Shown here: piece by piece, positions 1 through 64,000 of the stretch
Layout of the letters: each line of letters opens with the position of its first letter
How positions within the stretch are numbered: position 1 is the first letter of the stretch
Source: Thioploca sp.
GTDB lineage: Bacteria; Pseudomonadota; Gammaproteobacteria; Beggiatoales; Beggiatoaceae
Length of the DNA stretch: 64,000 nucleotides
Direction: 5' to 3'
Assembly (NCBI GenBank): GCA_012032555.1
Contig: JAAUSR010000018.1
Span: 1-64,000 of the forward strand
The notes under the pieces: generated by a model
Told to the model about the DNA's origin: nothing
Seen by the model: the letters and a program-made list of their open reading frames with translations, nothing else
Databases searched by the model: none
Made by a program: the position numbers and the translations under genes

Positions 1-40
1 GCACGGAAGCGTTTTTTAGAACGGCTGGAGAGGTATCAAC

Positions 41-490
41 ATGCGGGAAATCGTTTACTTGGATGAGAGTGGTTTTGCTAACGATATGCCTCGTAGAAAG
101 GGTTATGCGCCAATGGGGAAACGTGGTATTGGTAAACCTAATTGGCATGCCAGGGGCCGTCTCAACGTCATCGGTGCTTTGCTGGTCTCAGGTCTACTCA
201 CCGTGAGTCTTTTTAGTGATGCCATCAATGCCAATACTTTTTATGCTGGGGTTGAACCAGATTTATTATCTCAATTGTCCCCCCACCGTATCGTCGTTAT
301 GGATAATGCGGCTTTTCACCAACGGGCTGATATTCAGCAACTCTTTGAACAAGCCGGACATCTCATTGAAGATTTACCGCCTTACTCACCAGAACTCAAT
401 CCCATTGAACCTAAATGGGCACAAGCTCAAGCGGTTCGCAAACAAAAAAAATGTTCGGTTGAGGAACTATTTAAATATTATGTCTCATAA
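41..490 (+). CDS. IS630-family transposase, C-terminal DDE part (ORFB)
   Basis: The protein carries the DDE triad of IS630/Tc1-like transposases: Asp in YLDESGF at the start, Asp in VVMDNAAFH near residue 88, and Glu in NPIEPKW near residue 123. It would cut and rejoin DNA at TA targets. The bases before the ATG read in another frame (1-66) as ARKRFLERLERYQHAG, which is the expected upstream transposase sequence. The protein therefore continues across a +1 frame change, either a programmed ORFA/ORFB frameshift as known in this family or a mutation. The element enters the window truncated, so its left end cannot be seen. The C-terminus has about the usual length. I did not identify a right terminal repeat. 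Confidence 0.85.
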   Translation: MREIVYLDESGFANDMPRRKGYAPMGKRGIGKPNWHARGRLNVIGALLVSGLLTVSLFSDAINANTFYAGVEPDLLSQLSPHRIVVMDNAAFHQRADIQQLFEQAGHLIEDLPPYSPELNPIEPKWAQAQAVRKQKKCSVEELFKYYVS

Positions 491-640
491 TCGTTTTATA
501 ATGCTTTTTAATAGTCATTTTATCTTGCCTTTGCTATATAGCGTAGTGGCTTTAGGTTTTGAGCGTTTAGTGTGGATTGAAGTTTGATAATTAATTTTCC
601 GGAAGATAGAGAAAGATTTTTAGGAAATCAACCACCTTAA

Positions 641-700
641 ATTCCTCTTACCCTGTTTTTTCAAAGAAGAGAGGGGTGAATCTTTAACTTAATAGCAGTG
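641..700. repeat. MITE-like repeat fragment ending in TTAACTTAATAGCAGTG
   Basis: The right end closely matches the terminal repeat of the element at 41949-42062. The inner part, with TTTTTTCAAAGA and GAGGGG, resembles 41568-41603. It is the only structure I see between the transposase and the Uma2 gene. Confidence 0.5.
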
Positions 701-767
701 GCGAGTAAGGGCTCGACGAGGAAATAGTGAAACTCCAATGCGAATCGAGTTAATAAGGCGTACTAAT

Positions 768-1298
768 ATGAGTGAATTGATAGAACAGAATAATCATGTA
801 TTTGATGAAGAGGAATTTCCAATGGGATCAGTTAACCATAGCCGGACACAAGGTAAGTTAATTGTGGCACTGGCTCAAGATGAGCGATTGGAAGTCATGC
901 CAGAATTGTCTATCGATTTAAAAGGCTTAGATATCAGCCCATTTGGCTTTAAATCCATGGTGGAGTTAAAACCAGATATTTCAGTTTATTGGCAAACCCC
1001 GGTGCCAGAAGCGGAACCTTTAGATGATATCATTCGCTCACCTTCACCCCCAGATCTGGCTATTGAAATTATCTCCACTTCGCAGACTCTGACTGAGATG
1101 ACAAATAAAGTAAAAGCTTACTTTGCTCTCGGTGTAAAGTCCTGTTGGCTAGTGTTACCAAGCTTGTCTACTATTTATGTATTTTCGCCTCCTCATCACT
1201 ACCGGGTTTTTCCGCCAGACAGCGAGTTGGTTGATGAAATCATGGCAATTCATTTACCCCTTCACCAGGTGTTTAAACAGCGTTCAGAGAAGATTTAG
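768..1298 (+). CDS. Uma2-family endonuclease (DUF820)
   Basis: Predicted PD-(D/E)XK-fold nuclease of the Uma2 family, which is expanded in cyanobacteria and in Beggiatoa-type bacteria; its cellular role is unknown. Recognisable motifs are KPDISVYW around residue 74, PDLAIEIIS around residue 96 with the acidic and Glu residues of the fold, and a Lys-rich stretch NKVKAYFALGVKSCWLV. I chose the ATG at 768 (MSELIEQ) because the start ten codons earlier has a poorer upstream context; AAGG lies before 768. The length of 176 residues is normal for the family. The gene stands alone between repeats, and two further Uma2 genes lie at 30422 and 60624. Confidence 0.85.
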   Translation: MSELIEQNNHVFDEEEFPMGSVNHSRTQGKLIVALAQDERLEVMPELSIDLKGLDISPFGFKSMVELKPDISVYWQTPVPEAEPLDDIIRSPSPPDLAIEIISTSQTLTEMTNKVKAYFALGVKSCWLVLPSLSTIYVFSPPHHYRVFPPDSELVDEIMAIHLPLHQVFKQRSEKI

Positions 1299-1330
1299 AA
1301 GAAGGATAGTTGTTTCGCTTCGCTAAGCCG

Positions 1331-1358
1331 GCGTTACCAAATAGAACTTGATAACGAG
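1331..1358. repeat. Palindromic GTTACCAA...TTGGTAAC repeat, copy 1
   Basis: Imperfect palindrome with arms around AGAA, preceded by a CTTCGCTAAGC segment. It is related to copies at 1513-1540 and 19451-19478. It lies in the 298-base gap after the Uma2 gene, which otherwise holds only repeats. Confidence 0.6.
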
Positions 1359-1512
1359 AAAGTATCTGGACAACTTCAATCAATACCCACTATTTATCTG
1401 AACTATAAAGAAGTTTTAGCTCTTTTCCAAGCTCTACTTAGTAGAGTCTTTTGGCGAAGCTCGGCTTCGGGTGTTGTCCTACTTCGTTCGCCAAGCAAAG
1501 CTTGGCACACAG

Positions 1513-1540
1513 GCGTTACCAAGTAGAACTTGGTAACGAG
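1513..1540. repeat. Palindromic GTTACCAA...TTGGTAAC repeat, copy 2
   Basis: Perfect arms GTTACCAAGT and ACTTGGTAAC around AGA. It is preceded by TTCGCCAAGCAAAGCTTGGC, itself a palindrome. The same two-part arrangement occurs at 19410-19478. Confidence 0.7.
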
Positions 1541-1550
1541 CAAATAAAGG

Positions 1551-1579
1551 GGGCGTTATGACTAATGCCTAACGCACCC
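1551..1579. repeat. GGTGCGTTAGGC-type hairpin repeat
   Basis: Arms GGGCGTTA and TAACGCACC. The same family occurs at 41526, 41619, 49272 and 49351. It sits just past the stop of the minus-strand gene ending at 1597 and may act as a transcript-end hairpin. Confidence 0.55.
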
Positions 1580-1596
1580 TACTTGCTTAGCTTTCT

Positions 1597-3834
1597 TTAG
1601 TGAGGAATTGGCAACCAATCGTCAACCTCAGTTTCCAAATGAGGAATTAATAACCAATCGTCAATACCCGGTCCAATGATATAGAAAGTTCGATTACCTT
1701 GAGAATCAATTTCTTCTAATCCGTAACAATAATCAGTTAGATCATCAGCAATTTCATACTCATAAAGATCTCCACTCTCGAAACTTCCTTGAGCTTCAAT
1801 CGGCTCGGTAGTTAGACGGATGACATCAGTAGTATTTGAATAATCTGCACATAGTCCCTCAGAAGTCGGTTGAGCTTGCCACAGGTGAAAAGCCAGCGTA
1901 TCGTCTTCTGATAACGTTTGCCAGGTTATCAATAAAGTATTGTTAGCTGTTGGCGTGATGCTAAAATCACCAAGTTCTACCAATAAATCGGTACCAAACA
2001 CCGCGGTACAATTTTTATCAGCATCCATATTCACTATTAAAGGATTAGTTGTGCCTTGGCAATTTCCCACCCATTTTTTAAAGTCGCTTGCCGGCGCAGC
2101 AGTCAGCATCACCGTTGTTCCAGGGGGATAGTTAGCTACGCAGGTTACTCCACAATCGATACCGCCGATATCGCTAGTGATGGTGCCAGAGCCTTGTTTG
2201 GTGAGGGTAAGTTGGACAGTATTATCATCATCAGTACTGATAATCGTTTCAGCAGTGATATTGGATAATTTTTTACCATAGGCAAAAGCATTTACTTGGG
2301 TCGTTAAAGTATCTTGACCACCGGCTGCCAGTAACGTGAAATTAGCCGTTATCAAGGTAAAAGTCCCTTGAGGTCGATCTGCTAATAAATGAATAGCAAT
2401 AGAGTAGATTCTCCCTTGATTGTTTTCTACCGGGGTGTGGTAAATCGGCGTATTGAGATAATCACTAATTTCAATCTGATTGACTTTTAGTAAAGTTGGA
2501 TCGAAGGATAAAAGTACTCCTGCTGTATCAATAGGTTGAGTTCCCGTCTGTATTTTTACTGTTGCCTTAAAATGACTGCCTACGGTTAAAAGTGGAACTC
2601 TATGACCTTTTTTGAGATAAGGTCTTTCATTTTCATTCATTTCACCCAGTATTTCTAAGGTACCCGCCTTACTGAATACCTCTGTAAATACTTGAGCATC
2701 AACTCCTTTTTTTTCGCAATCTACTTTGCCATTGTCGTTTAGATCAAAGTGCTCAGTTAAGAATAGTGGGTCGCTATCTTGGACATCTACGACTCCGTCT
2801 AAGTTGTAATCTATTTTATCTGCTTCTATTTTAGTAGGAGAATTACAAAAAGTAGCAAACATACTGGCATCATTTCCATCAATTAGATTGTCTGGCGGTT
2901 CATTTTGAAAGGTTTGACCGTTATAACCGACAACATCTCCTCGTTGTAATTTGTCAAACTGTTTAGGGTTACCTCCACATCTAGCAACAATGTCTCGCTT
3001 TTGCTGTAACGCATTGGTAGCACTGACATAGACAGTGTAAGTAGCACCTAATTCAAATTCACCGTCCAGAACAAATTGATCGGAGTCCATTTTTATGGAT
3101 TCATGAATAATTTCATCTTCTGGTTTTGATGAAATAAATGGATAAACATGAATTCTTAACCAATGACCTTTAGCACCAGGAACGACACCGGTTAGTTGAC
3201 CCTTACTTTTTACTGGAAAGGTTGTCGGCTCAAGCTCAGCTAGGGAAATTGGTTTCCCACTCGATCGAATTGCCGTTTTACTCCCTTCAAATCCTAAGGT
3301 AACGTTGTCTGCTAGAATGCCAGGCTTGACTTGAAAGGGAATCGTCATGACATCCGCCATTCCTGAGACCGGAGGAATAGCTATCCCCATAAAGCTAATA
3401 TTTCCGTTTTTAACCGTTGATGGCAATAATTCGGTAAAACCGGAACCAATTTTAACGCTGCCATCAACTTTGAGAATTGCGGGATCAAATTTTAGGACAA
3501 TATTAGCTTGATCAACTTCTTGTCCTTCAGGTAGTTGTAACTGTACTTTAACTTCAAAAGAAGTATTACAGGTTGTTGATTCCGGTGGTATTATAATCAA
3601 GGTAGCCAATAATTCCTCTGCCGATCCATGCCAAAACCCAGCAATGAATTGCGAATTTTGAGCCGGTATAAAAGGTTGACCGATGGTGTGACCTAGGCTA
3701 GTGTTACCTGAAGTTGTGTAATTACCACCGGAGGCGATAACTTGGTGGGTTAGAACTGACGTATTAACTGTTCCGTAAATACACGCAAGTAATATATTAA
3801 CTAGCCAAAGTAAATATTTATTAATGGTAAACAT
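1597..3834 (-). CDS. Exported protein with two cohesin-like domains, EF-hand calcium sites and an InlB-type repeat
   Basis: A hydrophobic N-terminus (about residues 5-25) indicates export. A cohesin-like beta-sandwich follows at about residues 78-200 (ANIVLKFDPAILKVDG). Two EF-hand-like loops follow (DYNLDGVVDVQDSD near 342 and DLNDNGKVDCEKKG near 360), as in dockerin modules. A second cohesin-like domain lies at about 410-540 (GVLLSFDPTLLKVN). A divergent InlB B-repeat with paired Cys lies at about 548-608. The tail repeats a DDWLxIPH motif. Cohesin and dockerin pieces in non-cellulolytic bacteria usually serve surface protein assembly; the partner here is unknown. GGAA stands just before the ATG. 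The gene begins 20 bases after the preceding minus-strand gene, so the two are probably co-transcribed. Confidence 0.7.
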   Translation of the reverse strand: MFTINKYLLWLVNILLACIYGTVNTSVLTHQVIASGGNYTTSGNTSLGHTIGQPFIPAQNSQFIAGFWHGSAEELLATLIIIPPESTTCNTSFEVKVQLQLPEGQEVDQANIVLKFDPAILKVDGSVKIGSGFTELLPSTVKNGNISFMGIAIPPVSGMADVMTIPFQVKPGILADNVTLGFEGSKTAIRSSGKPISLAELEPTTFPVKSKGQLTGVVPGAKGHWLRIHVYPFISSKPEDEIIHESIKMDSDQFVLDGEFELGATYTVYVSATNALQQKRDIVARCGGNPKQFDKLQRGDVVGYNGQTFQNEPPDNLIDGNDASMFATFCNSPTKIEADKIDYNLDGVVDVQDSDPLFLTEHFDLNDNGKVDCEKKGVDAQVFTEVFSKAGTLEILGEMNENERPYLKKGHRVPLLTVGSHFKATVKIQTGTQPIDTAGVLLSFDPTLLKVNQIEISDYLNTPIYHTPVENNQGRIYSIAIHLLADRPQGTFTLITANFTLLAAGGQDTLTTQVNAFAYGKKLSNITAETIISTDDDNTVQLTLTKQGSGTITSDIGGIDCGVTCVANYPPGTTVMLTAAPASDFKKWVGNCQGTTNPLIVNMDADKNCTAVFGTDLLVELGDFSITPTANNTLLITWQTLSEDDTLAFHLWQAQPTSEGLCADYSNTTDVIRLTTEPIEAQGSFESGDLYEYEIADDLTDYCYGLEEIDSQGNRTFYIIGPGIDDWLLIPHLETEVDDWLPIPH

Positions 3835-3854
3835 GGCTAATTTCCATTCTAATT

Positions 3855-4544
3855 TTAGTTACATTGAGTTTGAGCAAGAATATATACAGTTCCTCTCATC
3901 TTCCCTCCTTGTTGTTTTAGACACCATGAAAAATCATTAGTTAGGTCATTAAACCAAGTTTGAGAAAATTTTCCGGGTATAGTACATTTGGAAAGTTCTC
4001 GTGGTTCAAAGCATACTTCCCCAACTTTAATTTTATTACCAGAAAAGGCAGGTCCGGTATCTCCTTTCGGACCTGTATCACCTTTATCTCCCTTAGGACC
4101 AGGAACATTATTAGAACAAAACCAAATTTTGCTGTTGGAATTCCACGCGGGAACTTGCCCATTGGAACAATTGAGTTTACCCAAAGTCGCTTCATCAACT
4201 GTTTGGGCATGAAAAGCATAAGGGACGCTAGAAAGAGGGGTAGGGGGTGAGATGATAATCTGTCCACCCACGGTAGCTTGCACGTTCAATTTTGTTGTAT
4301 CAGGATCGAGCTTACTGAAATCTAAACCACTAAAATCCAATTGAACAGCAAAAACACCTTGGCTAACGGGGACGTCATCGGTTTGAGTCCACGAAGTACC
4401 ATCGAGAGAAAAGGTCAGTTTAACAGAGGGATTATCAATCGGTTTTTTGGCTACCTCGTCAAACAAATAGCCTTGATAACTGATCGTTTTGGGTACTTCT
4501 GCTTGACTTACCCAGGGTAAAATACTGAGACAAACAGCCACCAA
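3855..4544 (-). CDS. Exported protein with short collagen-like segment; start apparently controlled by a pentanucleotide repeat
   Basis: The reading frame has a hydrophobic export segment (LFLFLVAVCLSILPWVSQA), a beta-rich domain, then a short collagen-like GPKGDKGDTGPKGDTGP segment near residue 150 and a Cys-containing tail. Within this frame no ATG precedes the hydrophobic segment. Only TTG (4544) and GTG (4541) exist, and both leave a signal peptide without basic residues. Upstream, eight copies of a 5-base repeat (4561-4600) separate the frame from paired ATG codons at 4623 and 4620, which read in a different frame. One more repeat, or two fewer, would join the ATG codons to the gene. The given start at 4544 is therefore provisional. 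The downstream gene at 1597-3834 lies in the same transcript orientation. Confidence 0.65.
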   Translation of the reverse strand: MVAVCLSILPWVSQAEVPKTISYQGYLFDEVAKKPIDNPSVKLTFSLDGTSWTQTDDVPVSQGVFAVQLDFSGLDFSKLDPDTTKLNVQATVGGQIIISPPTPLSSVPYAFHAQTVDEATLGKLNCSNGQVPAWNSNSKIWFCSNNVPGPKGDKGDTGPKGDTGPAFSGNKIKVGEVCFEPRELSKCTIPGKFSQTWFNDLTNDFSWCLKQQGGKMRGTVYILAQTQCN

Positions 4545-4560
4545 AAATAAAAAAAGAGGG

Positions 4561-4600
4561 ATTTGATTTGATTTGATTTGATTTGATTTGATTTGATTTG
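4561..4600. repeat. (ATTTG)x8 pentanucleotide tandem repeat (CAAAT on the coding strand)
   Basis: Eight perfect copies between the ATG codons at 4620/4623 and the signal-peptide region of the minus-strand gene. In the gene's frame the repeat reads as IKSNQ units, and a TGA stop lies directly upstream at 4602-4604. In the ATG frame translation runs out of frame and stops early inside the gene. Unit length 5 is not a multiple of 3, so slippage changes the frame. This is the layout of known contingency loci. Confidence 0.85.
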
Positions 4601-4623
4601 ATCAAAAAAGTATAAGTCATCAT

Positions 4624-4951
4624 GGTCTCTACCTACTAAGTGAAATTAATGTAGCTCATTTGTGGTTAGGTAGCCACACTTCGCTCTAAGTAATGTTGCT
4701 ATTGAAGTTGGTTTAATTTCCCTTATCATTTTCCTACTAAATGATCAAATATGGAATCTATCATGAAATCACTTTGACATAAAACTAATATTTTTTATAT
4801 ATATAGTCAATATATTTATGGTTTTTACTTCACTTGTCCACTTGTTGCTAAGCTTCGCTTTTGCCCACCCTATCTGACTTCCACTAGGGGTAGTTAAAAA
4901 ATTTAATTTTATTCATAGGTAGAACGCAGCGAAATACTAATATTCCTGAAT
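4624..4951. other. Intergenic region, AT-rich, no gene seen
   Basis: I see no coding sequence. It holds the promoter region of the repeat-controlled minus-strand gene and a fragment (about 4849-4875) of the CTTCGCTTTTGCCCACCCTA repeat family found at 5911, 32280 and 41752. Confidence 0.5.
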
Positions 4952-5371
4952 TTAATCCAGTTTGGAGAAACTTTTACTAATTTTAACCATACCTAACAAT
5001 TTAACCGCTTTAGCATCAAAACTGACCGTATATTCACAACCTTTTGATTGATTAACCCGCATTAATAGCACATCAGAAAAGTCTGCCGTTGATTCTTGAT
5101 AAACCTGGAGCGCTTCCCAAACTACTTGGGGTTCTTGAATGGATAGTTGCTTGGTTTCGATCAAAGCTTGAATAATTTCCACCAATTTCTCTTTGGGTAC
5201 TTTATAACAAGTTTTCAGTACCCAAATAACTTCGCATAACACAATATGACAAATAAAACCGGGTTGAGTTTCGGTACATTCTCGTTCAATAAAAGTCGTA
5301 GCGATGGCAGATTGCTCTAAGTCATCTTGAACGAGGTAACGAATCACTACATTCGCATCTAACCCTTTCAC
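4952..5371 (-). CDS. vapC: PIN-domain toxin, VapC-like
   Basis: PIN-fold ribonuclease of a type II toxin-antitoxin pair, expected to cleave RNA when freed from its antitoxin. The acidic site residues are visible: Asp5 in GLDANVVIRYL, Glu in LCEVIWVL (about residue 47), Asp in ADFSDVLL (about 97-100) and Asp in SFDAKAVKLL (about 119). The 139-residue length is typical. Its ATG overlaps the stop of the upstream antitoxin by four bases (ATGA), so the two are translationally coupled. Confidence 0.85.
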   Translation of the reverse strand: MKGLDANVVIRYLVQDDLEQSAIATTFIERECTETQPGFICHIVLCEVIWVLKTCYKVPKEKLVEIIQALIETKQLSIQEPQVVWEALQVYQESTADFSDVLLMRVNQSKGCEYTVSFDAKAVKLLGMVKISKSFSKLD

Positions 5372-5613
5372 AAACCATCTCTTCCCATAGTAGCTATGGT
5401 CATATTCATTTCCTCAATGGAAACGGGTTCAGGTGGGCTTGGAACAATGCCTTTAAGTTCTCGCACATCTCTAGTGATGGGTACTATGGTGAAAGTTCCT
5501 TGAGGATTGATGAAAAATTGCAGCTGTACTCCCGGTGTTAAACTCAGCCGTGTTCTGACTTCTTCGGGGAGGGTAATTTGCCAGTTTTGGGTAATAGTAG
5601 CCGTAGCAGACAT
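5368..5613 (-). CDS. vapB: AbrB/MazE-type antitoxin partner of VapC
   Basis: Small DNA-binding antitoxin with a swapped-hairpin AbrB fold: the N-terminus reads ATITQNWQITLPEEVRTRL, followed by GVQLQFFINPQG. The C-terminal half would wrap and neutralise the PIN toxin. I prefer the ATG at 5613 (MSATATI) to the TTG three codons earlier. It is first in a two-gene operon and probably represses its own promoter, as is usual for such pairs. Confidence 0.8.
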   Translation of the reverse strand: MSATATITQNWQITLPEEVRTRLSLTPGVQLQFFINPQGTFTIVPITRDVRELKGIVPSPPEPVSIEEMNMTIATMGRDGL

Positions 5614-5831
5614 ATTTAGCAATCTATTGAATTAAGTGATATTGTTTAAAATACCCCTCTAGATAAGAATTAGCAAGAAAAACTAGACCCTTTAGCGAGC
5701 TTAGCTCAAAGGGAATAAAGTGAAATCTGGGGCATCATTATCCTAAATCCGCTATGCTTCATCCGAGCTACACTGGCTTGCTCCCACCTTTTGCAAAGGC
5801 AGGAAATTTTATCAAAGGGGGAAATTCAGTA

Positions 5832-5897
5832 AGGTGGGCGAAATGCCGTCCACTACTGGTGGCGTGATAACGAAACTCACCCGGCATTTTGCCCACC
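5832..5897. repeat. Long inverted repeat, GGTGGGCGAAATGCCG...CGGCATTTTGCCCACC
   Basis: Arms of about 16 bases enclose CCACTACTGGTGGCGTGATAACGAAACTC. The left arm and loop recur at 32096-32145 (GGTGGGCGAAATACCATCC...GGTGGCGTTGTAACGAAA). It can form a stable hairpin on either strand. Confidence 0.75.
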
Positions 5898-5910
5898 GTC
5901 AGTGGAAGAA

Positions 5911-5940
5911 AGGTGGGCAACGCTTCGCTTTTGCACACCC
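5911..5940. repeat. GGTGGGCAACGCTTCGCTTTTGC hairpin repeat
   Basis: Same family as 32279-32306 and 41752-41782, with partial copies near 4849. With the previous entry it fills most of the gap between vapBC and the tetR gene. Confidence 0.7.
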
Positions 5941-5975
5941 TACTAAAAATACAGATTATAGACAGAGTTGCAATA

Positions 5976-6030
5976 TTAATTAACGTTTGTTAAATTAATG
6001 CCTATTCTAAAGTTAATTATTGTTAATTAA
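5976..6030. promoter_or_regulatory. Candidate TetR operators
   Basis: Two palindromes lie directly before the tetR start. One is near-palindromic, TTAATTAACGTTTGTTAAAT at about 5977-5996 and its continuation. The other, at 6013-6030, has perfect arms TTAATTA and TAATTAA around TTGT. TetR-type repressors bind such sites and usually control their own operon; binding here is inference. Confidence 0.45.
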
Positions 6031-6037
6031 TCAATTT

Positions 6038-6655
6038 ATGGGTAGTAATTCTTCACGGTTTAAATCCGATACCAAAAACATTATTCTCGACGAAGCAATT
6101 CCTTTATTCGCTAAACGTGGTTATAGCAATGTTTCTATGCGTGATATTGCCGAAGTAGTTGGCATTCGGGCACCAGCACTTTATAACCATTTTAAAAATA
6201 AACAAGCTTTGTATTTAGCAGCAATTTCTCATGCGTTTGCTAACAAAGCCGCCGCACTGTCAGCCGTATTTGCTACGCCAGCTACGCCGGCGGAATTATT
6301 GCAAAAATTTGTGGTGTGTTTATGTGAAAGTGTTAGCCAAGATCCTAATTTTCGGTTGTTAATTCAACGGGAACTTTTGGATGGTGACGAAGCGCGTTTA
6401 CAAGTGTTAGCTAAAGAAATATTCGCGGAACAATTTGAAACGACTAGACGTCTTGCTGAACAACTTGATCCCACCTGTGATACGCACATGTTAACGATTT
6501 CAATTACCGGGTTGGTGTTATACCACTTTGAACTGGGTCCCTTACGGCGTTTCTTTCCCGGTAGTCGAGCAGAACACGAAGATCCGCAATATATTGCTAA
6601 GCACATTACTCGATTGCTATTGAAAGGAGTAATGGGAACAAGCATATGGACATGA
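6038..6655 (+). CDS. TetR/AcrR-family transcriptional regulator
   Basis: N-terminal helix-turn-helix of the TetR family: ILDEAIPLFAKRGYSNVSM, then RDIAEVVGIRAPALYNHFKNKQ at about residues 30-52. The remaining residues form the ligand-binding and dimerisation domain. I chose the ATG at 6038 (MGSNSSRF) over the TTG at 6020, because the TTG lies inside the palindrome that looks like an operator. The stop overlaps the start of the efflux adaptor gene. The arrangement tetR-adaptor-RND pump suggests that it represses this operon until a substrate of the pump binds. Confidence 0.9.
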   Translation: MGSNSSRFKSDTKNIILDEAIPLFAKRGYSNVSMRDIAEVVGIRAPALYNHFKNKQALYLAAISHAFANKAAALSAVFATPATPAELLQKFVVCLCESVSQDPNFRLLIQRELLDGDEARLQVLAKEIFAEQFETTRRLAEQLDPTCDTHMLTISITGLVLYHFELGPLRRFFPGSRAEHEDPQYIAKHITRLLLKGVMGTSIWT

Positions 6656-7731
6656 ATAATCTAATGATATTAAAATGGTTTAGTGGTGGGCTACTATTCA
6701 TCTGCGTGTATCTAAACGCCAGTGCTCAAGACGAACCACCAACTAATGCCGTTTCGGTAACTGTTACCCAATCGATTCGTCGCGCTGTGGAAGTCACCGT
6801 AGAAGTGTTGGGAGATTTAGAAAGTTTGGCACAACCGACCATAGCGGCTGAGATCAGCGGACAAGTCATGGCAATCAATGTCGATGAAGGTAATCCAGTC
6901 AAACAAGGTCAAACTTTGGCAGAACTCGATGCTAAACCCTACCAACTCGCTTTGGCAAGAGAACAAGCAGAACAACAGCGACTACAAGCCTTAATTAAAA
7001 ATCAAGAACTCACTTTAGAACGTTATCAAAATCTAGTACAAAAAAATGCCTCGGCGCAGAGTGAACTCGATAAAGCTAAAACCGATTCCGCTGTATTACA
7101 AGCAGAATTAGCTGGTGTTCAAGTGCGTCTTGAAGAAGCGCAATATAATTTATCTAAAACGGTTATCACCAGTCCAGTTACCGGCACTATTCAGCGGCGG
7201 TTAGTTTCAGTCGGTGATTATTTACAACCAGGCACGCCGCTGTTTCAAATTGTGACGACTACTCCCTTGCGCGCACGCCTCTATTTTCCAGAAACTTTAG
7301 CGGCACAAATTCACCTGAGTTTACCGGTTAAGTTAACGATTCCAGAGCAAACTAAACTGCCGGTTAAAGCCGCTATTACCGCTTTACGTCCGATGCTTGA
7401 TACCCGCAACCGTGCTTTGGAAGCTTTGGCAGAATTTGATAATCCGGGCAATTGGAAACCCGGTTACAGTATTAAAGCCGTCGTGATTTTAGAAAGGCGT
7501 CCACGGGCAGTGATGGTTCCCGCTGGTGCATTGGTACGACGACCGGCTGGTACGGTGGTTTATCGCATTACCCATAACCATGCTAAACAACAGGTAGTCC
7601 AAACCGGTCAACGAGATGGGGAATGGATTGAAATTTTGAGTGGAATTGCTGCTGGTGAAACGATTGTATTAGATGGCGCTGGTTTTTTAACTGATGATGT
7701 TCCGGTAAATGTACGGGAGAAAACTTCATGA
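6646..7731 (+). CDS. RND efflux periplasmic adaptor (HlyD/MFP family)
   Basis: Membrane fusion protein linking an inner-membrane RND pump to an outer-membrane channel. A signal peptide covers about residues 1-27 (WFSGGLLFICVYLNASAQ). A split lipoyl domain follows, with first half around AEISGQVMAINVDEGNPVKQ at 68-90 and second half around VITSPVTGTIQRRLVSVGDYL near 175-195. Between them is a helical hairpin rich in Gln, Glu and Ala, and beyond them a beta-barrel domain. It overlaps tetR by ten bases and the pump gene by four, so the three are coupled. No outer-membrane channel gene is nearby, so the pump presumably uses a TolC encoded elsewhere. Confidence 0.9.
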   Translation: MDMNNLMILKWFSGGLLFICVYLNASAQDEPPTNAVSVTVTQSIRRAVEVTVEVLGDLESLAQPTIAAEISGQVMAINVDEGNPVKQGQTLAELDAKPYQLALAREQAEQQRLQALIKNQELTLERYQNLVQKNASAQSELDKAKTDSAVLQAELAGVQVRLEEAQYNLSKTVITSPVTGTIQRRLVSVGDYLQPGTPLFQIVTTTPLRARLYFPETLAAQIHLSLPVKLTIPEQTKLPVKAAITALRPMLDTRNRALEALAEFDNPGNWKPGYSIKAVVILERRPRAVMVPAGALVRRPAGTVVYRITHNHAKQQVVQTGQRDGEWIEILSGIAAGETIVLDGAGFLTDDVPVNVREKTS

Positions 7732-10700
7732 CTTTACCAGAACTTTCAGTACGTCGCCATGTGTTAGCTTATATGTTAAGTGGCGTATTAGTTTTATACG
7801 GAATCATTAGTTATAACCGCATTGGGGTTGACCGCTTCCCGTCTATTGATTTTCCGTTGCTATCGGTAACCACGACTTTACCGGGCGCTAATCCGAGTGT
7901 AGTAGATGCCTCCGTAACCAATCTTATCGAATCAGCCGTCAATAGTGCTTCTGGTATTGAAAGTATTCAATCCATGTCGTTACCAAGCGTATCGGTAGTC
8001 GTTATCCAATTTATCCTGGAAAAAGACGTTGATGTCGCTTTCAACGAAGTGCAGGCTAAGGTCAATGCTGTCCTTAGAAGTTTGCCTGAAGATAGTGATC
8101 CGCCCGTTGTTGCTAAAATGGAAATGGGTAGCGCCCCGATTTTGTGGCTAGCTTTGCAAGGGGATCGAACTTCGCAGCAACTCAACCAATATGCGCGTTA
8201 TGTCATTAAAAAACGCTTGGAAACTATCAATGGCGTGGGAGATGTCGTGATCGGTGGGGATCGGGAGCGCACGATTCGCGTCAATTTAAACATTGAGCGG
8301 ATGGCAGCGCTCGGTGTCAGTGTCCAAGAAGTGATGCAGGCATTTCAACGCGAACATCTCAAATTACCTGGCGGTTATTTAAGTGGCTCGCAACGAGAAG
8401 ATCTACTGAAATTAGATTTAGAATTTCACAATTTGACGGAATTACAACAGTTGATTGTTACTTATCGGGGTAATTTGCCGGTTTATTTACATGAAATTGC
8501 TGACATCGAAGATGGCTTAGAAGACAATCGCCGCTTTGCGAGTTTTAACGGGAAACCGGCGGTTGGTATTGGCATTGTCAAAATCAGCAACACCAACACG
8601 GTTGCCATCATTGAAGAAGTTAACAATCGTTTAAAAACCGAAATTCTGCCACAACTCCCATCAGGAATGACTTTACAGGTGGCTTCCGACAATGCTGCCA
8701 TTATTTTAGAGATTGTTAATGCCTTAAAAGAACATTTAGTCGAAGGGACTTTATTAGCGGCGCTAGTTGTGTGGTTGTTTCTAAAAAGTTTGCGTGCCAC
8801 CCTAATTGTTGCTACAGCTATTCCCGTCTCACTGTTAGGTGCGATTGCTGCGCTTTATTTTGCCGGTTATACCTTTAACATCATGACGTTATTGGGATTA
8901 CTTTTGCTGATTGGTGTCGTAGTCGATGATGCTATTGTGGTTTTAGAAAATATTTTTCGACATCGTGAAGAAGATATTACCGGCAATCCCACTGAATTGG
9001 CTATCACTGGCGCTAATCAAGTGGTATTTGCCGTACTCGCTGCCACTTTCACTCTCGTCTCACTTTTTGCTACCGTCGTTTTTATGCAAGGCATTATTGG
9101 TCGCTTCATGCAACCGTTTGCGGTAGTAGTCAGTTTAGGGGTATTAGTTTCGCTATTTATTTCCGTAACCTTAACGCCGATGCTATGCGCTCGCCACTTA
9201 CGAGTTAGTCATCGACATGGTTGGTTATATCGATTATTAGAAGCGATTTTTCAAGGCATGGAACAGCTTTACCGAGGCATTCTCTACTTAGCGTTACGTT
9301 GGCGGATAATCGTCATACTGCTGGCAATAGCGGTGGTGTACAGTAGCGGCTGGTTCTTTAGTCAACTGGGAAAAGGATTTACGCCTGATGAAGATGAAGG
9401 ACGTTTTCTCGTTTCTTTCAAGACGCCACTCGGTTCAACTTTAGAATACACCGTTGACCGTCTCCAGGCGATTGAAAAGGTGCTCAATCAGTATCCGGAG
9501 GTAAAAAATATCTTTAGCACTATCGGCACTGGTGAAACTGGGCGAGTTAACGAAGGAACGATATTTACTCAACTTGTACCTCGGGAGCAACGCCACCGTC
9601 GGCAATCCGAATTGATCGAAGCAGTACGTCAACAATTAATGACGGTTTCTGGTGTACAAGCATTCGCTTCCCCAGTACCAGATATGAGCGGTGATCGCGG
9701 CGAACCGTTACAGTTTATTTTGAAAGGACCAGATTTGTATGAAGTAGCCCGTTTAGCTAAGCAATTGGAAACTCGGTTACGAAAGCTTACCGAAATTGGT
9801 AGCCTGGATATGGAATTACAGTTGGAATTGCCGGAATTGAACTTAGAACTGGATCGGGTTAAGGCAGAGAATTTGGGACTGGATACCAAAACTGTGGCAG
9901 ATGTTTTACGCGTGTTAGTTGGTGGGGTTGATATTGCCAAATATAACGATGAACCGGGTGATGGTGAACGTTATGATATTCGCTTAAAAGCACAAGAGAA
10001 TACTTTTGGACAAACCGCAGATCTCAATAAAATCTATCTGCATACCGCCACCGGACAACGGGTACGCTTAGATACCGTTGCTGATTTTCGTCCTTCCCTG
10101 GGTGCCGCAGTTATTTCTCGTTATAATCTCCAATATGCCGCTACCTTTTTTTCAACACCAACTATTTCAGAAGGTGACGCCGCTCAAATCGTTTTACGAG
10201 AAGCCGAGCCACTGTTACCTCCTGGCTATCGGATTGAATTGGTTGGTCGGGCAAAAGAATTTGGTAAAACGCTGGGTTATCTCGTATTTGCCTTTGTTAC
10301 CGGACTAATTTTAGTCTACATGGTATTGGCGAGCCAATTTAATTCTTTCATTCAACCAATTATTATTATGACAGCCCAACCACTAGCGATTATTGGTGGC
10401 GTATTCGGTTTGTGGCTTATGGGAAATTCACTTAATATTTATTCGATGATTGGTTTAGTACTACTCGTCGGTTTAGTTGCCAAAAATTCGATTTTACTCA
10501 TTGACTTGACTAATCAACTGCGCGCAGAAGGTAAAGCGATCAACGAAGCACTCCTGTTAGCCTGTCCCATTCGGATGCGTCCGGTGCTCATGACCTCGCT
10601 AACGATTATTTTGGCTTTATTGCCGGCTGCCCTCGGTTTAGGGGCTGGTTCAGATACAACCGGACCATTAGCAGTCGCGGTTATTGGCGGCATGATTAGC

Positions 10701-10823
10701 TCAACTTTGTTAACACTAGTGGTCGTGCCAGTGGTTTATTCCCTGGTAGAAAATGGTTTATTGAGGTTGGCGAAACTGAGCTTCAGAATTAAAACTGGCA
10801 GAATGACTGAATTTTCGGAATGA
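7728..10823 (+). CDS. RND efflux pump, AcrB/HAE1 family
   Basis: Full-length (1031 residues) inner-membrane proton-driven exporter. It shows the two-fold RND layout: a first membrane helix (VLAYMLSGVLVLYGIISY) and a large periplasmic loop with the porter motif PGANPSVVDASVTNLIESAV. A helix bundle follows with GVVVDDAIVVLENIFRHRE, which holds the Asp-Asp pair used for proton relay in helix 4. A second half repeats the plan and contains VGLVAKNSILLIDL. The substrate cannot be read from the sequence; the TetR partner suggests organic compounds rather than metals. Coupled to the adaptor gene by an ATGA overlap. Confidence 0.92.
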   Translation: MTLPELSVRRHVLAYMLSGVLVLYGIISYNRIGVDRFPSIDFPLLSVTTTLPGANPSVVDASVTNLIESAVNSASGIESIQSMSLPSVSVVVIQFILEKDVDVAFNEVQAKVNAVLRSLPEDSDPPVVAKMEMGSAPILWLALQGDRTSQQLNQYARYVIKKRLETINGVGDVVIGGDRERTIRVNLNIERMAALGVSVQEVMQAFQREHLKLPGGYLSGSQREDLLKLDLEFHNLTELQQLIVTYRGNLPVYLHEIADIEDGLEDNRRFASFNGKPAVGIGIVKISNTNTVAIIEEVNNRLKTEILPQLPSGMTLQVASDNAAIILEIVNALKEHLVEGTLLAALVVWLFLKSLRATLIVATAIPVSLLGAIAALYFAGYTFNIMTLLGLLLLIGVVVDDAIVVLENIFRHREEDITGNPTELAITGANQVVFAVLAATFTLVSLFATVVFMQGIIGRFMQPFAVVVSLGVLVSLFISVTLTPMLCARHLRVSHRHGWLYRLLEAIFQGMEQLYRGILYLALRWRIIVILLAIAVVYSSGWFFSQLGKGFTPDEDEGRFLVSFKTPLGSTLEYTVDRLQAIEKVLNQYPEVKNIFSTIGTGETGRVNEGTIFTQLVPREQRHRRQSELIEAVRQQLMTVSGVQAFASPVPDMSGDRGEPLQFILKGPDLYEVARLAKQLETRLRKLTEIGSLDMELQLELPELNLELDRVKAENLGLDTKTVADVLRVLVGGVDIAKYNDEPGDGERYDIRLKAQENTFGQTADLNKIYLHTATGQRVRLDTVADFRPSLGAAVISRYNLQYAATFFSTPTISEGDAAQIVLREAEPLLPPGYRIELVGRAKEFGKTLGYLVFAFVTGLILVYMVLASQFNSFIQPIIIMTAQPLAIIGGVFGLWLMGNSLNIYSMIGLVLLVGLVAKNSILLIDLTNQLRAEGKAINEALLLACPIRMRPVLMTSLTIILALLPAALGLGAGSDTTGPLAVAVIGGMISSTLLTLVVVPVVYSLVENGLLRLAKLSFRIKTGRMTEFSE

Positions 10824-10927
10824 TTGGCACAAAACTAAATCGGGCAATTAATAACCGATATCAATCTTGTCAATCCTTGAATCCATTTAATCTTGTTCCA
10901 ACTGTGTAGCGAGTCGATTTAATGTAT

Positions 10928-10990
10928 TTAATGTATTAATTCAGCAATGATAACTTTATCACGTTCCTGCCAATATTGTTCAGGACTGAC
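10928..10990 (-). pseudogene. C-terminal remnant of a paralogue of the 83-residue gene at 20758
   Basis: Read on the minus strand, this stretch encodes VSPEQYWQERDKVIIAELIH and a stop. It nearly matches the end of the intact small protein at 20758-21009 (VSPEQYWQERDEVIIAELIH). Everything upstream of Val is missing, replaced by the 5' region of the next plus-strand gene. DNA identity is high, so the truncation is probably fairly recent. Confidence 0.8.
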
Positions 10991-11035
10991 GGCATGCTAT
11001 GGCGAAGACACGCTTCAGTGTCATTGGAGAATAAT

Positions 11036-14000
11036 ATGATCACACCAAATAATCGTGGTGGCTCTGTGTCGGTACAGAAGTATAATCCCTCTATTGATTT
11101 ATGTTCACTGATTGAATGTTTGAACAAAGCGATTCCTGCCATTTCTGATTCGGAAAATAAAAATCATAGTTACCCACTAGTTGCACTTCACCCTGAGGTA
11201 CAACAATCGGCAATAGTGGTTAATTTGGAGGGTGTATTATCACGTCTAACTAAATTACTCCAAGAAGAATCTTGTCAAGCGCTAGAAAAATTTATCCGTG
11301 ATTTAGAAATACCACAATTAGGACAACGGGCTTGGTATGGCGGACAAATTGTTGAAGGGACTGAGGATAAATTAACTAAAGCGTTAGAACAATTAGTTGA
11401 GTCGATAGACGCTGAATTAAATAGCCTTTTTCAAGGAGAGGTTTCCCCCACCGATTTACTCATATCAAATCCTGCTGAACACTTAGACGCTATCGCTAAA
11501 AAATTCAATTTGAATAAATCAATAAAGCAATTATTTCAGGGTAAAATAAAACTACACCCGATTCGATTAGAAACTCAACCCAACGACCCACCCCATAATA
11601 AGGGACGAGTATTTTCCTCCACTGAAAGCATTGAGGGAAATAGAGAAATTCGTCTCCAGCAACTCATTCAAGCATGCCATACTGAATTGGAAATAGAAGG
11701 GTTAACCGTGGATGACATCAAGGCACGTTGTGAAGAGTTACGTTATAAAGCCGAACCGGACTTTACGATTGCCAAAGATAACCCGCAAAACCAATTTAAT
11801 CGATTCCTCAAGTTTCTTGATGATACTGCCTTAGCTCGGGTACGTTTAGCGATTGGTTTTAATTTGCTCAATAGTCTTGCACATTATTTGAGTCAACGTG
11901 AGAAACAAGCTAATTTACCTCAGGAGATGACCATTTGGCAGTTGGTTGAATATGTGCAACGGGTACAAGCCTTTTTTGATTATTTTACCGGAGAACCAGC
12001 ACCGCTTATTGAATTAGATTTATCCGCCAGTTTTCCAGGTATGGAGGGTTTGTTAGATGAGGAAGCCGTTAAAATTGAGTTTTATAATGCCCTACCCATC
12101 TTTCCCGAACCGAATGCCCAATTATTTGAGCAACACGATGAGGTTAAAACTATTCGAGAAGTGAGTTATCGCTTTCGTATCAATGGCAACAATCCTGAAA
12201 CCAGGGAAAGTGCTTTTATGTCACGGTTAGAACGTATTCGTGCCAATCTGTCTAACCCTGACAAAAATTCTCGTCGTGATTTGTTACAGTTGATTTTGTT
12301 GTGGGCAGTGATTCCTACTAATGAACAACAAGATTTTACTCAGATTACGGTGCGTAACCATGTTGAAAAACGAATTCAGCAAATTTTAGCTATTTTGCGA
12401 GACCAGGGTAAGGAAGGCGCGTTAGAATTACTTGAGAAACTCAAAGAATACACCACAGTTGTTGACATCATAGCTAAAGCTTTAATTTATGCTTTGCAAC
12501 AAAAAGGTTCCGCTTTAGCAAAATTGACTGATAACCCTTCGCACATCTTTTACTTGAACGTGCGTCCTGGGGTAATTAATTCAACCCAATTAGCGGGTAA
12601 TATGAATGACATTTTGTCTTCACAACAGCTGACCGAACGTAGTCGTCCCAATCATGAGCAAATTCATTTTTTCAAGCACATTAAAATTAGTCAAAATGTA
12701 CCACAAGTTGATGCCCTCATGTCGTTTAAGATCGAAGTGATACTAAGTGAAAGTTATTTAGTAACCGTTGGTGAAATTAACACTTTCAAAGTTAAACGCA
12801 GTTTGCCAATTCATTTAGTTCAGGTTTGGTGGTTACCATCAGAAGTGGATTCAGAATTATATCGTGAATTTATCCAACCAAGGCGTATTGTATTTTCTTA
12901 TGAAAATAAGTTTTTACAAAGTAAAAAAAATGATGATAAATCAATACAATTAGTTACGGCTTATCGCACGGCTTTTACCATTCTTAGTTATGTTATCACT
13001 TTACGTTTGTTACGTCGCATTGCGATTAAACCAGAAACTCATGTTTTAGTGTTACGTTTACAAACCGAAGGTCAGGGTAAATCAGCAAATGATGCCGCAA
13101 TTAATGCGGTCTATGCTGCTTCCCAAGCTTATGAACATCTATTGAATCGTGATTATCCATGTCGGTTGCAAGGATTGGTGGTTAAAAAAGACAATAACCT
13201 TTTTTATCGCAAACGCAATGCTTTTTATGCATTGTGTGCCGGTTTTCCACTGGCAATTGATGACGCTACCCTAGCAGCTAAATCAATCAAGCAAGTTGGA
13301 GTCATTACGTTTACTAATCGCCCCAGTAATGTTCATCCTCGTCAAGATAAATCACAATATGGTTTCACCCTCGTAATGCGCAGTTATCTGTTAGAACAAA
13401 CTGCAACTGGTTATATCATAAAAAATGACAGCATGAGAGTTTCATTAGTAACTGGTGAAGATAAAACTGAACATCCTGAACTCGTTATGAACGAAATACG
13501 ACGGTTGCAAGTGCAAGGAGTACAACATATTATTTACTTAGCCCAACGTGCTGGTGATCGGCGACGCGGGCGTTCTCATCCACGTGAGCGACTTTATGAT
13601 GATGCCAATTTTCTCAATCAATTGTACCAGACGTTTAGCGATGTCGTGTTGTATCCTTTAGTGCGTGAGGTGTTCCCCTCAGTCCGTTTAGAGGAAAGTA
13701 ATCGAACTGGAGTGGCCTATGAAATTAATCAGGTTGGTTTGAAAGGCTATCGTTTACCTAAAGGAATAGATGAATTACGGGCAAATTATATTCCGGTTTA
13801 TTCTATCGGCACGCTACGGATTGTAGGTAAAGAAGATAACAAAAAACCTCAATCGGGTATTTGCACTTATTTCTTGTTAAACGACCTTAACCTTGAAGAT
13901 GATGAACGCATGCAACGAATTCGCAGTCATTTATTATTAAGCGATTATGGTGGACGGGCAGATTTATTGATGGCATTACGGGCCATTCACTTCTTAGAAA

Positions 14001-14188
14001 ATGAAGAAAATCAGATTCGTCCGGTTCTTGATCCTTATCGCTGGTTATCGCCGGATTCATTGGAACAAGCCGGAGATATTCCAATTTATGAGGAAAAAAC
14101 CCGCTATCACCAAAATAAACCGGTGGTTCTGAGTTTACGGGCGGTATTAGCACGAATTGCTGATATTTTGCATAAAACTTCTTTATAA
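11036..14188 (+). CDS. Very large protein of unknown family, first gene of a candidate new three-gene system
   Basis: I do not recognise this 1050-residue protein. I chose the ATG at 11036 because GGAGA precedes it; the longer frame from 10976 runs over the paralogue remnant. The N-terminal half looks helical and Glu/Gln/Leu-rich. The C-terminal half alternates strands and helices, with short hydrophobic strands such as THVLVLRLQ, VGVITFTNR and VQHIIYLAQRAG. A basic cluster GDRRRGRSHPRERLYDD lies near residue 845, and a conserved-looking tail reads ADLLMALRAIHFLENEENQ. There is no signal peptide and no clear membrane segment, so it should be cytoplasmic. It is followed at 126 bases by an Rpn nuclease gene and then by a helicase-like gene. 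The strand-helix pattern and basic motif could fit a nucleic-acid-binding protein; that is inference. Confidence 0.6.
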   Translation: MITPNNRGGSVSVQKYNPSIDLCSLIECLNKAIPAISDSENKNHSYPLVALHPEVQQSAIVVNLEGVLSRLTKLLQEESCQALEKFIRDLEIPQLGQRAWYGGQIVEGTEDKLTKALEQLVESIDAELNSLFQGEVSPTDLLISNPAEHLDAIAKKFNLNKSIKQLFQGKIKLHPIRLETQPNDPPHNKGRVFSSTESIEGNREIRLQQLIQACHTELEIEGLTVDDIKARCEELRYKAEPDFTIAKDNPQNQFNRFLKFLDDTALARVRLAIGFNLLNSLAHYLSQREKQANLPQEMTIWQLVEYVQRVQAFFDYFTGEPAPLIELDLSASFPGMEGLLDEEAVKIEFYNALPIFPEPNAQLFEQHDEVKTIREVSYRFRINGNNPETRESAFMSRLERIRANLSNPDKNSRRDLLQLILLWAVIPTNEQQDFTQITVRNHVEKRIQQILAILRDQGKEGALELLEKLKEYTTVVDIIAKALIYALQQKGSALAKLTDNPSHIFYLNVRPGVINSTQLAGNMNDILSSQQLTERSRPNHEQIHFFKHIKISQNVPQVDALMSFKIEVILSESYLVTVGEINTFKVKRSLPIHLVQVWWLPSEVDSELYREFIQPRRIVFSYENKFLQSKKNDDKSIQLVTAYRTAFTILSYVITLRLLRRIAIKPETHVLVLRLQTEGQGKSANDAAINAVYAASQAYEHLLNRDYPCRLQGLVVKKDNNLFYRKRNAFYALCAGFPLAIDDATLAAKSIKQVGVITFTNRPSNVHPRQDKSQYGFTLVMRSYLLEQTATGYIIKNDSMRVSLVTGEDKTEHPELVMNEIRRLQVQGVQHIIYLAQRAGDRRRGRSHPRERLYDDANFLNQLYQTFSDVVLYPLVREVFPSVRLEESNRTGVAYEINQVGLKGYRLPKGIDELRANYIPVYSIGTLRIVGKEDNKKPQSGICTYFLLNDLNLEDDERMQRIRSHLLLSDYGGRADLLMALRAIHFLENEENQIRPVLDPYRWLSPDSLEQAGDIPIYEEKTRYHQNKPVVLSLRAVLARIADILHKTSL

Positions 14189-14313
14189 AGTATTAAGCTT
14201 AATACCCAACCTAGAACAATATGACAATATTCTCGTTAAGAATTTGGTAAAATTGAGAGTAATATTGATCGACACTGACTGAATCACTTAGCAATTTATG
14301 CTATACCTATTTT

Positions 14314-15330
14314 ATGTACGAACACGATTACAGTTATAAATTACTTTTTTCCCATGCCGTGATGGTGGAAGACTTGCTCCGTGGCTTCATACCCGAAGTG
14401 TGGGTCAGGGAATTAGATTTTACCACCTTAGAAAAAGTCAGTGGCAGCTTTATTAGCGATGATCTACGCGAACGCGAAGATGATCTGATTTGGCGAGTCC
14501 GTTGGCAAAACGAATGGTTATATGTTTATATCCTTTTAGAATTTCAATCGACCGTCGATGCGTTTATGGCCGTGCGAATCATGACTTACTTAGGACTGTT
14601 ATACCAAGACCTCATTAAACATCAACAATTAACCGCCCGAGATTCGCTACCACCGGTTTTGCCCGTCGTCTTATATAATGGCCGAACTCGCTGGCATGCC
14701 GCCAGGAATATTCGTGACTTAATTCCAGTGGTACCTAATGGTTTAGAAAAATATTGCCCCAAATTAGAATACTTAGTTTTGGATGAAGGTGCTTTTAGTG
14801 ACAGCGAGTTAGCGCCGCTACGCAATTTAGTAGCGGCATTGTTTCGTTTAGAACAAAGTCGGACGGTCACCGATATTCAACAAATTTTAATTCATTTAAT
14901 CGAATGGTTACAGATACCAGAACAAGCCGGACTACGCCGGGCTTTCACGGTGTGGTTGCGACGAGTCATCTTACCAAAACGGTGGCCACAAATAACGCTA
15001 CCAGAAATTCATGAATTACAGGAGATGCATACGATGTTAGCTGAGACTGTACAACAATGGTACGCCGAAGCAGAAGAACAAGGAATGCAACATGGACTTC
15101 AGCGAGGCATTCAACAAGGTCTTCAACAAGGTCTTCAACAAGGTCTTCAACAAGGTCAGTTAGAAGGAGAACGGCTATTGTTTAAGTTTCAATTACAGGC
15201 TAAATTTGGGCCACTCTCACCAAAAATAGAAGAACAACTTGATATCCTCAATACGGAAATGTTATTTCATTGTGCCAAACGGTTATTGACGGCTACTACT
15301 ATTGAGGAAGTTTTTATCGATTTACCTTAA
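14314..15330 (+). CDS. Rpn-family PD-(D/E)XK nuclease (transposase_31) with C-terminal DUF4351-like region
   Basis: The N-terminal region starts HDYSYKLLFSHAVMVEDLLRG, typical of Rpn/YhgA-like proteins. The nuclease core follows with EREDDLIWRVRW (acidic Asp pair near residue 55) and YVYILLEFQSTVDAFMAVR (Glu near 80). Members promote recA-independent recombination in E. coli and make sequence-limited cuts in DNA. The C-terminal part has a Gln/Gly linker made of a 12-base repeat (CAACAAGGTCTT, about 15112-15156) that encodes QQGL units and could change length by slippage. The end (LLFKFQLQAKFGPLSPKIEEQL) fits DUF4351. The gene sits between two very large genes on the same strand, but Rpn genes are abundant here, so membership of a joint system is uncertain. 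Confidence 0.85.
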   Translation: MYEHDYSYKLLFSHAVMVEDLLRGFIPEVWVRELDFTTLEKVSGSFISDDLREREDDLIWRVRWQNEWLYVYILLEFQSTVDAFMAVRIMTYLGLLYQDLIKHQQLTARDSLPPVLPVVLYNGRTRWHAARNIRDLIPVVPNGLEKYCPKLEYLVLDEGAFSDSELAPLRNLVAALFRLEQSRTVTDIQQILIHLIEWLQIPEQAGLRRAFTVWLRRVILPKRWPQITLPEIHELQEMHTMLAETVQQWYAEAEEQGMQHGLQRGIQQGLQQGLQQGLQQGQLEGERLLFKFQLQAKFGPLSPKIEEQLDILNTEMLFHCAKRLLTATTIEEVFIDLP

Positions 15331-15397
15331 AAGTAGCCAGTTTAAATCCGATTGAAATGCTAAAAAATCAAGTAAAAATAGTAAGTATAGAATATCA

Positions 15398-18300
15398 ATG
15401 CCATTAGATTTGGTACAAACCCAAATTTGGGGTGATGTTTTTGAGATTGCCGTTAAACGGGGGGTATTATATTGCCTACAACATGAGAAAATAGTTGTTT
15501 CCCAAACCGCCGGTTTGGAGAACTGGCGTACTTTGCGGCTACATCAGTTAATTACACAAGTGCAGACTAATTTAGGTGTAAAAGAAAGTAATCCCGATAC
15601 CCAAGCGGTGGTCAATGAATACGTCCGTCATTTATTGGTAATCGGCTATGGACTCGGTTGGACCGTGATTCAACAATGGTTGGCAACGACTAAAGCGCCA
15701 CCGTTTAAATCCCCAAACCAACCTTTGGAGTTGGCCTATTTATGGGCACCATTTGCTTTACCGGCGCGAAATCTTGGCGAACGTGAAACAAAACCAGCCA
15801 GAGAAGAACGTTTAACTCGGTTTGGACAATTACTGGGTTTAACTCAGTATCCCGGCGATAAGTGGGCTGCTAAAGGCAAACCACCTCAAGCTGATTTTTT
15901 ATTAGGCGTATCTACACCTGACCAACAGTTGCATTTACTATGTTTAGAATTTTCTCTCAACGCCTTACCACAACTCGCTGACTTTCGTACAGAGCAAGCG
16001 CATTTAGATGAACTAAAACAATATGCTAACTTAATTCAACGCCGTGGGGTATTTTCTAGACTGAATACCGAGGTTACCGACCCTCATTTTCGTGTTAGTG
16101 ATAAATTAGTAAGTTTTATTGGCGCGTTGATCACCCGTGACAAACCTTTGTATAAACTATTTCAAGGGTGTTCCTACCTCACAGAATTGGTCAAATGGCT
16201 ACGCACTCAGAATAAAATCACCAAAGAAGTGCAAGCACAAGTCATAGCTGTGACTGCCGCCGGCTTAGAAGGAATCAACGCCACTCTCAATCAATCTTCA
16301 CCGGATGCAAAAGCCCAGTTAATGCAACATTTTGCTCAAGTCTATCCATCGGTTCCACGTACTGATGAAATTAATGAGACTACTCGTCAACGACAAATAG
16401 ATAGTTTGTTTAGACAGATGGCTAAAGCATTACCTGAAGCATGGCGTGAACAATTAACAACTTTAAAGCCGGGATTAAACTCAGTACCGCAACACTTAGT
16501 TCTTAGCGAAGTGCTATCGGCTGGACAGCAATTTATCAATCCCAGTCAACCGCTTCCAAGAGAACAGTTATTAAAATCAGCTGGCAACGATGCCGCTGTG
16601 GCTGAACTGTTAGGACAACCGGTACCACACGCCTTATCACAATCTTTGGAAAAAATCGATAAAACTGGTGAATCAATTACCTTAAGAGACATTCATGCGG
16701 CTGCGATTCATGCCGGGATTCGGGCTGCCAAACCAGATACCGTGAATGTATTGTGTTTAGAAGGACACCCCGGGATTGGTAAAACCACGGCGATGTTAAC
16801 CGCTATCGGTCAAATGCTAAGGGGTTATTTGTTTATTTATGTCAGTCCCCGGGTGCTCATCAATAATGAAGTCTCTGGCAAACTAGCAGAGCACCCGGAT
16901 ATTTTAACCCTGACAAGTAATTATGTTCTAAATAGTGGGGCAAGAGAGTGGTATCAAGAACACCAAGCTGAATATCCACTCGACTTGAAAAATATTGAAG
17001 GCGCAGTCCATTGCAATCATCCTAAAGATTTTAAGATCCCCCAGATAGGCACGCTATTTTTAACCACGGCACAAGCTGACCAAATCACCGGGGGATTCGG
17101 TTCATCGGGTTTTAAAAGTACTTGGCGTGATGACCATAACAAAGTATTGTCTCAACCACACCATGCCGGGGTAATGGATACCCTTGCTAAAGCCGGTAAA
17201 GCCAGCTTAAAAAATAATCCACAATTAAATAAAGTAGTTCTCACCGCGAGCATTCAAAGTTATCGTGATCTATCAAGCAGCACGACCATTGATAAGCTAG
17301 TGCGAACCTTATTTATCAAAGCGGAAGACTTGTCAGAATTAGAATATCGTCTTGCGCCGCGCTTTCAAAATATTATTGTTATGATAGACGAAATCACTGG
17401 AGACGGTGCCGGCGCACATGTCGTTCACGAGTTTGCAGAAGCGTTAGAGAAGTATTTTCTCAAACCTTATCACCGTGTAAAACGCACCAGCCCTTTTCAC
17501 ATTATCCTTGCTATTGCGGATGCCTCTTTGGGCAATGAAGCAATGCTTCGCAGCTATTTAGCTGAAGAAGTGGCTTTATCACGTCAGATTCAATCTGCTC
17601 CTGAAAAAATTTTAGTTTCACCAGGCAGACCTGGACAACCATTTAGTTTGTCTGCCTCACCTATTCGACTCGGTACGGCTAATAAACCACCTTATCCGGC
17701 TTTGCACATTATGGCAGATAGTTTCCCTGCTACTCGCTTACAAATTAACTATCAAGTTTCATTGTCTAGCATTCGCTTGGATACCAAGCAAGATGGGCGC
17801 ATCCAACTGGTACGTGAAGCCCAGTGTGAAACAATGGGCGAAGAATGGTTACGGCTTGCGATCACCACTATTTTTAAAGCTGTGCGAGATTTACCGATAG
17901 GTGAACAAGTTATCTTATTTGCTCAAGACAAGGTTTTTTTACGTCAACTGGAACAAATTCTCACTAATCCGAATGAACTCAGACAATTATTTATTCCAGA
18001 AATAGATTGGCAAACCTTTCAACCAGGAGAGATTGCCAAACTCGATAGTAGTGTTAATGCGCAAACCAGACGCACCAGAATGGCGCCAGTAAATCGAGAT
18101 AGGGTTCGAGTTTGGCTCATGACTTCTTCAGGCTCACGCGGCATCAGTTTTCCCAAAGTCACTCATATTATTGCTTTTGTTCCGCGTTTTGCGATTGAAG
18201 GAGGATTAATGGAAATTGCACAATTGATTTATCGGGGACGTGGAGAAGGCAACGACCACTTAAATCGACAACTTACTTTATTGTTACAAGATTTTGTTTT

Positions 18301-19294
18301 TCATGAAGCCAATGAACTGATAGAACCATTATATTGGGCACAGCGTGTTGTTGATGTGCTCACTATGTTAGTCATCTTGCGTTCAACCATAATGACTCGG
18401 ATTCAAGGACATGCCGATATTCAAGGACAAAATCTGGCTATTGTTCCGGTTGGAAAAATCGTCACCGCTGAGATATTGCAAACACTTTCTGAATCACTTA
18501 GAAGTTTTCTTTATGAGGCAAATGCTAGTAAATTAGATAAAGAATTATCAGAAAAAGAAAGAGCAATAGCCGCTAAGGGGTATGAATTAGCTTATAAGAT
18601 TTTTCCTAAATTTCAGTGGATCAACCAATGTCAAAATCCGCAAAGTATTACCCATATTGAAGGCTTGCAAACGTTTACCAGTGACATAACCCAATTATCA
18701 CACGTCCTCTTAGAAGAATTGGTACCACAAAAGCTGCCGAAGCATTGGGCATGTACTGGTGTATTAATATTTGAACATTGGGCAGAAGGTGATACCAGTG
18801 AACAATTAGTGCTAGAAAATTGGGACCAGATCTTTGCAGAACAACAGCAAGAATTATCTAGATTACTTGGCGTGATTGATAAAAATGCTCAGTTGCCAGA
18901 AAAAATCCGGCGGATGGCACGAGATTTAAAAGTAGCCATAGATGAACCCGATCTCATTCATGAATTTCATATTATTAAAAAATTAAAATCTAATCATATT
19001 TGGGTTACTCTACCTTTGGATTATTTACGTTTTACGCATAATAATAAACCAATGCAATTAAACTCATTGGCAATGCCGGAAGCGTGGTTAGAAACTTTAA
19101 AATCGGCGGCAACTTTATCTGCTACTGCTTCTGCACACCATCCGGTTATCCCTAAATATGAAAAATACCCTTTCTTTGCTATGGTGAGTCGTGATAATCC
19201 GCTCGACTTAGCACGACTTTTCAACTCCAAGTATTTTAGCGCGACCACGGAGATGAATTTGTTAAATACTTTGTTATTTACCGGGCAAGATTAG
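15398..19294 (+). CDS. Large SF2 helicase-like ATPase of unknown family, possible N-terminal nuclease-like region
   Basis: This 1298-residue protein shows helicase motifs in order: Walker A in LEGHPGIGKTTAML near residue 458; YVSPRVLINNEV (motif Ia); Walker B in IIVMIDEITGDGAGAH near 660; IILAIADASLGNE (motif III-like); GEQVILFAQDKVFLRQLEQ (motif IV); SSGSRGISFP near 913 (motif V); and EIAQLIYRGRGEGN near 942 (motif VI). The RGISFP and QLIYRGRG pattern resembles the second RecA domain of SF2 enzymes, including DinG/XPD-like ones. Before the helicase, QADFLLGVSTPDQQLHLLCL followed by EFS near residue 190 has the spacing of a PD-(D/E)XK site, but this is weak. No signal or membrane segment is seen. 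I cannot assign it to a named defence family by eye. Confidence 0.65.
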   Translation: MPLDLVQTQIWGDVFEIAVKRGVLYCLQHEKIVVSQTAGLENWRTLRLHQLITQVQTNLGVKESNPDTQAVVNEYVRHLLVIGYGLGWTVIQQWLATTKAPPFKSPNQPLELAYLWAPFALPARNLGERETKPAREERLTRFGQLLGLTQYPGDKWAAKGKPPQADFLLGVSTPDQQLHLLCLEFSLNALPQLADFRTEQAHLDELKQYANLIQRRGVFSRLNTEVTDPHFRVSDKLVSFIGALITRDKPLYKLFQGCSYLTELVKWLRTQNKITKEVQAQVIAVTAAGLEGINATLNQSSPDAKAQLMQHFAQVYPSVPRTDEINETTRQRQIDSLFRQMAKALPEAWREQLTTLKPGLNSVPQHLVLSEVLSAGQQFINPSQPLPREQLLKSAGNDAAVAELLGQPVPHALSQSLEKIDKTGESITLRDIHAAAIHAGIRAAKPDTVNVLCLEGHPGIGKTTAMLTAIGQMLRGYLFIYVSPRVLINNEVSGKLAEHPDILTLTSNYVLNSGAREWYQEHQAEYPLDLKNIEGAVHCNHPKDFKIPQIGTLFLTTAQADQITGGFGSSGFKSTWRDDHNKVLSQPHHAGVMDTLAKAGKASLKNNPQLNKVVLTASIQSYRDLSSSTTIDKLVRTLFIKAEDLSELEYRLAPRFQNIIVMIDEITGDGAGAHVVHEFAEALEKYFLKPYHRVKRTSPFHIILAIADASLGNEAMLRSYLAEEVALSRQIQSAPEKILVSPGRPGQPFSLSASPIRLGTANKPPYPALHIMADSFPATRLQINYQVSLSSIRLDTKQDGRIQLVREAQCETMGEEWLRLAITTIFKAVRDLPIGEQVILFAQDKVFLRQLEQILTNPNELRQLFIPEIDWQTFQPGEIAKLDSSVNAQTRRTRMAPVNRDRVRVWLMTSSGSRGISFPKVTHIIAFVPRFAIEGGLMEIAQLIYRGRGEGNDHLNRQLTLLLQDFVFHEANELIEPLYWAQRVVDVLTMLVILRSTIMTRIQGHADIQGQNLAIVPVGKIVTAEILQTLSESLRSFLYEANASKLDKELSEKERAIAAKGYELAYKIFPKFQWINQCQNPQSITHIEGLQTFTSDITQLSHVLLEELVPQKLPKHWACTGVLIFEHWAEGDTSEQLVLENWDQIFAEQQQELSRLLGVIDKNAQLPEKIRRMARDLKVAIDEPDLIHEFHIIKKLKSNHIWVTLPLDYLRFTHNNKPMQLNSLAMPEAWLETLKSAATLSATASAHHPVIPKYEKYPFFAMVSRDNPLDLARLFNSKYFSATTEMNLLNTLLFTGQD

Positions 19295-19409
19295 GGAGGG
19301 ACGCATTCCCATTTTTTGAGTCAAATTAGTAAAGCCAAAAAATGAAAATTTTCAATTATTTTTAACAGTTTGCTTGCTACAGAGCCGAACTGGGTAGCGA
19401 TTGCTGAAG

Positions 19410-19478
19410 CAGTTCTGCTTCTACTTCGCCAAGCTGAGTTTAGCATTCAAGCATTACCAAGTAAAATTTAGTAACGAA
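19410..19478. repeat. Composite repeat: TTCGCCAAGC segment plus GTTACCAA-type palindrome, copy 3
   Basis: Degenerate copy of the two-part repeat seen at 1480-1540. It lies inside the open frame upstream of the SGNH hydrolase gene, which supports a start downstream of it. Confidence 0.6.
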
Positions 19479-19511
19479 TCAATATCTTTCATCAAAAGGA
19501 AGTTGATACCA

Positions 19512-20666
19512 TTGACTAACATACTCAAAAATCTGTTAACTATTTTTGTAACGACGCTAATAGGTTTGATTTTAGGTGAGATAATTTTGCGCATAGCGGG
19601 CATTTCATATCCGGTGTTTTACACTTACGATGAACTTAGAGGTCGTGCTTTAAGTCCCTATAAAGAAGGGTGGCAACGTAACGAAGGTGAAGCTTATGTG
19701 CGGATTAACAGTCTAGGTTATCGAGATATTGAACATTTTGTTGAAAAACCTCCTAATACTTTTCGAATCGCCGTGCTAGGAGATTCATTTACTGAAGCTC
19801 GTCAAGTAGCTTTGGAAAATACTTTCGTCAGTTACCTGCAACACCATTTAAATATGTGTCCTGCCCTTGTTGATAAGTCGGTAGAAGTGTTCAATTTTGG
19901 AGTTAGCGGATACGGAACTACACAAGAGCTTTTGACTTTACGGCATCATGGTTGGCAATTTTCTCCGGATATGGTTTTACTTGCTGTTTGGAGTGGCAAC
20001 GATATAACTGACAACTCTAAAAAATTCCCTGGTGATCAGCTAAGACCTTATTATATACTTAAAAATAGTGAATTGGTGTTAGATAACTCTTGGAAAAGTC
20101 CGTGGATACATTTCTTTTATGAGATAGTACACTATTCAAGATTGATGGAGGTTATTAATTATGTGATACGTAAGCAAAAATTCAGATCGCTAATTGAACA
20201 AAAACGCAAAGTGAAAACAATAGCAAAAGAACCGGGTTTAAATAATAATATTTACTCCCCTCCTAAAAATCCCGCCTGGCAAGAAGCGTGGCTCATTACC
20301 GAAAAATTGTTCTCTCAAATCCACAAGGAAACCCAAGAACATAATGCTATCTTTGTACTTGCAATTCTCCCCACAAGTCGCCAAGTACACCCTAATGCTA
20401 TTAAACGAAAAATATTTCAAAAACAATTAGGTGTAGAAGATTTATTTTATCCAGATCGGCGCATTCGGACTTATGGAGAGAAGGAAGGTTTTCTTGTTAT
20501 TACCTTAGCTGAACGTCTGCAGAGGATAGCCACGGAGAAAGCTATCTTCTTGCATGGTTTCAAAAATACGGCTATGGGAACCGGACATTGGAATGAAACC
20601 GGTCATCGATTTGCCGGTGAATTGTTGGTGAGAGATTTGTGTGAGAAGATTTTTAATAAGAAATAA
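19512..20666 (+). CDS. SGNH/GDSL-family hydrolase with an N-terminal membrane anchor
   Basis: Ser esterase or acyl-modifying enzyme of the SGNH fold. Block I is VLGDSFTEARQV with the catalytic Ser, block II is FGVSGYGTTQE, block III is VWSGNDITDN, and block V is HWNETGH near the C-terminus. The Asp often found just before HWN is Thr here (GTGHWN), so the catalytic dyad should be checked. A single hydrophobic helix (LLTIFVTTLIGLILGEIIL) near the start would anchor it, with the enzyme outside the cytoplasm. I chose the TTG at 19512: AAGGAAG lies about nine bases before it, and the frame upstream runs through a repeat. Such proteins often act on cell-surface polysaccharide, but no polysaccharide cluster lies here. 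Confidence 0.75.
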   Translation: MTNILKNLLTIFVTTLIGLILGEIILRIAGISYPVFYTYDELRGRALSPYKEGWQRNEGEAYVRINSLGYRDIEHFVEKPPNTFRIAVLGDSFTEARQVALENTFVSYLQHHLNMCPALVDKSVEVFNFGVSGYGTTQELLTLRHHGWQFSPDMVLLAVWSGNDITDNSKKFPGDQLRPYYILKNSELVLDNSWKSPWIHFFYEIVHYSRLMEVINYVIRKQKFRSLIEQKRKVKTIAKEPGLNNNIYSPPKNPAWQEAWLITEKLFSQIHKETQEHNAIFVLAILPTSRQVHPNAIKRKIFQKQLGVEDLFYPDRRIRTYGEKEGFLVITLAERLQRIATEKAIFLHGFKNTAMGTGHWNETGHRFAGELLVRDLCEKIFNKK

Positions 20667-20757
20667 AACCAACCTAAGTAAGCAGGGCAAGTACTGTTCA
20701 CCAACTTGAGGGTAGATTGGCTTTGACGCTGCCTCCCCACTTACTCCTTTACTGGCT

Positions 20758-21009
20758 TTAATGAATTTGATGTATTAATTCAGCAATGATGACTTCATCA
20801 CGTTCCTGCCAATATTGCTCAGGACTGACCCCTAAAGTTTGACAATCTTGAGTTAGAAAATCGCATAAATGTTGCAATTTATTACTCGCTTCTTTTTTAT
20901 TAGAAAATTGGTTATCAATAACACTTAATACACCATCCAGCCATTTTTCACAAATTACCCAGCCATCTGGCATAAGCTCTGTGATAAATTCTTTACCTAG
21001 AATATTCAT
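20758..21009 (-). CDS. Small protein of unknown function (83 residues)
   Basis: Unrecognised acidic soluble protein, beginning MNILGKEFITELMPDGWVI and ending with VSPEQYWQERDEVIIAELIH. GGAG lies eight bases before the ATG at 21009, which makes that start better than the ATG five codons upstream. No membrane segment or signal is visible. A broken copy of its last 20 residues is at 10928-10990, so the gene belongs to a family that has been copied within the genome. The size is compatible with an antitoxin or adaptor, but nothing shows this. Confidence 0.6.
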   Translation of the reverse strand: MNILGKEFITELMPDGWVICEKWLDGVLSVIDNQFSNKKEASNKLQHLCDFLTQDCQTLGVSPEQYWQERDEVIIAELIHQIH

Positions 21010-21276
21010 AATGTTAATCTCCATAAGTTAAAAGTCAATTCTCTTAATATTAAGTCTAGCACTGTTTATGCCGACTGTTTAAAGTTACCTGGTGAAGGGA
21101 TTTTTAAACCTAATTATATTTATGAAATTATAAAAATTATTTGTCTCTTAACTGCGAAACTCAAAGAGTAAGCCAATTTTTTTTATTTTTATAAACAAAT
21201 TGTTATTGTATAAAACTCATTTTAAGGTAAATTAGATATTGCTAATATTCTTGTTAGCAGGTATGCTTGCCTTTGT

Positions 21277-21374
21277 CATTCAGATAAACGGATTATAGAC
21301 GTCCAGACAAGTTGTTGAGCGAGGATGTCCCCAAATATCAAGGGACTGAGTGATGCCTATGACTTATCTGGATG
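21277..21374 (+). promoter_or_regulatory. Candidate structured leader with two competing helices before the sulfur-globule-like gene
   Basis: One 3' strand (ACTTATCTGGATG, 21362-21374) can pair with either of two upstream strands. These are CATTCAGATAA at 21277-21287 (11 pairs, one wobble) and TCCAGACAAGT at 21302-21312 (10 of 11 pairs). A small hairpin, TCCC...GGGA, lies inside. The layout is that of an RNA switch or a repeated protein-binding site. It lies about 50 bases before the ribosome-binding site of the gene at 21427. The rest of the 400-base gap shows no gene. Confidence 0.35.
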
Positions 21375-21426
21375 ACTCTTAATCAATGATGCCGAATTCT
21401 TTACTTGACCTTACGGAGGTAATAGC

Positions 21427-21888
21427 ATGAAAAACTTTACCAAAGCTGTGGCTTTATCAACAATCTTAGGAGCCGCTATTGCCGCTGCACCAGCCCAAGC
21501 TTGGTGGGGGGGCGGTCCCTGGGGTGGTGGTGGCCCCTGGGGTGGTTATCCCGGCGGTGGATGGGGCGATGATATGTGGGATTGGGGCCCCTGGGATGGA
21601 AATGGCTGGGGTGATATGAGTTTTAGTACGTCAGTAGGTGGACGTGGCTATGGTCGTGGTCGTGGCTACCATGGGTATTACCCTGGGTATGGTTATGGTG
21701 GCGGCCCATGGGGTTATGGTGGTGGTCCCTATGGTTATGGTGGTGGTCCATGGGGTTACGGTGGAGATTACTATGGCCCAAGAAGCAGACGATACTCTGA
21801 TGAGGACTATTATGATGATGCACCGCCACCCCCACCACCACGTGCCAGTCGCCGTGAGTCTGCGCCCTCTTCTAAAAAAGAAGACTAA
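21427..21888 (+). CDS. Exported Gly/Trp/Tyr-rich protein resembling sulfur globule envelope proteins
   Basis: A clear signal peptide (TKAVALSTILGAAIAAAPAQA, cleavage near residue 25) is followed by a low-complexity chain of GGGPWGG and GYGGGPYGYGG units. The chain includes GWGDMSFSTSVGG and GRGYGRGRGY stretches, and ends in an acidic segment plus PPPPPP. Sulfur globule proteins of purple sulfur bacteria (Sgp/CV proteins) have the same plan: a signal peptide, then a Gly/Tyr/Trp-rich structural chain that coats periplasmic sulfur inclusions. The charged, Pro-rich tail is unlike the short classical forms. GGAGGTAA stands at ideal spacing before the ATG, so strong translation is expected. A different Gly-rich coat protein remains possible. 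Confidence 0.6.
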   Translation: MKNFTKAVALSTILGAAIAAAPAQAWWGGGPWGGGGPWGGYPGGGWGDDMWDWGPWDGNGWGDMSFSTSVGGRGYGRGRGYHGYYPGYGYGGGPWGYGGGPYGYGGGPWGYGGDYYGPRSRRYSDEDYYDDAPPPPPPRASRRESAPSSKKED

Positions 21889-21913
21889 TTTTTTGTTAGT
21901 CAACTAGCCTAAT

Positions 21914-21943
21914 CTGCGGAAACGGAAAATGCCGTTTTCGCAG
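21914..21943. terminator. Hairpin between convergent genes
   Basis: Arms CTGCGGAAACGG and CCGTTTTCGCAG (one G-T pair) around AAAATG lie between the stop of the sulfur-globule-like gene and the stop of the minus-strand smr gene. There is no T-run on the plus strand, so it may serve transcript stability or rho-assisted ending. Confidence 0.6.
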
Positions 21944-21945
21944 GG

Positions 21946-22488
21946 TTATGACCGCTTTTTAATCAAGACATAAATGGCCCCAGTTCCACCATCAACGGGA
22001 CGGGCAGAGCAAAATGCTAGAACTTCATCACATTGTCGTAGCCAGTGATTCAGTTTGTTTTTTAAAACCGGTTGTTTTTGCCAAGAACCATAACCTTTAC
22101 CATGTACAATCCTCGCACAACGTATGTCGTTATGGTGGCAATAACGCAAAAAATCAGCGACCTCAACTCGGGCAATCCGTGCTACCATTCCATGTAAATC
22201 CAATTCTGCGCTGACACTAAAATGTCCACGGCGCAATTTCTGTAATACACTACGTTGAACGCCAGGGCGCACAAAAACAAGTTCCTCACCGGTTTCTAAT
22301 TCGGCGGGATCGTAATTCTCCGAGAGCATATCTTTATGTACTAGCACTTCATCGAGATAACGTTGTTTAGGAAAGGGGGTTAACCGTGGTTTAGGAAAAG
22401 GCACTTTATCACATTGGAGTGGCGTTACTCCCTGCATCGCTTCTTGAAATAGTACATGTGCTGCTTCATTCTCAGTTACTTTACCCAT
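21946..22488 (-). CDS. Smr-domain protein, SmrA-like
   Basis: Predicted small MutS-related nuclease. The Smr motifs are ELDLHGMVARIARVEVADFL and IVHGKGYGSWQKQPVLKNKL, followed by a GGTGAIYVLIKK end. The LDLHG and HGKG elements are the conserved core. The preceding basic region fits the E. coli YdaL/YfcN group; recent work ties Smr proteins to cutting mRNA at collided ribosomes. I chose the ATG at 22488 (MGKVTENEAA) rather than the frame start at 22563, because family members begin near an acidic helix like this one. It is last in a likely parA-hemC-smr run. Confidence 0.8.
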   Translation of the reverse strand: MGKVTENEAAHVLFQEAMQGVTPLQCDKVPFPKPRLTPFPKQRYLDEVLVHKDMLSENYDPAELETGEELVFVRPGVQRSVLQKLRRGHFSVSAELDLHGMVARIARVEVADFLRYCHHNDIRCARIVHGKGYGSWQKQPVLKNKLNHWLRQCDEVLAFCSARPVDGGTGAIYVLIKKRS

Positions 22489-22602
22489 TACCCTAATTTC
22501 CTTTCTACTCCCACTTTCAGGTTTAAAACCGAGTGGTTTCACACCTAACAACCTACCCCACACTTTCCCTGCGCTGATAACGGTTCACTGATAAACATCT
22601 AA

Positions 22603-23535
22603 TCAAGTGGAAACTTGGCCAGTTTGGAGTAAGCGTTCCGCGCCCTGACTCAGTAACACTTGAGCCAATTGCTCGCCTAACTCTTGCGGTGATTCTAACG
22701 CACCACGCAGTGTATGATAAAGCACCTGTTTTCCTTGCGGATCGGCTACTAACCCACGTAACAGCAACTCGTTATCTAAGATTTCAGCAAAGCCGGCAAT
22801 AGGCACTTGACAACCACCCCCTAATCGTTGATTGATAGCCCGTTCTGCTTTGATCCGTTGTTGGGTCGCATAATCATTTAGTGGCGCAATTCGTTCTTGA
22901 GTTACCCGATCATCTTCCCGACATTCAATACCAATGGCACCCTGTCCAATCGCCGGTAAAATGATATCCGGGGTTAATATTTCTCGAATACGTTCGCTCA
23001 TGCCCAAACGTTTAAGTCCAGCTACTGCTAATACAATCGCATCAAATTCGTTACGATCTAATTTTTGTAAGCGGGTACCTACATTACCGCGTAATGGACG
23101 AATACTTAAGTCAGAACGTAATGCCAGTAATTGACTTTGGCGACGTAAACTTGAAGTACCCACAATGGCGCCTAGTGGTAATGCAGCTAAGTTAGGATAA
23201 TAATTAGATACAAAAGCATCATAAGGTTCTTCACGAGTCATAATCACGGAAAGGATTAAGCCGCTTGGTAATTCCACCGGCACATCTTTCATCGAATGGA
23301 CAGCAATATCGGCTTGTCCGGTTAATAAGCTCTGTTCTAATTCTTTAACGAATAAGCCTTTGCCACCCATTTTTGCTAAAGGCGTCTCTAGAATTTTATC
23401 ACCCTGGGTAGTGAGTTCTACAATCCCAATGGGTTGTTCTGGATAAAGACGCCACAAAGCTTCACGAACATGATAAGTTTGCCATAAAGCTAATGGGCTT
23501 TTGCGGGTAGCAATTTTTAATAGATTATTTTTCAT
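22603..23535 (-). CDS. hemC: Porphobilinogen deaminase (hydroxymethylbilane synthase)
   Basis: Joins four porphobilinogen molecules into hydroxymethylbilane in haem synthesis, in the cytoplasm. The start IATRKSPLALWQT, the HSMKDVPVELP loop, the SLRRQSQLLALR substrate-binding Arg cluster and the dipyrromethane-cofactor Cys in RLGGGCQVPIAGFAE (near residue 241) are all present. Length 310 is normal. It begins nine bases after the ParA-like gene, so the two share a transcript. This differs from the frequent hemC-hemD pair; no hemD lies in the window. Confidence 0.95.
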   Translation of the reverse strand: MKNNLLKIATRKSPLALWQTYHVREALWRLYPEQPIGIVELTTQGDKILETPLAKMGGKGLFVKELEQSLLTGQADIAVHSMKDVPVELPSGLILSVIMTREEPYDAFVSNYYPNLAALPLGAIVGTSSLRRQSQLLALRSDLSIRPLRGNVGTRLQKLDRNEFDAIVLAVAGLKRLGMSERIREILTPDIILPAIGQGAIGIECREDDRVTQERIAPLNDYATQQRIKAERAINQRLGGGCQVPIAGFAEILDNELLLRGLVADPQGKQVLYHTLRGALESPQELGEQLAQVLLSQGAERLLQTGQVST

Positions 23536-23543
23536 AGCTCGGT

Positions 23544-24587
23544 TTAATTTTTTGCTGAGGAATGCAACAAAGCCGTTTCTGACTGTTTTGCTAATTTACA
23601 ATTTCTCACAATCCGCCGTGCTAACCGTTCAAAATCTTGATATGCATTCTGAACCGATTGAGTGGTACCTCCGACAATACCGTCAGCTGGTTTAAGATGA
23701 AAAATGGGTTTATGAACCGCCTGTGCTAATGGCATTAAACTTTTGTAATGTTTAACTAAAGCCAAACAGTAGGGATCCGCTTCTATAGAAGATACGGCGT
23801 TAGAAGATAGATTGAGCATTGCTTGTCGATAAATTCCAGGAATTTGAACAATCCACCGTTGATAAGCCTTTACCGGTCGATCTTGACGAATAACGTGTTG
23901 TAAATGCTGTAAAACAATATAACCGACTGGTCGCATAGCGCCAGGTGGTAAACTCAGATCGATCACCGGATTCTTTGTTTGGCGCTCTTGCCATTCTTCA
24001 CGCCAACGGAATAAAGTTGGCCCTAAATTTTTTAAGCCTTGTAACGAAAATAAATCCGGTGCCAGGGGTGTTAACACATAATCAGCTGTAATCAAAGCAG
24101 CTCGATTAATCGCACCTAAATTTGGCCCTAAATCGACTAGAATGACATTAGCCGCATGAATTTTTATCACCCGTTGTAAAATTCGCCAAAAGGCAGAAAT
24201 AACGCGAAACGAACGTTCTTTACGATCCATACATCCTGGCCATTCTGTAGAAAGATGTCCTTCAAATCCGGAGAGTAATAAATCACCGATTAGTAATGCT
24301 AAGCGTGGTTTGATATCTTCCAACTGCGGGGTGACAATATCACCAACTCCTCTCAATAAAGGTTGTACACAACGGTAAATCGTATTAGGCTGTCTATCTA
24401 ATAGCCAGATTTCTTCCAAGCGTTCTTCGGATAAAAAAGCCGCCGTGAGGTTAGCTTGTGGATCCAGATCAGCGGCAACAACTCGTAATCCTAAGTCGTG
24501 ATACATCCACGCTAAGTGATAAACTAGCGAGGTTTTCCCAACCCCTCCTTTATTATTAAAAAAGGCAATAATTGGAACGGCAGACAT
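23544..24587 (-). CDS. ParA/MinD-family ATPase
   Basis: Deviant Walker A motif NNKGGVGKTSLVYHLA at residues 11-26, ADLDPQANLTAAFL (Walker A') and VILVDLGPNLGAINRAAL (Walker B region) identify a ParA-type dimerising ATPase. At 347 residues it is longer than plain chromosomal ParA, with extra sequence after the core. No parB lies beside it. Single ParA proteins position cargo such as carboxysomes, chemoreceptor arrays or mobile elements; which applies here cannot be said. It heads a minus-strand run with hemC and is divergent from the ECF sigma gene. Confidence 0.85.
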   Translation of the reverse strand: MSAVPIIAFFNNKGGVGKTSLVYHLAWMYHDLGLRVVAADLDPQANLTAAFLSEERLEEIWLLDRQPNTIYRCVQPLLRGVGDIVTPQLEDIKPRLALLIGDLLLSGFEGHLSTEWPGCMDRKERSFRVISAFWRILQRVIKIHAANVILVDLGPNLGAINRAALITADYVLTPLAPDLFSLQGLKNLGPTLFRWREEWQERQTKNPVIDLSLPPGAMRPVGYIVLQHLQHVIRQDRPVKAYQRWIVQIPGIYRQAMLNLSSNAVSSIEADPYCLALVKHYKSLMPLAQAVHKPIFHLKPADGIVGGTTQSVQNAYQDFERLARRIVRNCKLAKQSETALLHSSAKN

Positions 24588-24641
24588 AGTGTTTAACGCG
24601 GTTCACAGCATGAAGTATTGATTGAAAATTCATTGCGCTAG

Positions 24642-24670
24642 GAAAGATTTTAACTAAAAATTGGGTCTTA
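24642..24670 (+). promoter_or_regulatory. Candidate ECF promoter upstream of the sigma gene
   Basis: GAAAGATTTT, then 13 bases, then GGTCTTA (written GGGTCTTA here). The same 29-base arrangement occurs at 26676-26704 before the bufferin-like operon, identical at 23 of 29 positions by my reading. It lies about 145 bases before the sigma gene start, consistent with self-activation. Confidence 0.55.
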
Positions 24671-24814
24671 CCTAAATATGACGCACAGTTTAATTCTTTT
24701 ATCAAGCAGATGCTAGGTATCATTAAGTCTTTCTTCGCTTGTTGTCAAGAGGTGATAATGGTTTCGATTGAATAATACCTTGTTATTCTAACGACAAAGG
24801 AAATTAATTAGGTT

Positions 24815-25309
24815 ATGGAAGAAATTAAACAGCGGCAATCTCGCTTTATCAACTTAGTCAATTTGTTAGCAACCGATGTGTTTCGTTATGCTTTCTGGTT
24901 ATGTGGTGACCGAGAAATTGCTGCCGATTTAGTTCAAGAAACATTCACTCGCGCTTGGGAAGCCTTACATCAATTGATTGATGATAAAGCTGCTAAGAAC
25001 TGGCTGTTTACCATTGTTAGAAGAGAAAATGCCCGCCGCTATGAACGTTATCAACCCGATCAAGAAAGGGTAGAACTCGACGAAATCGCCGCCAACGGCA
25101 ATTATGATACCAGTACGGAAGCATTTGTATTGCGGCGTGCTTTAGCGAAACTACCCCAAATCTATCGGGAGCCTTTAGTGCTACAAGTTATTGGTGGGTA
25201 TAGCATTGAGGAGATTGCTCAACAGTTGGGATTATCTACCGGTGCGGTCATGACTCGTCTACACCGGGCTCGACAAAAATTGCGTCATGCTTTGCAAGGT
25301 ACTGAATAA
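24815..25309 (+). CDS. ECF-type RNA polymerase sigma factor
   Basis: Region 2 is visible as DVFRYAFWLCGDREIAADLV, continuing QETFTRAWEAL, and region 4 as YREPLVLQVIGGYSIEEIAQ, continuing QLGLSTGAVMTRLHRARQKL. There is no region 3, so it is a group IV (ECF) factor of normal length (164 residues). It directs RNA polymerase to special promoters in response to an outside signal. The next gene, two bases downstream, looks like its membrane anti-sigma factor. A 29-base motif shared with the promoter region of the operon at 26806 suggests that the operon is a target and that the factor activates itself. Confidence 0.93.
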   Translation: MEEIKQRQSRFINLVNLLATDVFRYAFWLCGDREIAADLVQETFTRAWEALHQLIDDKAAKNWLFTIVRRENARRYERYQPDQERVELDEIAANGNYDTSTEAFVLRRALAKLPQIYREPLVLQVIGGYSIEEIAQQLGLSTGAVMTRLHRARQKLRHALQGTE

Positions 25310-25311
25310 TT

Positions 25312-26016
25312 ATGAATTGTCAACAATTTCAACAACGCTGTACCCTTGAACCCGCTTGTCAAGAACCGGCTTTTTTAGCTCATCAGCAAACCTGTCCGAA
25401 TTGCGCCCATTTTGCCCAAGAGCTGGCACAATTTGAAGCCAGTTTGCATACCGCGCTACAAATAACTGTTCCGGCAGATTTAACCAAACGTATTTTAGCG
25501 CAACCGGCTAATCAACCGACTATTACTCCTTCTGGGCGTCGATTTCATTGGCAACTCGCAGCCAGTTTACTGTTAGCCATGAGTTTATCGCTCAGTGGCT
25601 TATGGTGGTGGTCAAGCAGTCATACCCAGCCACTCGAACAACAGCTTATGCTTTATCTTGCCCAAGAACCCAAAGCATTCTTAACCACTCAGCAAGTTTC
25701 TTTAACAGAATTACATCAAATGTTTAACGCCATTGGTGCCAAATTAGTTGGTGAAATTGGTACAGTCAGTTTTTGTAAGGTCTTAAAACTCAATGGTTAC
25801 ACGAGTGCCCACCTAGTTTTGGTAGAAAATAACCAGCCTATTAATATTTTATTGATTCGTAATAGCTCAATAAGACAAGCAGAAAAGTTAAGTTATAAAA
25901 ATCTGCAGGGTATTTTATTACCCATTCAACAAGGTAACATTGCCTTAGTAGCGACTTCGACTGAATCTTTGCAGGAAATAGCGCTTCGTCTTCAACGAGT
26001 GATAAAATGGATTTAA
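25312..26016 (+). CDS. Membrane-bound anti-sigma factor (DUF3379-like)
   Basis: The N-terminal cytoplasmic part has a zinc-finger-like HQQTCPNCAHF (His-x3-Cys-x2-Cys) near residue 25, as in ZAS anti-sigma domains. One membrane helix follows (WQLAASLLLAMSLSLSGLWWW, about residues 80-100), then a periplasmic domain of some 130 residues. It would hold the upstream sigma factor until a periplasmic signal arrives. The start is two bases after the sigma gene stop, so translation is coupled. The periplasmic part may sense redox or metal state, given the neighbours; that is inference. Confidence 0.85.
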   Translation: MNCQQFQQRCTLEPACQEPAFLAHQQTCPNCAHFAQELAQFEASLHTALQITVPADLTKRILAQPANQPTITPSGRRFHWQLAASLLLAMSLSLSGLWWWSSSHTQPLEQQLMLYLAQEPKAFLTTQQVSLTELHQMFNAIGAKLVGEIGTVSFCKVLKLNGYTSAHLVLVENNQPINILLIRNSSIRQAEKLSYKNLQGILLPIQQGNIALVATSTESLQEIALRLQRVIKWI

Positions 26017-26093
26017 GAAATGAACCAAAGAATTATTTCGCCTAACGGTACCGTCATCATCAATCGCAATGAGATTATCGTTCCTTAGCACAC

Positions 26094-26645
26094 CTAGCCT
26101 AACCAAGGTAAGATAGCTTGTTTAACCGCGGTTTCATTCATCGCCCTGGCAAAACGCGATACAATATTCCCAGCCCGATTCACCACCACCGTAAAAGGTA
26201 GAGCTTGAATCGTATTCCCCCACTGTTCAGCCAATTGCTGAGCTTGTTGCTCTGTCATCGTTATTAAAATCGGATAATTAATTCCGCTGGACTGAAGCAA
26301 CCGTTTGACCGTTTCGCTTTCATCACGTACCACAATACCAATAAATTGCACGCCTTGCTGAGCATATTGCTGCAAATGGATAAAAACTGGGATTTCCTTA
26401 ACACAACTTGAACACCAACTAGCCCAAAAATTAACCACTACCACCTTACCCGCCCATTCAGTAAGACTATGCATTTTCCCGTTAAGATCGGCTAGTTCAA
26501 AATCCGGACGATATTCATTAGGCTGATATTCGGGTAAACCCGGTAATGAAACCGAAGTGTAGTGTTGGTTAACAGAGTCACTGATTATTATACCTACCCA
26601 CAAAATAAGTACGCTGATTAAAATTGGAAAATTTAAGAATTTCAT
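26094..26645 (-). CDS. TlpA/ResA-like thiol-disulfide redoxin, membrane-anchored
   Basis: Thioredoxin-fold protein with one N-terminal membrane helix (FPILISVLILWVGIIISD) and the active site FWASWCSSCVKEIP (CSSC) near residue 77. The cis-Pro lies in IQALPFTVVVN. It would act in the periplasm, for example in reducing haem-binding or metal-site cysteines. It is encoded opposite to the sigma/anti-sigma pair and divergent from the bufferin-like operon, sharing that intergenic region. Confidence 0.9.
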   Translation of the reverse strand: MKFLNFPILISVLILWVGIIISDSVNQHYTSVSLPGLPEYQPNEYRPDFELADLNGKMHSLTEWAGKVVVVNFWASWCSSCVKEIPVFIHLQQYAQQGVQFIGIVVRDESETVKRLLQSSGINYPILITMTEQQAQQLAEQWGNTIQALPFTVVVNRAGNIVSRFARAMNETAVKQAILPWLG

Positions 26646-26675
26646 ATGATGGACAGACTATTTTTTCATCCACTT

Positions 26676-26704
26676 GAAAGATTTTCGCCATAAAATCGGT
26701 CTTA
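26676..26704 (+). promoter_or_regulatory. Candidate ECF promoter of the bufferin-like operon
   Basis: GAAAGATTTT, 13 bases, GGTCTTA (ending ATCGGTCTTA), matching 24642-24670 at 23 of 29 positions with identical spacing. It lies about 100 bases before the ATG at 26806 and points toward it. Confidence 0.6.
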
Positions 26705-26805
26705 TCTCAACAGAGGTTCCTCAAGTGGAACTTCCAGCTTCGTTCAAATAGAATGAGTTTTATTTTATTATTATGACACATCATCTTATAATGAGGAAAA
26801 TCCGC

Positions 26806-27057
26806 ATGAGCAAAAAACTTTCACCTGCCAACGCCGCCCTAGCCAGTATCATCGCTTTAAGCACCAGCGTCTTAAGTACCGATACCTTAGCCGCCAAAGA
26901 AGGCATGGAAAAATGCGCCGGTATCGTTAAAGCCGGCAAAAATGATTGCGGCACGTCTACCTCGTCATGCGCTGGCACGTCCAAACAAGATAATGACCCG
27001 GAAGCCTGGATTTATGTGCCGGTTGGCATGTGCGAAAAATCACCGGCGGCAAGGTAG
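26806..27057 (+). CDS. DUF2282 / BufA1-like small exported cysteine protein with a 3' frameshift
   Basis: A signal peptide ([19 protein letters not shown] to about residue 30) is followed by [23 protein letters not shown] and PVGMCEK, the four-Cys pattern of the DUF2282 family, now known as bufferins (BufA1). Bufferins are peptides whose modified Cys bind copper in the periplasm. GAGGA lies before the ATG at 26806, which I prefer to 26773. After MCEK the frame breaks: one more A in the AAAAA run at 27035-27039 would restore [14 protein letters not shown] and a stop at 27083, as expected for the family. This is either a real truncation or a sequencing slip. It is first in a GC-richer operon without the usual BufB (DUF692) and BufC. 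Confidence 0.8.
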
Positions 27058-27143
27058 TTGAAGGCAAGAAGAAAGACAAGTAATACGAGTGAGGCGGTTG
27101 GGGGGTTTGCCCTAGCCGCCGCGATTTATTTTGGGAAACTTTT

Positions 27144-27581
27144 ATGTCGCATTTTATTGTTCATTTGCTGCTGCTTAGCCTGATAAGCAGCGTATTGGCA
27201 ATGGGCAGCGTGGCGCAGGAACAACCTGCCTGGCAAGCCTGGGAATCCAAACAATTTGAGAAAGCCAAGCAAACCGGCGCGCTGGTTCTCTTGCATGTCA
27301 AAGCTCAATGGTGCGCGGCCTGCGCCAAAATGGAGGCTAATGGCTTGAGCGATCCGCGCGTAGTGGAACTGCTGCGCCAACGCTATCTGGCGGTGCGCGC
27401 TGATTTTGACCAGGAAACCGAACTGATGCGGCGTTATGCGATACATGGCGTGCCAGCGGTGCTTATTTTCGACAGCGCGGGGCAAGAACTGATCCGCCGC
27501 AGCGGTTATCTAGAACCCGACTGGCTTTACTGGCTATTACTGGCGGTCGCTGACGATCCCAGACCGGAGGCGCACCAATGA
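27144..27581 (+). CDS. Periplasmic thioredoxin-like protein
   Basis: A signal peptide (residues 1-25, ending MGSVAQ) precedes a thioredoxin fold. The redox site is VKAQWCAACAKMEANGL near residue 58 (CAAC), in the style of DsbD C-terminal and thioredoxin_7 domains; YAIHGVPAVLIFDS carries the cis-Pro. It would handle disulfides outside the cytoplasm, plausibly those of the Cys-rich protein encoded just before it. Its stop overlaps the next start by four bases. The codon use is GC-rich like the rest of this operon and unlike the flanks. Confidence 0.85.
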   Translation: MSHFIVHLLLLSLISSVLAMGSVAQEQPAWQAWESKQFEKAKQTGALVLLHVKAQWCAACAKMEANGLSDPRVVELLRQRYLAVRADFDQETELMRRYAIHGVPAVLIFDSAGQELIRRSGYLEPDWLYWLLLAVADDPRPEAHQ

Positions 27582-28126
27582 AACGCCGGGTTTTTCTCCA
27601 GCAGATGACGGGGCTGGCGAACCTGCTTTACTTGCCAGGGTGCCAACCGTTCAAATCTGAGCCTGCTCGCAACAAAGATTACGGCCGGCCGGCCGCCGTG
27701 TGGCGCACTCTCGCCGCGTTACACGCGCATTTGCTACCTTCCGAGCCGGACGCGCCAGGCGCGGCGGAATTGCATAGTTTAGACTATCTTAAAGCCTTGC
27801 TCAGCATACCGCAATTGCCTGCGGCTGAACGCACCGCCCTGATTCATGGCGCGGAAATTCTGGATAGCCGCAGCCTGGCGCAAACCGGACAGCCCTTTGC
27901 AGAACTTCCAGAAGTCTGGCGCGAGCGTGTGCTGCGTGACTTTGAAATGGACAAAAAAGGGCGCGCCTGGCTGGAAACCCAGCTTCACTACCTGCTTGAA
28001 GCCTTACTTAGCGATCCGGTGTATGGTGGCAATCCGGACGGCGTCGGCTGGCGCTGGTTGGCGCACAATCCCGGTTTTCCCCGCCCACCAGCGGATAAGC
28101 GGTGGTTTTTATTGGAGTCGGTATGA
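27578..28126 (+). CDS. Small subunit-like protein of a GMC dehydrogenase (gluconate 2-dehydrogenase subunit 3 family)
   Basis: The N-terminus (MKRRVFLQQM, then LYLPGC) looks like a twin-arginine or lipoprotein export signal, with Cys near residue 22 as a possible lipid site. The body matches the plan of gluconate 2-dehydrogenase subunit 3: an early LLPSEPDAPGAAELHSLDYL segment and a late YGGNPDGVGWRWL segment. Such subunits form a complex with a GMC flavoprotein and help export it. The next gene encodes exactly such a flavoprotein and overlaps this one by four bases. Confidence 0.8.
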   Translation: MKRRVFLQQMTGLANLLYLPGCQPFKSEPARNKDYGRPAAVWRTLAALHAHLLPSEPDAPGAAELHSLDYLKALLSIPQLPAAERTALIHGAEILDSRSLAQTGQPFAELPEVWRERVLRDFEMDKKGRAWLETQLHYLLEALLSDPVYGGNPDGVGWRWLAHNPGFPRPPADKRWFLLESV

Positions 28127-29808
28127 ACGATAATTATGACGTGTGTGTGGTCGGCAGCGGCGCGGGCGGCGGGCCGGTGGCTTTGCGCCTGGCGCAGGCG
28201 GGGTATCGGGTGGTGGTGTTGGAAAAAGGCCCCTGGTTGCACGAAAGCGATTTTTTCAAGGATGAACTCGCCTGCTGCCACCGCCGCGTGTATGTCCCCG
28301 ATGCCCGCGCCGAGCCGAAAATGCTGGAAACCCGCGAAGACAGCGAGGCTGATGACGCACCCTGGCAAGCGCGTGTGGCGCATGAAGCCGGCTGGGATTT
28401 TTGGAACGGCACGTTGGTTGGCGGAGCAACCAATTTGATGAGCGGCCATTTTCATCGCCTCAAACCGCTAGATTTTCATTTACTATCGCGCTTCGGCCCG
28501 ATTGAAGGCGCGAATCTGGCGGACTGGCCAATTGACTACGCTGAGTTAGAACCTTACTACACCCTGGTTGAACAAGAAATCGGCGTGTCTGGCCGCGTAC
28601 AGGCGCATCCCTTCCAGGAACCGCGCAGCACCGCGGATTTTCCCTACCTGCCCACCCGCGAGCATCCCCTTGCTGCTTGGATTGATGAAGCCGGCAAGGC
28701 GCTGGGCGTTCACCCCTTCCCCACGCCGCGCGCCATCCTCAGCCAGGCCGTGGCTGAACGCGGCGGATGCAGCTACAACGGCTATTGCGGCAGCTACGGC
28801 TGCGCCACCGGCGCGAAAGGCAGCAGCCGCGCCGCGCTGCTCCAGCGGGCGGTGGCAAGCGGGCGTTGTGAAGTGCGGCCTCATGCCATGGCCTACCGGC
28901 TGGAAACTGACGCGCAGGGTAAGGTTATCGCCGCTCATTATTTCGACCGCCAAGGGCAATCCCGCCAGGTACGCGCCCGCTTATTTGCTGTGGCTTGCCA
29001 AGCCATCGAAACCGCTCGTCTGTTGTTGCTCTCCATTGGTCCGCGCCATCCCAAGGGACTGGCTAACCACAGCGATCAAGTGGGGCGCAATTTAATTTTC
29101 GCTGGGGGTGGCGCAGGTTCGGGGCGATTGTCGTTCGAGAAATTTGGCGAGCCGCTGCGCGAATTTGGCCCCTTTGTCAACCGCGCCTTGCAAGACTGGT
29201 ATGTGATTGACGATCCCATCCTGGGAGAACCCCGCAAAGGCGGCACAATTGACCTAGTAGAAGTGCATCCTGCCCCGCTGGGACGCGCCCAGCTACTGCT
29301 TAAGGACGGGCAACAATTGGTCTGGGGCAAGGCGTTGAAACGTCGCCTGGAAGATTATTTTCGCCATGGACGGGGGATTAAAATCGAAGCCTTTTGCGAC
29401 TGGCTGCCGCATGATAACTGCCGCGTCAGCCTTGACCCCGCGCTTAAGGATAAATGGGGATTGCCGGTGGCGCGGATACGGGTAGATTTTCACCCGCGCA
29501 ACCTGCAAATCGGCTGGTATCTCGCTGACAAAGGCGCAGCCGTGTTGCGCCAACTGGGTGCGCAAGAGGTGGTTGCTTTCGCGGTGGGCAACCCGCCGCT
29601 TAATCTCCAGGCCGGCGGTTGCCGCTTCGGGCGCGATCCCGCCAGCAGCGTCCTTGATCCCGATTGCCGCGCTCACAACTGTGAAAACCTGTTCGTCACT
29701 GACGGCAGTTTCATGCCCACCGGCGGCTCAGTGCCGCACACCTGGACGATTTACGCCAATGCGTTGCGCGTGGCCGACCGTATGGCGGCGCAACTGGGGA
29801 CGGTTTAA
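28123..29808 (+). CDS. GMC-family FAD oxidoreductase
   Basis: The FAD-binding Rossmann motif VCVVGSGAGGGPVALRLAQA lies at the start of the protein. The C-terminal GMC region reads NLFVTDGSFMPTGGSVPHTW, with the catalytic-region His near the end. Length is 561 residues, normal for membrane-linked sugar or alcohol dehydrogenases. I start at 28123 (MNDNYDVC), which overlaps the small subunit gene; a GTG upstream is not needed. The substrate cannot be inferred. Its place behind a bufferin-like gene raises the question whether it oxidises a peptide or a small molecule. The DNA is clearly GC-richer than the flanks. Confidence 0.88.
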   Translation: MNDNYDVCVVGSGAGGGPVALRLAQAGYRVVVLEKGPWLHESDFFKDELACCHRRVYVPDARAEPKMLETREDSEADDAPWQARVAHEAGWDFWNGTLVGGATNLMSGHFHRLKPLDFHLLSRFGPIEGANLADWPIDYAELEPYYTLVEQEIGVSGRVQAHPFQEPRSTADFPYLPTREHPLAAWIDEAGKALGVHPFPTPRAILSQAVAERGGCSYNGYCGSYGCATGAKGSSRAALLQRAVASGRCEVRPHAMAYRLETDAQGKVIAAHYFDRQGQSRQVRARLFAVACQAIETARLLLLSIGPRHPKGLANHSDQVGRNLIFAGGGAGSGRLSFEKFGEPLREFGPFVNRALQDWYVIDDPILGEPRKGGTIDLVEVHPAPLGRAQLLLKDGQQLVWGKALKRRLEDYFRHGRGIKIEAFCDWLPHDNCRVSLDPALKDKWGLPVARIRVDFHPRNLQIGWYLADKGAAVLRQLGAQEVVAFAVGNPPLNLQAGGCRFGRDPASSVLDPDCRAHNCENLFVTDGSFMPTGGSVPHTWTIYANALRVADRMAAQLGTV

Positions 29809-29832
29809 CTATAAAATAATGGAGACTCCGCC

Positions 29833-30273
29833 ATGTTCACTGTTATCAAAAATCTTTACCTTAACAGCACTCGCGCCCTTGAATTCACTGCGCCTCCGGT
29901 TGATCTGGGACTGCGCGTTTATGTAGCGTGGATTTTTTTCAACGCTGGCCTGGTGAAAATCCAGTCTTGGAGTTCCACCCTCATGTTGTTTGAATACGAA
30001 TACGCCGTCCCTTTGCTACCGCCAGTTATCGCCGCCTATCTTGGCACCGCCGCCGAACTGGCGTTGCCGCCCCTGCTGGTGCTGGGTTTGTTCGGGCATT
30101 TCAGTGCCTTGGCATTGTTGGTGTTCAACGCGGTGGCGGTCATGTCTTATCCTGATTTATCACCCGTGGGCTTACAACATCATCTTTACTGGGGCATGTT
30201 ACTGGCGTTTTTCGCCGTGCATGGCAGCGGACGATTGTCCGTGGATAGCTGGTTATTGCGCCAGCGCGCATAA
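29833..30273 (+). CDS. DoxX/MauE-like membrane protein
   Basis: Four predicted membrane helices. The first contains GLRVYVAWIFFNAGLVKIQ, the signature start of DoxX proteins; another is AAYLGTAAELALPPLLVLGL. DoxX proteins accompany thiol and quinone redox systems and also occur in bufferin operons. A ribosome-binding GGAGA lies before the ATG. Right behind the stop codon, in the same frame, lies a remnant of a second, more AT-rich doxX. Confidence 0.85.
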   Translation: MFTVIKNLYLNSTRALEFTAPPVDLGLRVYVAWIFFNAGLVKIQSWSSTLMLFEYEYAVPLLPPVIAAYLGTAAELALPPLLVLGLFGHFSALALLVFNAVAVMSYPDLSPVGLQHHLYWGMLLAFFAVHGSGRLSVDSWLLRQRA

Positions 30274-30471
30274 TATATTGTCCCCTTCCCTTATGCAGCT
30301 GCACTATTGGGTACAGCGACTGAATTAATCCTGCCGGTGTTCATTGCATTGGGATTGGGAACTCGGTTTACGACTGTTGCGCTGTTTATTTTCAATGTGA
30401 TAGTTGATATCTCTTATCAAATCAATTCTTTTGCTGACGCAACTTTTCTAATTTTTGTTGTAATTCAATAA
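30274..30471 (+). pseudogene. Remnant of a second doxX gene
   Basis: Directly after the doxX stop the same frame reads YIVPFPYAAALLGTATELIL, then PVFIALGLGTRFTTVALFIF and NVIVDISY. This aligns with the middle of the intact DoxX (AAYLGTAAELALPPLLVLGL). Similarity ends near 30420, and the frame then runs antisense to the Uma2 gene. Codon use is AT-rich like the host. It looks like the leftover 3' part of a resident operon. Confidence 0.8.
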
Positions 30472-31081
30472 TCTTAACTTCCGCTCTGGCTACTTGTCCA
30501 GCATATTCCTGAGAAGTTGCTAACAACTGTCCGGTATAAGAATCTACCAATCTTAACAAATCCCCTTGTGGCCGCAAAACCAAGCCTAACTCCCGACTAA
30601 TTAACTCACCTTCAGCAGATAAAGGCAAAGCTTGATAACGTCCTTGAACTAAAGTAAATCCTTGTAAATTCGGTTGTAGACACTCACCTAAGGGGTCAAA
30701 CAAAAAATATTCCTTGATACCAAGCTGTTCATACAACTGATATTTAGTGGTTAAATCGGTTGAACCGGTTTGTTTGGAAGTAATTTCAAAAAGGGTACAA
30801 GGGACGACTTGTTCTTCCCAAAGCTTATAAATCCGACGTTTATGTTTAGAAACGCCTTTGACCACTAACACATCTGGGGCTTTGACGGCATGAGGATTAC
30901 CTTGCTCGTAGTAGAACATTAAGTCACCGGCAACATAGACCGGTTGTTCAGCAAAATAATCTCGTAAGGCTTGAACCAGTAAAATAATAGTAGTGAAATG
31001 AAAATCTGTCTCGCCGATGGGTTGTCCGTCCGATTCTGGGTATTCGATTACTGGGAATGCTAGTTCAACTAAACTGGCCAT
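30422..31081 (-). CDS. Uma2-family endonuclease (DUF820)
   Basis: Uma2 nuclease fold: PDVLVVKGVSKHKRRIYKLW (acidic Asp near residue 73), then CTLFEITSKQTGSTD near 97 (Glu and Lys of the fold) and KYQLYEQLGIKEYFLFDPLG. The C-terminal 35 residues form a short coiled coil (RAEVKIIELQQKLEKLRQQK). At 219 residues it has a typical size for the longer Uma2 group. It is convergent with the doxX remnant, whose frame overlaps its 3' end. Function in the cell is unknown. Confidence 0.88.
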   Translation of the reverse strand: MASLVELAFPVIEYPESDGQPIGETDFHFTTIILLVQALRDYFAEQPVYVAGDLMFYYEQGNPHAVKAPDVLVVKGVSKHKRRIYKLWEEQVVPCTLFEITSKQTGSTDLTTKYQLYEQLGIKEYFLFDPLGECLQPNLQGFTLVQGRYQALPLSAEGELISRELGLVLRPQGDLLRLVDSYTGQLLATSQEYAGQVARAEVKIIELQQKLEKLRQQKN

Positions 31082-31212
31082 GATAATTCACCTCTGGAGG
31101 TTGGTGATTTGAAATTATCATATCATAAAATTCAATGGCATTCCTCATGGACATCTACAAATGGGATGATTAAAGTTTTAGTTTCTGGTGAATAAACTCA
31201 ACCTTTCAATAT

Positions 31213-32112
31213 TTACCAATGCGCGAGGAGTTTCGCGTTTCTTTTCTGAAACGCCATGACTCTTCGCGCTGCTTGTCGGTAGGTTTTCAATGATTTGTAC
31301 TTACGTTTTGCCCAACGGCTGAGTTTCTTGTCAAAATGTAGCAGCACCCATTTGATGGAGTGCATCCCAAATTTGCCATAGTATTCCACCCATCCGCAGA
31401 TTTTGTCTCGGCTGAAACGCAATATGTCGTGTATTTCACTAGGTATCCAGCTTCTCCACGTCCACGAATTCATTTCTGTCCTAATCCGTTTGGCGGCTGT
31501 TCTACTGATTGCTGGGACAAATCCTACCAACCTATGTCCGTCTCGACTATTTATCTGTCTGGGACGAAAGGTGAAGCCCAGAAAATCGAAGCTGATGCGT
31601 TCATAGTCCGCAGTGTGCTTCCAGCTTTGGCAGTAGACGATTTTGGTTTTCTCCGGGTGCCAGGTTAAGCCACCTTCGGTAAACCGTTGTGTGAGTTGTT
31701 GGTGCAGCTGTCGAACTTCCGGTTCAGTTCGGCCGTGGCAAATGATGTCATCGGCGTACCTCACCAATTGGATACCTTGACAGTGCTTTTCGACCCACAC
31801 GTCGAACCCGTAATGAAGAAATCGGTTTGCCAACCAGGGACTAATGACTCCACCTGGTGGTGTGCCTTTTTCTCGCGGTTCGTTCGACACCTCATCAAAG
31901 GGGAACGATCGTTCATCTCCATCATACGCACCTGACCGTTTCTCACGGCCTTTTCCCACGTCGCTCACGACCATCACTCTTGACGACAGCCGCACCGGGT
32001 GGTTTGGTTCCAGCATCGGGTTGCCGAAACCCAGAGACCTTCTCTCATCTTTAATACCGCATGGAAAACTTTCGTTTTCCTTCAGGACACACGAGGGTGG
32101 GCGAAATACCAT
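31213..32112 (-). pseudogene. Group II intron reverse transcriptase/maturase, 5'-truncated
   Basis: From about residue 80 the frame is a group II intron RT: GTPPGGVISPWLANRFLHYG, the active site VRYADDIICHG, FLGFTFRPRQ and a maturase end closing in NAKLLAHW. The fingers region before GTPPGG is missing. The first 80 residues are a chance reading of intron RNA sequence (for example MVFRPPSCVLKENES) rather than protein. No domain V/VI (GAGCCG type) follows the stop, so the intron is dead. A separate intron 5' piece lies at 32306-32575 on the opposite strand. Confidence 0.85.
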
Positions 32113-32145
32113 CCACTGTCGGTGGCGTTGTAACGAAATTCATAC
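32096..32145. repeat. Half copy of the GGTGGGCGAAATGCC inverted repeat
   Basis: Matches the left arm and loop of 5832-5897 but lacks the right arm, apparently cut where the intron-derived sequence begins. A GTAGGGACAAACCGACACAT unit related to the interior of the element at 41949 follows near 32219. Confidence 0.55.
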
Positions 32146-32305
32146 TTAAAGTGTGTTCCAAATTGTATTATTTGCTCTTGGGTAGACATGTTAGTTGGTC
32201 CTACCTATCGTATGTATTGTAGGGACAAACCGACACATTCGCCCTAGAAATCAGCTTGAACACAATTTAGAAGAAAGGGTGGGCAACACTTCGCTTTTGC
32301 TCACC

Positions 32306-32575
32306 CTCGTGTGCCAGGCATGGCATCAACCTAAGCGGTGCAAGTCCGCCATAGGCCGCTGTGACCGGAACTATCCGTCTCAGCGAGGGTGTCCATCGCG
32401 AGGTGGAATCTGAAGGAAGCCGATGACGACCTCAAGGAAACGACGAACCGAAACCCAATATGAGGCTCGGTCTGCTGGGCAACCCGGCTAGGGACGGGGA
32501 CTCCCCATAGTCACACGTAAGCAGAAGGAGTAGATTGGGCGTATCCTTGAGAAGGGGTGATGCCTGGCACACGAG
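32306..32575 (+). ncRNA. Group II intron 5' fragment (domain I-like RNA)
   Basis: The stretch reads AAGCGGTGCAAGTCCGCC, then GACCGGAACTATCCGTCTCA, then CATCGCGAGGTGGAATCTGA and GAAGGAAGCC. These are familiar segments of bacterial group II intron domain I. GTGTG at 32310 could be the intron 5' end (GUGYG). A perfect 16-base inverted repeat, CTCGTGTGCCAGGCAT and ATGCCTGGCACACGAG, brackets it. No open frame follows on this strand, and the RT piece lies on the other strand. Confidence 0.65.
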
Positions 32576-32638
32576 GCTGGGTTGAAAAAACCAGCTTAAA
32601 TTAAACCACGAAAGACTGGGTTAGTAACCCAGCCTACA
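32574..32638. repeat. Two AGGCTGGGTT...AACCCAGCCT hairpin repeats
   Basis: Imperfect copies at 32574-32597 and 32616-32638. Related hairpins lie at 49119-49143 and 60367-60397. The second lies right at the 3' end of the minus-strand gene at 32640 and may serve as its transcript end. Confidence 0.6.
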
Positions 32639-32639
32639 C

Positions 32640-33398
32640 CTACTGGCAAATACCCGATTGCCAGAAAGTTGATATACTCGCAAAAATTCTAGATTGACAA
32701 TAAGCTGCATCTGTAATATTAAGTTCAGTTCTAGTTGGGGCACTCAACTTGAGAGTGTCCGGCAATTCGCTATAACCTCTTACGTTAGATAATACGCCGG
32801 TTAGATCATCACCCACATTATTATCGAGATAGGGGCCAAAGGAATATCGCCATTTGCGCGTAGTGCCAGCATTGAAATTAGCCGATTTATTCCACTCTGG
32901 TTGACAAAAACGATTTTCATCGGCAGTTTTGGTACCAAAACCTTGACAAGCATATCCGAGGGGATGAAGAAGGCAACAAGTGTCATGCTGAATACTACCG
33001 ACTGATACGGAGGCAGTTACTTTACCATTGATATTAGTCGTGGTCCAATTGAAAGGAGCACCATCACAACCGCTTCCTATTCCTCCAAAGCATCGTTCTT
33101 GGGTAAATTGCACCGTCACTTGTTTAAACTCATTGGCTGCCGGAAGTAGGAGTGTACATACATTAGGAGTATCCGCTTTAGCACAGGATTTACTCCAATC
33201 ATCGATGGGATACCAACCGCTAAAGTGATTACCCACTTCCAATCCTTCACCCTCAATGGTCATAGCAGTCAATGTCACCATCTCACTAAATTTCGTTGGC
33301 CCACAAAGTTGACCAGTGATACAATCAATTCCAGGCGGATTGCTGACTACTCGTCCAGCACCATTACCGGTAAAGACGACACTAATTTCCTGTTCCAC
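32640..33398 (-). CDS. Exported Cys-rich protein with an InlB-type repeat; start codon unresolved
   Basis: The mature part begins VEQEISVVFTGNGAGRVVSN and matches the divergent InlB B-repeat plan with Cys pairs (PGIDCITGQLCG). A second Cys-rich half of unknown fold follows. The GTG at 33398 sits exactly after a good signal-peptide end (ISPVTA). The hydrophobic core that should precede it is encoded in frame at 33400-33467, with basic KQR before it, but that stretch has no ATG, GTG or TTG back to the TAG at 33528-33530. Either an unusual start such as CTG at 33470 is used, or the gene has lost its start. The mature protein would be surface-exposed or periplasmic. Confidence 0.6.
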   Translation of the reverse strand: MEQEISVVFTGNGAGRVVSNPPGIDCITGQLCGPTKFSEMVTLTAMTIEGEGLEVGNHFSGWYPIDDWSKSCAKADTPNVCTLLLPAANEFKQVTVQFTQERCFGGIGSGCDGAPFNWTTTNINGKVTASVSVGSIQHDTCCLLHPLGYACQGFGTKTADENRFCQPEWNKSANFNAGTTRKWRYSFGPYLDNNVGDDLTGVLSNVRGYSELPDTLKLSAPTRTELNITDAAYCQSRIFASISTFWQSGICQ

Positions 33399-33742
33399 TG
33401 CTGTGACAGGTGAAATAGTGGAAAAAATAAAATTCAGGATAATACCAGAAAATAAGCTATAAACTAGCAGCCGCTGTTTAGCAACAGTAGGCCGGGAAGT
33501 ATCTAACTTTAAATAATTATTTATGTACTATTTAACCATTTGATTTCCAACCGAATAAGACATAAGGCAATTCCTTTATTATCTATAGTTTAATTCCCAT
33601 GACAAAAGTTACCATCAATAAATTAACCTTAAAAATTAAAATTATAGAAATAACTTTTTCATTAGTCAATTAATTTGCTAACTAGTAGCAATTTAAGGAA
33701 TCCGAACGAAATAATAAAGTAGAAGGTAGTCCTATACAAGTA

Positions 33743-33991
33743 GTGATATACTTACTTTTTATATTAATAAACGGGCATTATAATCATGCGCAAAATACCA
33801 GTGAACGCTTTATGCTCAACCGCATGGATGAACGGGAATCCATTGAAAGTGATAAAAAGGAAGGCCGAGATGAGGAGAAACTCAGAATGGCTCAAGCGAT
33901 GTTAGCGAAAAATTTGGATGTCGTTCTCACCGCCGAGATGACCGGTTTATCTATCGCAGAAATTCAACGACTGGAAAAATCGCCATGTTAA
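33743..33991 (+). pseudogene. C-terminal remnant of an Rpn-family nuclease
   Basis: The last 60 residues (EGRDEEKLRMAQAMLAKNLD, then TAEMTGLSIAEIQRLE) match the standard C-terminal tail of Rpn/transposase_31 proteins. Compare the intact gene ending at 43336 (REEEQRRLASKMLNQGLELK). The nuclease domain is absent. It overlaps the start of the exported protein gene at 33985 by seven bases. The 340 bases upstream hold no other gene. Confidence 0.75.
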
Positions 33992-36576
33992 AAATCCTTG
34001 GTTTAACTCTGTTGATCATTTTAAGCCATTCCATCGGTGCTGAAATCATCACCGATGGAACTTTAGGCTATCGTGTTGATTTACCCGGCCCCCATTTTCA
34101 AATTACCGCTGATTTAGGGCAAACCGTTGGCCCCAATTTATTTCACAGCTTTGAACAATTCAATCTATCTTCTGGGGAAAGTGCAACTTTTTCCGGTTCT
34201 ACCGAGATTCAAAATATCATCAGTCGGGTCACTGGAGGCAGTTCCTCCACTATTGATGGCATCCTTCGTTCAACCATTCCCAATGCCGATGTGTATTTTT
34301 TAAATCCGTATGGCATTTTGTTTGGACCCCATGCTCAATTGGATGTGCAAGGCGGCTTTCACGCTTCGACGGCAGATTATTTACATCTACAGAACGGTGG
34401 ACATTTTGACGCTCGTACACCGAACAATAGTTTATTGACGGTAGATCCTATAGAAGCCTTTGGTTTTTTAACAGAAACATCAGCCACCATCACCGCTCAA
34501 AACAGTCGGTTATCTGTTCCGGCAACGAAACCATTGTCATTAATTGGTGGTCATTTAAATCTACAAGGTACGCTCCCCGTACAGTTTGACGACCAGAATA
34601 CTTATGCAATGTTTGCTTCTTCCTTACTCCATACTGCTAGCGGTCAAATTAATTTAGTGGCCGTTGGTTCCAGCGGAGAAATGTTTGTAGACAACGATTT
34701 AACGATGACAGGCCTTGGCGGTGACATTACCCTAAATCGTACGTTAGTAGATACTAGCGGTTTAGGTAGTGGTAATCTTAAAGTTCGGGGTGCTCGCTTA
34801 CAAATGACCGATAGTGTCTTACAAGCTAATACGTTGGGTGATTTTGACAGTGGTGTCATGGACATTCGACTAGCGGAATCCCTGCATGCGGAGAGTGAAC
34901 GATATTTTTTTGTCGCCTTTGCCAGTAGAGCCCTGTTGGGACGCGGAAATGGTGGGCAGATATTCATCAAAGTACTAGAATTCACTTTAGACAGAGCAAT
35001 TATGGGGTTAGAAACTACATCGGTAGGAAATTCCGGTAGTCTCAACCTAGAAGTAACTCGGCTTAATCTCCTCGAAGGGGCAGGTCTCACTACAGCTCAG
35101 AATGTCTCTGGCACTGGGAAAGGGGGACAAATCACGGTTAACGCTTCAGAATCGGTGTTGATTTCAGGTTTTAGTGTTGGAACTCACTTAATTATTGGCA
35201 TACCATTTACTGATATGCCCTCTTTTATTGATAATAGTAGCTATTCCCTTGTAACGGGTAATTTAGGTGGTGGAGAAACCAACATTACCACGCAACGACT
35301 TGACCTTGTAGGAGGCGTTATTACTAGTGCAAGTCTCGACAAGGGAAGTGCGGGTGACATTGTTATTCAGGCGGATAACGTCAATATTACAGAGGGCGGT
35401 TTCATTACCACGACGGTTATGGGAAGTGGATTAGCCGGAAATATTCTTTTAGACGTAAAAGACTCGCTATTTATGTCCGGACGACGGGATGGAATATTCG
35501 TTACACCCATTACCGGTCTACAAATTGAAAATAACCAAAGTAACATCACCAGTTTTTCTTTATCTGGCTCCGGTGGGCAAATTGATCTGACAGCTAAAAC
35601 AATCCACGTCACTAATGAAGCCATTATCAATACTTCCTCCTTAGGTTCAAGTGAGAATACAAGCCACATTAACTTGCGAGCGGATAATCTCCTCCTGACG
35701 ACCGGTGGACAAATCAATAGTAGTAACGGTTTTTATGCGGGAACCGGTTTTCTTTTGGGAACTGGACGCGGTGGTGACATTAATATTTACGCTAAGGCAT
35801 TAACCTTAACTGATTCTCAAACTGGTATTTTTAGTGACACCTATAATCAAGGTGTAGGAGGCAATCTTCTCATACGGACAGAATCTTTGGATATTAGTCA
35901 TGGTGCCGCCATTTCTGCACGCAGTTTTAATGGAGGTGATGCTGGGAAAATTAGTTTAGAAACAAATCACTTACGTCTAAACCAACAGGGAAGTATTAGC
36001 ACTTCAGCCACGCAATCCGGCGGCGGAAATATTGTTCTAACCGGGTCGTCGAGCTTAGTGTATCTCGATAATAGCGAAATCACCACGAGTGTCGTGGCCG
36101 GCCAAGGGGGCGGTGGAGATATCACCATTGAACAACCTCAATTTATTGTGCTAAACCAAAGCCAGATCATGGCACAAGCATATGAAGGACACGGTGGAAA
36201 TATTCGGATTGTCGCTGAAAACTTCTTAAAAACCCCAGATAGCCTCCTCAGCGCTTCTTCCAAATTAGGTATTGATGGAGAAATCATCATTGAATCTCCT
36301 GAAGAAACATTGGGTGACAATTTGTTTAGTTTGTCTACAACCTTCATCGATGTGAGTCGCTTATTACCCCAACCGTGCGGAAAGAAGAGTTTTGAAACCG
36401 AGGTTAATCGGAGTAAATTTGTTCTCTATTTCCTAGCGGGAAGTACCTTATCTCCCCATGACTTCCAACCCAGTCCCGAGTTCATTGGCCAGATGACAAA
36501 TTCGGCTCATCCCCTAACTTCAATACCGCAAAATACCGCGCTACCACCTGCTTTCCTCACGAATTGTCATCCCTGA
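33985..36576 (+). CDS. Filamentous-haemagglutinin-type exoprotein with TPS secretion domain
   Basis: A signal peptide (residues 1-19, ILGLTLLIILSHSIGA) is followed by the two-partner secretion domain. Its landmarks are NLFHSFEQFNLSSGESATFS, IISRVTGG, and NADVYFLNPYGILFGPHAQL (NPYG and FGP, near residues 105-115). The rest is a Gly/Asn-rich right-handed beta-helix. The tail SRLLPQPCGKKSFETEVNRS is shared with the paralogue ending at 52085. Such proteins leave the cell through a TpsB pore and act in adhesion or aggregation. No tpsB lies in the window. Length 863 is short for an adhesin but common in filamentous sulfur bacteria and cyanobacteria. Confidence 0.88.
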   Translation: MLKILGLTLLIILSHSIGAEIITDGTLGYRVDLPGPHFQITADLGQTVGPNLFHSFEQFNLSSGESATFSGSTEIQNIISRVTGGSSSTIDGILRSTIPNADVYFLNPYGILFGPHAQLDVQGGFHASTADYLHLQNGGHFDARTPNNSLLTVDPIEAFGFLTETSATITAQNSRLSVPATKPLSLIGGHLNLQGTLPVQFDDQNTYAMFASSLLHTASGQINLVAVGSSGEMFVDNDLTMTGLGGDITLNRTLVDTSGLGSGNLKVRGARLQMTDSVLQANTLGDFDSGVMDIRLAESLHAESERYFFVAFASRALLGRGNGGQIFIKVLEFTLDRAIMGLETTSVGNSGSLNLEVTRLNLLEGAGLTTAQNVSGTGKGGQITVNASESVLISGFSVGTHLIIGIPFTDMPSFIDNSSYSLVTGNLGGGETNITTQRLDLVGGVITSASLDKGSAGDIVIQADNVNITEGGFITTTVMGSGLAGNILLDVKDSLFMSGRRDGIFVTPITGLQIENNQSNITSFSLSGSGGQIDLTAKTIHVTNEAIINTSSLGSSENTSHINLRADNLLLTTGGQINSSNGFYAGTGFLLGTGRGGDINIYAKALTLTDSQTGIFSDTYNQGVGGNLLIRTESLDISHGAAISARSFNGGDAGKISLETNHLRLNQQGSISTSATQSGGGNIVLTGSSSLVYLDNSEITTSVVAGQGGGGDITIEQPQFIVLNQSQIMAQAYEGHGGNIRIVAENFLKTPDSLLSASSKLGIDGEIIIESPEETLGDNLFSLSTTFIDVSRLLPQPCGKKSFETEVNRSKFVLYFLAGSTLSPHDFQPSPEFIGQMTNSAHPLTSIPQNTALPPAFLTNCHP

Positions 36577-36629
36577 ACGAGCCGGTTGAAACTAACCGTT
36601 CTGCAACTGACCTAATAAGGGAAAAAACC

Positions 36630-37130
36630 ATGAACACCCGTCCCTTAGTGAGCTTTGACTGGGCAATCAAATATCTTCTCCGAGACAAAGCCAATTTTGA
36701 CATTTTAGAAGGCTTTCTCACCGCGTTACTGCGCCAAAATCTCACCATTCTCTCTTTACTAGAAAGTGAATCGAATCAAGTAACCCTCACAGATACTGTA
36801 ACCGCTTTAGGAAAAATCCAAGTTGCTCCTGAAGATAGCGGCAAAAAAGCTGATATTGTAATGTACGCCATTTATTTCCCGCTCTCAGCCACAGTAACCA
36901 ACTTACCACAATACTTGATGTTAGATGCTCAAGGTCAAGTATTACTGTGGGATGGGAAAGCCGAAAATTTAGTTCCTTTTCAAAGCAACCTCGTATTAGA
37001 GCCGGTGCAAATCGTGTATGCTTATCAAGGTCAATTAACCGTGCCAGCTAAAGTGGAAGTTTACCTAGGATATCGCTTGGAGGATGGGACTATCGTTTCC
37101 AGCCAGATAATGAACTTGATTGCCAAGTAA
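36630..37130 (+). CDS. Chimeric gene: Rpn N-terminus joined to the C-terminal module of an exported protein
   Basis: From the ATG at 36630 (AAGGGA upstream) the first 50 residues (PLVSFDWAIKYLLRDKANFD, then ILEGFLTALLRQ and LLESESN) are a standard Rpn/transposase_31 start. After that the match ends. The rest (ALGKIQVAPEDSGKKADIVM, then YLMLDAQGQVLLWDGK and VYLGYRLEDGTIV) resembles the last 110 residues of the exported protein at 53428-60096, for example GEIDVAAEHVGQTAELLVVA and FFGYQLPDGVIVF. The product has no export signal and no nuclease site, so it is probably a fossil of recombination between the two gene types, though the frame is intact. Confidence 0.7.
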   Translation: MNTRPLVSFDWAIKYLLRDKANFDILEGFLTALLRQNLTILSLLESESNQVTLTDTVTALGKIQVAPEDSGKKADIVMYAIYFPLSATVTNLPQYLMLDAQGQVLLWDGKAENLVPFQSNLVLEPVQIVYAYQGQLTVPAKVEVYLGYRLEDGTIVSSQIMNLIAK

Positions 37131-37195
37131 TACTAAAATGCCATGGTTATAAAAAATTCCTAAAATTCATCATTATTAAAGGGGGAAAGTTAATC

Positions 37196-40100
37196 ATGAA
37201 ACGTTATCTCGCTTATCTATTTTTATTTTTAACCTTATTCTTTTCTGTGGTTCAAGCCGCTGAATGGGAAGTAATGACACCCCGTTTAAATAAACAGTTT
37301 TTGGCTATTTGGGGAAGTGCTTCTAATGATGTATTTGCTGTAGGAGTATTAGGTTTAATTTTTCACTATGATGGCTCAAAATAGAGCGAAATGGATAGTG
37401 GGAGTTTGTATGAGCTTTGGGATATCTGGGGTACTTCTAGCACGGATGTGTTTGCAGTCGGTAGGAAGGGTACGATTCTCCACTATGATGGTCACCAGTG
37501 GACCGCCATGAACAGTGGAACTACCTCTATCCTTCTTGGTATCTGGGGTATTTCTAGCACGGATGTATTTGCGGTCGGTACGAATGGTACGATTCTCCAC
37601 TATGATGGTCACCAATGGACTACTATGAACAGTTGGGTTACCTTTTCTCTTTATGATATTTGGGGCAGTTCTAGTACCGATGTCTTTGCAGTCGGTTGGA
37701 ATAATAGCATTATCCTTCACTATGAAGGCCACCAGTGGACTGTTATAAACAGTGATGTTACTGTACTCCAAGGCATTTGGGGTACTTCTAGTACGGATGT
37801 CTTTGCAGTCGGTATCAATAGTACGAGTTGGGATGAGATTTTCCACTATGATGGTAATCGGTGGACCGCTATAAACCATAAAGAAACCGCCGGGCTTGAT
37901 AGTATCTGGGGTACTTCCAGCAGTGATGTATTTGCAGTTGGTAGAGAGGGTACGGTTCTCCACTATGATGGTCACCAGTGGACTACTATGGATAGTGGAA
38001 CTACCCTTCGTCTTCGTGACATCTGGGGTACTTCTAGCACCGATGTCTTTGCGGTCGGTAGTACGGTTACTGGTGATGTAATCGGTAGTAGTAATGGTGT
38101 AATTCTTCACTATGATGGTCACCAGTGGACTGTTATGGACACTGAAAATCCATCTCCTATTGATGGTTATTATAGTGGTATCTGGGGCACTTCTGACACT
38201 GATATGTTTATAGTCGGTTCCAAAGGTAAAATTCTCCACTATGATGGTTACCAGTGGATCGCTATGAACAGCGGAACTAACTCTGATCTTCATCATATCT
38301 GGGGTACTTCTAGTACCGATGTGTTTGTGATCGGTACGGAGGATACGATTCTCCACTACGATGGTCACCAGTGGACTACCATGAGTATCGGAATTACTCA
38401 TTCTTGGCTTAGTGACATCTGGGGTACTTCCAGCAATGATGTATTTGTAGCCGGTAGTGAGGGTACAATTTTGCACTACGATGGTTATCAGTGGACTACC
38501 ATGAACAGTGGAACGACTTCTTGGCTTGGTGATATCTGGGGTACTTCCAGCACTAATGTGTTTGTAGTTGGTAGTGAAGGTACAATTCTTCACTATGATG
38601 GCTATCGGTGGACTGTCACGAACAGTGAAATTAACCTTAACCTTACTGAGGTATGGGGTACTTCTAGTACCGATGTGTTTGCAGCCGGTTATAATAATAG
38701 CTATAACAACGGTGTTATTCTCCACTACGATGGTCACCAGTGGACTGTTATAAACAGTGAGATTAGATTTCCTCTTTTTATAATCTGCGGAAATTCTAGC
38801 ACTAATATATTTGCTATAGGTGAAGTTAGGCTTATCCGGGATGATAGCAATAATGTGACAGAAATAAATGCTATTCATTATGATGGTAATAATTGGATGG
38901 AAATAAAAGATTTACCTTACCTCTTAGCTTTCTGGGTTAGTCCGCAAGGTGAATTATTTGCGTTAACTGGCTACCACCCTACTTCTGTCATTATCCGCTA
39001 TACCGGTGACCAACCCAATAACCCCAATTTGCAGACCAATTTCCCTCAAACGCTTTCCAATCTGCAACCAGACCAAACCGATTACCAGTCAAAAATCGCT
39101 AATCTACAAATTAATCCAAGTTCTCACTCATTTCAAAACGTTGCTATAGATCAACAAGCGAGCCAAACCTTCACCATTACCAACGCCAGTAACAACGCGA
39201 TTTCATTACCATCTCTAACACTAACCAACACGACCGATTTTACTCTTAACAATGATAATTGTTCTAATACACTTTTAACCCCGGCTAATACCTGCCAAGT
39301 CAATGTCGATTTCCAACCTCAATCCGAAGGTCAGAAGTTAACTAAATTGAACCTAGCAAGTGATTCCATCACAATTGCAGTTCCACTAGAAGGTAGCGGT
39401 TGCTTAAATTCTTCAGAACAATCATTTCAGCTTTCGCCAGAATTACTTCACTTTAAGCCACTGTTAGTTAACCAATCCATGACCTTGGCTCCAACACTAA
39501 CCTTTACGGCTACTCCAGGATGTGGTGATGAAATACCACAACTAGAAACCATTCAGTTGATAGGTAAAGATGCGGCGGAATTCAGCCTTCAAAATATTCA
39601 GTGTTCTCACTCTCATGAAGAGAAAAAATCTTCTTCTACTTGCCAATTCAACCTCATCTTTAAACCCACTTCCCCAGGAGACAAACAAGCCGAGTTAGCT
39701 TTCCAATTGTTAAATCATGAGGAATTATCCACCTCGACAATTCCTTTCTCCGCTCAAGCCATTATCGACAAACCCGCTCAATTAACGATTGAGAAAGATA
39801 CTATTCCATCTCCATCTCAACCGTTGGTGATTATTCCAACCACTTCAACAGCTGCCCCTGAAACCAAAATACTTATTGAGGCAGATACCATTCCATCTCA
39901 ACCCATTTCGGTCAATCCAACAGCGCAACCCGAAACCGCAGCCGTGCATACTCCAAAAGATACCACGCCATACCAAATAATCTCGGTCGATTCAAGTGAA
40001 AAAGATACTGAGCGATATCAAGCTGTTGGAACGATCAACGATCAATTAGGTAACCCAATTGCGGGGGTAACCATAAAAATGGGTAACCAAACTACCATCA

Positions 40101-41512
40101 GTGATGCCACCGGTGCTTGGCAAATCGACAATCTCTTCGCCGGTAACTACACTGTCACAGCTAATAAAGCCGGCTATACGATTGCACCCCAAGCGGTTGA
40201 AGTAACAAGTGGTGAAATAATTTCCTCACCAACAATTTTAACTGGCGTCACTTGTAATGCTGCTTCCTATACATCGGCACTAGAAACTTGTCGCTTGCAA
40301 CATCTCGTCTGTACCTACATAGATAACAACCCAGAAATTCAATGCACTACCCCAAAAACCACCTGTGATACTGCCGCTATGTATGGATGCTATCCGCTAG
40401 TCATTACCAAAGTTGGGAGCGGTACTGGAACGGTTCAAGTCAGTAATGATGTCGGTGCTCTCTTCAATTGCGGTTCCATTTGTCAAGGACAATTTGGCTT
40501 AGAAGAAGCCGTTACCTTGAGTGCAAGAGCTGATTCTGGTTCAGTTTTCCAAAGCTGGTATGGCGATTGTCAGGGTGAATCGACTACGACTCAAGTTACT
40601 ATTGGCACATCGGGAATAAATTGTAGTGCTCAATTTGAGCCAGCTAACCAGGAATCACCATTGGTCCTCAAGGTAACCAAAACTCCCGTCGCAGCTTATC
40701 TCTCGACCACGATTAACTGTACCCCCAATCCAGTAGAAAGGCTGCAAGAGTTACATTGTATCCTCACGGCCGAATTAAGCCATGCTGCGCCAGCAATTAT
40801 GGCTAAAAACGTTAAATTAATCACTACTTTACCAGAAGGACTGGGCTTAAGAGCCATTAACACTGCAGTTGGGCAATGTGACCTTAGCCAATTACCTCAA
40901 GTGATTTGTCAGCTGAATGACTTAAATTGGGATACTGGCCCTATCAACGTGACGTTGGACTTATCTCTTCAAGATCCTGACTTATTGGCCATTGCACCAG
41001 CAGTAGAAATTTCCGCTAATAATTATCCTTCAGCTTGGGCAAGAACGCGTATTTTTACTGCTATTCCACCTGAAATTCAGATTGATCTGGCTTTAGTAAT
41101 TGACGTGAATCGCTCTATGCAGGAGAAAATTAATGGCGTGAAAGCCGATTTAGAAAAATTCATTACTAACATGACGACTTCTCAGTCACCGCTAACGGCA
41201 TTAATTGTCTTTAAAGATGAAGTTAGAATAAAAACCTTAACAGTTGACCGGAAAGTACTGTTAGAAGCCATTCGCTCGTTGCAAACCGAAGGAAACCATA
41301 CTTGCCCAACCGCTTCCGCAGAAGCAGTTGAAATCGCAGCACGTCATCTCCATCCGGGCAGTCAAATTCTCCTAGGCACTCGTGCGCCACCTTATCCCGA
41401 GGTGGATATTGAATCTATTCTGACTTTGTTAACAACCAAGAATATTCACATGAATATCCTGACGATGATGGAAGATTGCTCGCTGGAGAAAAGTTGGAAT
41501 CCGCTAGATTAA
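37196..41512 (+). pseudogene. Giant exported propeller/HYDIN/VWA protein interrupted by one in-frame amber codon
   Basis: A signal peptide (YLAYLFLFLTLFFSVVQA) starts the frame. After 62 residues TAG at 37382-37384 stops it, yet the same frame runs on for 1373 codons. Neighbouring repeat units read HYDGHQWT; here the unit reads HYDGSK then TAG, so a Trp TGG has become TAG. The remainder has about 14 copies of a 35-40 residue unit (IWGTSSTDVFAVG...ILHYDGHQW) forming beta-propellers. Then come two ASPM-SPD-2-HYDIN-like domains, a carboxypeptidase-regulatory-like domain (GNPIAGVTIKMGNQTTISDA), an InlB-type Cys repeat and a von Willebrand A-like domain near the end (LALVIDVNRSMQEK). Without readthrough only the leader is made. 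A long minus-strand frame here is an antisense shadow of the repeats. Confidence 0.8.
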
Positions 41513-41525
41513 CCTGAGCAAGTAG

Positions 41526-41554
41526 GGTGCGTTAGGCGCCAGCCGTAACGCACC
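41526..41554. repeat. GGTGCGTTAGGCGCCAGCCGTAACGCACC hairpin family
   Basis: Arms GGTGCGTTA and TAACGCACC lie shortly after the stop of the giant gene. A second copy is at 41619-41648 and others are at 49272-49300 and 1551-1579. Between the two copies lies a TTTTTTCAAAGAGGGG segment similar to 655-678. Confidence 0.75.
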
Positions 41555-41618
41555 AATCAAATCCCCCCTAACCCCATTTTTTCAAAGAGGGGAATTTTTA
41601 ACTTAAGCAAGCAAGTAG

Positions 41619-41648
41619 GGTGTGTTAGGCGCCAGCCGTAACACATCA
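41619..41648. repeat. GGTGTGTTAGGCGCC hairpin, second copy
   Basis: Same sequence as 41526-41554 with compensating changes in both arms (GTGT and ACAC), which keeps the hairpin paired and suggests selection on structure or copying by a mobile process. Confidence 0.65.
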
Positions 41649-41677
41649 ACCCTTAAAGCTCAAAGAAACAGTGCTAC

Positions 41678-41782
41678 CTTCACTGCCATTAGGTTAAGAA
41701 AAAATTCTCCCCTCCTTGATAAGGCCGGGGGTGGTTAAATAAAGCCGGGTAGGGTGGGCAACGCTTCGCTTTTGCTCACCAA
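41678..41782. repeat. Element end CACTGCCATTAGGTTAAG plus GGTGGGCAACGCTTCGC hairpin
   Basis: The first part is a near copy of the terminal repeat of the element at 41949. The second (41755-41782) belongs to the family at 5911 and 32280. Further hairpins with GTTTGGAGT...ACTCCAAC and GTTGGACT...AGTCCAAC fill 41868-41940. No gene is seen in this 520-base gap. Confidence 0.6.
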
Positions 41783-41948
41783 AATGTTGTAACTCTACAT
41801 GAAGGTAGGCAACAAAAACACGTCACCTACCCTACGCAAACTTAAGTGATCCTTGATCTCACGTAGTTTGGAGTGAGCTTGCGAACTCCAACATTTACTG
41901 TCCGGTTAATATTTGGTTGGACTTCCTTCGTCAGTCCAACCTACGCGG

Positions 41949-42062
41949 CACTGCCATTAAGTTAAGCGGTTAGGTGTTAGGGCGAACCCGCCGGTTCGCC
42001 CCTACATACGTGATATCTTGTAGGGGCAGACCGATGTGTCTGCCCTTAACTTAATGGCAGTG
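41949..42062. mobile_element. MITE-like element with 18-base terminal inverted repeats and 11-base flanking direct repeats
   Basis: Left end CACTGCCATTAAGTTAAG (41949-41966) and right end CTTAACTTAATGGCAGTG (42045-42062) are perfect inverted copies. The flanks carry the same 11 bases, AACCTACGCGG, at 41938-41948 and 42063-42073, as expected for a target-site duplication. The 78-base inside holds two hairpins (GGGCGAACC...GGTTCGCCC and GGGGCAGAC...GTCTGCCC) and no gene. Partial relatives lie at 641-700, 41678 and near 53366. Confidence 0.8.
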
Positions 42063-42073
42063 AACCTACGCGG

Positions 42074-42425
42074 GCTTATTGGATTAGCTCGAGATAAAGT
42101 GTTTGTGATTGATGAAATCGAAAGAAGTTTACATACCTTACTCACGAGAAAATTTTTTGATTTAATTTTAAACCACAAATTATTTCGCTCGGCGCTAAGT
42201 CAATTAATTGCCTCTACTCACGAAGTTAACCTACTGGATATTAAAAAATTATTTAGAAAAGATGAAATTTGGTTCGTGGAAAAAACGCCAACGGGTGAAT
42301 CTTTACTCTATTCGCTAGCTAACGCTGAAGTAGATAATTTAAATATTATCAATGGTTATCTAAAAGGTCGATTTGGCGCCATTCCATTTATTAAAGATGT
42401 GAAAGATTTAGGTTGGGAAAAATAA
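42074..42425 (+). pseudogene. C-terminal fragment of an AAA/OLD-like ATPase
   Basis: Only the end of an ABC/SMC-like ATPase remains: Walker B DKVFVIDEIERSLHTLLTRK, then the His-containing switch QLIASTHEVNLLD and the tail DEIWFVEKTPTGESLLYSLA, then YLKGRFGAIPF. Such ATPases often belong to abortive-infection or DNA-repair-like systems. The P-loop half is absent. The break coincides with the MITE-like element and its flanking duplication, so the gene was cut there or earlier. Its end overlaps the open frame of the following Rpn gene. Confidence 0.75.
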
Positions 42426-42475
42426 ATGGCTTACAATACCTCGCTCTACCTAACTTAAACGAGAATTTCTTGGTT

Positions 42476-43336
42476 ATGAAAAAAGTCGCTTCGTTGCAAT
42501 ACGGTGTCATCTTTAAAAAAGCCTTTAGTCAGCCGGACATCTTTACTGGCTTTGTTCGCGATATTTTAGGCGTCCACATTGAAATTGACCGCGTGGAAAC
42601 CGAAAAATCCTTTGATCCACCAATTGGTAAAATCGACACCCGTTTTGATCTGTTTGCGGAAGACCCCAAAAATCGTGTCGTAGTGGACATTCAACATGTC
42701 CGTTTTCCAGATCATTATGATCGCTTTCTGCATTATCACTGTGTCGCTTTGCTAGAACAAGTTTCCCGTTCGGAACTGTACACGCCGCCGCTGCGAACCT
42801 TTACTATCGTGGTGTTAACTTCCGGCGATAAGCACAAAGTTGACGTAGCCACTATCGACTTCGATCCCAAAGACCGCCACGGCAAGGGTTTAAACGAAAT
42901 TCCACATCGTGTGGTCTACCTATGCCCCAAATATGTGACAGCAGAGACCCCGCTACCTTATCGCGAATGGCTACAAGCGATCAACGACAGTTTGGATCAA
43001 GAAGTCGAAGAATCGAGTTATCAGTTACCAGAGATCCAACGAATTTTTGACTTAATTGAGCAAGACTTAGTTTCTCCTAAAGAACGGGCGCGGATGAAGG
43101 ATGAATACGCTATGGAAATGGTAAAACGAGATAAGTACGAAGAAGGGCGACAAGAAGGTTGGAATGAAGGCTGGAATGAAGGTTGGAATGAAGGACAAGC
43201 TCAAGGACGTGAGGAAGAACAACGCCGTTTGGCAAGCAAGATGTTGAATCAAGGGCTAGAACTGAAATTGATTGCGGAACTGACCAACTTGACTTTGGTA
43301 GAAATCCAACAATTAGATCCAGAAGCATCATCTTAA
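42476..43336 (+). CDS. Rpn-family PD-(D/E)XK nuclease (transposase_31)
   Basis: The core reads YGVIFKKAFSQPDIFTGFVR, then IGKIDTRFDLFAEDPKNRVV and VDIQHVRFPDHYDRFLHY: an Asp, then DIQ, then a Tyr-containing helix, the Rpn nuclease pattern. A 12-base repeat (GAAGGTTGGAAT, 43154-43195) encodes EGWNEGWNEGWNEG, a repeat-made linker. The tail REEEQRRLASKMLNQGLELK is the usual Rpn end. I chose the ATG at 42476 (MKKVASLQYG) because the frame before it overlaps the ATPase fragment. The gene is intact. Remnants of its relatives lie at 33743 and 36630. Confidence 0.85.
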   Translation: MKKVASLQYGVIFKKAFSQPDIFTGFVRDILGVHIEIDRVETEKSFDPPIGKIDTRFDLFAEDPKNRVVVDIQHVRFPDHYDRFLHYHCVALLEQVSRSELYTPPLRTFTIVVLTSGDKHKVDVATIDFDPKDRHGKGLNEIPHRVVYLCPKYVTAETPLPYREWLQAINDSLDQEVEESSYQLPEIQRIFDLIEQDLVSPKERARMKDEYAMEMVKRDKYEEGRQEGWNEGWNEGWNEGQAQGREEEQRRLASKMLNQGLELKLIAELTNLTLVEIQQLDPEASS

Positions 43337-43389
43337 AGCTTATCGACAATAAAGCCAAGAGGTGTGCGGTGCACACCCTACCTGACTAA

Positions 43390-44160
43390 CTATTTCGCTA
43401 TTTTCAATGATTCAGTTACATTATTGAATAATAACGTTTGCTGAAACTCATCTGTCATGAGAACCGGTAGGTTTAAACTATCGAACCAGCGATCATAAGT
43501 AATGTGTATATCTAATTGGGCAGTACGATGACTGCTGGAGAGATCCAGCGTTACTGGGAGTAACAGATATTTTGGGCGTAAGGTTTTTGCAGTATCAATG
43601 CTGAAAGGAATGGCTTGGCTAGTTCCAGACATGAGATAGTTTCCTTCTAGATAAAGGGTTCGATTGACCATGTCAAAATCCGTGGGAAGATGTTGCGTAT
43701 CTTCATCCGCTTTCAGCATTTCCATCATCATCCCGCAATAACTATTCGGTGGCGGTTGAATAACGCCTAATGTCATCGACGTTAAATCAGCATCAAGTAA
43801 GTTGATTACATTGGGAGTCGCTAGTCGTGTAGGCGCTGCTGGAGCATGTGCATTAGCGGTGGGAATGAGCCAATTGAATAAAGAACGCCTCAATTGGGCA
43901 AAATCGGGGAGATTACAATCGGATTCTAGCTGTACACTCCAAAGGGTTAAATAAGCTTTGGTTAGACTAATCAGCGTTCCTTCGCTGTTAGAGAAGGTTT
44001 TTATTCCCGCTGGAACTGACGGTGTTTGTCCCAGCGCGTCAGCACTCTGTTGATGAGTAGCGGTAACTGTCACCGTGATGCCTTCCTCGACGCTGTTGTC
44101 GCCTCCACCGCTATTGCAGGCAGTCAGTAACGCGCTGATTATCAGCCAATGAGTTATTAT
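43390..44160 (-). CDS. Putative lipoprotein, last gene of the MbnP/MbnH operon; start codon unresolved
   Basis: In frame, the protein reads HWLIISALLTACNSGGGDNS, a lipobox (LTAC) with the usual Gly/Ser linker, then a beta-rich domain with a Cys pair and a Met-rich CGMMMEMLKADED segment. The Met and His residues could bind metal. The frame follows directly on the stop of the preceding gene and contains no ATG, GTG or TTG before the lipobox; GTG at 44073 would remove the export signal. An ATA (44160 or 44157) or CTG (44145) start, or a base error, must be assumed. I give the open-frame limit as the end. The place at the end of a copper operon suggests a metal-related role, but the family is unknown to me. 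Confidence 0.5.
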   Translation of the reverse strand: MITHWLIISALLTACNSGGGDNSVEEGITVTVTATHQQSADALGQTPSVPAGIKTFSNSEGTLISLTKAYLTLWSVQLESDCNLPDFAQLRRSLFNWLIPTANAHAPAAPTRLATPNVINLLDADLTSMTLGVIQPPPNSYCGMMMEMLKADEDTQHLPTDFDMVNRTLYLEGNYLMSGTSQAIPFSIDTAKTLRPKYLLLPVTLDLSSSHRTAQLDIHITYDRWFDSLNLPVLMTDEFQQTLLFNNVTESLKIAK

Positions 44161-45045
44161 TTAAAAATCATAAGTAATTCCGAGTTGAACGATGGTGCCT
44201 TCTTCATGATGACCAGACAAATTTTCTAAGGTGGGGATTTGTACTACCCAGTGGCATAACATATCTGCTGCTACTTTTACGACCAGAGCCGGTGATAACA
44301 ATGCTAGCCAACCGCCAGAGTTGGGATCCACTTTATCAGCAAATTGATTAGGCTTGCTCCAGCGCGTATCTAATCCTAATTGGATAGCGGTGTTATAATT
44401 TAGGGCATACTGCGTCGTGAACGTCGTCACGACTGCGGTACCCGCTTGAAAATCTTGAAATCCTTCGGTAGCCAGATGGATGACACTACTGGCGTAGAAA
44501 AACCAAGGAAAACGATAGCGCCCGTACCAGACGCCGGCTTGAGGTACCCAGGCGCCAGTTCCTAGTTGCACATCGATATCTAAAGCTTTACCATGATTTT
44601 CCTGCTCGCTGGCGGTGGGTAAGCGTAACCCGGCTAACACGCCAAACAAATGTTCATGACGCTTCTTTTGATCGGATAGGGTATATTTTGTTGCTAATTC
44701 AACATCACCCATACCGGTGGTTTGTTCAGTAGCCAGACTAATGTAGTCTAGGTGTTTATGAACCAGTGGTAGACGAATAGCTAAATTTAAACGTTCATTC
44801 CATGCGTAAGCTAATCCTAAAGTAAAGCGCTGTTCACGCAATTTACTTTGATTAACATTGGCTGCTCCCATGGTTTCGGTGCGGTACAGCGTTTCACCAG
44901 CAATACGCAACCGCCCGGAGTAAGATTTTTCGGTTCCCATTAAGGTTAAGGTTGGATCGCCAGCTAGGCAAGTTGAACAGGCGTGAACCCCATGCCCAGA
45001 TAATAAAATCGGCACAATAACACCAGCAAACCAAATTTTGATCAT
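44161..45045 (-). CDS. Outer-membrane beta-barrel-like protein of the MbnP/MbnH operon
   Basis: A signal peptide (WFAGVIVPILLSGHGVHA) is followed by CSTCLAGDPTLTLMG with a close Cys pair. Then come many alternating amphipathic strands (for example RFTLGLAYAWNERLNLAIRL), ending in an aromatic residue, as outer-membrane barrels do (LGITYDF). The ATG at 45045 overlaps the stop of mbnH by four bases, so I prefer it to the TTG at 45057. Barrel proteins of this kind recur in MbnP/MbnH operons. It may pass or bind a metal complex; that is inference. Confidence 0.75.
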   Translation of the reverse strand: MIKIWFAGVIVPILLSGHGVHACSTCLAGDPTLTLMGTEKSYSGRLRIAGETLYRTETMGAANVNQSKLREQRFTLGLAYAWNERLNLAIRLPLVHKHLDYISLATEQTTGMGDVELATKYTLSDQKKRHEHLFGVLAGLRLPTASEQENHGKALDIDVQLGTGAWVPQAGVWYGRYRFPWFFYASSVIHLATEGFQDFQAGTAVVTTFTTQYALNYNTAIQLGLDTRWSKPNQFADKVDPNSGGWLALLSPALVVKVAADMLCHWVVQIPTLENLSGHHEEGTIVQLGITYDF

Positions 45046-46247
45046 AATTGTGGGCAATTGGGGTGTGGAAGTTGATTACCAAACGGATCGCTAAAGCGTT
45101 TATCGCAAACAAATTCCCAATCCGTTAAACTTTTTAAAAAATTTAACAGGTCAGTTTTTTCCGCCTCAGTCAGCACAAAACCATTAATCAATTCACTCTT
45201 AAATGGATTGCGTGCACCATCTCCGGCATATTCTCCACTCTCAATTTGCCGTCCACCGCGAGCATAATGGTCAATGACCTCTTCTAAGGTGGCAATGGAG
45301 CCGTCATGCATATAAGGTGCGGTTAATTCCACATTGCGCAAAGTAGGCGCCCGAAACCGTCCCATGTCTTCGGCTTTAAAAGTAAATTCCCATAGCCCAC
45401 GATTATTATCCGGATAAGCTCCGGTACCACCGATATTGTATAAACCATTATTATGAAATTCGACTTCGTCGAAGACCGTTCCGCTGTGATTGACCGATTG
45501 GGAAAAATTGAAACCCCCATGACAATGAAAACATTCTAACCGTTCCGAAAAGAATAAATCGCGCCCGCGTTTGGCTGAATCTGACATAGCCGTACTATCG
45601 TTTTGGTATAGACTTTTATCAAATGCCGAGTTGCCAGAAATTAAGGTACTTACAAAAGCAGCTATCGCTTTAGCGACATAACCTGCCGTAAACGGATCGA
45701 CTTCACCCGGAAAGGCTTGCACAAACTCATCACGATAAAGGGGATCAACCCGAAAACTATCGAGGATTTTTTGTTCATTACCGCTCCAACCTAATTCAAT
45801 TGGCGATTCTCCCAGCATGGGAATAAGTGCTTGCGCTTGCAAAGTTTTAATCATCGGATTAGCCCAGTTTAAGCGCGAGTTATACACCGCATTAGTTAGC
45901 GTCATGCTATTGCGCGGATGCACTTCGCCAGTGGAACCCACTGAGGTTAACAAGCCATCAGTAAAGGCTTGACTTTGCAGGTGACAACTGGCACAAGACA
46001 TCGTGTTGTTACTCGACATCCGATTATCGTAAAATAACCGTTTACCGAGAGTGACTTTTTCGGCTGATAAGGGATTATCTTCCAGAATTTTCGGTAGTGG
46101 GAACCCCGGCGGGACTGACACGGTATAAGCTGTCACAGTCTCTGCCGATGAGACTCCCGTAGAGTTGGCATCATTATTCCCGGAATCACCGCCACCACAA
46201 GCGCCTATGAACAATACGGCGATAATCCAGTAAAACTTTATCTGCAT
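45042..46247 (-). CDS. mbnH: Di-haem enzyme, MbnH family (MauG/cytochrome c peroxidase-like)
   Basis: Two c-type haem sites are visible, SCASCHLQ near residue 85 and CFHCHGG near 240, in the frame of the MauG/bacterial peroxidase family. Typical surrounding blocks are GKRLFYDNRMSSNNTMSCAS, RFRAPTLRNVELTAPYMHDG and GGTGAYPDN. The start has a lipoprotein-like signal (IIAVLFIGACGGGDSG). Known MbnH enzymes use two haems to oxidise a Trp of their partner MbnP to kynurenine, which then binds copper. The partner gene lies two genes upstream. It is coupled to the outer-membrane gene by overlap. Confidence 0.9.
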   Translation of the reverse strand: MQIKFYWIIAVLFIGACGGGDSGNNDANSTGVSSAETVTAYTVSVPPGFPLPKILEDNPLSAEKVTLGKRLFYDNRMSSNNTMSCASCHLQSQAFTDGLLTSVGSTGEVHPRNSMTLTNAVYNSRLNWANPMIKTLQAQALIPMLGESPIELGWSGNEQKILDSFRVDPLYRDEFVQAFPGEVDPFTAGYVAKAIAAFVSTLISGNSAFDKSLYQNDSTAMSDSAKRGRDLFFSERLECFHCHGGFNFSQSVNHSGTVFDEVEFHNNGLYNIGGTGAYPDNNRGLWEFTFKAEDMGRFRAPTLRNVELTAPYMHDGSIATLEEVIDHYARGGRQIESGEYAGDGARNPFKSELINGFVLTEAEKTDLLNFLKSLTDWEFVCDKRFSDPFGNQLPHPNCPQL

Positions 46248-46258
46248 AAAATCTCCGA

Positions 46259-46942
46259 TTAAAGTGAATGCGGTGAAGTCAAGCTAAGTGTGAATAATCC
46301 TAAACTGATTAGGAGGATACCGACGATTTGGCGAATCATGGGGTTACGAGTGAACTGCACGAACCAATGAGTAGTCGTACCGGTAATCAGCATGATTAAA
46401 AAAGTCCCCATACCAAACATGAACATCAGTAATCCACCTTGAAAAGGATTATTGGCAGTAAGTGATAAAGCTAACACGCCATAAACCAATCCACAGGGTA
46501 ACCAACCCCAAATTAACCCCAGTCCTAAAGCCTGCGATAAACGATGAACCGGTAAAAAGTGCCGCCCTACTGGAACAATTCTACGCCAAAGAAAATTTCC
46601 CAATGTCTCTAAAGCCGCTAATCCTTGCCACCAATTACCCAGATACAAACCGACAATGATGATAAATATTCCGCCAAGCCACTTGCTCACTAGGTGAAAA
46701 TCAGGCAATAATTGCGTCAATTGGACACCTAAAAAACTGACGATAATTCCAGCTAACACGTAACTGCTAATGCGACCTAAATTGTAGGTCAAGAGATACG
46801 CCAACAATTGTAACGGTGAGTTTCGGATTTGCGGCGGTAAGCCCATAGTCAACGCGCCCACAATCCCACCACACATCCCGACACAATGTGGTGAACTGAA
46901 TAAACCCATGATAAAAGCTGAAAGCAAAGAAATTGGTGTCAT
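46259..46942 (-). CDS. TauE/SafE-like membrane transporter with HCVGMCGG motif
   Basis: Six or so membrane helices. The first ends SSPHCVGMCGGIVGALTMGL, a His/Cys/Met motif typical of the sulfite-exporter-like group linked to copper delivery and cytochrome oxidase assembly. GLIWGWLPCGLVYGVLALSL opens the second half, with another Cys. I start at the ATG at 46942. Sitting between mbnP and mbnH, it most likely moves copper or a copper ligand across the inner membrane; the family also includes anion exporters, so the substrate is not certain. Confidence 0.8.
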   Translation of the reverse strand: MTPISLLSAFIMGLFSSPHCVGMCGGIVGALTMGLPPQIRNSPLQLLAYLLTYNLGRISSYVLAGIIVSFLGVQLTQLLPDFHLVSKWLGGIFIIIVGLYLGNWWQGLAALETLGNFLWRRIVPVGRHFLPVHRLSQALGLGLIWGWLPCGLVYGVLALSLTANNPFQGGLLMFMFGMGTFLIMLITGTTTHWFVQFTRNPMIRQIVGILLISLGLFTLSLTSPHSL

Positions 46943-46958
46943 CAATTTTTAATTCAGA

Positions 46959-47915
46959 TTAAGTATCATCACCTTTGATAACACGAAATAGCTCTGCTTG
47001 TCTCGGGTAAACGATAGGTTGATTGACTCCATCAGCATAGGTAAAATCTAAACCCAAGCGCGGCATGATTTCAATACATTCCGGATCACTGTTGCCAGAC
47101 ATACAGCCAACTGCCGTATTAGACGTATTGTAAGACACATCTGAGGCTTGTAATATAGCGCCAACATCAGCGACAATAGTGTCTTTAGAAACATCAAAAT
47201 TATCGAAGCAAACCGCTTTGGTATTAGGAAAACGACAAGGACTATCTGGTTCAGAACCATTGTTATCTTTATCAACACAGCCTGTACTACCTAGATGTAC
47301 GACATAGCTTTGTTTAAGTCCGTCGGGATCACCTATGCCATCCAGTCGTAAAAACTTGCGCCCTGCCGTCCATGACCACAGCATTCCTGAAGCATTCAGC
47401 GGTGAAGGTGCCGACGCTGGGTCAAGATGATTGAGCGCGAACGGCAAACCTAAAGTGATACAAATGCCAGTATAGTAAGTAGTACTGTCATTGGACGGGG
47501 TTCCTATCACCTGGGTGTTCATCTCCGACGTACCATTCAAACAACCGTTCTCAAAATCCAGTAAGGCAACATTAGCTTGTTGCCATTTACCATCTTGAGT
47601 TAAATTCAGCGGCACTTTGTTACCTTGGCTGTCAATCAATTGAATATCATAAAGGTAAAAACGCAAATCATTGATTTTATAATTATCCCGTGTTCCTTTT
47701 CCTAAACCAATCCCGGCATAAGTATTTCCACATTGAAAGGGTTGATCATTGACCATAGCCGCAAATTTCACTGTGGTAGTTAATTCACTAGTAGTTGATT
47801 CAGTTGGGGTAGTTAGCGTCGTTGTTGAACTAACCGAATCGTCCTCATTATCATTACAAGCTGCTAAAAGTAAACTAATCCACATAAACAAAAATAGATT
47901 TTTAGGTAAGTGCAT
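46959..47915 (-). CDS. mbnP: MbnP-family copper-binding lipoprotein (four-Cys 'metallo-mystery pair' protein)
   Basis: A lipoprotein signal (FLFMWISLLLAACNDNED) is followed by a Thr/Ser linker and a beta-rich domain with VKFAAMVNDQPFQCGNTYAG, INDLRFYLYDIQLID, FENGCLNG and SGMLWSWTAGRKFLRLDG. This is the standard core of the MbnP/TIGR04052 family, with its Cys and with Trp candidates for oxidation by MbnH. A Cys-rich insert (KDNNGSEPDSPCRFPN and following, CMSGNSDPECIE) is longer than I would expect. It heads the operon mbnP-tauE-mbnH-barrel-lipoprotein and is divergent from a sigma-54 activator. Confidence 0.88.
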   Translation of the reverse strand: MHLPKNLFLFMWISLLLAACNDNEDDSVSSTTTLTTPTESTTSELTTTVKFAAMVNDQPFQCGNTYAGIGLGKGTRDNYKINDLRFYLYDIQLIDSQGNKVPLNLTQDGKWQQANVALLDFENGCLNGTSEMNTQVIGTPSNDSTTYYTGICITLGLPFALNHLDPASAPSPLNASGMLWSWTAGRKFLRLDGIGDPDGLKQSYVVHLGSTGCVDKDNNGSEPDSPCRFPNTKAVCFDNFDVSKDTIVADVGAILQASDVSYNTSNTAVGCMSGNSDPECIEIMPRLGLDFTYADGVNQPIVYPRQAELFRVIKGDDT

Positions 47916-48090
47916 AGTTATAATCTCTAATTGAAAACCCTCGCGTAGCAGGTCTTATACCAAAGCGGTAAAATAAATTTTTATTTGACTATCATAAAGA
48001 TAGAAAATAGATCATTAATAAATTTATTTGATAGTGAGGGATTTCACGTCGTCATTAGATCATTTCACACAGCCTGGTAGATGGTTCACT

Positions 48091-49053
48091 ATGTCAATCG
48101 CTTTTCCAAATCTCATTGGTGAAACCAATGAATTTCTCACAGTCATTCGTGCTGCCCAAATTATTGCTATGACCGAGGTAACGGTGTTAATTCTGGGTGA
48201 AAGTGGCACTGGCAAAGAATGGCTAGCTCGAGCTATTCACCAACAAAGTCGGCGTGCAGCCGCTAGCTTTACTGTTATTAACTGCGCAGCATTACCAGAA
48301 AACTTAGTCGAATCAGAATTATTTGGGCATCGCAAGGGGGCGTTCACCGGTGCCAATGCTGATCAATTAGGGCGTATTCAAGCTGCTCACGGTGGAACAC
48401 TCTTTTTAGATGAGATTGGCGAATTACCTTTAGCGACTCAAGCTAAGTTATTACGTTTTTTAGAAACTGGTGAATGTCAACCGCTGGGTAAAACCACTCC
48501 GGATCAAGTCGATACCCGTATTTTAGCAGCGACCAATCGTCAACTCGCAACCGAAGTTGCGGCGGGACGCTTTCGGGCTGATTTATATTATCGCTTAAAT
48601 ATCGTGCCGCTAGAATTACCACCATTACGACAACGTCGCAGTGATATTAAGTTACTGCTATCTCATTTAACTCAACAACTCGCTACCCATTATCAATTAC
48701 CACCACCACAATACGCTCACCAAACCATTCAAATCCTCGAAAACTGTGAATGGCATGGCAACATTCGCGAATTGCGCAATTTTTGCGAACGGATGGTTAT
48801 TTTTCATAGTGGTAAGCTAATTGAACCAGAACATTTACCATTTGAATGGCAATCATCACAAGTATCTTTACCAAATTGGTTGCCACAACTGGCTTTGCCA
48901 GAAGGTGGGTTAAATTTAGTCGAATTAGAAATTGCCATGATCCGGCAAGCATTAAACCGTACTCAAGGTAACCGTAGCCAAGCGGCACGCTTACTGGGGT
49001 TAACTCGTGATACGTTATTGTACCGAATGAAAAAATATCGTGAGATTCTTTAA
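48091..49053 (+). CDS. Sigma-54-dependent activator (AAA+ plus Fis-type HTH, no receiver domain)
   Basis: NtrC-type central domain: Walker [16 protein letters not shown], the sigma-54 contact loop KGAFTGAN, Walker [15 protein letters not shown], and an Arg-finger region [12 protein letters not shown]. The C-terminus is a Fis-type helix-turn-helix ([20 protein letters not shown]). There is no N-terminal receiver or other sensor domain. I start at the ATG at 48091 ([10 protein letters not shown]), since the AAA+ domain begins at once there. It is divergent from the mbnP operon and is the obvious candidate regulator, but I find no clear TGGCAC-N5-TTGC promoter there by eye. Confidence 0.9.
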
Positions 49054-49607
49054 TAGAAGGATTATCTAGTATATTAGAAAGAATTAGTTTTAAGAAAGCA
49101 AGGGCAAGAGTAACAAGAGTAGGCTGGGTTGATAAACCCAGCTAAACTCTTAGCCAAAACTATATTCAGTCAGTGGTTACTCAGTTTTTCAATACAGAGG
49201 GAAAGTTGGCTAAATTAAGCTTAGAAACTCAAATTGCTCTTGAAGCACGACGTTTAGAAAAAGCAAGGTAGGGTGCGTTATGGCTGGCGCCTAACGCACC
49301 AATCCTTTAGAAGGTCATGAGGGGAAAAATTATTGAAAGTTCAAAGAAATGGTGTGTTACGCTTCGCTAACGCACCCTACCTTGCTTTAATAACAGCTTC
49401 AACTCGGTTCGGCTTTAACACTACCTTTCTCGCTTTTGGTGTTAACCAAACCATTAGCAAAAGCAAGTAAAGGGAACCATAATTGGGACGCCTTTGAACC
49501 ACTTAATGCTGAAGAAGCGACTGCTAGCCTGATTCTTAACTTTAAATAGGGTGTCTAAGTTGAGAATTGTTGCTTATTTATTAATGATATTAACGGGAAA
49601 AATCGTT
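49054..49607. other. Intergenic region with repeats and a short coding remnant
   Basis: Hairpin repeats lie at 49119-49143 (AGGCTGGGTT type), 49272-49300 (GGTGCGTTA type) and 49351-49376 (GGTGTGTTACGCTTCGC). At about 49463-49548 one frame reads SKGNHNWDAFEPLNAEEATA, then SLILNFK and a stop. This looks like the tail of a lost gene that I cannot identify. Confidence 0.5.
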
Positions 49608-52085
49608 ATGTTAAAAATCGGTCAGGTTATTATTTGGTTTGTTCTCAGTAGCCCAATCTATGCTGAAATAATTATCGATGGAACTCTAGGCCACCGGGTT
49701 GAGTTAGCATCCCCCGATTACCAAATTACTCCAGATCTAGGTAAAACTGTTGGCCCCAATTTATTTCACAGTTTTGAACAATTTAATCTCTATTCTGGGG
49801 AAAGTGCTACTTTTTCGGGTTCTCCCGGGATTCAAACTATCATCAGTCGTGTCACCGGTGGTAATCCCTCCAATATTGATGGTACCCTTCGCTCAACCAT
49901 TCCCAATGCCGATATGTATTTTTTGAATCCATATGGCATTTTGTTTGGACCCCATGCTAAGTTGGATGTGCAAGGTGGATTTCATGCGAGCACGGCTCAC
50001 TATCTTCGTCTAACCGATGGTGGACGATTTGATGCCCTTCAACCTAATAATAGTTTATTGACAGTTGCGCCAGTAGAAGCATTTGGTTTTTTAACAGATA
50101 CTGTGGCATCCCTTGCGGTTGAAGGGCGGGGTGAAATTACCCAAACCGAATGGAAAAGCAATTCTGCCGGACTACAAGTAGCAGAAGGCAAGACTTTGTC
50201 ACTGATTGGTGGTCATCTAGATATTAAGAATGGAACCATTTTTAAAACCACAGTGACTGATAGTTACGGAGAATGGGTTGATATCGTTCCTTCCCCTCTA
50301 CTCAAAGCGGCACATGGACAAATCAACTTAGTCAGTGTTACCTCTCCAGGTGAAGTTATTCCAAGTGCTTTAGGATTGGAAAAAATCCGCCTAAAGCGCT
50401 TAGGTAATATTTCTTTAACGGGACATTCACTCATTGATGTTAGTGGCTCTGGAGGGGGAAGTGTTTTTATTCTTGGTGATAATGTGTTGATGAATAAAAG
50501 TTCTATTTTTGCGAAAACTTTAGGTGAGGAAGATGGGGGCATAATTGATGTTCAAGCGAATAATATCGAACTTTTTCAGGGCGGCCAGTTAGTTGGAAAC
50601 ACTGAAGGAACTGGACGAGGATCTCATATTCATGTTAGGGCAACTGATTCCATCATGGCTTCTGGCTATCTTGATCCCCGTTATTCTAATAGCAGTGGTT
50701 TTTATGCCCGTTCTGGCATTTGGATAACACTCATGGGAGATGAGATTGGAGATGGTGGTTTCATACAACTAGAAGCCTCGAAAATTCTCTTTGAAAAAGG
50801 CGCGGAAGTTTCCGTTAGTACCAATAGTGGTGGTCATGGTGGCGAAATTCTGATTAAGGCATTTGATTCACTTATGCTGGAAGGCTTCGATACTGATAAT
50901 GATATGAGTAGTGAAAATTACCACGGATATCGGCTCATTTCATCATTGGCTGCTGCAACCTATAGTTTAAGTCCCCACGCGGGTGATGCCGGCGATATTA
51001 ACATTGAAGCGGGTCACCTTATTATGAATAATCCCGGAGCCACGATTGTCACGACGACAGAAGGTCATGGTAAGGCTGGAAATATCTCAATTAAAACCGA
51101 CTCTATTTCGCTAAGCAACAATCATCCTATCCTCACCGGTCCTATGATCTACAGTGATACTTTTAGCACCGGCAATGCGGGTCAAATATCAATCGTGGCA
51201 CACAAGATATTACTCACCAAAGGAAGTAAAATTTCTAGTCAAGCCTATAACACGGGCAATGCGGGTCATGTTGCTATTACTGCACACGATATCTCCTTGT
51301 TAAATCATGGTTTAATTGCTACAGATACTTTTAGTACCGGCAATGCTGGCGATATTCAAATTAATACTACCGGTTTGTTTACTATCGCTGGCATAGATGA
51401 GAACGGGTTGAAGAGCACCTTGAGTTCCACTGCTACTTCCACAGATAAGAATATCGTTACCGGCAAGGCCGGTACGATTTCACTACAGGCAAATAATATC
51501 GTTCTTAGTGAGGGAGGGGAAATTAACACCTCTACCCAGAATGCGAGTGGTGGTGATATCAAAATGACGGTCATGAATTTACTGAACCTACAGCAAAGTC
51601 AAATGACGACCAGCGTACACGGTGGTCAGGGCGATGGCGGTAATATCACCATAGATAATCCCCAGTTGGTGGTGTTAAATCAAGCTCAACTCAAAGCACA
51701 AGCTAACGCCGGGTACGGTGGCAATATTCGGATTGTCGCTGAACAATTTATTGCTACCCCGGATAGCTTAGTCAGTGCTTCTTCGAAATTAGGCCTCAAT
51801 GGAAAAGTGATGATTTCATCTCCAAATGAAATGTTTAACAACAATTTTTTTGGCTTATCTACCGCTTTATTCGATGTAAGTCGCTTATTACCGCAACCTT
51901 GTGGAAAGAGGCGTTTTGAAAGCGAGGTGAATCGGAGTAAATTTATTCTTCATCCCCTGGTGGGAAGTGCATTATTTCACAATGATTGTCCCTGGTTCGT
52001 CCTCCAAACGAAGAATGCTGCTCAACCCCCCACCCGGCAAAATCCCACGCAACCCTTCATTTTCTTCACGGGTTGTCATCCATGA
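49608..52085 (+). CDS. Filamentous-haemagglutinin-type exoprotein with TPS secretion domain (paralogue of 33985)
   Basis: The same layout as the protein at 33985: signal peptide (MLKIGQVIIWFVLSSPIYA), TPS domain (NLFHSFEQFNLYSGESATFS, then NADMYFLNPYGILFGPHAKL), a Gly/Asn-rich beta-helix, and the shared tail SRLLPQPCGKRRFESEVNRS ending in CHP. I start at 49608, because the paralogue begins with the same MLKI sequence; the frame start at 49551 would add 19 residues before the signal. The N-terminal 150 residues are far more alike between the two than the middle, as expected for a kept secretion domain and a varied passenger. No TpsB pore gene is nearby. Confidence 0.88.
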   Translation: MLKIGQVIIWFVLSSPIYAEIIIDGTLGHRVELASPDYQITPDLGKTVGPNLFHSFEQFNLYSGESATFSGSPGIQTIISRVTGGNPSNIDGTLRSTIPNADMYFLNPYGILFGPHAKLDVQGGFHASTAHYLRLTDGGRFDALQPNNSLLTVAPVEAFGFLTDTVASLAVEGRGEITQTEWKSNSAGLQVAEGKTLSLIGGHLDIKNGTIFKTTVTDSYGEWVDIVPSPLLKAAHGQINLVSVTSPGEVIPSALGLEKIRLKRLGNISLTGHSLIDVSGSGGGSVFILGDNVLMNKSSIFAKTLGEEDGGIIDVQANNIELFQGGQLVGNTEGTGRGSHIHVRATDSIMASGYLDPRYSNSSGFYARSGIWITLMGDEIGDGGFIQLEASKILFEKGAEVSVSTNSGGHGGEILIKAFDSLMLEGFDTDNDMSSENYHGYRLISSLAAATYSLSPHAGDAGDINIEAGHLIMNNPGATIVTTTEGHGKAGNISIKTDSISLSNNHPILTGPMIYSDTFSTGNAGQISIVAHKILLTKGSKISSQAYNTGNAGHVAITAHDISLLNHGLIATDTFSTGNAGDIQINTTGLFTIAGIDENGLKSTLSSTATSTDKNIVTGKAGTISLQANNIVLSEGGEINTSTQNASGGDIKMTVMNLLNLQQSQMTTSVHGGQGDGGNITIDNPQLVVLNQAQLKAQANAGYGGNIRIVAEQFIATPDSLVSASSKLGLNGKVMISSPNEMFNNNFFGLSTALFDVSRLLPQPCGKRRFESEVNRSKFILHPLVGSALFHNDCPWFVLQTKNAAQPPTRQNPTQPFIFFTGCHP

Positions 52086-52184
52086 ACCGGAATCAATAAT
52101 TTTTTAATTAAACCATTTAAATTTGGAGAATTAACTTGCATTATTAACCGTTAGCTAATAATCAAAATTAAGGAATTGTAAAAC

Positions 52185-52943
52185 ATGGGTGAATTACAAG
52201 CGTTGATTTTCGATGTGGATGGTACCCTAGCCGAAACTGAGCGAGATGCTCATCGAGTGGCTTTTAATGAAACCTTTGCCGAATACCATTTAGATTGGGA
52301 TTGGTCGGTTGAACTTTATGGTGAATTATTAGCCGTGACGGGTGGCAAAGAACGAATCCAATTTTATTTAGACCGTTATCGCCCAGATTATTTACGTCCC
52401 AGTAATCTAGATGCCTTTATTGCTGAATTACATCAAAAGAAAACAGCACGTTATAATGCTATGCTGGTAAATCATCCCATTCCGTTACGACCCGGAATTC
52501 GACGCCTGTTGATGGAGGCACGTCAAGAAGGCTTACGATTAGCAATTGCTACGACCACTAGTCTTCAAAATGTGATCACCTTATTAGAAGGAAGTTTAGA
52601 CCACACCGCCGCTAATTGGTTTGAAGTGATTGCTGCCGGTGATGTGGTAACCGCTAAAAAACCAGCCCCGGACATTTATCACCATGCACTTAAAGCGTTA
52701 GGATTAAAACCAACTCAATGTCTTGCTATTGAGGATTCTGGGAATGGAATTCGTTCAGCTTTAGGTGCTCATATTCCCACAATTATTACTATCAATGATT
52801 ATACTCGCTATGAAGATTTTACTGGCGCTTTATTGGTAGTAGATCATCTCGGTGAACCGAATCAGCCGCTGACGGTGCTTGCTGGTAAAGTGGCTCCGGT
52901 TCAATATATCGATATTGCGTTATTACAACGTTTAGTGAGTTAA
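52185..52943 (+). CDS. HAD-superfamily phosphatase, CbbY/Gph-like
   Basis: HAD motifs: ALIFDVDGTLAETERDAHRV at the start (motif I, Asp nucleophile), IATTTSLQNVI (motif II), Lys in VTAKKPAPDIY (motif III) and CLAIEDSGNGIRSAL (motif IV). A helical cap lies between motifs I and II. The sequence DVDGTLAETERDAHRVAFNE is typical of the CbbY group, xylulose-1,5-bisphosphate phosphatases that clear an inhibitor of Rubisco in autotrophs. No Calvin-cycle gene adjoins it, so the exact substrate stays open. The next gene starts 16 bases later on the same strand. Confidence 0.88.
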   Translation: MGELQALIFDVDGTLAETERDAHRVAFNETFAEYHLDWDWSVELYGELLAVTGGKERIQFYLDRYRPDYLRPSNLDAFIAELHQKKTARYNAMLVNHPIPLRPGIRRLLMEARQEGLRLAIATTTSLQNVITLLEGSLDHTAANWFEVIAAGDVVTAKKPAPDIYHHALKALGLKPTQCLAIEDSGNGIRSALGAHIPTIITINDYTRYEDFTGALLVVDHLGEPNQPLTVLAGKVAPVQYIDIALLQRLVS

Positions 52944-52958
52944 TTTAACAAGTTAAAC

Positions 52959-53369
52959 ATGAGCATCCACGATTGTAAACTGATTGATCTCCCTAAAATT
53001 CAGGATTGTCGCGGTAATTTAACCTTTATCGAAGCAAATCGTCATATTCCTTTTGAAATTAAAAGAGTCTATTATCTTTATGATGTTCCTGGCGGTGCTG
53101 AACGAGCGGGTCATGCTCATCAAGAATTACAACAGTTTTTTATCGCCATGTCCGGCAGTTTTGATATCTTATTAGATGATGGTCAAGAAAAGCAAAAATA
53201 CCATCTAAATCGTTCTTATTATGGTTTGTACATCGGTCCGATGATCTGGCGCGAAATAAATAATTTTTCTTCCGGCTCAGTCTGTCTAGTGTTAGCCTCA
53301 ACTTATTATAACGAAGCTGATTATTACCGTCATTATCAGGATTTTTTACAAGCATTAGGGAATTCTTAA
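52959..53369 (+). CDS. Cupin sugar isomerase-like protein (FdtA/QdtA, WxcM-like)
   Basis: Small single-domain cupin with IQDCRGNLTFIEANRHIPFE, RVYYLYDVPGGAERAGHAHQ (metal/active-site His pair) and IGPMIWREINNFSSGSVCLV. This matches dTDP-sugar 3,4-ketoisomerases of the FdtA/QdtA kind, which make deoxysugars for surface polysaccharide. Only 136 residues, normal for the family. No other nucleotide-sugar gene is seen nearby, and the pairing with a HAD phosphatase is the only context. Confidence 0.85.
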   Translation: MSIHDCKLIDLPKIQDCRGNLTFIEANRHIPFEIKRVYYLYDVPGGAERAGHAHQELQQFFIAMSGSFDILLDDGQEKQKYHLNRSYYGLYIGPMIWREINNFSSGSVCLVLASTYYNEADYYRHYQDFLQALGNS

Positions 53370-53387
53370 CTCAATGGCAGTACTCCA

Positions 53388-53412
53388 GTAGGGTGGGCAT
53401 TGCCCACCCTAC
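53388..53412. terminator. Perfect palindrome GTAGGGTGGGCA-T-TGCCCACCCTAC
   Basis: Twelve-base perfect arms around one base lie in the 58-base gap between convergent genes. It may end both transcripts. It also belongs to the GTAGGGTGGGCA repeat family of this genome. A degraded element end (CTTAACTCAATGGCAGT) lies just before it. Confidence 0.6.
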
Positions 53413-53427
53413 CATTACTACCATTTA

Positions 53428-56400
53428 CTAATCCGTCGCCAACTCCGTGACCACCAACTCCAGCGCCTGTTCACCATTAAATACAATCACGCCATCGGGC
53501 AACTGATAGCCAAAAAACAAGCGAATTTGGCCGCTCGCTAAGAAACCCGTGTAAAGATGAACTGCCTGAGTGGGTGTCAATTTTACCCCCGCTTGAGCCG
53601 CTACCAAATGCGCTAAATTTAAATCCCACGGTAAAATCTGACCTTGCTCACCTTGCATAAAATAGTGGGCTGGTTCAAGGGAATCAAGCGGTTGCCACGC
53701 CGCTACCACCAACAATTCCGCTGTTTGTCCAACGTGTTCTGCCGCGACATCGATTTCGCCACGGATGTTGACATATTGATAGGGATGTAAAGTTAATCGC
53801 TGATAATAACTTAAACCGTTGAAGGAACTGCCACCGCGAAAAGCCGCATTTAGTGGACAAGGGAACGCTTGGCAATTATTGAAACGGGTTGGCCACGAAG
53901 TCGTCGGGTCATTAACCACCGCCATACCGCGACCCAGATTGGGAAGCAACGGCGATATCTGAGTTTCAGTCGAATGACTCGAATCTTGAATGCGAATTTC
54001 CACTTGTGACAATTTCCCCAATTGAACACCTTCACTGGGATTAAATAGCTGCAATGTAAAGCTTTCTTCGGGTTCTGGTTGCGAATCAGCAATAATTGGG
54101 ATGATGAGACCTACGACGCCTTCCTCGCCGTCTTGCCAAACTAAATGACCTTGACGTGGTAGATAATCTTCATCTACCGTGGCACTGCCAGCGATAGTTT
54201 CATAGTTAATAGCGGCGTAGCCTTGAGTCCCGGTACGGATCACTGGAATAAGCACTTCATTTTGAGATTCAGTTATGATTTCAATGGGTTTAACTAATTG
54301 TATTGAGGTTATGTCCGCTTGAACGGGATTAGCTTCATCTTGGTCTTGAAGAATAATCACGGTTTCACTTTGTTTACCTAAAACTGCCTGACCAAGCGGT
54401 TCTACTAATACCAGATGGATAAATTCAGCTTCAGGAAAATCGTCATCGATTAAGTTTAAAGTAATTGTTTTGGGTTGATTATCGCCATCAGTCCAAATCA
54501 GTGAGCCACTGCCATTCAGGTAATCTTCTCCAGGGGTGGCATTACTATGAAGGGTTTCCAGGTAGTTAACAGCGACTTCACCTTGACTTGAACCGGTACG
54601 TGTTATTATCAAGTTAATCCCTCCATCTTCTTCTTGACTCCAGTGTAAAGCCGATTCAAATTGGAGTACAGCAATATCATTTTGATTTAGCTCAGAATTA
54701 AGAACAGAAACAGAAGATGCCGCTGTAGCCGTGTCATTATCCGCAATAATCAAAATGGCGTGGTCGTCAATTCCCAATTGGGCGTTACCGGTCGGATTGA
54801 TTAATTGTAACTGAATCGTTTCTGGACCTTCACTTTGAGAATCATCAATTATCTGAATTTCAATGGCTTTGGGCATATCGTCGCCATCCGCCCAAGTGAG
54901 TAAGCCGGTACCTCCCACGTAATCTATACCCATGTCAGCAGTGCCGATCGTGGTGGTGTATTTCACCGACACCGATCCTTGATTCCCTCCGCTGCGAATA
55001 ACAGTAAACGCACTGACTGACCCAATGCCTTCGTTCAAATAATAAGTGTTCGTGATGAATTGCAGTATACCCGCTTGGGATTCTGATGATGTAATCACTA
55101 TGGGAGTGTCCGTTGTGGGTGGATTGGTTTGAGGTGAGGTAGTATCACCCGGTTGAGGTGGCACAATAACGGTATTTTCTTTCGGCTGAGTAGGAATTAT
55201 TTCATTATCCGTAATTGTCTGGATAGGTTCCTCTAATTGGATATCCCCGGTTTCTTCAGTATAAGTCGGGGTTTGAGATGGCAGCGTTCCCGGTGGCAGT
55301 GGCTGCTGAGCTTCATCATCCAGGAGGGTAATCGTTATGGTATTGGGTGTACCGAGGGTAGCGCCACCACCAGGGTTATTTAAGCGCAAAGCGAAAGTTT
55401 CATCGCTTTCCTTTTGGTTATCATCGAGTAAGGTTACCAAGATTTTTTTCGGTAAACTATCCTGATCTGCCCAAGTTAATTGACCTTCTTCAACGTGATA
55501 ATCCGTTCCTAGACTAGCACTGCCATCCGGTAACCCTTGATACGCAACCGAAACGGCGCCATCATCACCCCCAACCCGTTTCACTACCAAGGTAATTTGA
55601 CCTTGCGTTTCGTCAACTCGAGTTTGTTCAGCCGCTAATTGCAGTTGTCCCGGTTGGAGCGGAATACCACCAACCGGCGTCATAGCCACTCGAAGTTGAG
55701 CTAAGCCATCAGTCGTATCAATCAGTACCGGCTGATCTTGATAACCAGTAGCGTGAAGGGTAGCGCGGCGGCGCCCATACGGTAGCGTCAGGTTGTAAAA
55801 TCCTTGATCTTGAAATAGTTCGGGAGGTTGTGGCACTGGGATCGGTAAGCCATTGGCATCTAAAATTAAATTACCCCACTCATCCGTTAGCCAGAAATCG
55901 AGGATAGCATTTTCTAAAGACACAAAATCGACGGCGTTGTAAACGTAGAGACTGCCTAAACCGGGCGGTAAATTAGTATCATTGGTTTGGAAAGTAAAGA
56001 CCGGACTTTCACTCATTGCACCATATTTATCAACGGCTTGAACCTGCCAGGCGTATTCCGTTCCATCACGTAAACCCAGTTGACCTTGGTTTAACGGATC
56101 CGCTATCACCGATTCTGAATTTAAGTAGGTCATCGTCATTCTCAGTTCTTCTTGCCGATAGATAATTTGTCGCATACTCGGCTCCGTCGCCAATAAGAAA
56201 GTGTAAGTGACCGGATCATTATCGGGATCAGAACTGGGTTGCCAAGCAAAAATGACAGTGGTAGGCGTTTCATTGGCATTCTGGGGAGCACGTAATTGCA
56301 CGGGTGTTGGTGGCTGATTCCCCGTTCGATTTTTGTAGACCAAGGAACGTTGTAAAAGCGAGCGGTCGCCGGTGTCACTATCGACCACAAAATAGAATAA

Positions 56401-59400
56401 TTCATAGCGACCGATTTGGATAAAATCGTCAAACTGTCCCCTAAATTCATTACCGCTAGCTAAGCCCAGTTCGATTCGTTCTAATCCCTCCATTGCCAAC
56501 GTTTCCCGTTGTTCGATACCATTGTTAGTTAATTGCAGACTAGGCGGGCGAATATCGACAAAAACTTGTTCGCCTTTCACGCGACTCGGTTGATTAACCT
56601 GTGCCCATAATGGCGCGCTAGTGATATTAGCCTCTAAGTGCAAGGTCGGGGTGACATTTAAAATCATCGCTGGACTATCAGGTGCCGTGGGATCATATTG
56701 TGGTCCTAAACCTAAATAAATAGTTTTAGCCACTTGACCATCAACTTCCAACACATTACTGCCTTGGTTATCACTATTGTCATCGAGTAACGGATGTTGC
56801 ACTGCATTATCTTGAAATTGCTCGTTAAAAAAGTCAGTGTCATCCGCACGAGTAAACAGTTCGGTACTTTGCGTTGCTAATTCAAAAGCGGTTTTTAGTG
56901 AGTAGCCTTGACCAAGCTGGGCAAACAACGCTTCAATAAAATATTCACCACTGCGCACTTCATCGGGTTCTTTGGGGCCTTTGTAAGATTCTTCTCCGGG
57001 TGCGGTACTCGTTACCAAAATTCGACCGGGTTTAGATAAAGCCGAGGTGAAATTGCCAGAATAGCACGAACCGATAATAATCACGCGGGGTTGAGCTTTA
57101 GCTAGGTCGTTTAAACCCTGTTCTAACGCCGTTAACCAAGTATCCAATTCGGTGGGGGCAATTTCTTCGTGGTTACCATTATCCAAATGAAAATTTCCCT
57201 CTAAATCACCGTGATCGACCATGACAATGTACAGCGGCGCCGGATCGACATTGAGACGAGTTAGTAACGTTTTTAAGGCCGTTTGAATTTTCGCTTTATC
57301 TGGGGTGTCATCGACTAAAATCCCAACTTGATTTTGGCCATAACCGAGATAGTCAATATTATCATCAATAAAGCCGCGATTGATCAGTTTTTGATACACG
57401 CGATTGAGCGATTTACCATAGGTTTCCTGACCCTTGCCTTTGGCATCCCGTCCTTGGACTAACAACGCATAACCGGCTAACGCACTGACTAACACCGTTT
57501 GTGGCTCGGATTGACTCGCGGCTAAGCGATCATCATTCGCAAACTGGGCTTGTAATTGATACTGACCCGTTTGAGTTAAAACTGGTAATTGAGTAAAGTG
57601 ATATTCACCGCTCGCTGTCGTAGTAACATCCAGCGTGGTTATGCTGCCATCCGGAGCAGTTATTTGCAATTGAATCGGTAATTCTTTCAGACCGGCGGGT
57701 TGCTGCGGATAACTTGTTAACTTGCCTTTAGCGGTTAAGTGACCATTTTGGAAAATCGCCATACTGCTTAAAGTTAACTCCAAGCGAGTTGGAATTTGAG
57801 TGACCGTGATAATCACCGTTTCTTTCGCCGTGCGTTGATCGAAGGGTTCGGTTACCGCTACCGTTACTGAAAATTCCCCGGTTTGAGTCGGCGTCCAAGT
57901 AAATTCTCCAGTTTTTTTATCAATCTGCGCACCCGGCGGGGCATTGAGCAAACTAAAAGTTAAGGCTGGCGCTTCGGGAAAATCCGCTTGGGCAGTGAAA
58001 GTTAAGGTGTTATCAACTAGTACCGTTTGAACTCCAATCGGCTTGAGTATCGGGACGTCAGTGACAATCACCTCAAAAGTTTGGCTCGCTTCTAAATTAT
58101 TAGGATTGACACCATTATCCGTCACCGCAACGGTTAGTTCAAAAATACCGACTTGTGTGGATGAAAATATCCATTTAAATTGACCCGTTTTAGAATCAAT
58201 GCTTGCACCGGGTGGGGGATCATCGATTAACTGATAAGTTAAATCTTGTTTTGGTACGTCGGGGTCGGTCGCTATTACTTTAAAACTGAGCAATTTATTC
58301 GGTATGCCGTATTGAGGTGCAATGGTTTCTATAACCGGGGGTTCATTGACGGGTAACACTTTGATAATCAGCGTATCAGTATCCTGTCGAGCACCACCAG
58401 AACCAGTGTGACCTAAGTCATCAATTTTTATCTCAAATATAGCTTCACCGCCAAAATTTAAAGTCGGTGTAAAGGTCATGCCGATTAAAGCGTTATTAAT
58501 AGCGGTTAAAGTACCGGTAAACACTAACCGACTATCTGCTGTACCATCACCTTCTGTAAAGGAAAGCCCTTCTTTACTATTCATCAAGGTTAAAGTACCG
58601 TTGGTAACGGTTAAGGTAACTTGAAGAGGGAAAATTCCGGCGTCATCGTCATAAATTCTTAATTCCTCGAAGGTAAAAGAGGTATTTTCATTGATGCTTT
58701 GAATTTCTATGGAGAAGTCTGAGAGGGAAGAGTCGGGGTAACTGTTAGATTCATCAAAGTAAGCAACGGCATCGTCTTTATAACCGGTGACATAGACACT
58801 ATTATTGGGAGCAACGTGGATCGATGACGCTTGTGCGAAGCCATTATTATAGTTAAGATCATTGCTATCTCTTAAGATTTGTAACAAGCTTAATTTACCA
58901 TTGCTTGGATCACGCTGAAATAACACTATAGCTGAGTCATCCCAAGAAGCGACATAAACTAATTGGTCATCTGCACCCACCGCAACCGAACGGGCGCCTT
59001 TAAGCCCCTTCACCCCATCTTGACCATCTTTAATGAAATATTGAAAGTTTAATTGTCCGGTGCTAGTTTCGCGCTGAAATACCGCTATTGCATCGTCGTC
59101 ATAACTGGCTACATAGACCCATTGATTGTTCGCACTCACCACCACGGAACTAGCACCATTCAGTCCATCCACATTGTCTTGTCCATCTTTTAAGACTTGT
59201 TGAAAGCTAAGTTGACCGGTGTTGGTATCGCGCTGAAATACTGCTACAGCATCGTCTTGGTTACTGGTCACATAGACCGATTGGTTATCCGCACTCACCG
59301 CCACAGAACTGGCGCCATCCAATCCATCGACATTGTCCTGTCCGTCTTTTAGAACTTGTTGAAAGCTGAGTTGACCAGTGTTGAGATCACGCTCAAATAC

Positions 59401-60096
59401 TGCTATGGCATCGTTTTGATGACTGGTTACATAAACTGATTTGTTGTCCGCACTGACTGTCACAAAACTCGCACCGTCCAACCCATCCACATTGTCTTGT
59501 CCGTCTTTTAGGACTTGTTGAAAGCTTAATAGACCAGTGTTGATATCACGCTGAAATACTGCTATGGCGTCGTCCTGGTTACTAGCCACATAGACCGATT
59601 GGTTATCCGTACTCACCGCCACAGAATTGGCACCGTCCAACCCATCTACACCATCTTGTCCATCCTTCAAGAATTGTTGTACAAAATTTAATTGACCCAT
59701 GTTGATATCGCGCTGAAATACTGCTACGGCATCATCTTGGTTACTAGTTACATAGACTAATTGATCGTCTGCGCTCACCACCATGGAACTGACATTATTA
59801 AGCTCACCAAACCAACTGATTTTAATAACTTGAATCGGAATAACTTCACCAGTGGTTGGATTACGTATCAATACTGTTATTGCATCATCTTCCATAGAGG
59901 CTACATAGACGAATTTGTCATCATGACTGGCTGCTACTAAATTAGCGCCATCCAATCCTTCAATTCGGCCATTACCTTCTTGAATAAACCCATAAAAACT
60001 TAAATCGGCTAAAGCAGAAACCGGTAAAGTAAGCAAACAACTCGGTAACCACAAATAGACAGTAAGTAACAGCGGAATAAAAATAGTTTTGTTCAT
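53428..60096 (-). CDS. Giant exported protein: beta-propeller, Ig-like domains, caspase-like protease, Calx-beta repeats
   Basis: A signal peptide (IFIPLLLTVYLWLPSCLLTL to ALA) is followed by about eight copies of a 47-residue propeller unit (GLDGASSVAVSADNQSVYVT). Cadherin/He-PIG-like domains follow at about 450-780. A caspase/legumain-like peptidase domain lies near 870-1110, with IVMVDHGDLEG (catalytic His near 962) and IIIGSCYSGNF (catalytic Cys near 1011). Fibronectin-like domains come next, then four Calx-beta domains (for example YHVEEGQLTWADQDSLPKKI) at about 1500-2030, and a C-terminal module also found in the chimeric gene at 36630. GAGGAG precedes GTG-ATG, and I take the ATG at 60096. 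An exported protease with calcium-binding surface repeats fits processing or self-processing of a surface structure. Confidence 0.85.
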   Translation of the reverse strand: MNKTIFIPLLLTVYLWLPSCLLTLPVSALADLSFYGFIQEGNGRIEGLDGANLVAASHDDKFVYVASMEDDAITVLIRNPTTGEVIPIQVIKISWFGELNNVSSMVVSADDQLVYVTSNQDDAVAVFQRDINMGQLNFVQQFLKDGQDGVDGLDGANSVAVSTDNQSVYVASNQDDAIAVFQRDINTGLLSFQQVLKDGQDNVDGLDGASFVTVSADNKSVYVTSHQNDAIAVFERDLNTGQLSFQQVLKDGQDNVDGLDGASSVAVSADNQSVYVTSNQDDAVAVFQRDTNTGQLSFQQVLKDGQDNVDGLNGASSVVVSANNQWVYVASYDDDAIAVFQRETSTGQLNFQYFIKDGQDGVKGLKGARSVAVGADDQLVYVASWDDSAIVLFQRDPSNGKLSLLQILRDSNDLNYNNGFAQASSIHVAPNNSVYVTGYKDDAVAYFDESNSYPDSSLSDFSIEIQSINENTSFTFEELRIYDDDAGIFPLQVTLTVTNGTLTLMNSKEGLSFTEGDGTADSRLVFTGTLTAINNALIGMTFTPTLNFGGEAIFEIKIDDLGHTGSGGARQDTDTLIIKVLPVNEPPVIETIAPQYGIPNKLLSFKVIATDPDVPKQDLTYQLIDDPPPGASIDSKTGQFKWIFSSTQVGIFELTVAVTDNGVNPNNLEASQTFEVIVTDVPILKPIGVQTVLVDNTLTFTAQADFPEAPALTFSLLNAPPGAQIDKKTGEFTWTPTQTGEFSVTVAVTEPFDQRTAKETVIITVTQIPTRLELTLSSMAIFQNGHLTAKGKLTSYPQQPAGLKELPIQLQITAPDGSITTLDVTTTASGEYHFTQLPVLTQTGQYQLQAQFANDDRLAASQSEPQTVLVSALAGYALLVQGRDAKGKGQETYGKSLNRVYQKLINRGFIDDNIDYLGYGQNQVGILVDDTPDKAKIQTALKTLLTRLNVDPAPLYIVMVDHGDLEGNFHLDNGNHEEIAPTELDTWLTALEQGLNDLAKAQPRVIIIGSCYSGNFTSALSKPGRILVTSTAPGEESYKGPKEPDEVRSGEYFIEALFAQLGQGYSLKTAFELATQSTELFTRADDTDFFNEQFQDNAVQHPLLDDNSDNQGSNVLEVDGQVAKTIYLGLGPQYDPTAPDSPAMILNVTPTLHLEANITSAPLWAQVNQPSRVKGEQVFVDIRPPSLQLTNNGIEQRETLAMEGLERIELGLASGNEFRGQFDDFIQIGRYELFYFVVDSDTGDRSLLQRSLVYKNRTGNQPPTPVQLRAPQNANETPTTVIFAWQPSSDPDNDPVTYTFLLATEPSMRQIIYRQEELRMTMTYLNSESVIADPLNQGQLGLRDGTEYAWQVQAVDKYGAMSESPVFTFQTNDTNLPPGLGSLYVYNAVDFVSLENAILDFWLTDEWGNLILDANGLPIPVPQPPELFQDQGFYNLTLPYGRRRATLHATGYQDQPVLIDTTDGLAQLRVAMTPVGGIPLQPGQLQLAAEQTRVDETQGQITLVVKRVGGDDGAVSVAYQGLPDGSASLGTDYHVEEGQLTWADQDSLPKKILVTLLDDNQKESDETFALRLNNPGGGATLGTPNTITITLLDDEAQQPLPPGTLPSQTPTYTEETGDIQLEEPIQTITDNEIIPTQPKENTVIVPPQPGDTTSPQTNPPTTDTPIVITSSESQAGILQFITNTYYLNEGIGSVSAFTVIRSGGNQGSVSVKYTTTIGTADMGIDYVGGTGLLTWADGDDMPKAIEIQIIDDSQSEGPETIQLQLINPTGNAQLGIDDHAILIIADNDTATAASSVSVLNSELNQNDIAVLQFESALHWSQEEDGGINLIITRTGSSQGEVAVNYLETLHSNATPGEDYLNGSGSLIWTDGDNQPKTITLNLIDDDFPEAEFIHLVLVEPLGQAVLGKQSETVIILQDQDEANPVQADITSIQLVKPIEIITESQNEVLIPVIRTGTQGYAAINYETIAGSATVDEDYLPRQGHLVWQDGEEGVVGLIIPIIADSQPEPEESFTLQLFNPSEGVQLGKLSQVEIRIQDSSHSTETQISPLLPNLGRGMAVVNDPTTSWPTRFNNCQAFPCPLNAAFRGGSSFNGLSYYQRLTLHPYQYVNIRGEIDVAAEHVGQTAELLVVAAWQPLDSLEPAHYFMQGEQGQILPWDLNLAHLVAAQAGVKLTPTQAVHLYTGFLASGQIRLFFGYQLPDGVIVFNGEQALELVVTELATD

Positions 60097-60623
60097 CACA
60101 ATTTCTCCTCTGGAGATAAAATTTTAATTGTGTGTTTTAATAATCCAAGTTAAGAATAAATAACTCCACATCTGGTATAACTCTCCATCCTTGCCAACAG
60201 ATACTTTTAATTCTATGATTAATTTTAAACTTTAAGATTACCTTTAAACTTAACCAGTAGCAAGAGGTGAAATTCCTAGCTAATTGGGAAATATTCTGAC
60301 CTGGATGATAGAAATGACTTAATTTTCCTGGGTGAGTAGGAATTTCTCCCGATAGGTGTGTTCAGAGTAGGCTGGGTTGAGGAACGAAACCCAGCTTATT
60401 TAAGAGCGTCGATCGACAAGCCTTTGCCGGCGTTATCATTGATAATTCCACGATGTTCATGAATGGGAACCAGTGATTTTGAAAGGGGTTGGAAAATTTT
60501 CATGTTGCGAACGGTGGAAAGGGATTCCCACCTCACTATTTCTATCTGGTAATTAACCACCGATATAAATCCGGTCAATCCTTTCATCCGTGTAATCTTG
60601 TTCTAAAAGATTTTGTGATACGA
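60097..60623. repeat. Intergenic region with hairpin and dispersed repeat, no gene seen
   Basis: An AGGCTGGGTT...AACCCAGCTT hairpin lies at 60367-60397. At 60551-60605, ATTAACCACCGATATAAATC and what follows resembles 10848-10902 (ATTAATAACCGATATCAATC...AATCTTGTTC), a diverged copy of the same dispersed sequence. Confidence 0.55.
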
Positions 60624-61418
60624 TTATTGAGGTTCAATCCCCAGCGCTCTTAACTGTGCCGCTAAGTGCTCGGCACGCTGACGTTCTCGCTCAGCTCGGT
60701 AGTGTTCTTGCTCAGCACGATGGTGTTCTTGTTCCAATTGTTCCAACGGTGTGGGTATCCAATGATGTTGTGCATCATACCACCGTAACCAGTGACGTTC
60801 TAAACCTTGATAAGCACCATACCACAAGCCAATACCTAATTGAATTTCCGGTAACCACACTTTCCCTTCATTTAAGGTTAACACGTGATAACGTCCCGCT
60901 TGCCACTGAAACACCCGTAACTCATTAGCAGTACGGCTAAAAATGAGGTAATAGGGAATTTGTAAGATTTGTTCATAAACCTGCCATTTAGTGGGCGGTT
61001 GTTTGACATCTCGCACTGTTTGACCTAAATCTTCAGCTTCGGTGCCTTCGGATAGTAATTCAACCACGATAAAGGGGATGACTCGTTCTTGCCAAATCAC
61101 ATAACTGTAACGTAATTCGTGTCCTTCATAAAATCGGGGTACGCCTAAGACCGCAAACCAATCGGGACGTTTGTACCAAGTGGTATGCTGGGGGTCATAG
61201 TAGAGATTTAAATCGGTGGCGACACAAATTTGCTCGGGTGGATAAGCGGTTAGGCAAAAAGTTTCGCGTAATAGTTGGGGTTGATAATAATGAAATTCAT
61301 CGGGCAAACCAGGTTCCTCGGGGTCTTCGCTGGGTAAATCATACATGGTTGGTAATGGTTCTTTGACCAACGGCAAATCGGTTGGTAATTGCCAACGGTT
61401 GAGGGGTATTAAGGACAT
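60624..61418 (-). CDS. Uma2-family endonuclease with C-terminal heptad-like repeats
   Basis: Uma2 fold blocks: ICVATDLNLYYDPQHTTWYK, RPDWFAVLGVPRFYEGHELR (acidic residue), IPFIVVELLSEGTEAEDLGQ (Glu) and KWQVYEQILQIPYYLIFSRT. The tail repeats EHHRAEQEHYRAERERQRAE, a Glu/Arg/His-rich coiled coil, then ends AAQLRALGIEPQ. Such coiled coils are common on Uma2 proteins of cyanobacteria and Beggiatoa-type genomes. Third family member in the window. Confidence 0.88.
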   Translation of the reverse strand: MSLIPLNRWQLPTDLPLVKEPLPTMYDLPSEDPEEPGLPDEFHYYQPQLLRETFCLTAYPPEQICVATDLNLYYDPQHTTWYKRPDWFAVLGVPRFYEGHELRYSYVIWQERVIPFIVVELLSEGTEAEDLGQTVRDVKQPPTKWQVYEQILQIPYYLIFSRTANELRVFQWQAGRYHVLTLNEGKVWLPEIQLGIGLWYGAYQGLERHWLRWYDAQHHWIPTPLEQLEQEHHRAEQEHYRAERERQRAEHLAAQLRALGIEPQ

Positions 61419-61712
61419 GTTTAGATCTCCGGTTCAGGGTTGATAGCAAAATTTGCCACCAATTCTTTAAATATTATAGCTTATTGCGCCAGTTTAACCC
61501 GGGTCAACCTATAAAAATTCATGTTTAAACAAAACTTTATCTAGATAAGGTGTGCATAAATTGGGTTAGACGCGGATTTGGGCGCCGTAATCTAACCAAC
61601 GGGCTGAAGTTCCTTTTAAAAACAAATATAATAGGTATTTCACTGGTACTACTTGACTTACCGCATCCTATACTATACGACATATCCCTTAACTAACTGA
61701 GAAGAATTAGCC
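61419..61712. other. Divergent intergenic region
   Basis: No gene is seen. It lies between divergent genes and must hold both promoters. CTTGACTTACC and TATACTATACGAC near 61652-61682 resemble sigma-70 elements, but the spacing is poor. Confidence 0.3.
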
Positions 61713-63089
61713 ATGAAAGAAAAAGAATACCGTATGACGACAGCAGTACGTGATGCCTTATTATTTTTGCAGGGCATTCCAGATGTGGCACTGGGAGACC
61801 GGGTATTAGTACGCGATCATTATGGTAATCAACGCAATGGCCAAGTCATCCAAACCAGCAAAGACACTGTTCTGATTCAAATTTTTGAAGGTACTCGCGA
61901 TCTAGACATAGAACACACCTGGGTACGATTTTTAGGCGAACCTTTTGAAATACCGCTTTCTCCCGATTTACTTGGACGAATATTTAGCGGCATTGGGCTT
62001 CCTCGGGATGGTCGACCACCCATTATTTCGAATCTGCAACGTAACGTTAACGGTTCTTCGGTTAATCCAGCCGCACGGGCTTATCCCAGCGAATTTATTC
62101 AAACCGGGGTTTCAACGATAGATGGTCTCAATTCGTTAGTTAGAGGCCAAAAATTGCCAATTTTTTCTGGTTCCGGATTACCGCATAATCGCTTAGCTGC
62201 CCAAATTGTGCGGCAGGCGAAATTACCCGGCCAAGAGTCACAATTTGCTATCGTGTTCGCAGCGATGGGCGTTTCCTATACCGATGCCCGTTTTTTTCAA
62301 GAAGAATTTGAATCGAGTGGCGTATTAAACAATGTCGTTATGTTTATTAATCATGCAGACGATCCGCCCATGGAACGGTTAATTTTACCGCGTACCGCTT
62401 TGACTGTTGCAGAATATCTCGCTTATGACTTAGACCTACATGTGTTAGTTATCTTGACAGACATGACTCACTACGCGGAAGCTTTGCGCGAAATTGCCAC
62501 CGCTAAAGGCGATGTCCCCGCCCGTAAAGGTTACCCCGGCTATTTATATTCAGATTTAGCTGAAATTTACGAACGGGCTGGGCGAATCAAAAATCGACAT
62601 GGTTCTATTACGATGATTCCCGTGGTAAGCATGCCTAGCGATGATATTACCCATCCGATCCCCGATTTAACGGGTTACATTACCGAAGGGCAAATTGTGT
62701 TAAGTCGAGAGCTACACAATCAGGGAATTTATCCACCAGTGAATATCCCTCCTTCGTTATCCCGCTTAATGAAAGACGGTATTGGTAAAGATCACACTCG
62801 TGACGATCATGGTCGGGTGGCTAATCAAGTTTATGCGGCTTATGCACGTGCCTTAGAAGTGCGTAACTTAGCTTCAATTATTGGTGCTGAAGAACTATCT
62901 GAACGTGATCAAGGTTATTTAAAATTTGCTGAGGCTTTTGAAAAACGTTTCGTCGGTCAAGGTGAAACAATAGATCACAGTATTGAAGAAACGTTAAATT
63001 TAGCTTGGGAACTCTTATCTATTTTACCGCCAGAAGCTTTAACACGGGTAAGTGATGCGGATATTGCCAAATATTATCTAGAACTTTAG
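61713..63089 (+). CDS. ntpB: V/A-type ATPase subunit B, encoded alone
   Basis: Full-length (458 residues) non-catalytic B subunit of a rotary V/A-type ATPase. It shows GLPRDGRPPI, QTGVSTIDGLNSLVRGQKLP, the degenerate P-loop SGSGLPHNRLAAQIVRQA, FMNN-like VVMFINHADDPPMERLILPR, and a B-subunit C-terminus with SIEETLNLAWELLSILPPEA. All known complexes need A, D, E, F, I and K partners, usually encoded in one operon. Here the neighbours are a Uma2 gene upstream and pnp downstream on the other strand. The remaining subunits must lie elsewhere, or this is a moved copy. The frame is intact. Confidence 0.92.
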   Translation: MKEKEYRMTTAVRDALLFLQGIPDVALGDRVLVRDHYGNQRNGQVIQTSKDTVLIQIFEGTRDLDIEHTWVRFLGEPFEIPLSPDLLGRIFSGIGLPRDGRPPIISNLQRNVNGSSVNPAARAYPSEFIQTGVSTIDGLNSLVRGQKLPIFSGSGLPHNRLAAQIVRQAKLPGQESQFAIVFAAMGVSYTDARFFQEEFESSGVLNNVVMFINHADDPPMERLILPRTALTVAEYLAYDLDLHVLVILTDMTHYAEALREIATAKGDVPARKGYPGYLYSDLAEIYERAGRIKNRHGSITMIPVVSMPSDDITHPIPDLTGYITEGQIVLSRELHNQGIYPPVNIPPSLSRLMKDGIGKDHTRDDHGRVANQVYAAYARALEVRNLASIIGAEELSERDQGYLKFAEAFEKRFVGQGETIDHSIEETLNLAWELLSILPPEALTRVSDADIAKYYLEL

Positions 63090-63266
63090 ACTGTGTCAGC
63101 CGGGTATTAGTGAAGAATTTTTGTCGCTTGGTTTAGCGTAGCGTAACCCAACGTTTTATGGAACAACAATCCGGTGAAAATGACGAACCCTTATAAAGTT
63201 ATTGGTACGTTGTTAACGTATCCTACCCTATATTTGAATAACTCATGTTGCGGGAGTATAAATAAA

Positions 63267-63287
63267 AAAGGGACCTTTTGTCCCTTT
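63267..63287 (-). terminator. Rho-independent terminator of pnp
   Basis: Perfect arms AAAGGGAC and GTCCCTTT around five bases. Read on the minus strand they are followed by a TTTTTATTTATA tract. It lies 33 bases after the pnp stop. Confidence 0.85.
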
Positions 63288-63319
63288 CTTGACCGCTGTT
63301 TTAATTGTAAAATTGAGCT

Positions 63320-64000
63320 TTAATTATTAACTGCCTTCATACTTAAGCGAATTCGCCCTTGTTTGTCTATTTCCAGTACTTTAACTTGGACAGTTTCCCC
63401 TTCTTTTAATTTATCAGTGACTTTTTCAACGCGTTCCTCTGAAATTTGAGAAATATGAACTAAGCCATCTCTTCCTGGGGGAATTGTCACAAAAGCACCA
63501 AAGTCCATTAATTTAACCACTTTACCTTCGTAAACTCTACCCACTTCGATATCCGAGGTAATTAATTCAATTTGGCGACGTGCTTCTTGTCCAGCCATTA
63601 AATCTACCGAAGCAATCTTCACGACACCATCATCACTAATATCGATGGTGGCACCGGTATCTTCAGTAATGGCACGAATGGTTGTACCACCTTTACCAAT
63701 CACTTCACGAATCTTATCGGGTTTAATCTGAAAGCTAATGATACGTGGTGCATGTTTTGACATTTCACTACGCGGTTTATCAAGTGCTTCATACATGATA
63801 CTTAAGATGTGTAAGCGACCGGCTTTGGCTTGTTCTAGAGCTACTGCCATAATTTCACGGGTAATGCCATCAATTTTAATATCCATTTGTAAAGCAGTGA
63901 CACCTTTGGTTGTCCCCGCCACTTTAAAGTCCATGTCACCTAAATGGTCCTCATCACCCATAATATCTGATAAGATGACAAACTGCTCGCCTTCTTTAAT
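63320..64000 (-). CDS. pnp: Polyribonucleotide nucleotidyltransferase, C-terminal part (continues beyond the window)
   Basis: 3'-5' exoribonuclease of RNA decay. The visible part begins within the second RNase PH domain ([20 protein letters not shown], then [20 protein letters not shown]). The KH domain follows ([20 protein letters not shown]), then the S1 domain ([20 protein letters not shown]) ending in [10 protein letters not shown]. The frame is open to the end of the window, so the gene is cut by the window edge rather than starting at the internal ATG at 63961. The C-terminus is short, without the degradosome-type tail. Confidence 0.96.

Follow-up and report, generated by a model that had tools for sequence, protein, structure and literature searches.

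A pentanucleotide repeat at the start of a predicted fibre gene in Thioploca, a probable phase-variable contingency locus

Described repeat systems and the Thioploca locus

Repeat-driven phase variation is best known from host-adapted pathogens. Switching of the Neisseria opa genes, which carry CTCTT repeats in the leader-peptide sequence, takes place at ∼1e-3 per cell per generation (PMC3745409), and the CTCTT count ranges from 2 to 30 (PMC5320596). The TAACTGA repeats of the Beggiatoaceae are intergenic and found particularly directly upstream of start codons, and translational regulation has been suggested for them (PMC4679880). Phase variation has been raised for these bacteria, in general terms, with regard to TAACTGA-like repeats (PMC4853749) and is mentioned as background in PMC4679880; the passages available from either paper describe no frame switch. 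Among the best-ranked matches in the open-licence literature we found no SSR frame switch reported from the Beggiatoaceae/Thioploca group, and, the general suggestion in PMC4853749 aside, these matches do not contradict an earlier note on this DNA that knew of no such case in the group. A further system for comparison is provided by the mosaic adhesive trimer (MAT) fibres of Bdellovibrio, in which a signal peptide is followed by a beta-rich N domain (PMC10769870).

We analysed a window of 64,000 nt (contig JAAUSR010000018.1, positions 1 to 64,000) from a Thioploca genome, in which a pentanucleotide array precedes a gene for a predicted fibre protein. The locus is most likely an SSR contingency locus, a phase-variable fibre gene caught in the OFF state and working like Neisseria opa; the mechanism is ordinary, and the lineage is unexpected. 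Mechanistically, opa is the closest known system, as in both cases a pentanucleotide array lies where the signal peptide of a surface protein (here a predicted one) is encoded and changes in copy number restore or break the frame. The repeat unit and the protein are different, there is one locus here compared with about 11 in opa, and the organism is a sulfur bacterium. The CTCTT repeat of opa encodes the hydrophobic core, whereas the Thioploca repeat would encode the basic n-region, and the switch proposed here is read from one assembled sequence. Like the TAACTGA repeats, the array is a tandem repeat near a gene start in the same bacterial group, but its unit is CAAAT, it lies inside an ATG frame, and it would act on that frame, which places it outside the TAACTGA family. 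TAACTGA-type heptamer arrays are themselves present in this genome with up to 7.9 copies, at L147 (G000:C98:65530-65584 and 70501-70605) and L042:7020-7074. The predicted protein resembles MAT fibres in that its signal peptide leads into a beta-rich N domain with weak profile similarity; however, that similarity is below the family cut-off, the protein has 235 residues compared with about 840 or more in the named MATs, and it contains a collagen-like stretch, whereas MATs have a beta-helical fibre (PMC10769870). No repeat switch is mentioned for MAT fibres in the available passages of that paper.

The array, its reading frames and the predicted product

The (ATTTG)8 array consists of eight perfect units at 4561-4600 of the forward strand and reads (CAAAT)8 on the coding (minus) strand; TRF applied to the window reported 8.6 copies at 4560-4602 with 100% matches. 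CAAAT repeats contain no stop codon in any of the three coding-strand frames and encode I-K-S-N-Q per 15 nt, whereas ATTTG repeats contain TGA in each frame, so that the orientation of the array is the only one that can be read through. Upstream of the array are paired ATG codons at 4623 and 4620 (4618-4623, minus strand), with 23 and 20 nt, respectively, from the A of the ATG to the array start. ATG 4623 is preceded by TTAGTAGGTAGAGACC, judged by eye to be Shine-Dalgarno-like, with AGGTAGAGA at 4626-4634 (minus strand) placing AGG 8 nt before the ATG. After the array, the coding strand continues with CCCTC-T7-ATTTTTGG and the 235-codon frame of the gene body (3855-4562, minus strand), whose stop ends at 3855. 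The T7 run (A7 at 4549-4555 of the forward strand) lies between the array and the signal core, and the frames would also be joined by the loss of one base or the gain of two within it. A programmed -1 frameshift at T7 was considered and ruled out, because frame joining needs one base lost or two gained.

The locus was translated on paper with 0-13 copies of CAAAT. Counts of 0, 3, 6, 9, and 12 gave fusions of the ATG frame with the gene of 242-262 aa, and all other counts in this range gave only 26-59 aa. At the assembled count of eight, the ATG frame produces 54 aa followed by a stop (4459-4623, minus strand), which we infer to be the OFF state, and a TGA at 4602-4604 (minus strand) shuts the gene frame immediately upstream of the array. 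When ATG, GTG, and TTG are considered, the gene frame past this TGA contains only TTG 4544 and GTG 4541 (4539-4544, minus strand) before the mature part. This is the anatomy of a contingency locus, a perfect repeat with a unit that is not a multiple of three within coding sequence near the inferred ATG start, in which, across the counts translated, gaining or losing one unit puts the full-length frame in phase with the start codon or takes it out of phase. The earlier note had described the eight copies between the ATG pair and the signal peptide, the ATG frame that misses the gene at eight copies and joins it at six or nine, and a present frame with TTG and GTG starts alone behind a TGA, and the translations agree with it at each of these points.

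An array of this kind is exceptional in the genome. We sampled 2,087,796 nt of this Thioploca genome, window included (37.6% of 5.55 Mb), and among perfect pentamer arrays of at least three copies there were seven with three copies, none with four to seven, and this one with eight. Tetramers (42 with three copies) and hexamers (two with three copies) never reached four, so that no perfect array of four or more tetra-, penta-, or hexanucleotide units other than (ATTTG)8 is present in the 2.09 Mb sampled. An independent-base sequence of this size would be expected to hold about 3e-16 perfect runs like the eight ATTTG copies, but the background of the genome itself is the more useful yardstick. 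A search of the whole 5.55 Mb genome for (ATTTG)4 gave five overlapping matches, all within the 4561-4600 array, and none of 23 genomes of relatives contained the motif.

To score codon usage, we trained on ORFs of 300+ aa from this genome. The gene frame scored +0.148 bits per codon, compared with -0.269 and -0.416 for the two alternative frames on its strand, at most -0.08 for the opposite-strand frames, and +0.169 for the downstream neighbour gene. By codon usage, the 235-codon frame downstream of the array is coding. Its first part, IPLFLFLVAVCLSILPWVSQA (4500-4562, minus strand), corresponds by comparison with homologues to the hydrophobic core and cleavage region of a signal peptide with a putative cleavage site. 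It is followed by an N-terminal domain like that of MAT fibres, with predicted beta strands (4173-4499, minus strand); scanned alone against NF053851 (Bdello_MAT_N), the protein gave an E value of 6.1e-6 and 26.1 bits, under the curated cut-off of 60 that defines the family. A search of 42 family genomes with the same profile found matches in nine, with 0/42 above the curated cut-off, and no match at E ≤ 0.001 in this genome. The collagen-like stretch GPKGDKGDTGPKGDTG (4053-4100, minus strand; Pfam Collagen E = 0.068, below the cut-off) is preceded by two Cys and followed by four, and the protein matched no other family above a cut-off. All 20 PHROG matches listed overlap the collagen-like stretch and for that reason say little, although many are tail fibres and the best E value is 5e-4. 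A single-sequence structure model had a mean pLDDT of 52.1, with block values of 62-90 for residues 21-110 and below 50 from residue 114 on. Foldseek against the PDB returned a single hit at E ≤ 0.001, to an entry for the interleukin-2 receptor (TM score 0.26), which was set aside, and there were no PDB relatives by sequence at E ≤ 0.1. The signal peptide and the fibre-like domains suggest that the product is a small exported protein, a putative fibre that would be exposed at the surface.

Homologues of the N domain, with 33-38% identity, were found in 3 of the 39 other genomes. Gene starts were read for eight distinct homologues, leaving out L121, L123, and L127, which the motif search missed. 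Six homologous N-termini that were measured have two to six K/R, and their nonpolar runs span 16-18 residues; the homologues' signal peptides stop right before a VPMTTTYQGYL-like sequence that matches EVPKTISYQGYL in this protein. The in-frame ATG forms with three or more copies have one to four Lys and a nonpolar run of 19, and the in-frame product at n = 0 has no Lys; the TTG and GTG forms have an N-terminus of 14-15 residues with no K/R and a nonpolar run of 12-13. By this comparison, the in-frame ATG forms with three or more copies match the signal-peptide plan of the homologues, whereas the TTG and GTG forms do not. Two further claims made before any search are borne out here, namely that the TTG and GTG products have no basic residue before the cleavage region and that the IKSNQ repeat supplies Lys in the in-frame states, at one Lys per three copies. 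Short-repeat arrays were absent from the eight homologue starts except for A8 in L126 and three TAACTGA-type units upstream of L124.

The next gene, 20 nt downstream (1597-3834, minus strand), encodes 745 aa with cohesin and InlB-type B-repeat domains and is a possible operon partner of the fibre gene; no terminator-like site and no minus-strand promoter-like site was found at 3500-5400. A full-length ortholog of the fibre gene was found in none of the 39 other genomes, a genome of the same genus (G001) included, and a pattern search of genome contigs gave 58 matching stretches, none of which was confirmed. In G001, the TetR side of the neighbourhood is kept with 88% DNA identity, and the ORFs of 100+ aa left of TetR are, from the ORF lists, other genes. 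Directly upstream of the fibre gene, at 4952-5622 (minus strand), lie genes for a PIN-domain protein and for an antitoxin that resembles MazE/PrlF at scores under the Pfam cut-offs, a pair absent directly left of TetR in the G001 ORF list. The window also contains a dispersed repeat of ∼115 bp (5828-5943), pieces of which are found at 10 other places here and six in G001 with 69-95% identity, and long tandem repeats at 37397-38689 and 59018-59757, whose unit lengths (117 and 159 nt) are divisible by three.

Start-proximal repeats elsewhere

Apart from TAACTGA-type repeats, the only perfect arrays in the sample with a unit of 4-8 nt and at least six copies are (ATTTG)8 and an (ACGTCAA)6 array (L152; G000:C52:348-389) that starts 22 nt downstream of the first base of the ATG in an AraC-type regulator gene (L152:326-1072; 248 aa; HTH_18 E = 1.2e-21). 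The regulator ATG is preceded by GAGAGGGGGATTTCACT. The (ACGTCAA)6 array is in frame, and a count of seven or eight would cut the product to 26 or 30 aa. The G001 ortholog of the regulator (72% identity; L259 from 1447 in G001:C1) carries (CCGTCAA)10, starting at 4079122, 27 nt downstream of the first base of the corresponding ATG and likewise in frame. Every unit differs between the two species, and the counts are 6 and 10; these differences are as repeated slippage would leave them. A pattern of four (A/C)CGTCAA units was found in only 2 of the 42 family genomes, this one and G001. Because the array at the regulator differs in unit and count between the two species, start-proximal arrays turn over in this genus, and this difference is the strongest new evidence obtained. 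The AraC-type regulator is possibly phase-variable; an in-frame TTG is located 3′ of its array, so that the switch there, too, is a candidate one, and the in-frame state in both species fits simple selection for the protein equally. About 2.3% of the sampled sequence falls in the first 30 nt downstream of the ATG of ORFs of at least 100 aa, so the chance of both arrays being near starts is ∼5e-4, for an array class that was defined after the arrays had been seen. Twelve sampled G/C tracts with lengths of 8-9 were also tested; they lay either outside long frames or inside them, and of eight that were viewed, all in frames of 398-903 codons, seven were mid-protein and one was at codon 39.

(CAAAT)6+ is rare across GTDB representatives, with 83 stretches, of which 80 were scanned as loci and 12 viewed closely. 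Among those 12, three unrelated genomes showed by eye a like anatomy of start codon, (CAAAT)7-8, and signal-peptide core: a Bacteroidetes MAG (L209) with seven copies, in frame and followed by a lipoprotein-type signal; Crenothrix polyspora (L237), whose eight copies are out of frame; and an Armatimonadetes MAG (L202), also with eight copies and likewise out of frame, here from a GTG. An automatic test for signal-peptide starts, devised after these three had been seen and with 10 arrays near contig ends dropped, placed 4/70 arrays of (CAAAT)6+ at such starts compared with 443/20,000 random positions (2.2%), a difference that is not significant (p = 0.07). The test picked L172, L203, L209, and L248 and passed over L237 and L202.

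The proposed switch and its alternatives

Each copy gained or lost through slipped-strand mispairing at (CAAAT)n would lengthen or shorten the interval between ATG 4623 and the gene by 5 nt. At counts divisible by three (6, 9, or 12), the ATG frame would read MMTYTFL-(IKSNQ)k-IPLFLFLVAVCLSILPWVSQA, the basic residues of the signal peptide would come from the repeat, and a collagen-containing, fibre-like protein would be made and exported. At n = 8, translation would stop after 54 codons and the fibre protein would not be made; by polarity, the OFF state may also lower expression of the gene 20 nt downstream. The designation of the locus as a contingency locus in the OFF state, which originated with the earlier note, is upheld in its anatomy and coding frame and gains support from the basic signal peptides of homologues and from the second start-proximal array; OFF itself is read from the assembled count of eight, which may be only one of the states represented in the sample. 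Against the proposal we counted that only two candidate loci were found in 37.6% of the genome, that the 39 other genomes yielded no full-length ortholog and the stretch at 3500-5400 no minus-strand promoter-like site, that (CAAAT)6+ arrays show no significant association with signal-peptide starts, that both species are in frame at the AraC-type regulator, and that the assembled state lacks the protein, so that the fibre gene might be decaying.

It is improbable that the protein is made constitutively from TTG 4544 or GTG 4541, beginning MVAVCLSILPWVSQA and with the array confined to the leader, because, although both codons are present in a frame that is intact and coding, neither has a Shine-Dalgarno-like site when judged by eye, and the short N-terminus that they give, devoid of K/R, is unlike those of the homologues read. 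A chance expansion of the array that broke the gene, leaving a young pseudogene before decay, would agree with the out-of-frame assembled state, with the lack of a match to the gene in G001, and with the different G001 neighbourhood left of TetR, but we consider it unlikely, given 235 codons without another stop, normal codon usage, and an array placed where a frame switch would act, as the array of the AraC-type regulator is.

A gene that is simply on, its true count of 6 or 9 or a T6 run having been rendered as eight copies or T7 by an error of assembly or consensus, is very unlikely: the assembly is a draft of 198 contigs and a T run shorter by one base would also join the frames, but the array is perfect, and a 43-bp array and a 7-base run are resolvable with ordinary short reads, which argues against error in either count. 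Finally, the number of IKSNQ units, with one Lys per three copies, could set the length and charge of the n-region and hence the efficiency of export among in-frame counts. That the count tunes in this way instead of switching is scarcely credible, since two-thirds of counts destroy the frame and tuning would be possible only on top of switching.

A phase-variable fibre gene in the OFF state is therefore the reading that we prefer, and the locus is a switch candidate whose state could be read straight from sequencing reads. More tentatively, and on sequence grounds, the genus may possess a small phasome of gene-start microsatellites that includes a surface fibre, OFF here, and an AraC-type regulator, ON here, an idea that we regard as possible but doubtful. 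The array at the regulator, which has kept its place but not its unit or count between two species, makes this idea testable across the genus. If it is true, members of one clone could display different surfaces and also run different regulons. Were a predicted surface fibre in a sulfur oxidiser of this group indeed switched cleanly at translation, populations of these bacteria, too, would be hedging their surface, with phage defence or attachment as possible benefits.
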